Shown: in pieces, positions 1 to 45,380 of the stretch
Numbering within the stretch: position 1 is the stretch's first letter
Layout of the letters: each line of letters starts with the position of its first letter
NCBI GenBank assembly: GCA_024220525.1
Contig: JAMYWO010000297.1
Span: 1 to 45,380 of the forward strand
Direction: 5' to 3'
Length of the DNA: 45,380 nucleotides
Source of the DNA: Cochliopodium minus
Lineage: Eukaryota; Discosea; Himatismenida; Cochliopodiidae
Position numbers and translations under genes: made by a program
The notes under the pieces: generated by a model
Seen by the model: only the letters and a program-made list of their open reading frames with translations
Told to the model about the DNA's origin: nothing
Database searches by the model: none

Positions 1-346
1 TCGTTATTTCAACTAAAAATCGTTTTAATTTTTAGGCTAAATTTCGTCGAATAAAAACCAAATTCACTGCTAGGGTTGGTCAGAAACATATTCAAAAAGA
101 ATACATCGAAATACAAAAATCAAATCTTCTCTTTCTCATAAAAGATGTCAATCTGTGGACAATGGGAATCCTGAAAATTTTTTTGGAAAATCATTTGAAT
201 AATTTATTAATATACATGTAAGTAATTCATGATTCATGTGTGAGGATAAAATTGGATGGACATAAACAAAAGAAAGTTTTTAATTGATCTTTTAATATAA
301 AATATAAATAAGTGAAAAGCTTTATTTAATTCTCAATGAGGAATTC
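1..346. other. intergenic left end, contains diverged copy of an end repeat
   Basis: No gene is visible here. The stretch is A+T-rich and lies downstream of the NAGK-like gene. Bases 37-46 (ctaaatttcg) and 66-75 (actgctaggg) are the reverse complements of two 10-mers found at the opposite end of the window (45291-45300 and 45262-45271), in the corresponding order. This looks like a diverged dispersed or subterminal repeat. Confidence 0.5.
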
Positions 347-2439
347 CTATTTATCTTCTAATTCTAGTTGCGACTTTGCCAACAAAGCAGCAGCATGAGA
401 TTCGTCAATTTGAGGGAAAATGATGTTAGATTTAGGATACCTTCCAAAAAATAAAAGCAAAATAAAAAACAAATAAAACGATGAAAATTAAAAAATATAA
501 AAAATATGAAAATAAAATAATAAAAAAATAAAAAAATAAAATAATAAAAAAATAAAAAAATTGATAGAAAAAATTAATTTGTTACTTTTTTTGAAGTATC
601 TCTTTTACTTTAGCTCCAATCAGGCTCCCTTGATGAGTAAACACAGTACCTGCCAGCACAATGGTGAACTCGTCTCCAAATTGAAGATTCTCGTGAACAG
701 GAAAGACAGACTCCGCCAAACTGTTGGTAACTTTATTGAGGATTTTGGTTGCGATTTTGTCACCTGATTTTTTTAAATATTTGCAATTTAAAAAATGAAT
801 AAAATAAAATTAAAGTAAAAATTAAAAAAATAAAAATGTAATAAAAAAATAAAATAAAAAAATAAAAAATTAAAATAAATTTAAAAAATAAAAAAATTAA
901 AAAATTTCACCTTTGAGAGCTTCTTGTTGGCAAAGGAAGGAGATGGAAGCAATGCGGCTCCATTCCAAGCTGGTATATGCCCAAGGGATGAGCTGCGCAC
1001 AATCGTCGATCTTCAAGTGCTCCAACAAAGCAGGGAGAAGGGAAGTATATTCACCTAGGCCAAAGAATTTAAATATAAAAAAAAATTTAAAAAAAAATTA
1101 AAAAAAATTTAAAAAAAAATATTAAAAAAAAAAATTAAAAAAAAAATTAAAAAAAAAATTAAAAAAAAATTTAAAAAAATTTAGTTGCCTCTCCCATCAT
1201 TCGCAAATGAAACAGCTTTTAATATTCTCACTCCTAAATTATAGCCAGATCCAATCTTCAAAAAAAAAAAAAAAAGAAACAAAAATGTTTTTCTTTAAGA
1301 AAAAATCTTCCGCGTGAAAAGTTGTTTACATCCTAACAAAATTAACATTAGAAACAGAAAAAAAAAAATGTTGGTGAAATAGAATAAAAATAAAAAAAAT
1401 TAAATATTAAAAAATAATAAAATAATAATAAAAAATTTCACATAAAATAAAGGACCCCAACCACTACTCCTGCTCTTTTTCCCATTCAAGACTCCATAAC
1501 AAATGGTACCGGTCCCGCTGATGACGACGATGCCCTCTAATTTTCCACGAGTGCCAGAGGCGAGAGCCGCGATGGCGTCGTTCATTATATACACTTTGGT
1601 GTTTGTGTATGTCTCTTTCATCCAACCCTGCACCATTTCTATGTCATTTGGGCGATCTACTCCAGCAAGTGCCAAACACTGAAAAAAAAAATTATTATTC
1701 GAAGAAATAATTAAAAAATAAAAATAAAAATTATTTTCTGAGAAAAAGTTTTTAAAAAAAATTTTGAGAAAAAGTTAATAAAAAAGTTAATTTTAAAAAG
1801 TTTTACTATTGCACTGACTTTTATCAAAAAAAAAATTACTAAAAGTGGTTAATTATTTGTGGTACTACCATCAGAGATTTCTTTCTTTGCGTTTATCAAA
1901 GTGTTGTTGATGCAGTCCACCAACGCTTCCTTTGCTTTAATTTCTCCCACCGAGTTCCAGTTGGAGCTTTGTGTGTAAGATTTTCCCAAGATATTGTCTT
2001 TGGAATCTATGAGAATTCCTTGTGTGGAAGTACCACCTTTATTTGTTCAATTGAAATGTTTATAAAAATTAAAAAGAATTTAATCATTTGATTTATATCT
2101 GAAACAAAATTTCAATCTGAGTAAATTAAGAAATATATGAAGAAATTTCTTGATAAAATCTGTTTTTAACATTTGATAAATAATTTTCAAGAGAATTTTC
2201 AAAATATCATTCTATAAATTTAGATACTGCATATATTAAATATAATACGCAAAAGTTTTTTTTTCTATGAAAGATATATTTTTTGGTGATTACCTCCATC
2301 AACACCCAAGAACAATCCTCCTTCAATTTGCTTCAAAGGAATTTTGATTTTTGATCAAGAAACTATCAAATTTTTTTTACCATTTAAACGATTTTTTATT
2401 TATTTTTTTTGGAACTAAAATCAAAAGATTTGGTGCCAT
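347..2439 (-). CDS. NAGK: N-acetylglucosamine kinase-like protein (BadF/BadG/BcrA ATPase family)
   Basis: Probable sugar kinase that phosphorylates GlcNAc in the cytosol (family knowledge: ASKHA fold). I read eight exons, about 320 residues, close to the family length. The start is an ATG at 2439 (MAPNLLIL...). The phosphate-1 motif DGGGTSTQG spans the exon 2/3 junction near 2290/2040. Exon 4 (about 1678-1430) carries LALAGVDRP, the likely catalytic Asp in MNDAIAALASG, and VISGTGT, then GWGPL. Later exons give SGYNLGVRILKAV (near 1250), GLGEYTSLLPALLEHL (near 1060) and the phosphate-2-like segment with VLAGTV (near 640). The stop is TAG at 347-349. Two points do not resolve: the exon 3 to exon 4 join is out of phase with the only GT/AG pair I see, and the GDEG usually found between GWG and SGY is missing, reading Y-I instead. 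A micro-exon or a sequence error is possible. The gene ends close to the next one upstream (79 bp gap). Confidence 0.8.
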
Positions 2440-2518
2440 TGTTGATAAGATAGATTGTGAATTGGGAAAAATAAAGTAAACCTAAAAATTTTTTTCTTTA
2501 ATATTACTAGTATACTAC

Positions 2519-5122
2519 TCATTTATTATTCTTATTTATAATCTGGATTCGCTTTTCCAGAATATCAAGAATCTTGGGGGTATTGGTGTTGAAAGAAAAA
2601 ATGGAAGATTTCTTGAATTTATCGATGAGCTCAATGGCATTGGTGATATTGCCCTTGTTATGGGCAGATACCTTGGAATAATCAAAATCAATTTTCTTCT
2701 TGAGATTCAAATGACCCTTCTTCTTGTCCTGGGTGGCAAAAACGATGCAATCATTGAAAATGATGATGACGTATTCAGAGTTTTTCTTACCTTTATGTAA
2801 GAGACCATCAAGGGGACCCTCAACAGGATAACGATCAGTTGAAATGATGGAAGTGATGGCGTTCTTGTCGAACTTGTCGAGGATGTTCTCCGTCTTGATG
2901 AGATTGGAAGCCTGATGAATCTTCACTTGCGCTTTTTGAGCGATGCCTTGAATCATTTTGAGCCATTTGGTCATATCATCGTGATCAGGGTGGAGTTTGC
3001 GAGGGGTGATGTCTTTACACTTTTCGTGATAACTTGTGAAGATTTTGAGAGGATGCTGCATGAGATCGGTGATAGAAAATCTCTCTCCTCTATTTTGTGA
3101 GTTTTTTACATTTTCAAAGTGCTGTGACAAAGGTTTTGATTTTCTCTTCACTTCGATCAAATAGATGTATGTTTTGTTAAAGTTTTCTATGTAGGGGAAG
3201 TACACCTGGATGAAGTTGAGTGTGTTGAGAAAGTCGGCAACTTTTTGGTTGCAGCTTTTCCAGGAGATCGCTCTCTTCTCCAAATTATCTGCAATGTTGG
3301 TATGGAACTTTCTGATTTCTTCAATTTCTTTATACATATCTTCAAATTCTGAAATACCTAATATTTAATAAAAAGTAATTAAAAACAAATAAAATATTAT
3401 TAAAATTTTTACCTTTAGTTAATTCTACAATTGGAGCAAAATTTTGCTCCAAAGCTCTTAGCAAGTTTGTATATCTCTTTTCACGATAAACTACTTCTAA
3501 AACTTCGTACCAATACTTGATGTCTTGGGAGAGGGAGGGGTCAGAGAGGATCTCTATTATTTCTTTCTCTGATGGATCACTACTCTTATCGTTCAACGTG
3601 TTGATGATTTTCTCAGTTTCTTTTGTGAAGATAGTGTAGAAGTTTCCTAAAAAAAAAAGTTAATTTTTTTAAAAAAAAAAAAAATATATTAATTATATAA
3701 AATTTATTTTTTTAAAAAAAGAGAAAAACAAACTAAAAAAAAATACCAAGCTCATCATCGTCCAAACTATCCAAACTTAATTCTTTATTTACAGTCATTA
3801 AATCTTCCCATGGTTTTCTCCCTTGTTTCATTAATGGATCCTTGGAAATTTCGTTGAAATATACACAAAGGCCTGACCACTGTTCGGTGATAAATTTGTT
3901 GACAGGTTCTAAATAATCTGCCGTGAATTTTGTGTTGGTGGCCACTTTTTGGAGTACCTTAGTCACCATCGTGAGATCTTTTCTGGAAATTGGATTTATT
4001 TTAACTGTTTATTTGATTTGGTAACAATTGGTCAAAAAAAAAAGGTGATGTAAATTTTGAAAGATTGTATTCATGATTTCTTTAAGATATATTAAAGACT
4101 CGGAGTTAATAAATATTTATTTCCTCAATTTAAAATATTTTATTTTACCATCAATCAATAATCCAAATGTTTGTGGTGATATGAGGATGGGATTGATATA
4201 TCTCAAGAATATGAAACCACCTATCAATGCTTGTTTGCTGGTGGCGATCTCAACCTTATCTGCACTGTCAAAAATGATCCCGGCCAAGGATCTGATGTCT
4301 CTGGGCATCTTATCCACATTCTCTGGATCGGTTATTTTCGAGATGATTTTGTTGAGAGCCTCAATTAGATGGGGCATGTTCTCTTTAAAATTATCTCTCG
4401 ATATATTCAATAGTCCTTGCTTCTCGTTGATGATATACAAGATTAAATCCTTCACAAGATCCTTGACATAATTTTTGCTTTCATTTGATGCATTATGCAT
4501 GAAATAGGACATTGTTTTCATCGCCAATGATACTCCTCTCAATCCTGAATTTTCTTCCGAATCTGTATCTTCTTCTGTTCTTCCCATCTCTGCTCTCAGC
4601 AAATAATTTGCCAAATGAAAAAATGTTTTAGTTTTTGTTGCATAATTAACCAAAGCGGTGGTGAATTGTTCATAATCTTTTGAATCTCCAAATTCCGCCC
4701 AAGTATCCAAATATCTGGTTTGTTATTAAAAGAAAAAATTCATTTTTTTCACAACCAGATGTCTCTCCAAAATAATTTTGTAATTATGTATCAAAATAAT
4801 GAAAAAATTTCAGAACAAATAATAATTCTTGATTAAAATTATTCAAAAAAAACATTCAATTACCTTGGATTATAAACACATAAATCAATCAATTTTAACA
4901 TCTTTCTTTTATTTTCATTATTCAAAAAATTGCTCCATTTTGGTTTTAATTTCAATACTTCTTCCTTTTTTTTTTTGGGAAATGTGAACAATTGTAAAAG
5001 AATAGAGATTTAAGGAAATTAAAGACCTGCTCTTCTATATATTGATCAAATTTACTTTTAGATGTGGAAGTAGATCCACCCGATGAATCATCATCATTAA
5101 ATTTTTTTAAAGGCTTGCTCAT
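2519..5122 (-). CDS. RasGAP - RhoGEF (DH) - PH domain signalling protein
   Basis: Multi-domain regulator of small GTPases, about 700 residues in six exons. The start is the ATG at 5122 (MSKPLKKFNDDDS, a Ser-rich leader). The RasGAP domain (about residues 60-340, exons at 4960-3735) has a likely arginine-finger region reading LRGVSLAMKTMSYFM and the block FLRYINPILISPQTFGL, which matches the RasGAP FLRxxxPAxxSP signature. Next comes KDLTMVTKVLQKVA, the usual post-signature helix. The DH-like part follows: CR1-like EVVYREKRYTNLLRAL (near 3480) and CR3-like FSITDLMQHPLKIFTSYHEK (near 3060), with HPDHDDMTKW behind it. The C-terminus (about 2830-2522) is a PH-like unit starting EGPLDGLLHKGKKNSEYVII. 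It would switch Ras off and a Rho/Rac protein on at membranes. A RasGAP-DH fusion is unusual in animals and more in keeping with amoeboid protists. Domain calls rest on motif reading; RasGAP is the most certain. Confidence 0.88.
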
Positions 5123-5458
5123 TTTGAATTGTACAAATTTTTTTTTTATTATTTTTATATCTTTTATTGAAATTTATAATGAAAAATTTGAAAACAAAAT
5201 TTGGATTTTTCAAATATTTTTCTGATTGATTCATCTTTCTTTGACTGGAATCAAATAAAGTGAATCACAAGTTCCAAATGTTTCTTTTTGTGAATTTATT
5301 AATGAAAATTTTGTTATGTTATCATTTCAACCCAAAATAAATCATATCTTTCGTTTTCGGATTTAAATGATAGATTGAAGTGAAAATATCTTCAAGAAAC
5401 CATTGAACATTGATAGAGAACATTGAAAAAAAATTTTTTTAATAAAAAATAATAAAAA
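5123..5458. other. intergenic between huntingtin 3' end and RasGAP-RhoGEF start
   Basis: 336 bp, A+T-rich, with no coding signal. It holds the 5' region of the RasGAP-RhoGEF gene and the 3' region of the huntingtin gene, both on the minus strand. I see no recognisable element beyond T runs. Confidence 0.6.
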
Positions 5459-8400
5459 TTAGTTGGAAAAACAAAAACTGTCTCTGCAAAAAGCAGAAGT
5501 TTGTTTGAGCACATCAATTTCACAATCGAGCAAAGAAATGAACTTGTTCTTCCACTCAACCTCGGTACACATGACATGACAAAAAAACAAGGCGGTGTGT
5601 CGGAAAAGATCAATGTCTCCTTCAACAGACTCGGAAAGGTATTGCATCAAAGGCCAACTCCACTCAATGTGGCTGGCAGAAACGAAGATACAAGTGAGTG
5701 CCCACAAGAGTGACTTGGTGGAGATGTTGGTGCGGAGTTGCATGATGTTGTTGAGACACATGATAGTCCATCCCGTAACTTTGCTCGAAAATCCTTGGAG
5801 ATGCAACATTTTACAAACCTAATATAAAAATATTATTAATAAAAACAAAAATAAATAATAAATAATAAATAAAAAAAATCTACGTTGAATAGGAGGATTG
5901 CGGTGTGTTTGGGACATGCTTGGAAGGATTTGAGGAACTCTCCAAAAATGACAGAGAGGATCTGATCAGCAGAGAAAAAGTTCTTGAGCAATTTGGGAAG
6001 AATTTTGGAAATGAGAGAGGCCTTCAAACCTAGGAAAAAAAAAAAAAATTAAAAAAAAAAAAAAATGTAAAATAATTTTTAAAATAAAATAAAAATTAAT
6101 TGAAAAGATTGAACCAGCAGACTCCCTGAATTTAATAAACAAAATTTTGATTCGTTCAAAGTTTTCCATGTAGCTCGAAGACTTCTCGTTCTCTGTGTTG
6201 ACGCTTTCGTTGATCTGCCCGTCGGTGCTGGTGTACATGCAAGTGATCATCAATCCGGTGAGGAGAAAGAACTGAGGAGGGTTGTTCTTGGAGAGTTTCT
6301 CGTTGACGAAGCTGGAGATCTTTTCTCTTTGTTTGATGGAGAGAACGAATGTGGTGAGAAGTTGATCAAGGCCTCTGTAAATTGCAATCGAGATGGTTGA
6401 AGGGCATGAAGATCTATTGAATCGAAAAAAAAATGCTTGGAAATAAATTTATTTTGAAGAAAAAAATTATTTTGTATTATTTTAAATGTAATATCAACTT
6501 TTTTTTTTATTTTTATTTTTATTATTTTTTTTTTATTTTAATTTTATATTGTATCTGCTTAAATTTTTATTTTTTTATTTCTTTAAAGTTTTTTTTTTTT
6601 TACAAGGAAGCAATGGAAATGGAAAGATCTATTATTGAGGTAGTAAAAGAACTTTCTGAGGAAGCCTGTTTGAAGTTCTCGCAGAGGAGGAAGGAGACAG
6701 ACAAGAGGGACACAACGAGGTTGGTTTGGGGCTTGGAGTTGTAGAACTCTTTCTTTTGGAGAGTTTTGATGAGAAACTGGAAGACTGAAGGTAACATTGG
6801 TTCCAAAATCTAAAAAAATATTTAAAGTAAAAAAATGAAGGGAAAAAGTAAAAATTTGTTTATCATTTAAATTTTTGAAGAAATCAAATCAAAAATAATT
6901 CTGGCATGATTAACTTTAATAATCGAAATATTTTCGAAAAATATTAGCATCACGGCCAAAAATTAAATAAAAAATATTAATAATAATACGAAGATTAGCT
7001 TTTACATCGTTCGCTTGTGCTTCTAGAAGGTAATTCAAAGAAATGAGAGCGGAGGAACATGAAGAAACGTTGTTGGATTGCTCCAAGGCGGAGAGAACAA
7101 CAGCACGGATGTAAGGAGGGTCATAGGGCAAGTCCAGTTTCAAGGAATCTTGGGAAAAGATGTATTTGTGCAAAACGGAGATAGATTTACAAATTCCGAT
7201 CAAGAGATAATGCTCCAACATGAAATCATTGACGTTATCTATTGAATAGTCGTAAATTTTCTTGTAAAACTTGAATAGCCAAACGTATTCCTCGAAAGAA
7301 AAGAGATCGGATAGAAACACGATCGATTTGATCACTTCGTTTCTCAACAGGAGGTAGTTCTTGGGTGCATTCTTCTTTGGCTCTAAAATGAGGTTGAAAA
7401 CAGAAAGGAGTTGTTTGAGTTCTTTAGCGACATTTGAATCAGAGTTTGAGAATTTTCTTTTTGTTTTTTTAAAAAATTATGTCAAATGATTTCAATCAAA
7501 AATTTTTTTTTTTTTTTAAAATACCTGATTTCTTCGATGGAAAGTTGTCCGTGATAGATCTTTTCGTGCTTTTGTAGACAGACCCTCTCGATGTTCACGT
7601 GGTAAGGATTTTCGGCCAAGATGACCTCATCTTCACCGAAATACTCCGATCTCAGAACTTCAATGTTCTTTCTCAGATCCAACATATTGATCCCATGTCC
7701 TACAAAAAAAAAATGATAATTAAAATAGTATTATTTAAAGTGAATGTTATCATGATGATATTTATGGATTATTATTGATTTATCTTTAATGATAAACATA
7801 CCTCCTTCCAAAAATATCATGGTGCTTTTTCTTGGCAGATGAGGCAACAAGTTTGAAAAAGATTTGGTCTTTCCTCCCATTGGATGAAGCTTGTGCAGAC
7901 CTCTCTTGATGAGCAACAAAGTCAACGTTTGGATGGTGAGTCTCTGGAACTCAGGGGAGACTTCCGAGTTAGGAAAGTTGTTGGGATCTTCGTCATCCTC
8001 TTCGGTGATGTCCAACAGATTGATTTTCCTTAACTCTGTCCAAACCCTCTGAAATTCTTCATCCCCTCTAAAAGAATTCAGATTGAGCGATCCTAACGTT
8101 CTTTTCATGAGATCCTCGGGTTCTATTTTTATAAAAAAAAAAGTTAACAAAAAATTTTAAATAAATGCTTTATATGAATAAAAAAAACTTTTTTGTTATT
8201 TTCTTAAATAAAATTTTAAAAAAAAGATTTTAAAAATTTAAGTTTTTGTTATTTTCTTTTTAATTAAGTAAATGCTATTAAAAAAAAAAACTTTTTTTAA
8301 AGTTACCTTCTCTCAAGTCTTGGATCCAGTTTGGAACAAGTACACAACAAGCATAGTTCAAGTTTTGTTTTGCAATCAACCTCAACAAAGAAACGAATTT

Positions 8401-11400
8401 GGGCTCAGTTTCTTGAATGGGTAATCTTCCGTGGAAAAGCCTCTCTTCGGGTTTTTCTCCGACCAAAATTCTTTTGCAAAAAAAGGACAAAATGTTGAAC
8501 TTTTGTTCATCAATGCTTTTATTCCATTGGGGAGAAGTCTCGGGAAGGTAATGACACTTGAGACCGCAAAATTTTCTCAGCTTGTTGTAACAAACGAATA
8601 ATTGATCCCAGATGAGTAATTCATCATTCAAGGAGGAGATCTCTTTGATCATCAGCTTTAAACACTAGAAAAGGAAATTATTTATTAAATAATGATTGGA
8701 AATATTAGGGGAGCTTTACATCAAAAAATAAAGCCAATATTTTGAGCAACACTGAATTGATATCCATCTTGTTGATCCAAACCACCATTTTTTTCACCCA
8801 ATTACTTACTACAACCGTATCAAGGGAGGATATTCCAAAATTTTGAACGAGCAGAGTGAGAGGGAGAATGATCTTGTTGTTTTCGGTGGTATTTGGGTTT
8901 TCTTGAAGAAAATTTTGGAGCTTCTGAGTGATGAGCTTGGCTATGTTATCCACGACATTGACACAGTTGGTGTGTCCAAAAATGGAGGAAACCAACAAAT
9001 CTACACTGAAATCTTCTCCCTCAATGAAACTTTTGAATAATTCTACATCAAAGTCCAAGAACATTTGTGGGCTCAAATTTTTAGAATTCTTTTTTTTAAA
9101 AAAAAAAAAAATTAATTTGCAATTATTTGAAGAATGTTCTTTTACCTTTTCTTTGTTGTATTCAAATTTTTTGATGATCAATTCTTTGAATGTTTGAATA
9201 GACAATGGCTCAAAAACTTTGGTGTTCTCATCAATCGAGAGCCACTCTTTGTTACCGTTGAGTTCTGCCTCCTTGGGATCCATCAAAGAAACGAGAGATT
9301 GTCTGATTTTGACAGCGTTGGAGAGTTGAAGATCTTCAAAGCGATTTTCGACAAGATGATACAACATACTCAACCTTTCTTCGCTGATCTCAAGTTTATT
9401 TTCTTTTTTGAGCAAAATCCATTTATCCAAAATTTTCAAGCAGATTTTTTCTACCAAGACCAACAAGGATCTCCTGTGCAAGATGTTTTCAGAGATTTTG
9501 AGAATGGTTTGAAAGACTTCGGGCGTTTCAGGGAGGACATCCAACACTCCTAAGAATTTGTGGCAAAGGGTGAAGTTGGAGGAGATGTTTTGCTGTACGT
9601 ATCCCAAAAGCTCGTTGGTTACTTGAATCTTTTTATCAGATTCATTTGAGACCAAGGCTTTGATGTAATTTACAATACAAGGCAAAGAAATATGATTTCT
9701 AATAATAAAAAAAAAAATTTAAAAGGATTATATCAGAAAAAGGGAGGATTTTGAAAAAAGAAAAAGTTTTCTCACATTAAAAAGATTATATTCTCAGTTT
9801 TATAAATGTAGGTTGGATATTTTGTCAAGGGAGATAATGAACAGTAGAGTAGGAATGAACACTCTTTGAAAAGGTTGCGGGTGGAAATAGAGCCCAGGAT
9901 GGTGGGGTAAACAACAGGAAATTTAATGAAATGATCGATCGAATCTTTGTTCCTGAAAGTCTTCAACAAAGAACTGCTGCTGATCAAAATGGGGAGTGAT
10001 CTGGATTGAACGGACAAAGTAGAAATAGAGCATATTTTGTCCTTGTTTCTTTTTTTTCTTAGTTGACGCAAGATAACGCTATCACTTTGATCTTCCTTCG
10101 AGTTCCAATTACACGTTAGATTGACCACACTAAACTGAAGCAAATCTGAAATACAAGTTTCCAAAAACTCTGATTTTTTCTCAATATACAACAAGAGTGC
10201 TGCTTCTATGTTGGATAACAACAAATCTGACAAGACAACTAATTTTCCGTTTGTGAAAGAGGCTTCTAACAATGTTGGTCTCTTTGTGTCTGATTCACTT
10301 TTGGAAACAGAGTAAGATAATCTCAAAAGAATCAAGATAGAAGTGATCCAAGATCCATTCGTTTGATAAAAGGTGCTTGGATTTCTTTTATCTACAGAGT
10401 CATACTTGCTGGTGGGAGGTTTTTTCGATTCCAAAACTTTGATCAAACTATCCAAAACTTTAGATTGAGATATCTGCTGAGTAAAGAGAGTGTCAATAAG
10501 GTTGTACCAACAGCTCAAACTCTATAAAAAAAAAAGATTTAACTTTTAAAAAAAAAAAAAGCTTTCAAACCTCTAAACTATTGGAAAGAATAGTCCCGTT
10601 TGAAATGATAGGAAAAATAACATCCAAGATCTCAGTGGAATAATTCTGCCAAGAGCTTCTCTTCTTTCTTGTCTCCCTAATTACCATAGAAATATTATTT
10701 ACAGCTTGGTAAAAAGGGACTTTGGAGAGCAAGCAAGAGTAAAAATGTTTTTTCAACTCATCTCTTTGTTTGGAGGTGTAACCCCTGTTCTTTTTGCTCT
10801 TGTGGAACAAATCCTTGACAAGATACTTTATAGTGGGAATCAATTCTCCGTTGGTCTTCCAATATGGTGCGGAGAACACACAGCTGCTAAGTTTCAAGAG
10901 ATTAGGAGGATCTATCAACTTGGCAGATTCGAGTGAAATGGAATTGAAGAAATTAAATAAATAAAAGAGAATTTTGGGAGGGTTCTTCAAGTATGATTTT
11001 TTGCCCAAGATTTGGCTAGAAACGTACGACAAAAAGTTTCCTCCTTTGTCAAGTTTGGGAAAATCAATTCCAAGATGCACTAAAGTGGACAACATCTCCA
11101 GAATTTGTCGATGCTCATTAATGTCGTGGGAAATGACATAGTGTTGCATAATTCCAACGACAAGGGGCTCGAATGATTGCATCAAAGTCTTTGCTTCTCT
11201 AAAATAGTTAAGAATATAAAGTTTTAAAATAATTTTTTAAATTTTTTTTTACGAAATTGCTTTTTCTATTTGTGATTTGAGAAAGTATTCAGATGGAAAT
11301 CTGGTTGTTTCGTTTTCCAACAGCTTTGGAGGATTGTTGAAATAGTGAGTGTCAATGTACTGAACGTTTTGTCTCAGGATATTGTTTTCTGGAATATTTT

Positions 11401-14400
11401 TTCTGCTAAAAGAAGTAAACTCACACAAATCATCGAGAGGAACACTGATAAAATGCTGGAAAAAGCCAAGCAAAGGTTTTTGGGTTTGGTGTGAAAGGAT
11501 TTTCTCGGTGGCCTGAGAAGAAATATCGATTTCTTCTTCTGAGGACTGTTCATTTCTGAAAATTTGGACAAACAACTCTTTGACACAAGTGGCTATCCTG
11601 TCAGTACTCTCGAAAAATTGTTGGCCCAAATACTGTATAATCTCTTGAGAATACATGATAATAGGACGTCCCACATTCCTAATGAGGGAAGAAAGCAACA
11701 TCAAAACGACACTAATGAACTCATTAAATTTATTGGGTAATAGAGAAATTTTAGAAGACTTGTAAGTATCTTCCAAACGTTGGTACAAATCCAGATAGTT
11801 TTGGCTGTCCGCAAAATACCCTTCGTTGTCGCTCCACTTTGTTTTTGTTCCAATGATGAACTTCTTTTTGAGGGAAGGACAAGACTTTTCGTCTTTGATA
11901 CTTGAAAACATGTTGAGGAGTTTAAGAACGTGAATCAGAACATCAACCCAGTAATTTTTCAAATTGGATCCAGCTTTTCTTACCAAACTGTTTATCATCT
12001 TTATTTAATATTAAATTTTTTCAACTAAATAATATTCTTTCAGAAACAATCTTACTGTGATTATATCAATGTGAAGATCCAAATCGAGCATCATATCTGT
12101 TTCTGTCAAAAATTGAATGGTAAAAGGAACAATATCACAAAAAAAGACGGAAGTAGGATTTGGAAATGAGTAATACTGTTTGTCCACTTGAACTTTTTAC
12201 AAAAATATTTAAAAAATTTTTAAATATTTAGAGAAAAGAAATCATTCCAAAAAAGAATTTATTTTTTTTTACCCTTGTTCTCAAAAAAAACGTGTTCCAC
12301 ATAATTTTTTGGTTTACTGTAGCATACAATGATGGACTTTAGAGCAAGGTACAAACCTTTAATCTTGGTTTTGCTGTTCTTTTTGGAAATTTCGCGCATT
12401 AAAATGCCGAAAACAGAAGAAAGATTAGAGACAAGATTTTTTTTAATGGGAGCCTCAGACAAGTTCCCAAACATCAAAACTTTGTTCAAACGATGGAACA
12501 AACAATTATAACGATTGATTTCAGTATCGCTGAGTTCAGTGAAAAAGATCAGGTTTTTGGTGATTTTCATGAGCGAATCCGCAGCTGCCTCTCTTATCTT
12601 TGAGTCCTCGTTGGCGAGATGATCAATGATAAACTCGATGCAGATTTTTTGGAGATCAAAACAGTCGCTTTGGTTCATGAAATAAAGGTAAGAAAAGTCT
12701 ATTTTGGTGAGGAGAGAAAGAATTTCAGTATTAACAAGGAAGTAGTTGTTTGTGCAACCAAGTAACTGCTTGATCAAAATGGGGTACAAATTTTGAAAGA
12801 ATTTCCCTATTTTTTGGAAGCAAACTCCAAATCCAGAAACAGCAAGCTTGGAGGTAACAGAAGACTTGTCATTCAAAAATTGATACATCACTTCATCGAT
12901 CAAGTACCTCACGTCCAACCAACTCGTATCGTTGTCATTAGTCTTTAAAAACTCAGTGTCATTTCCAATGATGGCATTCAAAAAACATCCAATGAAATAG
13001 GCAACATTTCCTCTTACCAAAGGATCTTCATCTTTAGAATACCCAAATACCAACTCAAAAATTTCTACAGAAAAAGTTTATAATATGAAAGTTTGTAATA
13101 AATTTTGGTTTACCTTTTGATTCTTTGGAAATTGATCTCAAAAATTCTTTTTCAAAGCTTTTTGCGATCAAACCAATCGCATATATCGTTGCAGCTTTGA
13201 TACCTATTCATTTTACAAAAAAATTTTGTTGTAGAAAAAAAAAATATAAATGATAAAGAATAGCTAAACCTGTCCTTGTTTTTTTATCTTTTAAAAGGTT
13301 TTCTAACTTTACAAGGATGGTGGGAACAAACTCTAATTCCCCGAAATTCTCTTCTTCATAAACAGGTGAGCCATTGCTGTTATTAAACTCTTCATTTTCA
13401 TCAGTAGGTTTTTGTTCCTTTTTGAACCATGCACGGTGAAGCAAAGTGTCTCCATAACAGCCCAAAAGGTTGGTCAACAGCTCTATAGTACCATTAACTA
13501 CGTTGTGGTTATCATGGCTGATGAATTTTACAATCACTTCTGTCAACAAAGGAGTATAGTCTATCATAGGGTTTTTTGGATCGAGGGTTCTCTTGCTCAT
13601 CGAGTCAGACAGCCTCAAAAGTTTCGAAAAATTATAAAAAACACCCTGAATTCGTGTCACTTCGATATTTTCTTCAACCAAGAAATTATGTATGCCAGAC
13701 TCTTTCACTACGTACTGGAAGAGTGACTTGGGATACAAGTTACAGATGCAAATTATGATATCGCTCGCAGATCTTCTGATGCTCGCCACTTTGTTGGAGA
13801 AATTAGCGATACATAGATTTATCACTTGTTGCACCTCCACTTCCCTCAGATAGAAGATCAATACATCAAATATTCTCTCTAAAGATATGCTCAATGTTTG
13901 TTGCAACAATTCTCCGCCATTCTTTATCATATCTTCTATCAATGGCATCAATGATGTGATATATTTTCTACATTTCGATGGTCTTATAAATTTACATAGC
14001 TCTCCGAATTTTCCCACTGCTATTCTTTGTGATTTTTCGTTATCTTGTGTCTGCATGAATATTTTGTGAATATTTGAATTATTTTTTGTCAATATGTTAA
14101 ATAAATTACAATTTTGTGATCTTACCTTTATTAATTTGAAGATCTCATACATTATTCTTTCTATATGTAAAGTATTTTTCAATGCCTATTCATCATTTTG
14201 CAAAAATATAAACAAAATTATATAGAAATAATTGGTGAATGAAATTAATATTACATGTATAAGTTTATTTAAATTTTCATCTGCTGCTGAATTTATTGAT
14301 ATATCTGTATCTCCTATCACCTTCAATAATGATGTAATAGATGCTGTCAAAAATCTTGGAAATTCTGTTGTATTTCTTTTCATTGTACAATAGGATTAGA

Positions 14401-14545
14401 TTTAAAAAATATATTCTGTAAAAAACCTTATAATGGGATTGATCATTTGATTCGCCAAAAATTGGATGGCATTTAATTTATCTGTTTTTGTATAATTTTG
14501 ATTGGTATCATTGGAGATGATATCTATTGCTTTGATCAAATCCAT
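5459..14545 (-). CDS. HTT: huntingtin orthologue (HEAT-repeat scaffold), complete, no polyQ tract
   Basis: A chain of about 20 exons gives roughly 2,500 residues (human: about 3,144), all alpha-helical HEAT-type sequence. The match to human huntingtin, recalled from memory, runs along the whole length. The N-terminal exons read IIRNTTEFPRFL and ADENLNKLIH (human VRNSPEFQKLL, ADECLNKVIK); exon 4 reads KFGELCKFIRPSKCRKYI (human RFAELAHLVRPQKCRPYL) and SHDNHNVVNGTIELLTNLLG. Then DPLVRGNVAYFIGC and LNDKSSVTSKLAVSG near 13,000-12,850, and MQSFEPLVVGIMQHYV near 11,150. The C-terminal exons read GLMITCMYT (near 6250), ISKILPKLLKNFFSADQI (near 6000) and LLWALTCIFVSAS (near 5700), the last matching human SLSCFFVSAS. 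The start is ATG 14545 (MDLIKAIDIISNDTNQ). It is an N17-like helix running straight into the first HEAT region, without glutamine or proline tracts. The stop is TAA at 5459-5461. Huntingtin scaffolds vesicle transport and autophagy in animals; its role in protists is not known to me. Exon edges are by eye. Confidence 0.92.
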
Positions 14546-14705
14546 TTGGAATTAGAAAATAAATGGAAAAAATCGTTTTCAAAAACAGCAATTTTTTTTT
14601 TATTTTATCTTGCATCGAATGCACAATGAAATATAAAGGATGAAAATGTTTATAGAATATGATCATTACAAAAAAGCTTTGTTAATTTCTGAAAATAAAA
14701 AAAAA
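14546..14705. promoter_or_regulatory. 160-bp divergent promoter region between huntingtin and GOST genes
   Basis: The two start codons (ATG 14545 on minus, ATG 14706 on plus) face away from each other across 160 bp of A+T-rich DNA. Both promoters must therefore lie within or overlap this space. Long T and A runs are present (for example near 14590 and 14700). No specific factor site is recognisable. Confidence 0.6.
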
Positions 14706-17700
14706 ATGAAATATTTCTTTGTGATATACTTCATTTTGACATTATCACATATGTCTTTCTCATTGATAAATAAACAAGATTATAATAAAGTAAAATATAA
14801 GGATAGATAAAATTTACCATCAAAAATATTAATTAATATCTTTATTTCCATCATTAAGGTTCCTCCTGGATCTTTGTTGTTTGATCTGGGGTAATTAAAT
14901 TTTAATTTTTATTGTATAACCCACTTAATAAGTTCAAAGAGCAATGTATAATAGGGAAGATGCTCCATCTGAAGGATATCCAGGCAATGGGAGGAGTGTC
15001 ATCACATTAAATTGTTAGTTTTTTTTTCATAAATTTGAATAAGATGGAATTAAAACGTATATACATTTAGATAATATAACTCAACAAGATAGATATAAAG
15101 GATCAGGACATATGGAATTCTTGATATTTCATTCAAGCGTAAATAAACATTTAAACATTAATTTAGCTTTTTTTAAATTTCGTAATTTCCTTTCAACAGG
15201 ATCTGGCCTATGTTGGAACACATACAAGATATGGAATCTATATGTGCTGCACGATGGAATTGTTGCGTGCAAAAATGTGCACGAAAGAACAATTGGGATA
15301 TCTGATGATGAAATATGAATTCCTCAAAAAAGTGAGAACAATTTGATTTATTATATTTGGATATATTAATCAACAATAGGCATATTATAGATTAGTTCAT
15401 TTTTATGAATTCAAAGACGGACTGCATCTCAACGACGTATAAAAAAAAAACCACTTTTTTTATTCTTTTAAATTCCAATCAATTTTTTTGTCAAAAAAAG
15501 ACTTTCGAAGTAAAAAAAACTGGAGTGCATTACACCATCATTTTGAATTGTGAGAATGGGTAAACAAAATAAATTCAAAATAACTTTTTTTTGAGTTAAA
15601 AACTATTTCGAAAAAAAAAAAAAATCTTTCTAGAAATGCAGGCGATGTAAAACTTTTGGGAGAAACAATGTAAAGAAAAAGTTTTTAATTAAAAATCAAT
15701 ATACTGAACTTTCTCAAATTTTTTTCATTTCATTAGATACATGAATCCATTTGGTAAAAAAAAAATAAAAAATTAAAAATCTAAAAAAATTTAATTTTTT
15801 TAAATAGGCTATTTATCAGCGGAACTTTACAATTTTTTTCCGCTCTATTTTATCACCACTTTGATTTTTGGATTTTTGTCTTTTCTATGGCTCATCTTCT
15901 GTTTCATCTACCGCACCGACCTTACTCTCATTCAGAAGTCCGTGTTCTTTGTGGCCTTTTTTGGGATGTTGGAGTCCATTCTCCTCGTCATGAACTACGA
16001 TCACCTGAACAAAACTGGTACCACTGATTATGGTGTATTAATTTTTGCTTCTTTGTTTGGTACATCAAGGTAAAGAAGAAATTATTTAATATTTTTTTTT
16101 AAAAAAAATTATTCAAATAAAAAAAATTTAACATTAAAAAAATTTGTAAAAATAAAATTTAACATAAAAAAAAAATTATTAATCTTTTTTTAACTTTTTT
16201 ATTAATTTTTAAAAAAATTAAATTAACATTTTATTTGCACATCATCTTTTTTGTTCATCAAATAATAATTTTATTTGATATGGATTTTTCTTTTATTTTG
16301 CATTTAATATTTGTTATTTCAAAAAATTTTAGGAGGACAATTCTAAGGCTCGTAATCCCTTTTTTTTTGTTGTATCAACAAATTTTTTTTTAATTTTTTT
16401 TGTGAAGGTCGTTATGTTGATATCAGCGGGTCACACAATTACAAGGATAGAGATCACGGAGAGGAAAACCAAAATGATTGTGTTCTTCTTGCTTCTCTCT
16501 TACTTCCTCTTCTCCTTCATCGACCAGTTCATCTCCGTGCTCAAAGATTCTTCGAGCCAATTCATGTCCAATGCTTTGTTTTTTCTCTTGGTCCCAAGTA
16601 AAGAAACTAAATAATTGCTTTTTTTTAAAAAAATTATTTTTATTTTCATTTTTTATTTTTTTTTTATTGATTTTAAATTTTTATTTCATTTTTTTTAAAA
16701 CTTATTAAAAAAAATTATTTTTTATTTTTGACATTTTTATTTTCTTTTTATTCTACCTCAAATTTTTTTTTTTTACATTTTATATTTTTAAATTTATTCC
16801 CCGATGGATATTTTGATCAATTCACTTTTTTACTTTTTTATTTTTAAAATTTATTCCCCGATAGATATTTTGATCAATTCACTTTTTTACTTTTGGACCT
16901 TCATGGAAATTTCCAAGACGTTGAACATGTTGAGAGAGGACCCAAATGAACAAAAGCTCAAATCATACTTCATATTCCTCTTCTGCCTCGTCTCCCTCAT
17001 TCTCTTTTCCGTCTTTGTGTTGGTTTCACAAATGTAAAAAAAAAAAAAAATTTAAATAAAAAACTTTCAATTAAAAAATAACAATAATGAAAAAAAAAAT
17101 AGGGTAATCATGTGGAGAAATTTTCTCGAAAATATGTGGAGAGGTTTGATAATTTTTTATTGATTTTTTTTTATTTTTATTAATTTTTTTTAAACTATTT
17201 TATTTTTATTTTATTATTTCAAGCCTATTGGATTTTTGATGGATTTTGGGAATTGTCCACCATTGTAATGATTAGTGTGATTGGGGTTTTGTGGAGACCA
17301 GGCAAAGACAATTTGAGGTGGCTCAGCAATGTTGGTAAATAAATTTAAAAAAACTTTCCTACTTTAAAAAAATCGAAAAAAAAACATTGTAGGCGGAGAA
17401 GAATCTGAAAGGTTCTTATTTTATTTATTTTATTTATCAAATTTATTTTATTTATCAAATTTATTTTATTTATTTTATTTATTTTATTTATCAAATTTAT
17501 CAAATTTATCAAATTTATCAAATTTATTTATTATTATTTTTTATTTTTCCAAGTGCTGAACTCGAAGACCAACAAATTGAAATGAATGAGTTGGAGGGTG
17601 GAGAAGAAGATTTAAGCATCAGAGACAATGACAACCAGTCATTCATTGAGAGCAACATCTCTGTTGACAGCCTCAAAGACGACAAATTTGTAGAGAATGA

Positions 17701-17743
17701 TATTTATTTGGAGAGTGAAGACAATAATGCTCAAAAAAATTAA
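14706..17743 (+). CDS. GOST-family seven-transmembrane protein (TMEM87/GPR107-like)
   Basis: Secretory-pathway seven-TM protein, about 460 residues in many short exons. Exon 1 (14706-14789) is a clean signal peptide (MKYFFVIYFILTLSHMSFS). Luminal exons follow: VPPGSLLFDLG, MYNREDAPSEGYP, KGSGHMEFLIFHSSDLAYVG, then a GOLD-like strand TFEVKKTGVHYTIILNC near 15505. The link NPFGYLSAELYNFFP (15735-15840) matches the NPYGYLPAELYP hallmark before TM1 in the GOST family. TM segments: about 15840-15910, FFVAFFGMLESILLVMNY, ASLFGTSRR plus VVMLISAGH, MIVFFLLLSYFLFSFIDQFI (16472-16530), INSLFYFWTFMEI, the FIFLFCLVSLILF segment, and WIFDGFWELSTIVMISVIGVLWRP (17230-17300). The GVLWRP end and an acidic cytosolic tail fit TMEM87/GOST proteins. 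Family members sit in the Golgi and endosomes; the ligand is unknown. A 57-bp-period tandem duplication lies at the acceptor of one exon (16791-16894). Confidence 0.85.
16791..16894 (+). repeat. direct tandem duplication (47-bp copies, 57-bp period) over a splice acceptor
   Basis: Bases 16791-16837 and 16848-16894 are the same 47-mer with a single difference: G at 16806 and A at 16863. The second copy contains the intron end GATAG followed by ATATTTTG, used as exon start for the INSLFYFWTF segment. In the first copy that AG is GG, so it cannot act as an acceptor. Confidence 0.85.
17410..17545 (+). repeat. A+T microsatellite in a GOST intron (TTTTATTTA and TTTATCAAA units)
   Basis: The intron is filled by repeated ttttattta and tttatcaaa units, with four consecutive copies of tttatcaaa near 17490-17525. 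It is simple-sequence expansion with no coding content. Confidence 0.85.
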
Positions 17744-18187
17744 TTAAATTTATTTTTTTTCCTTTGTAATTTTTTTTAGTTATAAAAAAAGAATTTTATT
17801 CATTCTAATTGAGTACCTCTCTTATCACCTTTCTGTTTTGTGTTGTTTAAATTGAAATTTATTTGATATGGTAACTCTATTGATGCTATCTAATACTATT
17901 GTCCTTTTGAAACATCAGTTTAAATCTAACTTGAATTGTGGATACTAGCAATAAAGGTTATCCTAGTAAATTATGATGTTAATTAATTATTCCTTTTAAA
18001 AAAATTCTGATCCAAATTAAAATAAATTCATGAGTGTTGGTTTTGATTGAATGAATTTAATAATCAAAACCAACATCAAATTGATTCAATTTTTTTTTTG
18101 TTGGGAAACATATAAAAAAAAAAAAATTAGTATTCTAAATTATTTATAAAATATAAATACACTTTTATAAAAAAATAAACAGCCATA
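17744..18187. other. intergenic between GOST and CCCH genes, contains a perfect inverted repeat
   Basis: 444 bp without a gene: 3' flank of the GOST gene and 5' flank of the zinc-finger gene. The only clear structure is the 14-bp-arm inverted repeat at 18035-18075, listed separately. Confidence 0.6.
18035..18075. repeat. perfect inverted repeat, 14-bp arms, 13-nt spacer
   Basis: Arms TGTTGGTTTTGATT (18035-18048) and AATCAAAACCAACA (18062-18075) are exact reverse complements. The repeat lies 112 bp before the ATG of the CCCH gene. It is markedly less A+T-biased than its surroundings. It could be a factor-binding palindrome, a hairpin in a 3' or 5' UTR, or a mobile-element relic. Confidence 0.85.
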
Positions 18188-18735
18188 ATGAGACAATATA
18201 ACAACTACAGAAATGATAATAGATTTCCAAAATCAGGAGAAGCATATAAAACAAGAATATGCAGATATTATGCAAAGGGATTTTGTAGAGAAGGTGATAG
18301 GTAAATGATAAATTACTCATTAAATATATGGTTGTTTATGGAAAATTATTATATTCACAACGATAATATTAATTAATATAATACAACTAGTGAATGATGA
18401 AAAATGTTATAAATTTAAATCAGTGATCCCCAAAATTTTTATACAAACATCATTTCTAAATTAATTATTTTCATCCAAATTTGACCAATATATTCTTAAT
18501 TTGTAGATGCCAATTTGCGCATGGACAAGATGAACAAAGAAAAACCCCAATAGATGTTCCATCAAACTATAAAAAGCCAGAAGTGGTTCAATTACCAGAA
18601 GATTCATTGTCATTAGAAGAAAGAAAGAAATTAGATGAAAAGGAAAGAGTAAGATTGGATAAACAAAAAGAATTCCTCAATAAATTTTTGGATGAAGTTA
18701 TCGATAATGATTCTAGGGTCTCTAAATCCAATTGA
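18188..18735 (+). CDS. small CCCH-type zinc-finger protein
   Basis: Two exons (18188-18300 and 18507-18735) joined by a 206-nt GTAAAT...TGTAG intron encode 113 residues and end in TGA. A single C-x7-C-x5-C-x3-H finger is split by the intron: CRYYAKGFCREGDR from exon 1 and CQFAH from exon 2. Proteins with this finger usually bind A/U-rich RNA. The rest is a charged tail (SLEERKKLDEKERVRLDKQK) likely to be helical. The start is the only upstream ATG in frame (MRQYNNYRNDNRF). The target and pathway cannot be read from the sequence; a role in RNA binding is inferred from the finger type. Confidence 0.85.
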
Positions 18736-18866
18736 AAATTCCTTTCTTTTCAAACGAGTGGAAAAATGCAAATCAAAAAACAATATATTCTTTTTACCCT
18801 TTTTTTTAAAAAATGTTTCATTTGTCATAAATAGTACAAATATTAAATTATTTTCCAAAAAAAGAC

Positions 18867-19952
18867 TCAAAATTTGTTTATATCTATCTCCTTTTGGGAT
18901 TTCCATTTGTTTTCAAAAACTAATTCAAAATATACAAGATACAATTTGGGATGCTTTTTAATTTCACGAACGAAGGATCTACAAAAATATGTGATGATAT
19001 TCTTTATGATTCCTTTGACCAAGAAGTGAGACTGTGGCAAGGAACTTTCTTTGCGATGTTTGGAAATCAAAAAGAGAGTCAAAATTAATCGATTGAGAGC
19101 AACAGAGTCACTCCAAAAACAGTGGAACTTCTCCTGCCATTCTACATTCCCCTCCGAAACAAGCTTTTTAATGTTACTGGTGTTGACCAGAGTCTTCCCT
19201 TCGATTTGGATCAAATGGCGGAGATATTCCGCCGCTTTGTGGTGATCAGCTTTGATATTATCGTTGATTCCAAACAAGTAGAGACCGAAGACATATCTCA
19301 GCGCTTGGATGTATCCCAACGAGGCTGATTTCTCATAGTAATTCAATCCCTTCAGCTCATCTTTCCTCTCATCGATGAATTCGTAGCAATAGATCCCCCC
19401 CAGATCATACATCGCAACCGCATTGCCCATCTCGGCTGCCCTATTGAAATATTCAAATGCCTTTTCAAAATCACGTCCCACACCTTCCCCACTCTTGTAA
19501 ATGAATCCTATGAACTCCAAACAAAACCCCAACAGAAATCTCTTGTTATTATTTATATTGAAGAGATCCATCCCTTCTTTTTTGTTATATTCAATGCAAT
19601 ATTCAAATGCCTTCTCTGTATCATGTTCATTGTAGAAGGCATTGCAGGCCATCGCTATCAGATTCCCTTTCGATGCATATTTTACTGATATCTTTTTGGA
19701 TTTCTCCATATCTATCACCATTCCAATCCCAAAAAAGGAATTGAACATTTTTTTCAATTCTTCATCTTCCTCCTCCAACGATATATTGATTTCTTCCCCA
19801 CATTCCATTTCATTATCGATTATTTTTTTCTGTTCTTCATTTTTATCTTTCTGTCCTTTTTCTTCATTTGCTTGTATTGATGAATCCAAATTATCTATTT
19901 TCTCTTTTTTTTGGGATTCAAGATTTTCATCTTCTTTCTTCCTCTTTCTCAT
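18867..19952 (-). CDS. Sel1-like repeat protein
   Basis: Uninterrupted 361-codon frame with no intron, unusual here. The N-terminal 90 residues are acidic and lysine-rich and probably disordered (MRKRKKEDENLESQKKEKID). From about residue 95 come Sel1-like helical pairs: ASKGNLIAMACNAFYNE, GFIYKSGEGVGRDFEKAFEY with FNRAAEMGNAVAMYDLGGIY, and then YYEKSASLGYIQALRYVFGL. The spacing fits the 36-44-residue Sel1 period. Such repeats form protein-binding solenoids, for example in ER-associated degradation adaptors and signalling scaffolds. There is no signal peptide or membrane segment, so a cytosolic or nuclear adaptor is more likely than a SEL1L-type ER protein. The C-terminal 130 residues are not recognised. 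It converges with the CCCH gene (131 bp between stops). Confidence 0.8.
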   Translation of the reverse strand: MRKRKKEDENLESQKKEKIDNLDSSIQANEEKGQKDKNEEQKKIIDNEMECGEEINISLEEEDEELKKMFNSFFGIGMVIDMEKSKKISVKYASKGNLIAMACNAFYNEHDTEKAFEYCIEYNKKEGMDLFNINNNKRFLLGFCLEFIGFIYKSGEGVGRDFEKAFEYFNRAAEMGNAVAMYDLGGIYCYEFIDERKDELKGLNYYEKSASLGYIQALRYVFGLYLFGINDNIKADHHKAAEYLRHLIQIEGKTLVNTSNIKKLVSEGNVEWQEKFHCFWSDSVALNRLILTLFLISKHRKESSLPQSHFLVKGIIKNIITYFCRSFVREIKKHPKLYLVYFELVFENKWKSQKEIDINKF

Positions 19953-21042
19953 TGCTTTCCTCCAATTTTTTTTTTATTTTAAAAATTTATCATTTAAAAA
20001 GAGAAAAAAAAAAAAAAAAATAAATTGAAAAAATTTAAATTTAAAGAAAATAGTTTTTTTAAAGAAAAAAAAATTTCTTTTTTTTATGTAAGTTTTTTTG
20101 TAACAAAAATAACTTATTCCCTTCACAAAAAAGTGGAATTTGCTTTCTTTTTTAAAATAAACCAAACATTCTTATCATTCCTTCATCTTCCTGATAACCA
20201 TCTTCCTCCTTTTCATTTTTTTTCAATTAAAAGTGTTTTACAGATCAGTTAAACGATTGTTCTCAAATCTAACACAAACTTGTCCAATTATTTATATTAT
20301 TTAATTTATCGAGTTTATCTTGTTTTTTTTTAAAAAAAATTTAATGTGTTGAGCATATAAATACTCGATCTAGCTGAGTGATAAAACTTCCATTCGCACC
20401 ATTTAGCACCCAAAATTTTATTAATAGACTTCAGGAAATGTCAAACTGTCTCAGAAAGTTGAGTCCTTCTAATGGAAAATAAAATAATGGTTTTGAAATC
20501 AACAAAATTTTGTTTTAGTCATTAGTTTGAATAGTTTTATTCATCAGTGATTATTTATTTTTTGTTGAAAAACTCTAAATTTCTCTCATTTTATACATTA
20601 TTTTTCGTCAACAAATTTGAATTTTCATCAAAGTTTAGTTTATCTTCTTCGTTGATTCTTTTAATAGCTTGTGATGAGACAATTATCCAAACAACCCAAC
20701 AAATGAAATTGCTTACTAAAATAATTTTGAGAATGAATAAAAAAACAGTAAAAAATGATTAAAAATTACCAGCTGTTATTAGATAACTGATTTAAAAAAA
20801 ATTTGAAATAATTTTAAAAGATTTGTTATTCGTTTACACCAATGTGTAACAACTTGATTCCCACCCTTTTTTATTTAAGATTGCTTTTATTTAAAACATT
20901 TAAAATGCTTTACCTACGCACTTAATTTTCATGTAAACAAGCGTCAAAGTAAAACATAAAATTGCTGTAGCACAATTCAGTATCCCAAAAACGCAACAAA
21001 AAAGAACCCTTATTGAAGATAATGTCTTGTATTTCTGTTAAC

Positions 21043-21073
<31 letters not shown>

Positions 21074-21290
21074 TTTCACTATTATTTTAATCAAAAATAT
21101 ACTGAAATTAGGCACGAAATAACAAAGAAATCTAATAACACCAAAATGGGCATCAAATAATAATAAGCAAAACAGCATATCAGACCAATAATAATATTCG
21201 AAAAGAAAAGAACTTGAAAAAATTTGACCATTTTTTTTTTTTTTAAATTTGAAAGAAATTTAATAAAAAAAATCTACCAAAGATTGGTAA
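19953..21290. other. 1.3-kb intergenic stretch, no gene seen
   Basis: Five-prime flank of the Sel1 gene and 3' flank of the CH-domain gene. It is A+T-rich with long T/A runs near 19970-20090 and 21040-21060. Short open frames have no family features and biased low-complexity content. I find no tRNA cloverleaf, snRNA or mobile element. A TATA-like gcatataaatac at about 20353 has no gene attached to it that I can identify. Confidence 0.55.
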
Positions 21291-23634
21291 TTAATAAGGG
21301 CTGTTGTTTGGAGGATATTGGGGATATTGGTTTGGAGGGTACTGATTTTGGATGGGAGGATATTGATTTTGAGGAATACCCAAGCCATAAGGGCTGTTGA
21401 CAGGAGGATATTGGTTCTGAATAGGAGGGTATTGATTTTGGATGGGAGGATATTGATTTTGAGGAATACCCAAGCCATAAGGGTTATAATCAATTGTTAC
21501 AGTGGTGTGAGGTCCATAAGGGTTGTTCATTTGATTTTGAGGCATACCCAAACCATAGTTAGGCATAGGTGGTTGTTGATTCATAGGCATTCCCAAGCCG
21601 TAATTAGGCATAGGTGGTTGTTGAGGAGGAGGCATTCCCAAACCGTAGTTAGGAACACTTCTTTGTTGTTGGAGAGCATTGTTTGCTTGTTCCTTCAACT
21701 GAAGACAATCGTGTTTGAGTTTGCCAAACTTTTCTTTGAGGAGATTCAAGTTCAACTGAGTGAATCTGTTAGTAGTCAACCCAACTTGAGCAGCTTGTTG
21801 GGAAATCTGATCCATGGTCTGAGAATGTTGATCACCAACAGAGAATTGAGTCTCGATCAGTTGGATTCCATTCAACTGTTCTTGTGGAGACTTGCTTCTC
21901 AAGTTTCCGAGAGCGTGAAAGTGTTGTTCGAGCCACAAATCAAAAGCTTTTGCCTTTTCTGCAAACTCCTTCTCGACAAACTCTCTGCGTTGCAACATCT
22001 CTTGTTGGTTGAGGTTTTGCTTTTGTTGTTCGAGCTCTTTGAGCATGCGGAGACGTTCATTCTCGAGCTTTTGCTTCTCCTCCTCCATTTGTCTTCTCAT
22101 CAACTCCATCTGTTGTTGTTGTTGCAACTGATTTTGTTGTTGTTGTTGTTCGTGGAGTAGTCTTTGTTTCTCGAGTTGTTCCTTTTCGCTCAACAACTGA
22201 TTTTGTTGCTGACTGAGATGGTTTTGTTGTTGAGAAAGTTGACTGTGTTGTTGTTGCAATTGATTTTGTTGTTGGTTGAGTTGATTTTGTTGCTGATTCA
22301 TTTGTTGTTCGTGAAGTTGTTTTTGTTGCATGAAATGTTGTTTCTCCTTTTCGAACTCTTGTTTTTGTCTAATCATACCCTCCTCCATCTCTTTCATTTG
22401 TCTTTGCAACTCTTCTTGTTGTTCTTGAACTCTGAGTCTCTCCTCCTCAGCGAGTCTCTGCATTCTCTCGTACTCTTCTTGAGCAATTCTAGCTTGTTCT
22501 TGTCTTCTAAGCAACTCTTCCTTTTGAAGACCAGTTTCTTGTGTCAATCTTTGAGCCTCTTGTTGTCTTTGCAAAGCTTCTTTTTGGAGTCTTTCAGTTT
22601 CTTGTTGTCTTCTTTGATTCTCTTCGTTTTGTTTTCTTTGTTCTTCCAACAACTTCTTTTGATGTTCCTCCATACGTCTTTTGTATTCCTCTTCCAATTC
22701 ATCTTTTCTTCTTTGCAAATCGATTTCGGGCTCTCCTAATGCGTTGAAATGATATGCAATTTCTGCGACATATGTCATGATGGATTTTTCATCAGGGATC
22801 GGATTTTGGAGGAGATCAGATACTTCCAATAATTTAGGAATGTGATAACGATCTTCTCCTATTTTAAATGCGAGCTGTAAATTTGCATCAGGTCTATTAG
22901 GATCCAATGCATTATAATTTACCACATTTGGATTTTGACTATATTTGAAGAAAAATAAATAATGCAATTTAGGAAATAAATAATGGTCCTCTTGAGATGC
23001 TAAATTTTAAATTTTTACCTGTGCATTAATGCACAAAATGCTAGGCCATCTTTCCAACTATGTGTAAAATCATTCACCTTAACATTTCCATATTTTGACA
23101 ATCTTTTTTGGCACCATTCCAAAAGCGCCTTTTTACCATTCTCGTCGGTTGTTGCATTTTTATTGAGGACAGATATTTGTGTTCTCAAGATCATCATCCA
23201 TATAAGACCACTTATCATATTTTGATCACCATCCACAATATCTTTATTATTAATTTTGTGCTAAATTAAAAATTATTATAATATTTTTTTAAATTTTTAC
23301 TTGCTGGTTTCAAGAAGGGAGATACTATTCCCACTTGATCCAATATATTTAATGCTTGAGTCACATTATCGAGGAAATGCACTTTCATTGTTGGATTTGT
23401 ATTAAATTTTGGAATACGAACCTTTGATCCAAATAAACAAGTGAACAAATGCATCAACACAACACCATTTTGGAGATCAGTATACAAATTGTTGATTTGG
23501 GGAGCTTTATCTCCCATATGTTTTTTGAGTATATAGTTTACCTTTTTTGAAATAGAAAAAAATAATTTATAGGATGATTATTTTGGAATATACAAAAAAA
23601 AACAAACCCATTTACGAAATACTGGTTCAGTCAT
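21291..23634 (-). CDS. actin-binding protein: CH1-CH2, Q-rich coiled coil, NPYGLG-repeat tail
   Basis: Likely actin cross-linker or scaffold of about 720 residues in four exons. The start is ATG 23634 (MTEPVFRKW), joined to VNYILKKHMGDKAPQINNLY. CH1 includes DLQNGVVLMHLFTCLFG and ends with the alpha-actinin/spectrin hallmark DIVDGDQNMISGLIWMMIL near 23230. CH2 runs from KKALLEWCQKRLSKYG through HSWKDGLAFCALMH, across an intron, to NALDPNRPDANLQLAF, IPKLLEVSDLL and DEKSIMTYVAEIAYHF. Residues about 180-500 are a charged and Q-rich coiled coil with QQNQLNQQQNQLQQQ-type runs. The tail repeats NYGLGMP and NPYGLGIPQNQYPPIQ, rich in Pro, Tyr, Asn and Gln. Spectrin repeats and EF-hands of true alpha-actinin are absent. 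CH domains then coiled coil recalls cortexillin, but the Q-rich tail does not. Stop TAA at 21291. Confidence 0.88.
21344..21483 (-). repeat. 90-bp-period duplication encoding the NPYGLGIPQNQYPP tail
   Basis: Bases 21344-21393 and 21434-21483 are identical 50-mers, with related sequence between them. In the protein this gives two copies of SPYGLGIPQNQYPPIQNQYPP (written on the minus strand, period 30 residues). The tail has grown by in-frame tandem duplication. Confidence 0.8.
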
Positions 23635-23891
23635 ATGAATAGAAGGCTAATTTTTTTTTATATTTATTTATTATTTTTTATCCTTCTTATAAAATTAAAA
23701 TTTAGAACTAATAATTTCTCTCTGAAAAAATTAGCAAGCTTGTTCATTATGATCATAATTCTTAAATTAATATAAAACAAGAAATTTGGTGATAAATTTT
23801 TTTTTTAATAAAACAACAAAGATAAAAAAGCAAGAATATATTATTATAAAATATATAAAATCCTTTTTTTTTTCCCCTACTATATTAGTAA

Positions 23892-26189
23892 CTAATTTTT
23901 GAAGAGATCAAATAGCTTGGGCTTGGGAGGAAGATTGTTGGTCTGCTTCCTCTTTCTCCTAGTCTCAATCAAAATACGGGTAGTGGACTTCTTAGAGACG
24001 GTGTTTGTGTTATAAGACAGATTGCTGTGATTAACTTCAGTCGGAAGAGATTCATTCTCATACTTTGAAATTTCTTCTTTCAATTTTTTGTTTTGAGATT
24101 CCAATCTGATGGTGGAAGCTTGCAATTCTTGGACTTTTTTTTCGAGTTTTTCAAGTTTGGAAAGAAGTTCGTTATTCTCTAGAAGGGAGCTTTGTTGTTG
24201 GATCAACAGATTCTCTATGGTCTCTTCTTCATTTTTAGACTCAATCGAAACAGAAAGGTAATATGCCTGCTCGTTGCTTATGGGAGTAATTTCGGTGAGC
24301 CATCTTTTGATGGAAGGAATGGAATTGAGCAAATTATATCCAGTGTTTTGTAAATCAGTGATGCTAGAGAAAACTTTGGACATGAGATGTCTCTTTTCCA
24401 TATTCAAAATTTTTACTGGTTCCGTGACTTCGTTAATATTTGTGTTGTTATTTGTGTTGTTGGGGTTATTTTTCGGGACAGGAGTAAGATAATTGGGATT
24501 TCCTTCGTCTATAAAAACTAAATCAGACAAAGACAATCCAAGATACAATAACTTTGGCTTTTTAGCTTTCATAAAGTGGTTTCTGTAAAAGCTATAGTTT
24601 CCTCTATAAGACATTATTTCCTGTAGCCTCTCTTTTTCTTTTAAATCTTCAACAGGCAAACCCTCCCATGTTTTTTTTAGTCTGGTTATTGGTGCGCTAT
24701 AAAATTTTAAATTTGATGTGAACAAAATTTTTTATGGTTATTTTTGGTTACCTATTGACTGCTGCTATTATTGACATCACACCATCAAAATTGTTCAGTT
24801 TTTCCATTTCACTAGCAATTTTTATAAAGTATGATAACACTTTAATTCTGTTTGCAACTTTTCCACATTTTACTATTTCGGAAGTAGCCCAATTAGAGAC
24901 TTGGTTGAAAGTATTTACAAAAGCTTGAACGTTTTTAGCTTTCTCAGGGCGTTTGATCCAGTTCTGATTTATCAGCTCATCTCTTTTTATATTTTTGAAG
25001 TTTTCGTACTGAAGCAAAGTCATTTGCAAAGCAAGAACAGAGGGTTCCAAATCGAATAAAGTGAAAGTCGAATCAACTGTCTTCAAATCATAGCTTGGTG
25101 TTTCACAGTTTTCGAGACTTTTTTTCATCATTTCATCGAATACTTGCCTATAATACAGTCCCTTTGTCTTGTGTTCCTTTTCTATGGTATTGATGAAATC
25201 TTCCCACGCTTCTTTCGCTTCATCTTGGAAGTCTCCTGGTACCAATCTTATCCAATCGTTTAACAGGGAGTATATCCTCCTTCTCATTCCGGTGATATAT
25301 ACATCGAATTGCTTTTTTATATCGATGTTTGTTGATGTTGATGTGATTTCTTTTTCTTCTTCTTGATTTGGTGGCTCTAATATATATTGTTCTTTCAACA
25401 TCTTCAATAATTCGATTGTTGATACAAATGTTTTGTGGGTGAAGATGATATCCACTTGCAAATTTGGGACTTTTTTTTTGGAAAATAAATTTGAATATAA
25501 TGTTAAATTGAATATTCATCCATTCATTATAATCTATGGATTATAATTATGGATATTCATATAATTTTCAATATAATTTGGTGCTAATATGAATTATCAG
25601 ATGTTAAATTAGCAAAAAATTTACTATATGAATCTGGATCGATTAATACTTCTATCAATTTCTCCAAACTTGCACCAATCAAAATCTTCTTTTTTGTTTC
25701 AGGATCAAATGAATGAATTATTTCGTCATCATCTTCCTCCTCCAATGTCGGAAATATTTGTTTCGATTCTTCTATGGTGGGATCGATTAGTTTGGAGACA
25801 GATTTCTTTTTGGGATCCTTACAATATTTTTCATCGGCTATCTTTATTACCTTTTGTAAATGCTGTACGGCTCTATTTTCATCAATGGTCTTGATATTAT
25901 TTTGAACATTATTATCTCTTTTGATGAAGAAGAGATTCTTATTATCCTGGAGTTGAATAATCTTCTCATTATCGAATGATTCTATCATTCCATGATCAAT
26001 CAATAATGTTCCCACTCTTTCGATTTCACTTCTGCTTAAAGTGAGTGTTGGAAATAATTTTAGGATGATATCGATGAAATTGGATCCTTTGAAAAGTCTA
26101 TATTTTGAGAGCCATTTCCTTTTCTCAATACTAATTTTTTCGAGTGAAGGATTGATATAATTCAACAACTCCAAAATGATATCTTCCAT
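23892..26189 (-). CDS. DEP - RasGEF_N - RasGEF (CDC25) exchange factor with C-terminal coiled coil
   Basis: Probable activator of a Ras-family GTPase, about 700 residues in three exons. The start is the ATG at 26189 (MEDIILELLNYINPSL). Residues about 20-90 resemble a DEP domain (YRLFKGSNFIDIILKLF ... GTLLIDHGMIE), which would place it at membranes. After the first intron comes a RasGEF_N unit with VDIIFTHKTFVSTIELLKML (near 25455). The CDC25 catalytic part has FDLEPSVLALQMTLLQ, FNQVSNWATSEIVKC and IKVLSYFIKIASEMEKLNNF, and VMSIIAAVNR, and then, in exon 3, APITRLKKTWEGLP and LYLGLSLSDLVFIDEGNPNY. A coiled coil (LLSKLEKLEKKVQELQAS) and a basic tail close the protein. Stop TAG at 23892-23894. 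Its 5' end faces the Era gene across 196 bp. Together with the RasGAP and cyclase genes it hints at Ras-controlled signalling. Confidence 0.9.
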
Positions 26190-26385
26190 TTTCAAAAACT
26201 ATTAAGGATTGAATCACAAAAAGCAATTTTTTTTAATTTCCCTTTCTTAAATTCTCAAAAAAAAAAACATGTACTCCTTAATAATCTAAATCAAGAAAAC
26301 ATTGACATTACCCTTGATTCATGTTCTTATTTTTTTGTCAAAATATTAATAAAAAAATTGCGATAAACAAAATCAAAAATTATTT
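26190..26385. promoter_or_regulatory. divergent promoter region between RasGEF and Era genes
   Basis: 196 bp separate the ATG codons at 26189 (minus) and 26386 (plus). Transcription must start from both sides within or near it. The region is A+T-rich, and no specific binding site is recognisable. Confidence 0.5.
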
Positions 26386-27975
26386 ATGAAATCATTCTCC
26401 ATCAAATCCAATTCAAAATTGATAAATTCAACCATCAAAACAAAATTTTGCTTTTCATTTGTATTAGGAAATGAAAATAAGATGATAGGAACTAGGAAGA
26501 TGAGTATCCTTTCGAAATATAAATTTCACAAGAAAAGGATGGAAATGGGAGATAAAAAACCTCCAATAAATGAAAGAGTATTCGAAAATATAGAGAATGA
26601 TATCAGAATAATGGATGAATCAAAGAATTTGGAAGAAATCGAAAGTTTGGGAAAAATCCCAAAAAGAGAGAAAATAGCAGAAGAAATGGAAAAGCCAGAA
26701 AAAAGAACAAGAACAAAAAAATCCAAAGAAGTAGAAGATGAGAACAAAAGGATCAATGATGAGATCGATAGAGTGATAAATCAAGCCAAGGGATTGAAAT
26801 CAGTTCCTGATAAATTAGCATATGCACCTGAATCAATCAAAAATTTTAAATCTATAAAGGCCAAACAGCCAAGAAGTCCCAAATCTCTCACAGTATCGGT
26901 GATAGGGCTTCCCAATGCTGGAAAATCTACCTTGTTGAATTTAATAATGAACACCAAGATCGCTGCTGTGTCTCCTAGACAACAAACTACGAGGGAGAAT
27001 ACATTGGGGATCTACACTGAAAAAAATAAACAGATTGAATTCACAGATACTCCAGGTATTGTACCAAAAGAGAAAGCAAAAAGGTAATATTGTTTAATTT
27101 TTTGATAAACATGAATCATTCTCATTATGGCTATATTCAAATGAATATTGATTTTTCCAATTCGATTATCTTGATAATTCTAAAATTTTTTCGATCGAAA
27201 AAAATCAGAATTAAAAACGAAATCATCAATGCACCATTTCTTAGTATGAAACTTAACGAACAAGTTCTTCTCGTGATAGATGGAACAGAGGTTTATAACT
27301 ATCATTTGCATCAAGTATTGGAACACATTGTCAAGTTTTACCAATCCAAAGAAAGCAAAAACGAAGAGTTTCTGAATCCAATCGTTGTTTTCAACAAAAT
27401 AGATGCTATTGATCCTTTAATTAATTTATTGCCTTTGATAAGAGAGGTCAAAAAAGAAGGAAAAGTAAACACTTTTCTTTAACAAGAATTTTTTTTTTGT
27501 GTTTACTTTTTTATTAATACAAAAAAAGGGTTATCTTGAAAATCAATTCCTTGTTTCCGCTTTGAACGGAACTAATGTCGACTTGTTAAAAACCGAACTT
27601 TTGAACCGAGCAGTACCAAGAGAGTGGACCTACAACAAACAATACGTGACCGATCATTCCACCCTCAGAAGGGTTCACGAAGTCGTGAGAGAGAAGCTCT
27701 ATCTCTACCTTCACCAAGAACTCCCTTACACTATCGTTCAAAAGAATCATGGTTGGACTGAAGCTGAAAACGGAACTTTATTTATTGATCAAACTCTTTA
27801 CGTTCCAAAGGCTAGTCAAATCAAGATCGTCAATGGTATCAAGGGTTCTGTTTTGAACAAGATTCGTGAGGATGCTACTAAGGATATCCAGTCCATTTTG
27901 GGCAGGTCTGATGTTGTTGTTCGTATTCACGTTGCTTGCAAGAAGAACTTGCCTGAGCCCGATTACATCAATTAA
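26386..27975 (+). CDS. ERAL1: Era-family GTPase with KH domain, probably mitochondrial (ERAL1-like)
   Basis: Era binds the 3' end of small-subunit rRNA and helps assemble the small ribosomal subunit. Three exons (26386-27083, about 27206-27462 and from about 27528) encode roughly 465 residues. The Ser/Lys-rich N-terminus MKSFSIKSNSKLINSTIK, without acidic residues, fits a mitochondrial presequence. A charged linker follows. G1 is GLPNAGKST (26908 onward), G2 QQTTRENTLGI, G3 DTPG (near 27050), G4 NKID (near 27398) and G5 SALNG (near 27555). The C-terminal KH part has ELPYTIV and the loop VNGIKGSVLNKIREDA, with a final KKNLPEPDYIN. The two introns keep the frame. Later in-frame ATG codons near 26482 are alternative starts. 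Codon choice shifts from A-ending in exon 1 to C/G-ending in exon 3. Confidence 0.92.
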
Positions 27976-28030
27976 AAATACTTAATTTATTTAATTTTTT
28001 TTTAATTTGACATGAATCACAAATATGAAA

Positions 28031-28056
28031 TATCATGATATTATGATATCATGATA
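28031..28056. repeat. perfect inverted repeat, 11-bp arms, 4-nt loop
   Basis: TATCATGATAT (28031-28041), spacer TATG, ATATCATGATA (28046-28056). It lies 55 bp after the Era stop and 119 bp before the carrier start. It can form a short hairpin in RNA, so a 3'-end or processing signal is possible. Confidence 0.8.
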
Positions 28057-28175
28057 CAATCCAAATTGAATGTCAATTAGATTTCTATCTATTTAATTTC
28101 TTTAGTTTTGTGACAATAATTTTAAAAAAAATAAAAAAAAAAATCAAAGTTGCTAAGCAATATAACAAATCAATC

Positions 28176-29785
28176 ATGGATACAGCCAAAAAATTCTTAT
28201 TTGGGGGATTATCTGGTTAAAAAATTACAATAAATTAAGATTAATCTATATTTTTTAAATTTTTAATATATTATCGTTGATTTATGGACAAAATATGTAT
28301 ATAACAAACAATTAGGGAATAATATGTATATTAATAGCGAAATAAATATTTAATTCGAATATAATCAGTTATGAAATTTTTTTTTTTGATATCATCTTGA
28401 AAGAGAAAATACATTCCCATTAACTAATAAGTTCAAACACTAAATAAAGGTTCTGTCGCAACATGTATAGTTCAACCTCTCGATCTCATCAAAACCAGAT
28501 TGCAATTATCAGGAGAGATGGGAGCAAAGAAGGTGCATAGCAATACGATACAGGCGATACAAAACGTAATCAAACAAGAAGGGTTTTTAAATTTGTACAA
28601 AGGATTGACTGCTGGATTGTTTCGCCAAGCCACTTATACCACCACTAGAATGGGAGTCTATGGATGGGCCTTGGATTTCTTTAGACCCAAGGATGAGAAG
28701 ACTATCTCCTTTTCCACCAAGCTATTGGCTGGTTTGATGGCTGGAGGGATAGGTGCTGTGGTGGGTACACCTGCAGAGGTATGTATCTATTTTTCCATTT
28801 TTTTTTAAAAAAAGATATGCCATTATACAATGATCATATCAAATAAGAGACTTATAAAATATATTTGGTTGAAATTCCCAAAAAATTCTTGCTTTGAAAT
28901 TTCTTTACAGACAAAAATTATTTTTGTCTTTAAATTTTTTTAATTAAATTGATCTTGATTCAAAATTATATCAATTGACAAAATTATTATTTATTTGCAT
29001 TGATAAATTTAAATGATAAATAATATTAATCATTTTTCAAATAGAATCATATTCTATCCCTTATGAAAAAGAAAGAAAAATATTAATACACAAAGTCTTT
29101 ATTCAATTATCTTTTTTTTTTTTTTCAGGTTGCTTTGATCAGAATGACTTCCGATGGTAGATTAGAGCCTTCCCAAAGAAGAAACTACAAACATGTTTTT
29201 GATGCACTTGGCCGTGTGATCAGAGAAGAAGGGTTTTTGACTCTGTGGAGAGGATGTTCTCCAACTGTAATTTTTTTTTTAAAAATTTTTTCATTTCCTT
29301 TCATTTTTTTTTCTTTTAAAGGTAACCAGAGCAATGATCTTGAACGCTGTTCAACTCAGTGTATATTCACAATCTAAAGAAATGATTTTGGCAACTGGTT
29401 TAATGCAAGACGGATTAATGTTACATTCTGTCACCAGTTTGATATCTGGTTTTTGGTGAATAAAGAATTTTTTGATTTTTTAATTTTTATTTTTTTATTT
29501 TTTTAATTTTTTATTTTTTTATTTTTTAATTTTTAAATAAATTTTTTAAAAAGGTGTACTGTTGTCTCCCTTCCAGTGGATATAATCAAAACCAGAATAC
29601 AAACAATGACAAAAGGCCAATACAAAGGTGCAGTAGACTGTGTGGTCAAGACAGTGCAAAGAGAGGGGGTTTTGAGTTTGTGGAAAGGTTTCACTCCTTA
29701 TTTTTTCCGACTTGGACCTCACACTATCATCACTTTTATTATTTTAGAGCAATTCAACAAATATTTTTCCAAGACTTCTCTTTAA
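28176..29785 (+). CDS. SLC25A11: mitochondrial 2-oxoglutarate/malate carrier (SLC25A11-like)
   Basis: Inner-membrane exchanger of the malate-aspartate shuttle, about 300 residues in five exons. The start is MDTAKKFLFGGLSG at 28176. The three Solcar repeats each show the carrier motif: VQPLDLIKTRLQLSG (near 28470), VGTPAEVALIRMTSDGRL (split by the intron near 28780-29128) and LPVDIIKTRIQTM (near 29573). Subtype-specific blocks match the oxoglutarate carrier as I recall it: GLFRQATYTTTRMGVYGW, QRRNYKHVFDALGRVIREEG, WRGCSPT, SVYSQSKEMIL and LWKGFTPYFFRLGPHTIITF. That detail separates it from uncoupling proteins and dicarboxylate carriers. The stop is TAA at 29783-29785. It sits directly behind the Era gene, the second mitochondrial gene in a row on this strand. 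Confidence 0.93.
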
Positions 29786-29941
29786 GTTTTAATTTCGAAT
29801 TTATTTAAATTTTTGTTTTTTATGGAGAATTTTTTTATTAAAATATTTTCCAAACACCTATGTAGTGGTTTATTTCCATTTCATTTTCAAACTTTTTATA
29901 AATATTTTTAATTTTTTTTTAATAATTATTATTTTTTTGAA

Positions 29942-32900
29942 TTATTTCTTGTTCATGTCAGAAACGACAGCTTTGTGAACCAACGCCAACAATTGAAGCA
30001 AAATTCTGAGGAACCCACGTTTGACCAAATTGAATCTGGGTAAAAGTTCTTTGTTTCCAGAAGTGGTAAACTGTTCACAAATCACACTGAGTTCATCTGC
30101 TTCTAAAGGAATGATAGAAAGGGTCAAAAGAATTTGTTTTTGGATCCAAACATCTTCTAAATCGAGTACACCTAAATAAAATGATAAATAAAAAAAATAA
30201 ATAAAATTTTTTATTTTTTTTTACATTTGGTTGTCAAATCTAGAACATTGTCAACATAAGAAATGAACATTTTGCGATCAAAATTTTCTTCATTTTTGTC
30301 ACAAAGCTTCTTCAAAGACATGGTGGTTTCGGTGAGTGAGGTCACGTTTTGAGGCAAGCCATCTCTTTCGGTCGAAAGTCTCTTTTGGAGTAATTGTTTG
30401 AGGGACTCATCTGCAACAGATGGATCTCTAAGTTGTGTGCTTCCTAAAAACCAAAAAAAATATTTTAATAAGGTGATTATATTAAATTGAATTTAATAGA
30501 ATAAAAATTTTTAAAAAATTAAAATAAAAAAATTAATATAAAATTTAAATGAAATTTTTACCATCTTGAATGATTTGGAGAATGGAAGCGAGATAGGAGA
30601 TGAAGGAGACAACAAACCTTTCAAACTTTTCTTTCTTTTCAGGGTTCTCCTTGTCTTTTCTGTAGATGGTAGCGAGGTCGACCAAGTACATTCCATCATA
30701 AATCAGTCTGGGCTCTTTGACCATGACCCTAAATAAGAAAATAAATTATTTAATGATTAAGATAAGAAAATTAAAATAAAATTAAAATAAAATTAAAATA
30801 AAATTAAAATTAAAATTAAAATAAAATTAAAATAAAATTAAAATAAGAATAAAATAAGATTAAAATAAAATTAAAATAAAATTAAAATAAAATTAAAATG
30901 TTTTTGTATTAAAATTTTTATCTAATTATATTCTTTTTTCTTTTACTATTTTTGTTTATTATTTTTTTTTTTGAGATACCTTTGTTGGATGAGAGGATTT
31001 TGCATGTGAGCAGCAGCACCAGTACAACATTGCATGATGACGTCCAAGGACTCTGAAAACTTGACTTTGTTCCATCTGACGATGTCCGAACAGATCTCCT
31101 TAATGTTCTTTGAGGTTTCCACCAATCTTTTGATCACTGATTTGAAGTAGCTCTTCGCCTTCTTTGTGAGAACTACGTTGTGTGGTGAGAGGGGTGGTGG
31201 GTTCTTTAAAAAAATTTGGAGGTGAAAAAAAAATAATTAAAAAATCTGATTAAATTTGAAAACAAAATTGAAAATTTAAAAACAATCAAAAAATTTTAAA
31301 AATATTTACAAAAATAATAAAAAGATATTAATATTAAGAATTAGTTTTTGATGAAAAATAAAATATAAAATGAATTTAATTAATAAATTTTAAATATAAA
31401 ATTTAAATAATTTTTTTTTTTTTTTTACCTGTAAAGAAGAAAAGGTGGTCTCCATTTTCTTTTCCATTTGGGTGAGGAGGTTCTGCAAGTAGTCGACAAC
31501 TTTCTTCAAATCGAAGACTTGTTTCTTGAGGTTCTGGTTGTCGGTGAGCAAGTTGGAGAGCTGGCCGAGGGACAAGTTGAGGACGGGGCTGTTGTTGGTG
31601 CTCTCGCTTGAGAGTTTTCTCAGTTGGGTTTCGAGCTTCTCGAGGGAGAGACGTTGGTTCTCGACTTCTGTTTCTTTTTGTTTCAATTTCTCGAGCATCG
31701 ATTCTATTAAAAATAAAACAAAAAAAAAATTTTTTTAGAATAATTAAAGATCTTTTGTTAAAAAAGAAAATGATCCGAAAAATTGATTAATTTTGATTTT
31801 ATAATTTTTTTCAATAGAATATAATCAATAGAATAAAATTGATTTATTGAAAAAAAAATTATTGAAAAAATTTCACAAAAAAAAAAATTTTATTTAATAA
31901 TAAGATTATAAAATAAATTTAAAAATTTAATCCGTTCAAAGTTTTAAAAAAGGTTTTTTTTTTTTTTTTTTTTTTTCATTTACCTCTGAGCATCAAAAAC
32001 TGTTTGTGATCGTTTTCTATGTTTTGTTTGACATCGAACTGCTCCAAAGGAATGATGGAAGTAGGAGGGAAAGATCTGTTGGAGAGTTTCTCGGGCAAGA
32101 GTTCGATGAGCTCGGTTGGGTTGGTGAGACCTTGCAAGGAATAGGAACCCAACTCTTTGACCTTTGGGAAACCCAGTTTGTCGGTGAAGGCTCTCACTTT
32201 TTGCCAGACGGTCTCGGAGATCAAAATTTGTCCTCCGTATGCAACTGAAGCTATTTTGATCGCACGTTTGGACATAGGGCCTAAAAAAAAATATTGATTA
32301 AAAAATATTAATTTATTAAATTCACAAATTGAAATTGTAAAAATTAATTAAAAAATAAAAAAAAAAAAAAATGTTTTTAAATTAAAATATAATAATTTTT
32401 ATAATTAGAAATCAAATCGGAAAAAAATAAATGAAAATAAAACTTTGAATAAAAATTGAAAATAATTAAAAATAAAAATAAATTAAAACAATGATAAATT
32501 TTTTAATTTTAAAAAAAAAAGATTTGTACCTTTGTAGTCCATTCTTCCTGTAATTTCGCTGTATTCGAGGACTGGCTCACCTCTGTGCACTCCCATCTTG
32601 ACTCTGAGACCCTCGAAGATCTTTTGGTTCTTGCTGTCGTTTTCGATGGAGCACCTTTAAAAGAAGAAAGAAGGATAATCAAAAATTTTAAAAAATTTAA
32701 AAAAATAAAAAAAAATAAAAAAATAAAAAAAAAATAAAAAAATAAAAAAATAAAAAAATAAAAAAATAAAAAATAAAAAATGATTTACTCTTTTTCAATT
32801 AATAATTCTTGTGGCCAATCTACTTGGACCAATTCTTCTTGTAATTGGAGACAAAAGTTGACAGCCTTGACAGGATCTTCAAAAGCGATGAAGAAGTTGT

Positions 32901-35168
32901 CACCGTAGATCTTCACTTCATAACCGTCGTTCTCCACTATTTTTTTTCTGGTGAGTTCGCAGTAGGATCTGACAGCCAAAGCCATGAGGGAAGGTTTCTT
33001 AGCCCATAAACCAGTAGAGTTTGTAACTCCTAAAAAAAAAAGAAAAAAAAATTTCATTTTCGAAAAAAAAAATTTTCGAAAAATTTTAATTGAAAAAAAA
33101 AAATGAATTAAATATTAAAATGAAATAATATAAAATTGATAAAAAAAACAAATGAATTTTTAAAATGAATTAAATAATTTTAAAAACAAATGAAAGTATT
33201 TTAAAAAAATTTGATATGAAATAATAAATAAAATTAAATGAAATAAGAAAATAATCTTTTACCTGTCGAAACGAGCGTTACCACACCAGTAGGTGCCAAA
33301 ACTTTAGCTGCAGGTTGATGAGACTCAAAGGAAAACTTTTGGTTGAGGATGGTCAACTGGCTCTCGAAGTCCTTGATCTGGTTGTTGATCTCTGTGATGT
33401 CCTTCTCGAGCCTGTTGTTGTTGGAGAGGGTCTTCTGGATGGAGACGTCGAACTGCTTGAGAGTCTTCTCCATTTCCTCCGTTACACCCACGTTAGTCAA
33501 CTTGTTCTCTTCGGATTGTTGCAACTTGACGGAAAGTTGTTGATTGGTCTCGTTAGCTCTTTGCAACTTGTTGGACAACTTCTCTTGGTTGAGTTGCAAG
33601 GTGTCGAGCTGTTTGATGGTGGATTTCAGGACTTGTTCGGTGTTGCCCTTGGCGGAAGCTTCCTTGAGCTGTTGCTTCATGCTACGGATGTGGTTTGTTC
33701 CCTTTTCGGATTTGACTTTGAGTTTTTGGAGTTTGGTTTTGAGATCCATGTTTTTGCTTTCGAGATCTTGAACCTTGTCGAAGAGATTATCTTTTTTCTC
33801 CTCTTCTTGGTTTCCTCCAATATCGTGGAACTTTCTTTCTTCGAGTACTCTTGGCATCAGTTGAAAGATATGTGTATCTCTGTTCAATCCTTTCAATCTA
33901 TGTGTTCCGAGATCTTTATGGATTGGATCTCCCAACTCTTTCAATTTCTTTTCGACTTCTTCCCAAACTGTTCCTGAAATCAAGATTTGTCCTCCATCCG
34001 CAATTCCTTCAACTCTTGCAGATTGATTGACCATTTGTCCAAAGTAATCCATTCTTCCTGTAACTGGATCTGGTTCTGCAGATGGTTCTCCTTTGTTTAT
34101 TCCCATTCTAACTCTCAAACCTCTATAAATCATTCTGTTCTTTGAATCGTATTCAGTGATAGATTCTTCATTTTTCAACAATTCTTCAGGCCATTCTTCC
34201 TTCATCAAACTTTGTTGCAAGTCAAGACACCATTTCACTGCATTGATACACTCTGCAAAAGCAACCATAAATGCATCTCCTTCTGTTTTCACTTCATATC
34301 CTTGGTAGTCTTCCAATTTCTTTCTCATTATTTTGTTGTGGATGGAGATTGCAGGTGCCATTGTTTCAGGATCTTTTTCCCATTGGACAGTTGATCCTTT
34401 CACATCAGTAAATACAAGTGTGACTGTTCCTGTTGGTGGTGGAACACTGTTTGAACCAGGTTGCAAGTAGAGAGGCAATTTGAGAGAAATAGCTCTGAGT
34501 TGTTTTGAAAGTTCTTCGTTTTGGTTTCTCAAAAATGAGATCTCATCGTTGGTTTCGTTAAAGTTGGTCAAAATGTTGTCTATTTGGTTTGTTCCATCAT
34601 TCAAAACTTGTTGCAATTCTTTATCGTTGGAAGCTTTTTCTTTTGTTTGTTGGAGTTGCATGCTGATGATATCTTGATCTTCAATCAATTGAGAAATTTC
34701 TTGCAAAGCAACCTTAATCTGTTCTTCTCCAAGAAGTCCTTGTTGTGCTTTCAAAAGTTTTTTACGTAAGACTTCTGCTTTCTTAGTTGCATTGGTAGAA
34801 GAATTGGAAACGTTATCTAACTTTGAAACTAAAGATTCATTTTCTTGAGCGAGTTTTTTTAATTGTTCTTGAAGTGATGAATTTTCTTCTTTTTCTTGGT
34901 TTCCCCCTCCAATTTCATGGAATACTCTTTCTTCAAGTTCTCTTGGCATCAATTGAAAGATGTGAGTATCTCTGTTCAATCCTTTCATTCTGTGTGTTCC
35001 AAGATCTTTATGAATTGGATTTCCCAACTCTTTCAATTTTGGTTCAACTTCTTCCCAAACTGTTCCTGAAATCAAGATTTGTCCTCCATCCGCAATTCCT
35101 TCAACTCTTGCAGATTGATTGACCATTTGTCCAAAGTAGTCCATTCTTCCTGTAACTGGATCTGGTTC
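29942..35168 (-). CDS. multi-domain adenylyl cyclase (class III), 5' end missing
   Basis: Nine exons, about 1,225 residues visible, cut off at 35168 by the undetermined base. Order: C-terminal half of cyclase domain 1 (EPDPVTGRMDYFGQMVNQSA...), coiled coil, complete domain 2, coiled coil, degenerate domain 3, coiled coil and a helical C-terminal region. Domain 2 (about 34440-33840) has everything expected of a catalytic class III unit: metal Asp in TLVFTDVKGST, second Asp in VKTEGDAFMVAF, GLRVRMGINKGE, and the Asn/Arg of MDYFGQMVNQSARVEG. The style (FTDVKGSTVQWEKDPETM) resembles fungal Cyr1 and protist soluble cyclases. Domain 3 has STGVTNST instead of FTDVKGST and MDYKGPMSKRAIK instead of the VNQSAR block, so it cannot be catalytic alone. 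The last about 280 residues (from PHNVVLTKKAKSYFKSVIKR) match no family I know. It would make cAMP in the cytosol. Stop TAA at 29942-29944. Confidence 0.87.
30770..30900 (-). repeat. AAAATTAAAATA-type microsatellite in a cyclase intron
   Basis: About 130 bp of near-perfect ttaaaataaaa units fill this intron. Similar A-rich arrays (aaaaaata) lie at about 32695-32780 in another intron of the same gene. They have no coding content. Confidence 0.85.
33841..34076 (-). repeat. cyclase internal repeat, copy B (part of domain 2)
   Basis: This 236-bp segment aligns without gaps to 34933-35168, offset 1092 bp, with about 15 differences counted by eye, only one of them in the final 110-odd bases nearest 35168. 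It encodes EPDPVTGRMDYFGQMVNQSA and the following block to LMPRVLEE. Confidence 0.85.
34933..35168 (-). repeat. cyclase internal repeat, copy A (part of domain 1), ends at the N
   Basis: Gap-free partner of 33841-34076. The match runs up to the base before the undetermined position and then stops: copy B continues tgcagatgg, while here the sequence is nacaaagaa. Domain 1 is therefore cut in mid-domain exactly at 35169. Confidence 0.88.
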
Positions 35169-35169
35169 N
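35169..35169. other. undetermined base (N) at the meeting point of two 5'-truncated genes
   Basis: This is the only N in the window. On the left a minus-strand cyclase gene lacks its start; on the right a plus-strand gene is already open and lacks its start. Both reading frames run into the N. It probably marks a contig or scaffold join, or the edge of an unresolved repeat. Confidence 0.85.
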
Positions 35170-38100
35170 ACAAAGAAATGAAAGAGATGATATCTTGGCT
35201 TGATCTAATCAAAAAAGAAATACAAGAAGTAGATGTTGATGAAAATGAAAAAAGATTGTTTTGTGAATGGATTGATGAAATGATTGAGAGATTCCAAGAT
35301 GGAATGGATTCAAACAAAATCTATTTTGATCTCAGAAAGTTGTTGTTTTTCATTCAATGCGGATTCGAATCTCAAGAAAATCTGAATGGAAAATCAATAG
35401 TTCTTTTTCTTGGCCAATCTGGATCTGGAAAATCAACAACTATCCATTATCTTTATGGAATCACAATGTTCTTGAAAGAAATCACATATATTCATTCACG
35501 CATTGATCAGAATGGAATCGTAAAAGATTCAAAGAGAACTAAAAAAGTGATTGAAGGAGAGACAATTCTCGACTCATTTAAGATTGGGCATGAAATGAAA
35601 TCTGGAACAAAGTAAAATTAAAATCCCAAAATAATTGTTCTCTTCATTTTTATACCTTTAATTCTCCTATCGATATTCCTTTAAAGATTTGTGAGAGTGA
35701 TCGAAATCGAAAACAAAAATGAAGAGAAAAACTTTTCAAAAATACTTGCATGTGATACACCAGGATATGGAGAAACAAGAGGACCTGAACTGGACCTTGC
35801 AAATGCAATTGGTGTTTCAAATGCAATCAAATCTTGCAAATCGATCCTTCCTGTTTTGTTAATACCAGCTTTTGCACTCAAAGATGTCAGAGTTGGTCTG
35901 AAAAAAGTTGTTGAATTGGTGATTGACTTCTTTGGAGATATCCAAGTGTTTGAGAAAAAGTGTTTGATTTGGTTCACTCATTGCCAAGATACAAAAATTG
36001 ATGTAATAAGAGATGTTGCAATAGACTCTATCAAAGCTGTTGAAGAAGAAAAACAAATGACCGAAGATGAAAAAAAAAAATCAATCAGAGTTTTGAATTT
36101 TATCATTGGAGAAATTGAAGACAACCAAGAATCATCTGTCAAAATAATTGACCCTTTAAAAACAAAATCTCTTTCAAGTTGGATCAAATTGGTTGACAAC
36201 CCAAAGAAATACATGGATGATCCTTCGAACAATTTGAAATATCAACCAACTCAAACTTCTGAACTGAAACTTTCAAGCACAATCGGTTCAATCAAAGATA
36301 AAATTCAAAGATGGTTGAATGAAGAAAAGTATGGAAGAGTATTTTTTGAAATTGAACTTCTCCAAAAAATGAAATTATTCATCAATGAAAGTTATGTGAG
36401 AAATCCATTTAATTGGATAATTGAAACCATCTCAATTCATTTCACTCAAAAGATGGAACATGTTTTCAGAATGTATGATGATTCACTCCAAAACAGTTTC
36501 ATTGAATTGCAAGATAATACATTGATTCACTCCATAAATGTTTTCAAAACACTCCAATACTCTATATTTTTCAGGTCTTTCATTGATAATCCCAATTTTG
36601 GTCCTGAGAATTTCCTTTCTCAATTACTCATTAAAGCAGAGAAATTGAAAGAAATCATTAATGAGAAAATTGATCAGTTCATTCCTCCATTAAATGAAAT
36701 CAAGTTTGATGTTCTTAAATTGGAAAAGATCAAAAACCATCTGTTTCCTTTTCAAGAAAGATTTGGATTTATTTATGAAGAAACAATCGGCATAATTGAA
36801 AGAAAAATTGAAAATATTATCACAATTTGCAATAGACCAGAGTCATTGGAAGAACCAACAAATCTTGGAAAACTTCTCTTTTGTTTGATGGAATCACCAA
36901 ATCACATTCAACATCTCACTCAAAGAAAATTGAAAGAAGATTATTCAAACATTGTTGAAGGGATTGAAAAATCGATAAATGAAAAATTGCAAACCATTTG
37001 CAACAAAATAAATGAGAAAATTGAAGAAGAATCTGTTGAAATGATCAGAAGAGAATATCAAATTTTGAATGAAGTGATTGTTTCGGAAGAACTCAAAAAA
37101 CATTTGTCTGCAACTCTTGAAAATGATCTCTCAAACAATTTCACAACAAAAATCATTGAGAAATGCAATTTAATTGTGAAGAAAATTAAGAAGAAAATTG
37201 ATGAAGAAGAATTTGATGAAGAATTCAAAGAAGATATGATGACTTTGATCAATTTGAGAAAATTAAATTTGAGAATAACTGAAGCAAGTGATTACATATT
37301 TAGAGAGTTGAGAGAATTTGTTGAATTGAAAATCAAAGAATGGATTGATGATTTGATGAACGAATTGAAAAAACTGAGAAATGATGAAAACATCAACATG
37401 AAAAAAATGATTGAAACATTTCAAAAGTTGTTCAATAGTATTTGGCTCGACGAACACTTTGGAAACTTGATTTCAAGATGTTTGAGAAGGACTTGTGAAA
37501 GGTTGATTGAATTTTCTGATGAATTGAGTGAAGGAATAGAAATTGATTTTGAAGAATCTAAATTTGTCAATGTTGCTTCGAAATTCAAACAATTAGAATA
37601 CATCTCAAATTGTAACGAATTTATTTCAAAATTTGAAAAAATGAAGATAAAAAAAGAACCATCTTCCCCATCACCTTTTTCTTTTGAAAAAAGTAGTGTA
37701 TCTTCACAAGAAAATCAATCAGAAATTTCATCTGAAAAAAATTTAAATCCAATGAGCCCATCAAGGCAAAAAAGTAAGGTTTTGTTGAATTTTGAAAGAT
37801 GTAAACTGTTTTTAAGAGAAAAATTGGAAGATTTGACAAAAAAGTGTAAAGAAGGAATGGATGTTAAAGTGAATGTGATAGACACAAATTTGAAGAAAAT
37901 TTTGGAGAATATATTAAAAGAAGAAGTAAAATCTCCTAGGACTTTTCCCAAAAAAGAAGAAATACATGAATCGAATCAAGAATTGGTTATTCTAGGGGAA
38001 TTAGATAGTTTGAAATCTCCAACAAAGATAATTGAAAATTTGAAAATTATTGAATTATTGCGTCCTACTTCAAAGTTGATTTCATTTGATTTGGATTTCA

Positions 38101-41100
38101 ATGAATTTATTAATGAGAAAATTAACGAAAGAGTTGAATTTTTAGAGTCACTCATTTGTAAATACCTTAAATACATAGTTGAACGCTTTGAAAAATTCGC
38201 CATTGTTAAATTTTCTTTCTCCATCATTTCTATTTGCTTCAACAAACTGAAAGAATTTTACATCATTCATGATAAATTTCCTGCTTTTGTGATTGAGCAC
38301 ATTAACTTTGAAAATATATTCAACAAATGTACAACTGAAACGACAAAAGCATTAATCCAGGTTCACGATAATTTCAAGGAAGCAATTTCTCTGAAAAACT
38401 TTGATCTTGCTCAAAAAAATTTTGATGTGATCAGAGAAGCAATGTTTACAATTGATATCAAAATAACTGACAAACAAACCAAGAACCAAATTATTGTTTT
38501 TGAGAAGATCAACAAATTTTATGAAGAATCAAAAAAAGAAATGCAGCAATCAAAAAAAGATGTCGCAGGAGAATTAGAAAATCATTTCATGAGCTATGAT
38601 TTCTACATGATTTCTCAACTTTTAAAACAACTTGATAATTCTTCTCACAAACAGCTATACAAGCAATATCTCACCAAAACTAGACAGTTTTGTTCAAGCT
38701 TTATTCAAAAAACTGGAAGACAAATCAACCAGTTTAATATCTTGGATGAAAATTCTGCTCGTGAAATACATGATTCAATCGAAAAATTGGAAAAGATTGA
38801 GGAAAATCTGGAAGAGAGAATTAATGAAAAATCTGATGAAAAGTCCAAAAAAGTAGATTTTCAATCATTTAAAAAGGAATTTTTTGAAAGAATCACTCAA
38901 AAGATCAACAATGAAATTGAAAGATTGAAAAAAATGACTTTTGAAATCAAGAACGAAGAATTAGATAAAAAATATTCAAAATTGGAGGAAATTTTAAATT
39001 CTTTTTCTCCCTATGAAAACGAATTTGTTGTTCCAAAAGAAAAGCCAAATCTAACTGTTAAATCTGGAAAACCAACGAAAAAAAGTCTTCCTAATCTTCC
39101 TAAAAGGGGGTCAAAAAAGGCTGAGAAATTAGAAAGTGAAGATAAAATTTTGGATGAGAAAAAAGAAAAAGAAAAAAAAAAAGAAAAAGAAATAAAAATA
39201 GAAACAGAAAAAGAAACACTAAGAGAGAAACTTGAAAATTTGAAGAACAGCCAAGAAGAAAGAATGAAAACTAGAATCAAAGAAGAAATATACAAGTGTT
39301 GTCAATACAAAGAAAATGAAACTTTTTCATTGGAAAACTTCATTTATGTTGACACAAAAGGATTGGAAGAAATTTATGAAAACAACAAAAAATATGTTCA
39401 TTTGGCCAATGAAATTTTGAGGGAATTTGTGGATCTTAGATGCAAATTTTTTGTTCAAAAATCCAATCATAGTTTACCAAAAGTTATTGAAAAATTAGAA
39501 GAATTTTCTGAACAATTGAAAACATTTTCGGTGGATAATAACCTCCCTCTCAACAAAATCATTGACCAAACAATGGAAAAAATAAAAAAACAGAAGAAAG
39601 GAGTGATAGAAGAAATTGTAAAGAGTGTTGAAAGAGATGACTATTCAAAGCTCAAAGAAGATTTCAATAAAAACTCTGAGTTACAAGAAGAAATTGTAAA
39701 CACGTTGACAGAAACAAACACCAAGAAAATAAATTCGTTGATGCTCAAGATAGAAAAAAATAATTTTGAATCAATTGAAATAAATGAAATCAAACATTTG
39801 GAAAAATGTTCAAAAGAATTGGTGTCTCTGGATCCAAAAATCAAAGAGATCTTCAAAAAATATGAGGAATTTAGAGACATCAACATTAAAAAGAAATGTG
39901 AAGATATTTTCAAAAATTCATTGCACAACATCTCAGAAAGTGAATTTGATCTGATCTTCAAAATAGATAGAATTTATGGAGAAATCACAAAATCTCACCT
40001 CTCAAAAGTTCTTCCTCTTATCAAAAATGAACTGACTAAGACAATTTGCTCCATTCAAGCATTGATAGATCAAAGAAAATACAAAGAATTGATCAACAAT
40101 TTGATTTCTCTTCAAACTTATTCCAAAATCATCAAAGTGTTCCAAAACCTTGAGATTTCAGATCTAAGCGATAATTTCTTCCAAATCAAAAAAGAAATCA
40201 ATAATCTTTGTAATAATCCAAATTCAAGTCTTTTAAATGTACAAACAAACTTGAAAAAAAGTATTGATAAAAATATTGAATTCATGTTAGAGCTATGGAA
40301 AAAATCAGAATTTGATCGTCTTGAAAATGAAATCAAAGTTATGAAAGATATCAATTTATTGACAAGGTTTATCTCAAATGTTGATCAAATGTTGAACGAA
40401 GTTACAAAACCTCTCATTGATAATTATGATAAATGTAATGAAGAAGCAGCAAATATAGTTGAAGAAGTAATTGATTCTATGGGTTTTTCTTTGTTGGAAA
40501 AGGAAAATGATCTCAAAATGATCACGAGGCTCCTCAAGAAGATGAAATGTATTGAAATTTGTTTGAAAGAAATAAATTCTTCTTCAAAGTGTCACTCTAT
40601 TTCTATTATTTCTTTGATTGAAAAGAAGATTGAAAGTAAAGTAAAAGAATTCAAAAATTCAGTTGATGTATCAGAACAAGTGAGCAACATAATAGAGCTC
40701 CAAGCAATTTCCAGTAACATCTTTGATTGTGAAGAATACTGCAAAAAGAAAATCAATGAGTTGATCTCTAAATATAAAAACTTGAAAGAAAATTCTTTGT
40801 TTGAATTGGGGAAACTGTTGGAAGTTAATGAATCGGCATATGGAAAGGAAGTCGTTTTTTCATTCATACAATTCAAGTCTTTGTCTGTTGAAAAATTTCT
40901 CGAGGTAACAGGAAGACAAAATGAAATCTATGCACTGAATGAAACGGAAGGAGACGGATTATCTACAAATGAAGAACTCAACAAAAAAAAACAGCAAGGA
41001 TTGGAAAGATATGAACAAGATCCACTAAGAAATGTACTACTTGAAAGATACAAAGAGTATGACAAGAAATACAATGAACTTTTCAACAAATACTTCTGCT

Positions 41101-43568
41101 CTTCAAACAAAGAAGAAGAAATCTTACAAGCCACCAAAAATGAGATCAAAGTAACCAAATTAAACCACAAAGATTGGAACGAAAAAACTTGTGATAAGAT
41201 ACCCATAATCCTCGCCCATGTGTTTGTGATGTGGACATTCATGAATTCGGATCTAGAAAGTAATAAAGTTGCTCTTATGAAGCCACATGCAGTTCAAATT
41301 CTCTCTATTTTCAGATTGTTTGGTCTCGATACTTTTAAACCCTCCACTTTCCAAAAAATCGGATCTTTTATTGGGATAAATAAGAGAGAGCTTGAAAATC
41401 ATTTGATTCAAATTGGAACAGGAGAAGGAAAATCTGTCACTCTTGCAGCTTGCTCGATCATGTTTGCTTTGTTTGGCTATGAAGTATCTTGTATTTGCTA
41501 CAGCAAATACCTTTCGGATAGAGACTATGATTCCTTTTTGCATCTCTTCAAAATTTTCAAAGTTGATGGTTTGATTTCTTATTCGACCATCAAAGAACTT
41601 TGTGAAAAAGAAATCAATAGAGAAATCAATGTCAGGGATTCTTCCCTCAAATTTTTGAGAGGAAATCTTCAAGATCAAATCTACAAATCTTGCCAAAAGA
41701 AAAAAGTGTTGTTGATTGATGAAGTTGATGTTTTTTTCAGCAAAGACTTTTTTGGAAATACATACAATCCACTTGCTCTTTACACCAGTGAAAATGTGAG
41801 AAAATTGATTGAATATGTTTTCAAAAATGATGTAAAAGTTGCTCAAATCAGAAATTCAAATGAATACAAAGCAGTTTTGAATGATTTCAAAGATTTTGAA
41901 TTTATTCTCAACAACGAAATCACAAAGATGTTGATAGATAAAAAAGATATCAACAATCCTCCTTTCGTGGTATTTGATGGAAAGATTGGTTACAAAGAAT
42001 TTGATGGTATTTCGACAACAATATCATGGGGATATAAAACTCAATTTGCATACATCCAAAAATTTGGAGAAGGATTGATAAATGAAGAAGAGAAAAACAA
42101 AGCATTAGGCCTCAGAATAAATTGTGGAAAGTTTTCATATGCCGAAATTCCTCACCAATTTGATTTGATTATGGGAGTAACTGGAACATTGAAAACTTTG
42201 ACTCCAACTCAGAACAAAATCATTGAAAGATATCAAATAACCAAGAAAACATACTCTCCTTCAATGTTTGGGACCAGCAATTTTAGTTTCGCCGAAGTAG
42301 GAGATTTTTGGGTTGAGAAAGAGAAAGAACAAAGATTTCTCAAGTTGTTCAACGATTCAAATGAAAAAATCGAAAGAGGAAGAGCTGTTCTGATTTTTTT
42401 CGAAAATGAAGATGCTCTGTTGGACTTCAAACACTCCAAATACTGCAAATTCAAAGACTTAAAAATGAATGAAATCACTCCTATCACTAAAACCCAAGAA
42501 AAATTATCTTTGATCAAAAATGCAACAAGATCGGGAAATGTAACTTTGTTGACAAGACAATTCGGGAGAGGAACTGACTTTTTCTGTCTTGATCAACAAA
42601 CAATAAATGCAGGAGGAGTTCATGTCATTCAAACTTTCTTTTCGGATGACATTTCTGAAGAGATCCAAATTAAAGGAAGAACTGCAAGACAAGGTCAAAA
42701 AGGATCGTTCCAATTCTTGTTGAGTGAAGAGGATGTCACGAGATATGTTTCACTTGAACAACTCGAGAAATTTTTCACAAGCAAAAACAATATCTATCGT
42801 GAAATGTGCGAAATAAGAAAAATAAATTTCGACAAAGAATCTGAAAAGTTGATTGAAAGTATCAACAAAGTCAGAGATAACGATGAAGACAGTGTCAACC
42901 TCAAATTAAACCTCCTTTATTACAAAAATGGAACAGATTCTAAAACCAAGTTGATCCAATATCTCAATAAATTGAATCCTATTGTGAATGTCAACATGGA
43001 AAAAGATTATCATGTTATTTTTGTGTTGGATTGTTCTGGTTCAATGAGTTGCAATGTAAAGGGACTCTACGGAAATGAAACCAGGTGGAGTTGTCTTGTG
43101 GGAGCAGTCAACACGTTCATCACTTCAAGAAGAAATGCAAACGCAAGAGATATCATCTCCATCCTAGAATACTCCCATGTAGTACACCCCGAGTGCGAAA
43201 AGGCTCCTCTCAATGAAGATTTCAACAGGTATCTCAAGTTTCATGGAGGAGGAACAAGTTTTTCAGTTGGATTGAACGAGGCAAACAAAGTACTTAGCAG
43301 GAGTGATCACTCTATTTACACACCATTGCTTCTTTTCTTGTCGGATGGTGAGAGTGATGATGGAGACAATGAAATGAAACAAATCTTCAATGCCTATCAC
43401 AAAAAAGGTTTGATCGTGAGAACCATAGGATTTTGTGATGGTGCTCAACAAAAGCTCGAATCTTTGGCTAAATTGGGAGGCGGATCCTTCTTGAATTCTA
43501 TTAATGGAATTGAACTTGAAAAAACATTTGCCGCCATTGCTTACCAATTGGAAAGTGGACAAATTTAA
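35170..43568 (+). CDS. giant GTPase-like / SecA-type DEAD motor / vWA protein, 5' end missing
   Basis: About 2,770 residues are visible: exon 35170-35611, one 75-nt intron, then 7.9 kb without a break to TAA 43566-43568. The first in-frame ATG (35178) is probably internal. Head: Walker A GQSGSGKST (35412-35438) and DTPGYGETRGPELDLANAIG (from 35754), like AIG1/Toc-type GTPases. Then about 1,700 residues of lysine/glutamate-rich helical sequence. The motor has SecA motifs in order: MKPHAVQIL (Q-like), GTGEGKS (41415-41435), YSKYLSDRDY, IDEVDVFF (from 41715), GVTGT (42174-42188), FGRGTD (42561-42578), GGVHVIQTFF and GRTARQG (42675-42695). SecA's C-terminal domains are missing. Instead a vWA follows, with MIDAS DCSGSMS (43029-43049), GGGTS (43245-43259) and LSDGESDDG. 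A role as an ATP-driven protein remodeller or translocase is inference. No signal peptide is visible. Confidence 0.85.
35612..35686 (+). other. spliceosomal intron in the SecA/vWA gene
   Basis: 75 nt, starting GTAAAATT and ending TTTAAAG. Removing it joins GTK to FVRVIEIE in frame between the Walker A and DTPG parts of the GTPase-like head. It is the only intron I can find in this gene and shows that the gene is eukaryotic, not a bacterial contaminant. Confidence 0.85.
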
Positions 43569-43680
43569 ATTCAACATTTTCCTTTTCTTTAAAAAAAAAA
43601 ACAAACTATTAAACAAAATATTAATATTTCAAATCAATTTTACTTTTTATCTTTTTAATTTTTCATTTTTGGGGAACAAT

Positions 43681-45178
43681 TTATTTTTTTTCTCTAATTG
43701 CAAATCCACCAGGGTAAATGAGCACATACCCAATACTCGTATACTCAACAAAAAATTCGAAAACATCCACCCCAGATTCTTGTTTAAATGAAGTCATCCT
43801 CAATAAAATAAATTTAAAAAACAAAATTAATAATTTTCAAAAAAAAAAAGATTACCCACTCTTATTCCACTGTTCACATTCTCTTTTAAACTCAAAAATT
43901 TTTCTGGAATTGGTGGAAATGAAAATCCGTTTGAAATCATAAGATATTTCGAAAGAGACGGGGAATTCGTTGGGAATGTTAAATTGGAGCTCTGGTACTA
44001 CCTTTTTTCCCTTCAAGTCCAAAAACTTGATCTTTTTCTGTGACAATGTAGCCAAAATACCATTTACACAACAAAAATATTCAACACTCCCAACTTGTAT
44101 TTCTAAAACATTTTTTTTAAATTTTTTTTTTGTTTTTCGAAATGTACAATCAAAATTTGTTTAATAAAAATTGTTAGACATGTCCAAAATTTAAAACTTT
44201 GTTAGCGGATAATAATTTATACTAACAAATTTTGAACTGTTGTAAAGTTTTGGACATCTCTAAAAATTGTTATACTTTTCTTTTTTGTTTTTAAATTTAT
44301 TTAGTTGTTATTGGAATGAAAATTTTTTACTTGAAATATACTTGAGCTCTGAACGGTTCGAAAAAGAAACCAAGTACACTTCATAATCACCAATCACAAT
44401 GAAATGGTTTGGAATACCCCTAGCTTGTTTGATTTCTAAAGAGAAATGTTTGAATTGCAATTCTACAATGAAAAACATCATATATACCTCTTATCGATCC
44501 TAATTTTAAAGCACTTTTAGGTTGATATTCATCATCTATCTTTTCATGTTGTATGATGAGCCCAGTATCGACAGTGACCAAAAAAGTTTCGGTCATATGA
44601 TCCACTATCTTCCTTGCCAAAACCTATCCATCATGTTATGTGAATTTATTTAATTAGATACTCAATAATATGAATCATGTACATGTGATCAATAATATAA
44701 CGAATTATAAAATTTGAAAAGAGATGATTTACTTTTGGGAACTTTATGTTCTTGAGATTTCTCAAAATATATAATAACAATACTTCACATTCTATTTTAT
44801 TTGATCTATCCATGTTTTTGTATTTGATAATTGCCATCTTTGAAAATTCTCCCTGTATTTCGCTCAACACCTTTCTATAATCAAAATTTTTTGGAGGTTA
44901 TGAACAATATTACAAAACATTTGTTAGATTTACTTTGAATTGATTGAACAAATGGAAATATTCTCATCTTTTAATACTGCAAACTCGAAAGGATTGATGA
45001 TCTTGATTTCATCCACTTCCTTCAGATGTTTTTCCTTGCATTTCTCGACCTTCTTGGTCTTGATATTGAAGAAATAGGTGGAATCATCGATAATGGAGAT
45101 ATATTCATCATGATTTAATTTCTCAATAGCCAATCTATCCTCCACATTATCAACAAGTACTGTATGATGATAAGACAT
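43681..45178 (-). CDS. uncharacterised beta-rich protein, possibly a degenerate beta-propeller
   Basis: Six exons chain in frame to about 330 residues. The start is ATG 45178 (MSYHHTVLVDNVEDRLAIEK) and the stop TAA at 43681-43683 (…FAIREKK). The introns are short, and all five joins I checked keep phase. The sequence alternates short beta strands of the kind YISIIDDSTYFFNIKTKK, PFEFAVLKDENISICSI, FIVIGDYEVYLVSFSNRSE, VNGILATLSQKKIKFLDLKG and YDFKRIFISTNSRKIFEFK. These recur about every 40-60 residues and look like blades of a WD40-like propeller without the GH...WD residues. There is no signal peptide or membrane segment. I cannot name a family. It converges on the SecA/vWA gene, with 112 bp between stops. 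Confidence 0.7.
44176..44261. repeat. imperfect hairpin-forming inverted repeat inside an intron
   Basis: Left arm 44176-44205 (AGACATGTCCAAAA ... CTTTGTTAG) and right arm 44222-44261 (CTAACAAA ... TTTTGGACATCTCT) are reverse complements with a few mismatches and a gap, separated by 16 nt. It lies in an intron of the small minus-strand gene. It resembles a short MITE-like element or an intronic stem-loop. Confidence 0.65.
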
Positions 45179-45261
45179 TTTTTTTTATTTTTTTTTGAGC
45201 AAATCTTGGATTTTTAGAAGATATATCGTCAAATGAGAGATGAATGATTTTTTTTATTCTT

Positions 45262-45380
45262 CCCTAGCAGTCAAAAAGTTGAGGCTTAGGCGAAATTTAG
45301 GCGTGATAAGGGAACCAAGTCACCAAAACACTAACTTTTTTAGGTTGAATTTAGTTTGAATTTGGGCGAAATTTAGTTAT
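45262..45380. repeat. right-end repeat with two cgaaatttag motifs, related to the left end
   Basis: ccctagcagt at 45262-45271, cgaaatttag at 45291-45300 and again at 45367-45376. The first two 10-mers occur inverted at 66-75 and 37-46 at the other end of the window, in the matching order. Spacing differs, so the copies have diverged. It contains no gene. Confidence 0.6.

Follow-up and report, generated by a model that had tools for sequence, protein, structure and literature searches.

SecA belongs to the textbook machinery of bacteria and plastids and is an SF2-type motor, and Midasin combines a motor and a vWA domain with a MIDAS in one giant chain. Secondary SecA_DEAD proteins, lying outside canonical SecA, have been described in PVC and other bacteria (PMC4452313), the terms 'GTPase' and 'von Willebrand' being absent from the available portion of that text. 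Additionally, GIMAP-type GTPase and SecA-like helicase-related domains are named among the effectors of Amoebophilus (PMC3482391), and lfa2470 of Legionella fallonii is designated 'SecA DEAD-like' (PMC4256840). These reports name the same domain types in bacteria associated with amoebae, but in the portions of the two sources available each amounts to one sentence or table row, which describes neither a GTPase-SecA-vWA architecture nor a family in eukaryotes nor any mechanism.

In the window, a 45,380-nucleotide stretch of Cochliopodium minus contig JAMYWO010000297.1, we identified a gene that encodes, from N- to C-terminus, a P-loop GTPase-like head, an arm of ~1450 aa, a SecA-type motor and a vWA domain (Table 1). 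The gene is intron-bearing, as the first-pass annotation had claimed, and splicing of its two exons across a GT..AG intron yields a product of 2773 aa with GQSGSGKS at residue 81, DTPGYG at 170, GTGEGKS at 2057, GRTARQG at 2477 and DCSGSM at 2595. The motor and the vWA, likewise assigned to one gene in that annotation, share a single uninterrupted frame, contrary to the separate transcripts that had been named beforehand as a refutation.

Table 1. Features of the gene in the window (Cochliopodium minus, JAMYWO010000297.1)
Feature	Position	Strand	Remarks
Whole gene	35172-43568	+	codes for at least 2773 aa; 5' incomplete
Single N, assembly join; true 5' end of the gene absent	35169		sole non-ACGT base in the window
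Exon 1, 5' incomplete, opening part of GTPase-like head	35172..35611	+	homologous head in 90/120 listed relatives
P-loop GQSGSGKS of head	35412-35435	+	exon 1
75-nt GT..AG intron, spliceosomal-type, within head	35612..35686	+	head is a single uninterrupted frame in L011
Exon 2: remainder of head, arm, motor, vWA	35687..43568 (TAA)	+	one uninterrupted 2627-codon frame
DTPGYGET (G3/Walker B) of head	35754..35777	+	exon 2
Arm, ~1460 residues	36534..40916	+	Pro+Gly 3.4%
SecA-type motor with PPXD-sized insert, then long helix	41022..42986	+	model residues 51-705
GTGEGKS (motor Walker A)	41415..41435	+	read in frame
DEVD (motor Walker B)	41718..41729	+	read in frame
GRTARQG (motif VI)	42675..42695	+	read in frame
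42-residue helix after NBD2, at the site of SecA's long scaffold helix	42792..42917	+	predicted model
C-terminal vWA with MIDAS; DCSGSM (43029-43046), GGGTS, LSDGES	42999..43565	+	profile, model

The single N upstream of exon 1 represents an assembly join, since no other non-ACGT base occurs in the window and the second 263-nt copy of the repeat of the neighbouring cyclase gene stops exactly at 35168. This genuine join would be consistent with an architecture created by faulty assembly or gene prediction; however, it lies upstream of the P-loop, the remainder of the head, the arm, the motor and the vWA occupy one frame, and the order head, motor, vWA recurs in 78 of the 120 listed relatives, including animals, ciliates, diatoms and an amoeba, as well as in a few bacteria (e.g. 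the uninterrupted frame L011). An artefact is scarcely credible, having already been refuted for the motor and vWA, and chance is ruled out as the source of the domain order since those relatives and uninterrupted bacterial frames such as L011 share it. For the count of 78, the vWA was scored with a profile starting at the MIDAS (vWA in 105/120 listed relatives), and a wider vWA profile that takes in the linker behind the motor (vWA in 117/120, all three domains in 88/120) was set aside. Thirteen of the 15 listed relatives with no vWA match stop soon after the motor, among them both Heterostelium copies, and the domain is also absent from the basal bacterial copies. The architecture therefore defines a widespread family, bacterial copies included, which is named GSV here (GTPase, SecA motor, vWA); a literature search returned no paper describing this family or its job.

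A SecA-type motor had been claimed from motifs, with a significant SecA profile match set beforehand as the test, and the Pfam SecA_DEAD profile scored 37.4 bits against a curated cut-off of 24.6. A PDB sequence search identified SecA at 4e-10; P-loop_SecA (19.1/27 bits) and Helicase_C (14.8/23.5 bits; 0.036) remained below their Pfam cut-offs. The Walker A/B and SF2 motifs are intact and follow one another in the order and spacing of SecA. Between DEVD and VTGT the motor retains an insert of 152 residues, compared with 162-185 in eight of nine canonical SecA rows and 289 in the ninth; the structural alignment to SecA spans this PPXD-sized insert, the likeness of which is judged by size. The predicted motor model found its best structural matches in SecA; globally the two superpose loosely, at an rmsd of 6.6 over 554 and with Foldseek TMq values of 0.35-0.44 in the SecA rows, and the 42-residue helix (model residues 641-682) falls inside the structurally aligned range. 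Profile, PDB search, tree and predicted model thus establish that the motor is SecA-type and of SecA ancestry.

The same data bear on the proposal that this SF2-type motor now acts on RNA or DNA, as a nucleic-acid helicase recruited by the GTPase and vWA. The SF2 nature of SecA, the weak Helicase_C match and the name 'helicase' carried by one Heterostelium relative point in that direction, but the insert is retained, the structural matches are to SecA, and nucleic-acid-binding domains are lacking among the Pfam matches, which makes a helicase distinctly unlikely.

The motor of the window protein resembles SecA and SecA2 in its motifs and their spacing, the PPXD-sized insert, a long helix after NBD2 and the overall fold, whereas it differs from them in being followed by a vWA in place of the wing, two-helix finger and C-tail, in being preceded by a GTPase-like head and long arm, and in belonging to a separate clade. 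Approximately 100 residues separate GRTARQG from the vWA, the last helices before the latter being model residues 641-682 and 688-701, and there is no room in the window protein for the SecA helical wing, two-helix finger and C-terminal tail; a Paenibacillus SecA (L060, 847 aa), by comparison, has 229 residues behind its motor match. The NCBIfam SecA models score 56 bits against a cut-off of 862, so far below it that the window protein is not a SecA orthologue. Furthermore, in trees that contained no cyanobacterial or plastid SecA rows, the GSV motors form one clade (100/100) on a long stem apart from canonical SecA, the clade of which is weak in the same tree (79/88). Canonical SecA identity was rejected on all three grounds. 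A preprotein translocase that serves an organelle through a SecY-type channel would be in keeping with the SecA homology and with the missing 5' end, where any targeting signal would be located; yet the two helices after NBD2 and the short stretch before the vWA are too little for the wing, finger and tail, the clade stands apart from canonical SecA, and the C2 paralog bears SAM domains upstream of its head, and such a role is thus very unlikely.

The P-loop domain that was expected ahead of the motor is present, and its sequence supports a GTPase-like nature: the G1 and G3 motifs of septin/AIG1-type GTPases both occur. G4 is indistinct, the candidate (N/T)KxD position reading FTHCQD in the window head and FTKY or similar in several relatives. 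The AIG1/septin label previously given to this head is not supported by any profile. On exon 1 alone (146 aa), a test weakened by the intron that splits the head, AIG1 scored 13.5 bits (cut-off 27, E 0.044) and septin was not among the Pfam matches, and a PDB profile search of the head gave septins and GIMAPs at ~1e-3, with ABC, Midasin and other P-loop proteins alike or better. AIG1 membership is accordingly not supported, and the likeness to septin/AIG1(GIMAP) GTPases is one of motifs (GxxGSGKST and DTPG). The arm, described earlier as helical, is predicted to be so from its composition (Pro+Gly 3.4%); a Pfam search of the arm at a threshold of 0.1 gave zero matches.

At the C-terminus, the MIDAS domain announced behind the motor was confirmed as a vWA by fold and by profile alike (VWA_2 35.2 bits, cut-off 27; VWA 33.0 bits, cut-off 23.8), and its MIDAS is intact, with the DxSxS, Thr and Asp motifs present; the metal-binding Thr and Asp presumably lie within GGGTS and LSDGES. 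The coupling of an NTP-driven motor to a MIDAS vWA is shared with the MoxR-vWA and Midasin machines, as outlined in the available part of PMC7159879, the difference being that their motor is AAA+ and that of the window protein SecA-type; no AAA+ profile exceeded its Pfam cut-off in the window protein.

Taken from sequence and predicted model, the GSV protein would act as a GTP-gated, ATP-driven protein-remodelling machine, putatively cytosolic, a reading that we hold with slightly better than even confidence; the earlier idea of a machine gated by nucleotide that would unfold, move or remodel proteins is still the best inference. The head would serve as a GTP switch that places the protein on its target or oligomerises it there, and the long arm would connect it with the motor, which would clamp unfolded polypeptide and move it by ATP hydrolysis. 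Operation without SecY is proposed because the protein lacks the wing, two-helix finger and C-tail of SecA. By analogy with the MoxR-vWA and Midasin machines, the vWA may hold an acidic residue of a substrate or adaptor via Mg2+. Possible uses are protein quality control or the taking apart of foreign proteins, suggested by the U-box, ubiquitin, J-domain and GBP modules that occur in a minority of relatives, the window gene not being among them.

The same mechanism could be assigned the more specific role of cell-autonomous defence, in which the head would form a coat on bacteria that invade the cell, or on the vacuole around them, and the motor would pull proteins off or apart. Consistent with this are the septin/GIMAP-like G1 and G3 motifs of the head, the several divergent copies found each in Adineta, Reticulomyxa and Epithemia among the listed relatives, the occurrence of the protein in bacterial MAGs that carry the labels Legionellales and Chlamydiae, and a GBP domain in one relative (P0013); this last is, however, the only such case in the 120 listed, and the bacterial copies may serve an unrelated use, and we consider the role rather unlikely.

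If the protein-remodelling reading is correct, GSV proteins would constitute a new class of eukaryotic remodelling motor alongside the AAA+ unfoldases, with a SecA-type engine, its motifs intact, in giant proteins of animals, amoebae, ciliates, forams, diatoms and diplomonads; the layout predicts GTP gating, an ATPase stimulated by polypeptide and metal-dependent ligand capture. We further suggest, with a little less than even confidence, that many eukaryotes possess a large undescribed class of cytosolic SecA-type motors freed from SecY, giant single chains whose GTPase switch would gate an engine that threads polypeptide while a vWA holds the substrate, and that this class arose when a bacterial GTPase-SecA protein acquired the vWA, with transfer between eukaryotes and bacteria on more than one occasion. 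A single clade of all rows labelled eukaryotic was rejected (AU p 2e-6) in a test that assigned 10 rows lacking an organism name to the eukaryotes, and this result could stem from a wrong label on a row such as P0016; a single clade of all bacterial copies was likewise rejected (AU p 2e-71).

A viral origin was rejected, as 74 pattern-matching stretches in viral contigs included none coding for a relative (tblastn). GSV is also not a common gene of Legionella-like bacteria, with no GSV-type protein in 140 genomes drawn from the order; the single match at 1e-20 among these (27% identity, 3.3e-21, a 1026-aa frame) is read as belonging to a second SecA-like group. Nor is it common in the Chlamydiota-type phylum, with two positive genomes among 151 drawn.

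The window is an entire contig of a 44.65-Mb assembly (598 contigs); the introns it contains, together with huntingtin, RasGEF and RhoGEF matches, identify it as eukaryotic. The first-pass annotation had described a spliceosomal-intron-bearing gene, and this was borne out by a 75-nt GT..AG intron within the head, the splice being supported by the bacterial copy L011, whose head lies in a single unbroken frame. The spliced product comprises 2773 aa. A single N at 35169 precedes the gene; in the neighbouring cyclase gene a 263-nt segment is present twice (copies 1092 nt apart), the second copy stopping exactly at 35168, at this N, and on contig C1 of the same genome the cyclase protein has a more extensive repeat array. 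This N marks a junction made in assembly rather than the beginning of the gene, so the window gene lacks its 5' end, which may encode a plastid or secretory signal.

Coordinates of features in the window
Feature	Position	Strand	Remark
Exon 1, window gene	35172-35611	+	spliced to exon 2
Intron, window gene	between 35611 and 35687	+	75 nt, GT..AG; inside head
Exon 2, window gene	35687-43568	+	TAA stop at 43568
Cyclase neighbour	33234-35204	-	Guanylate_cyc 1.5e-29
Huntingtin N-terminal HEAT matches	12259-14185	-	2.9e-20 and 8.7e-27

With residues 1780-2627 as the query, the family search retrieved 302 proteins; the 120 listed include sequences from Hydra, bdelloid rotifers, Heterostelium, Tetrahymena, Blepharisma, Reticulomyxa, Hexamita, Pelomyxa, Arcella, diatoms and a gammaproteobacterial MAG. 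The head profile (built from 10 sequences, nine of them family members) matched 90 of these 120, while the motor and vWA profiles, built largely from these same proteins, matched 120 and 105 (vWA proper), respectively. All three parts were present in 78 of the 120, in the same order in every case, in agreement with the initially proposed arrangement of a SecA-type motor preceded by a P-loop head and followed by a vWA domain; the median arm length is 1445 residues. By name, complete members of this family (here termed GSV, for GTPase head, SecA motor and vWA) occur in Hydra, rotifers, Tetrahymena, Blepharisma, Pelomyxa, Epithemia, Thalassiosira and the gammaproteobacterial MAG. Both Heterostelium copies comprise head and motor and then end without vWA; the Hexamita and Arcella entries gave no match to the head profile, and among three Reticulomyxa entries examined the head is missing from two and the vWA from one. 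Partial gene models may account for some of these entries. In all 30 headless listed relatives the stretch ahead of the motor is shorter than 1740 residues (one of them, P0013, carries a GBP domain), and in 13 of the 15 that lack a vWA match fewer than 150 residues follow the motor. The pattern D-x-[STC]-G-S-[MF] was identified in 90 of 109 C-termini, including that of the window.

The same genome carries no fewer than two additional GSV genes in which head, motor and vWA are all present (contigs C2 and C100). SAM_2 domains (1.1e-11) lie upstream of the P-loop exon of the C2 paralog and additional sequence lies in front of the aligning part of that on C100; we infer that these upstream frames belong to the same GSV genes. 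Additionally, a GTPase-like head with the start of an arm was observed at 200.4-203.1 kb of C2 (L095), approximately 20 kb from the full copy, and no SecA motor was found within the 20 kb fetched. Contig C174 (L005:5295-9998, minus strand) encodes a different giant SecA-like protein outside the GSV clade, with the motifs ETGEGKS, DEVD, GLTGT and GRVSRQG.

Scanning of prokaryote species genomes yielded 44 loci, eight of which (L011-L018) scored 1e-132 or better against the motor profile; the next-best locus (3e-47) belongs to a second group of SecA-like proteins, distinct from GSV. Few genomes of the two bacterial groups sampled carry the gene: it is present in two of the 151 taken from the phylum that includes a Protochlamydia MAG, and no GSV-level gene occurs in the 140 taken from the order to which Legionella nautarum belongs. 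L011 adjoins dnaE and is followed downstream by one ankyrin-PARP and one recJ-like gene, L012 is flanked by alpha/beta hydrolase and GGDEF-EAL genes, and the copy in bacterial genome G210 sits on a 1.1-Mb contig, rendering it unlikely for these three copies, the only ones so judged, that they are mis-binned eukaryotic contigs. L011, L012 and L013 carry head, motor and vWA; L014, L015, L016, L018 and the G210 copy end soon after the motor, without vWA, and L017 is cut by a contig end. Frames of 5255 aa (L043:2161-17925) and 4433 aa (L047:3416-16714) in Elusimicrobia MAGs contain a motor of the second, non-GSV group. In a bacterial MAG, a 772-aa frame (L048:13471-15786, minus strand) that matches the family vWA profile at 6e-12 has a SecA-like gene of the second group nearby, motor and vWA thus being unfused neighbours.

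GSV motors formed one clade in both a quick tree (75 rows; support 100) and a careful tree (56 rows; 100/100), 19 rows having been removed from the latter for long branches, incompleteness or redundancy. The stem of this clade is long (2.4 and 2.9, respectively). The second SecA-like group is separate from it in both trees, as is canonical SecA, whose own support is weak (90 and 79/88) and which is represented without cyanobacterial and plastid rows. The window motor is sister to the C2 paralog (100/99), the bacterial copies lacking a vWA diverge basally in the GSV clade, and L011, L012, L013 and P0034 nest within the group containing all eukaryote-labelled rows (95/98). Topology tests rejected single clades both for the 32 eukaryote-labelled rows of the careful tree (18 named or from the own genome, four from EukProt, 10 environmental and assumed) and for all nine bacterial rows. 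Together with the basal vWA-less copies, these rejections fit a bacterial GTPase-SecA ancestor that would have gained the vWA, followed by several transfers and later vWA loss in some lineages; long basal branches could mislead this scenario.

In the literature searched, which left out most subscription papers and bioRxiv preprints, no published description of a GTPase-SecA-vWA family was found. Individual papers report GIMAP-type GTPase and SecA-like helicase-related domains in Amoebophilus effectors (PMC3482391), lfa2470 named as SecA DEAD-like (PMC4256840), secondary SecA_DEAD proteins (PMC4452313) and a SecA-like ATPase within actinobacterial toxins (PMC8195603). For the protein itself, the analysis establishes the domain order and the homology, the integrity of the nucleotide and metal motifs, and a SecA-like fold of the motor; its head may gate by GTP, its motor would move polypeptide and its vWA would grip the substrate, presumably in the cytosol. 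The nearest working analogy is MoxR-vWA/Midasin (PMC7159879), in which an NTP motor is likewise paired with a MIDAS domain, although that motor is AAA+ whereas the GSV motor is SecA.

Precomputed annotation of the 120 listed relatives indicated DnaJ in eight, U-box in two, and ubiquitin, GBP, Jacalin and FNIP in one each. The DnaJ carriers are P0029, P0086, P0089, P0103, P0107, P0110, P0111 and P0112, the two named ones being diatoms. In P0086 the DnaJ domain lies approximately 370 residues before the SecA_DEAD match, a placement that would put Hsp70 close to a SecA-type engine.
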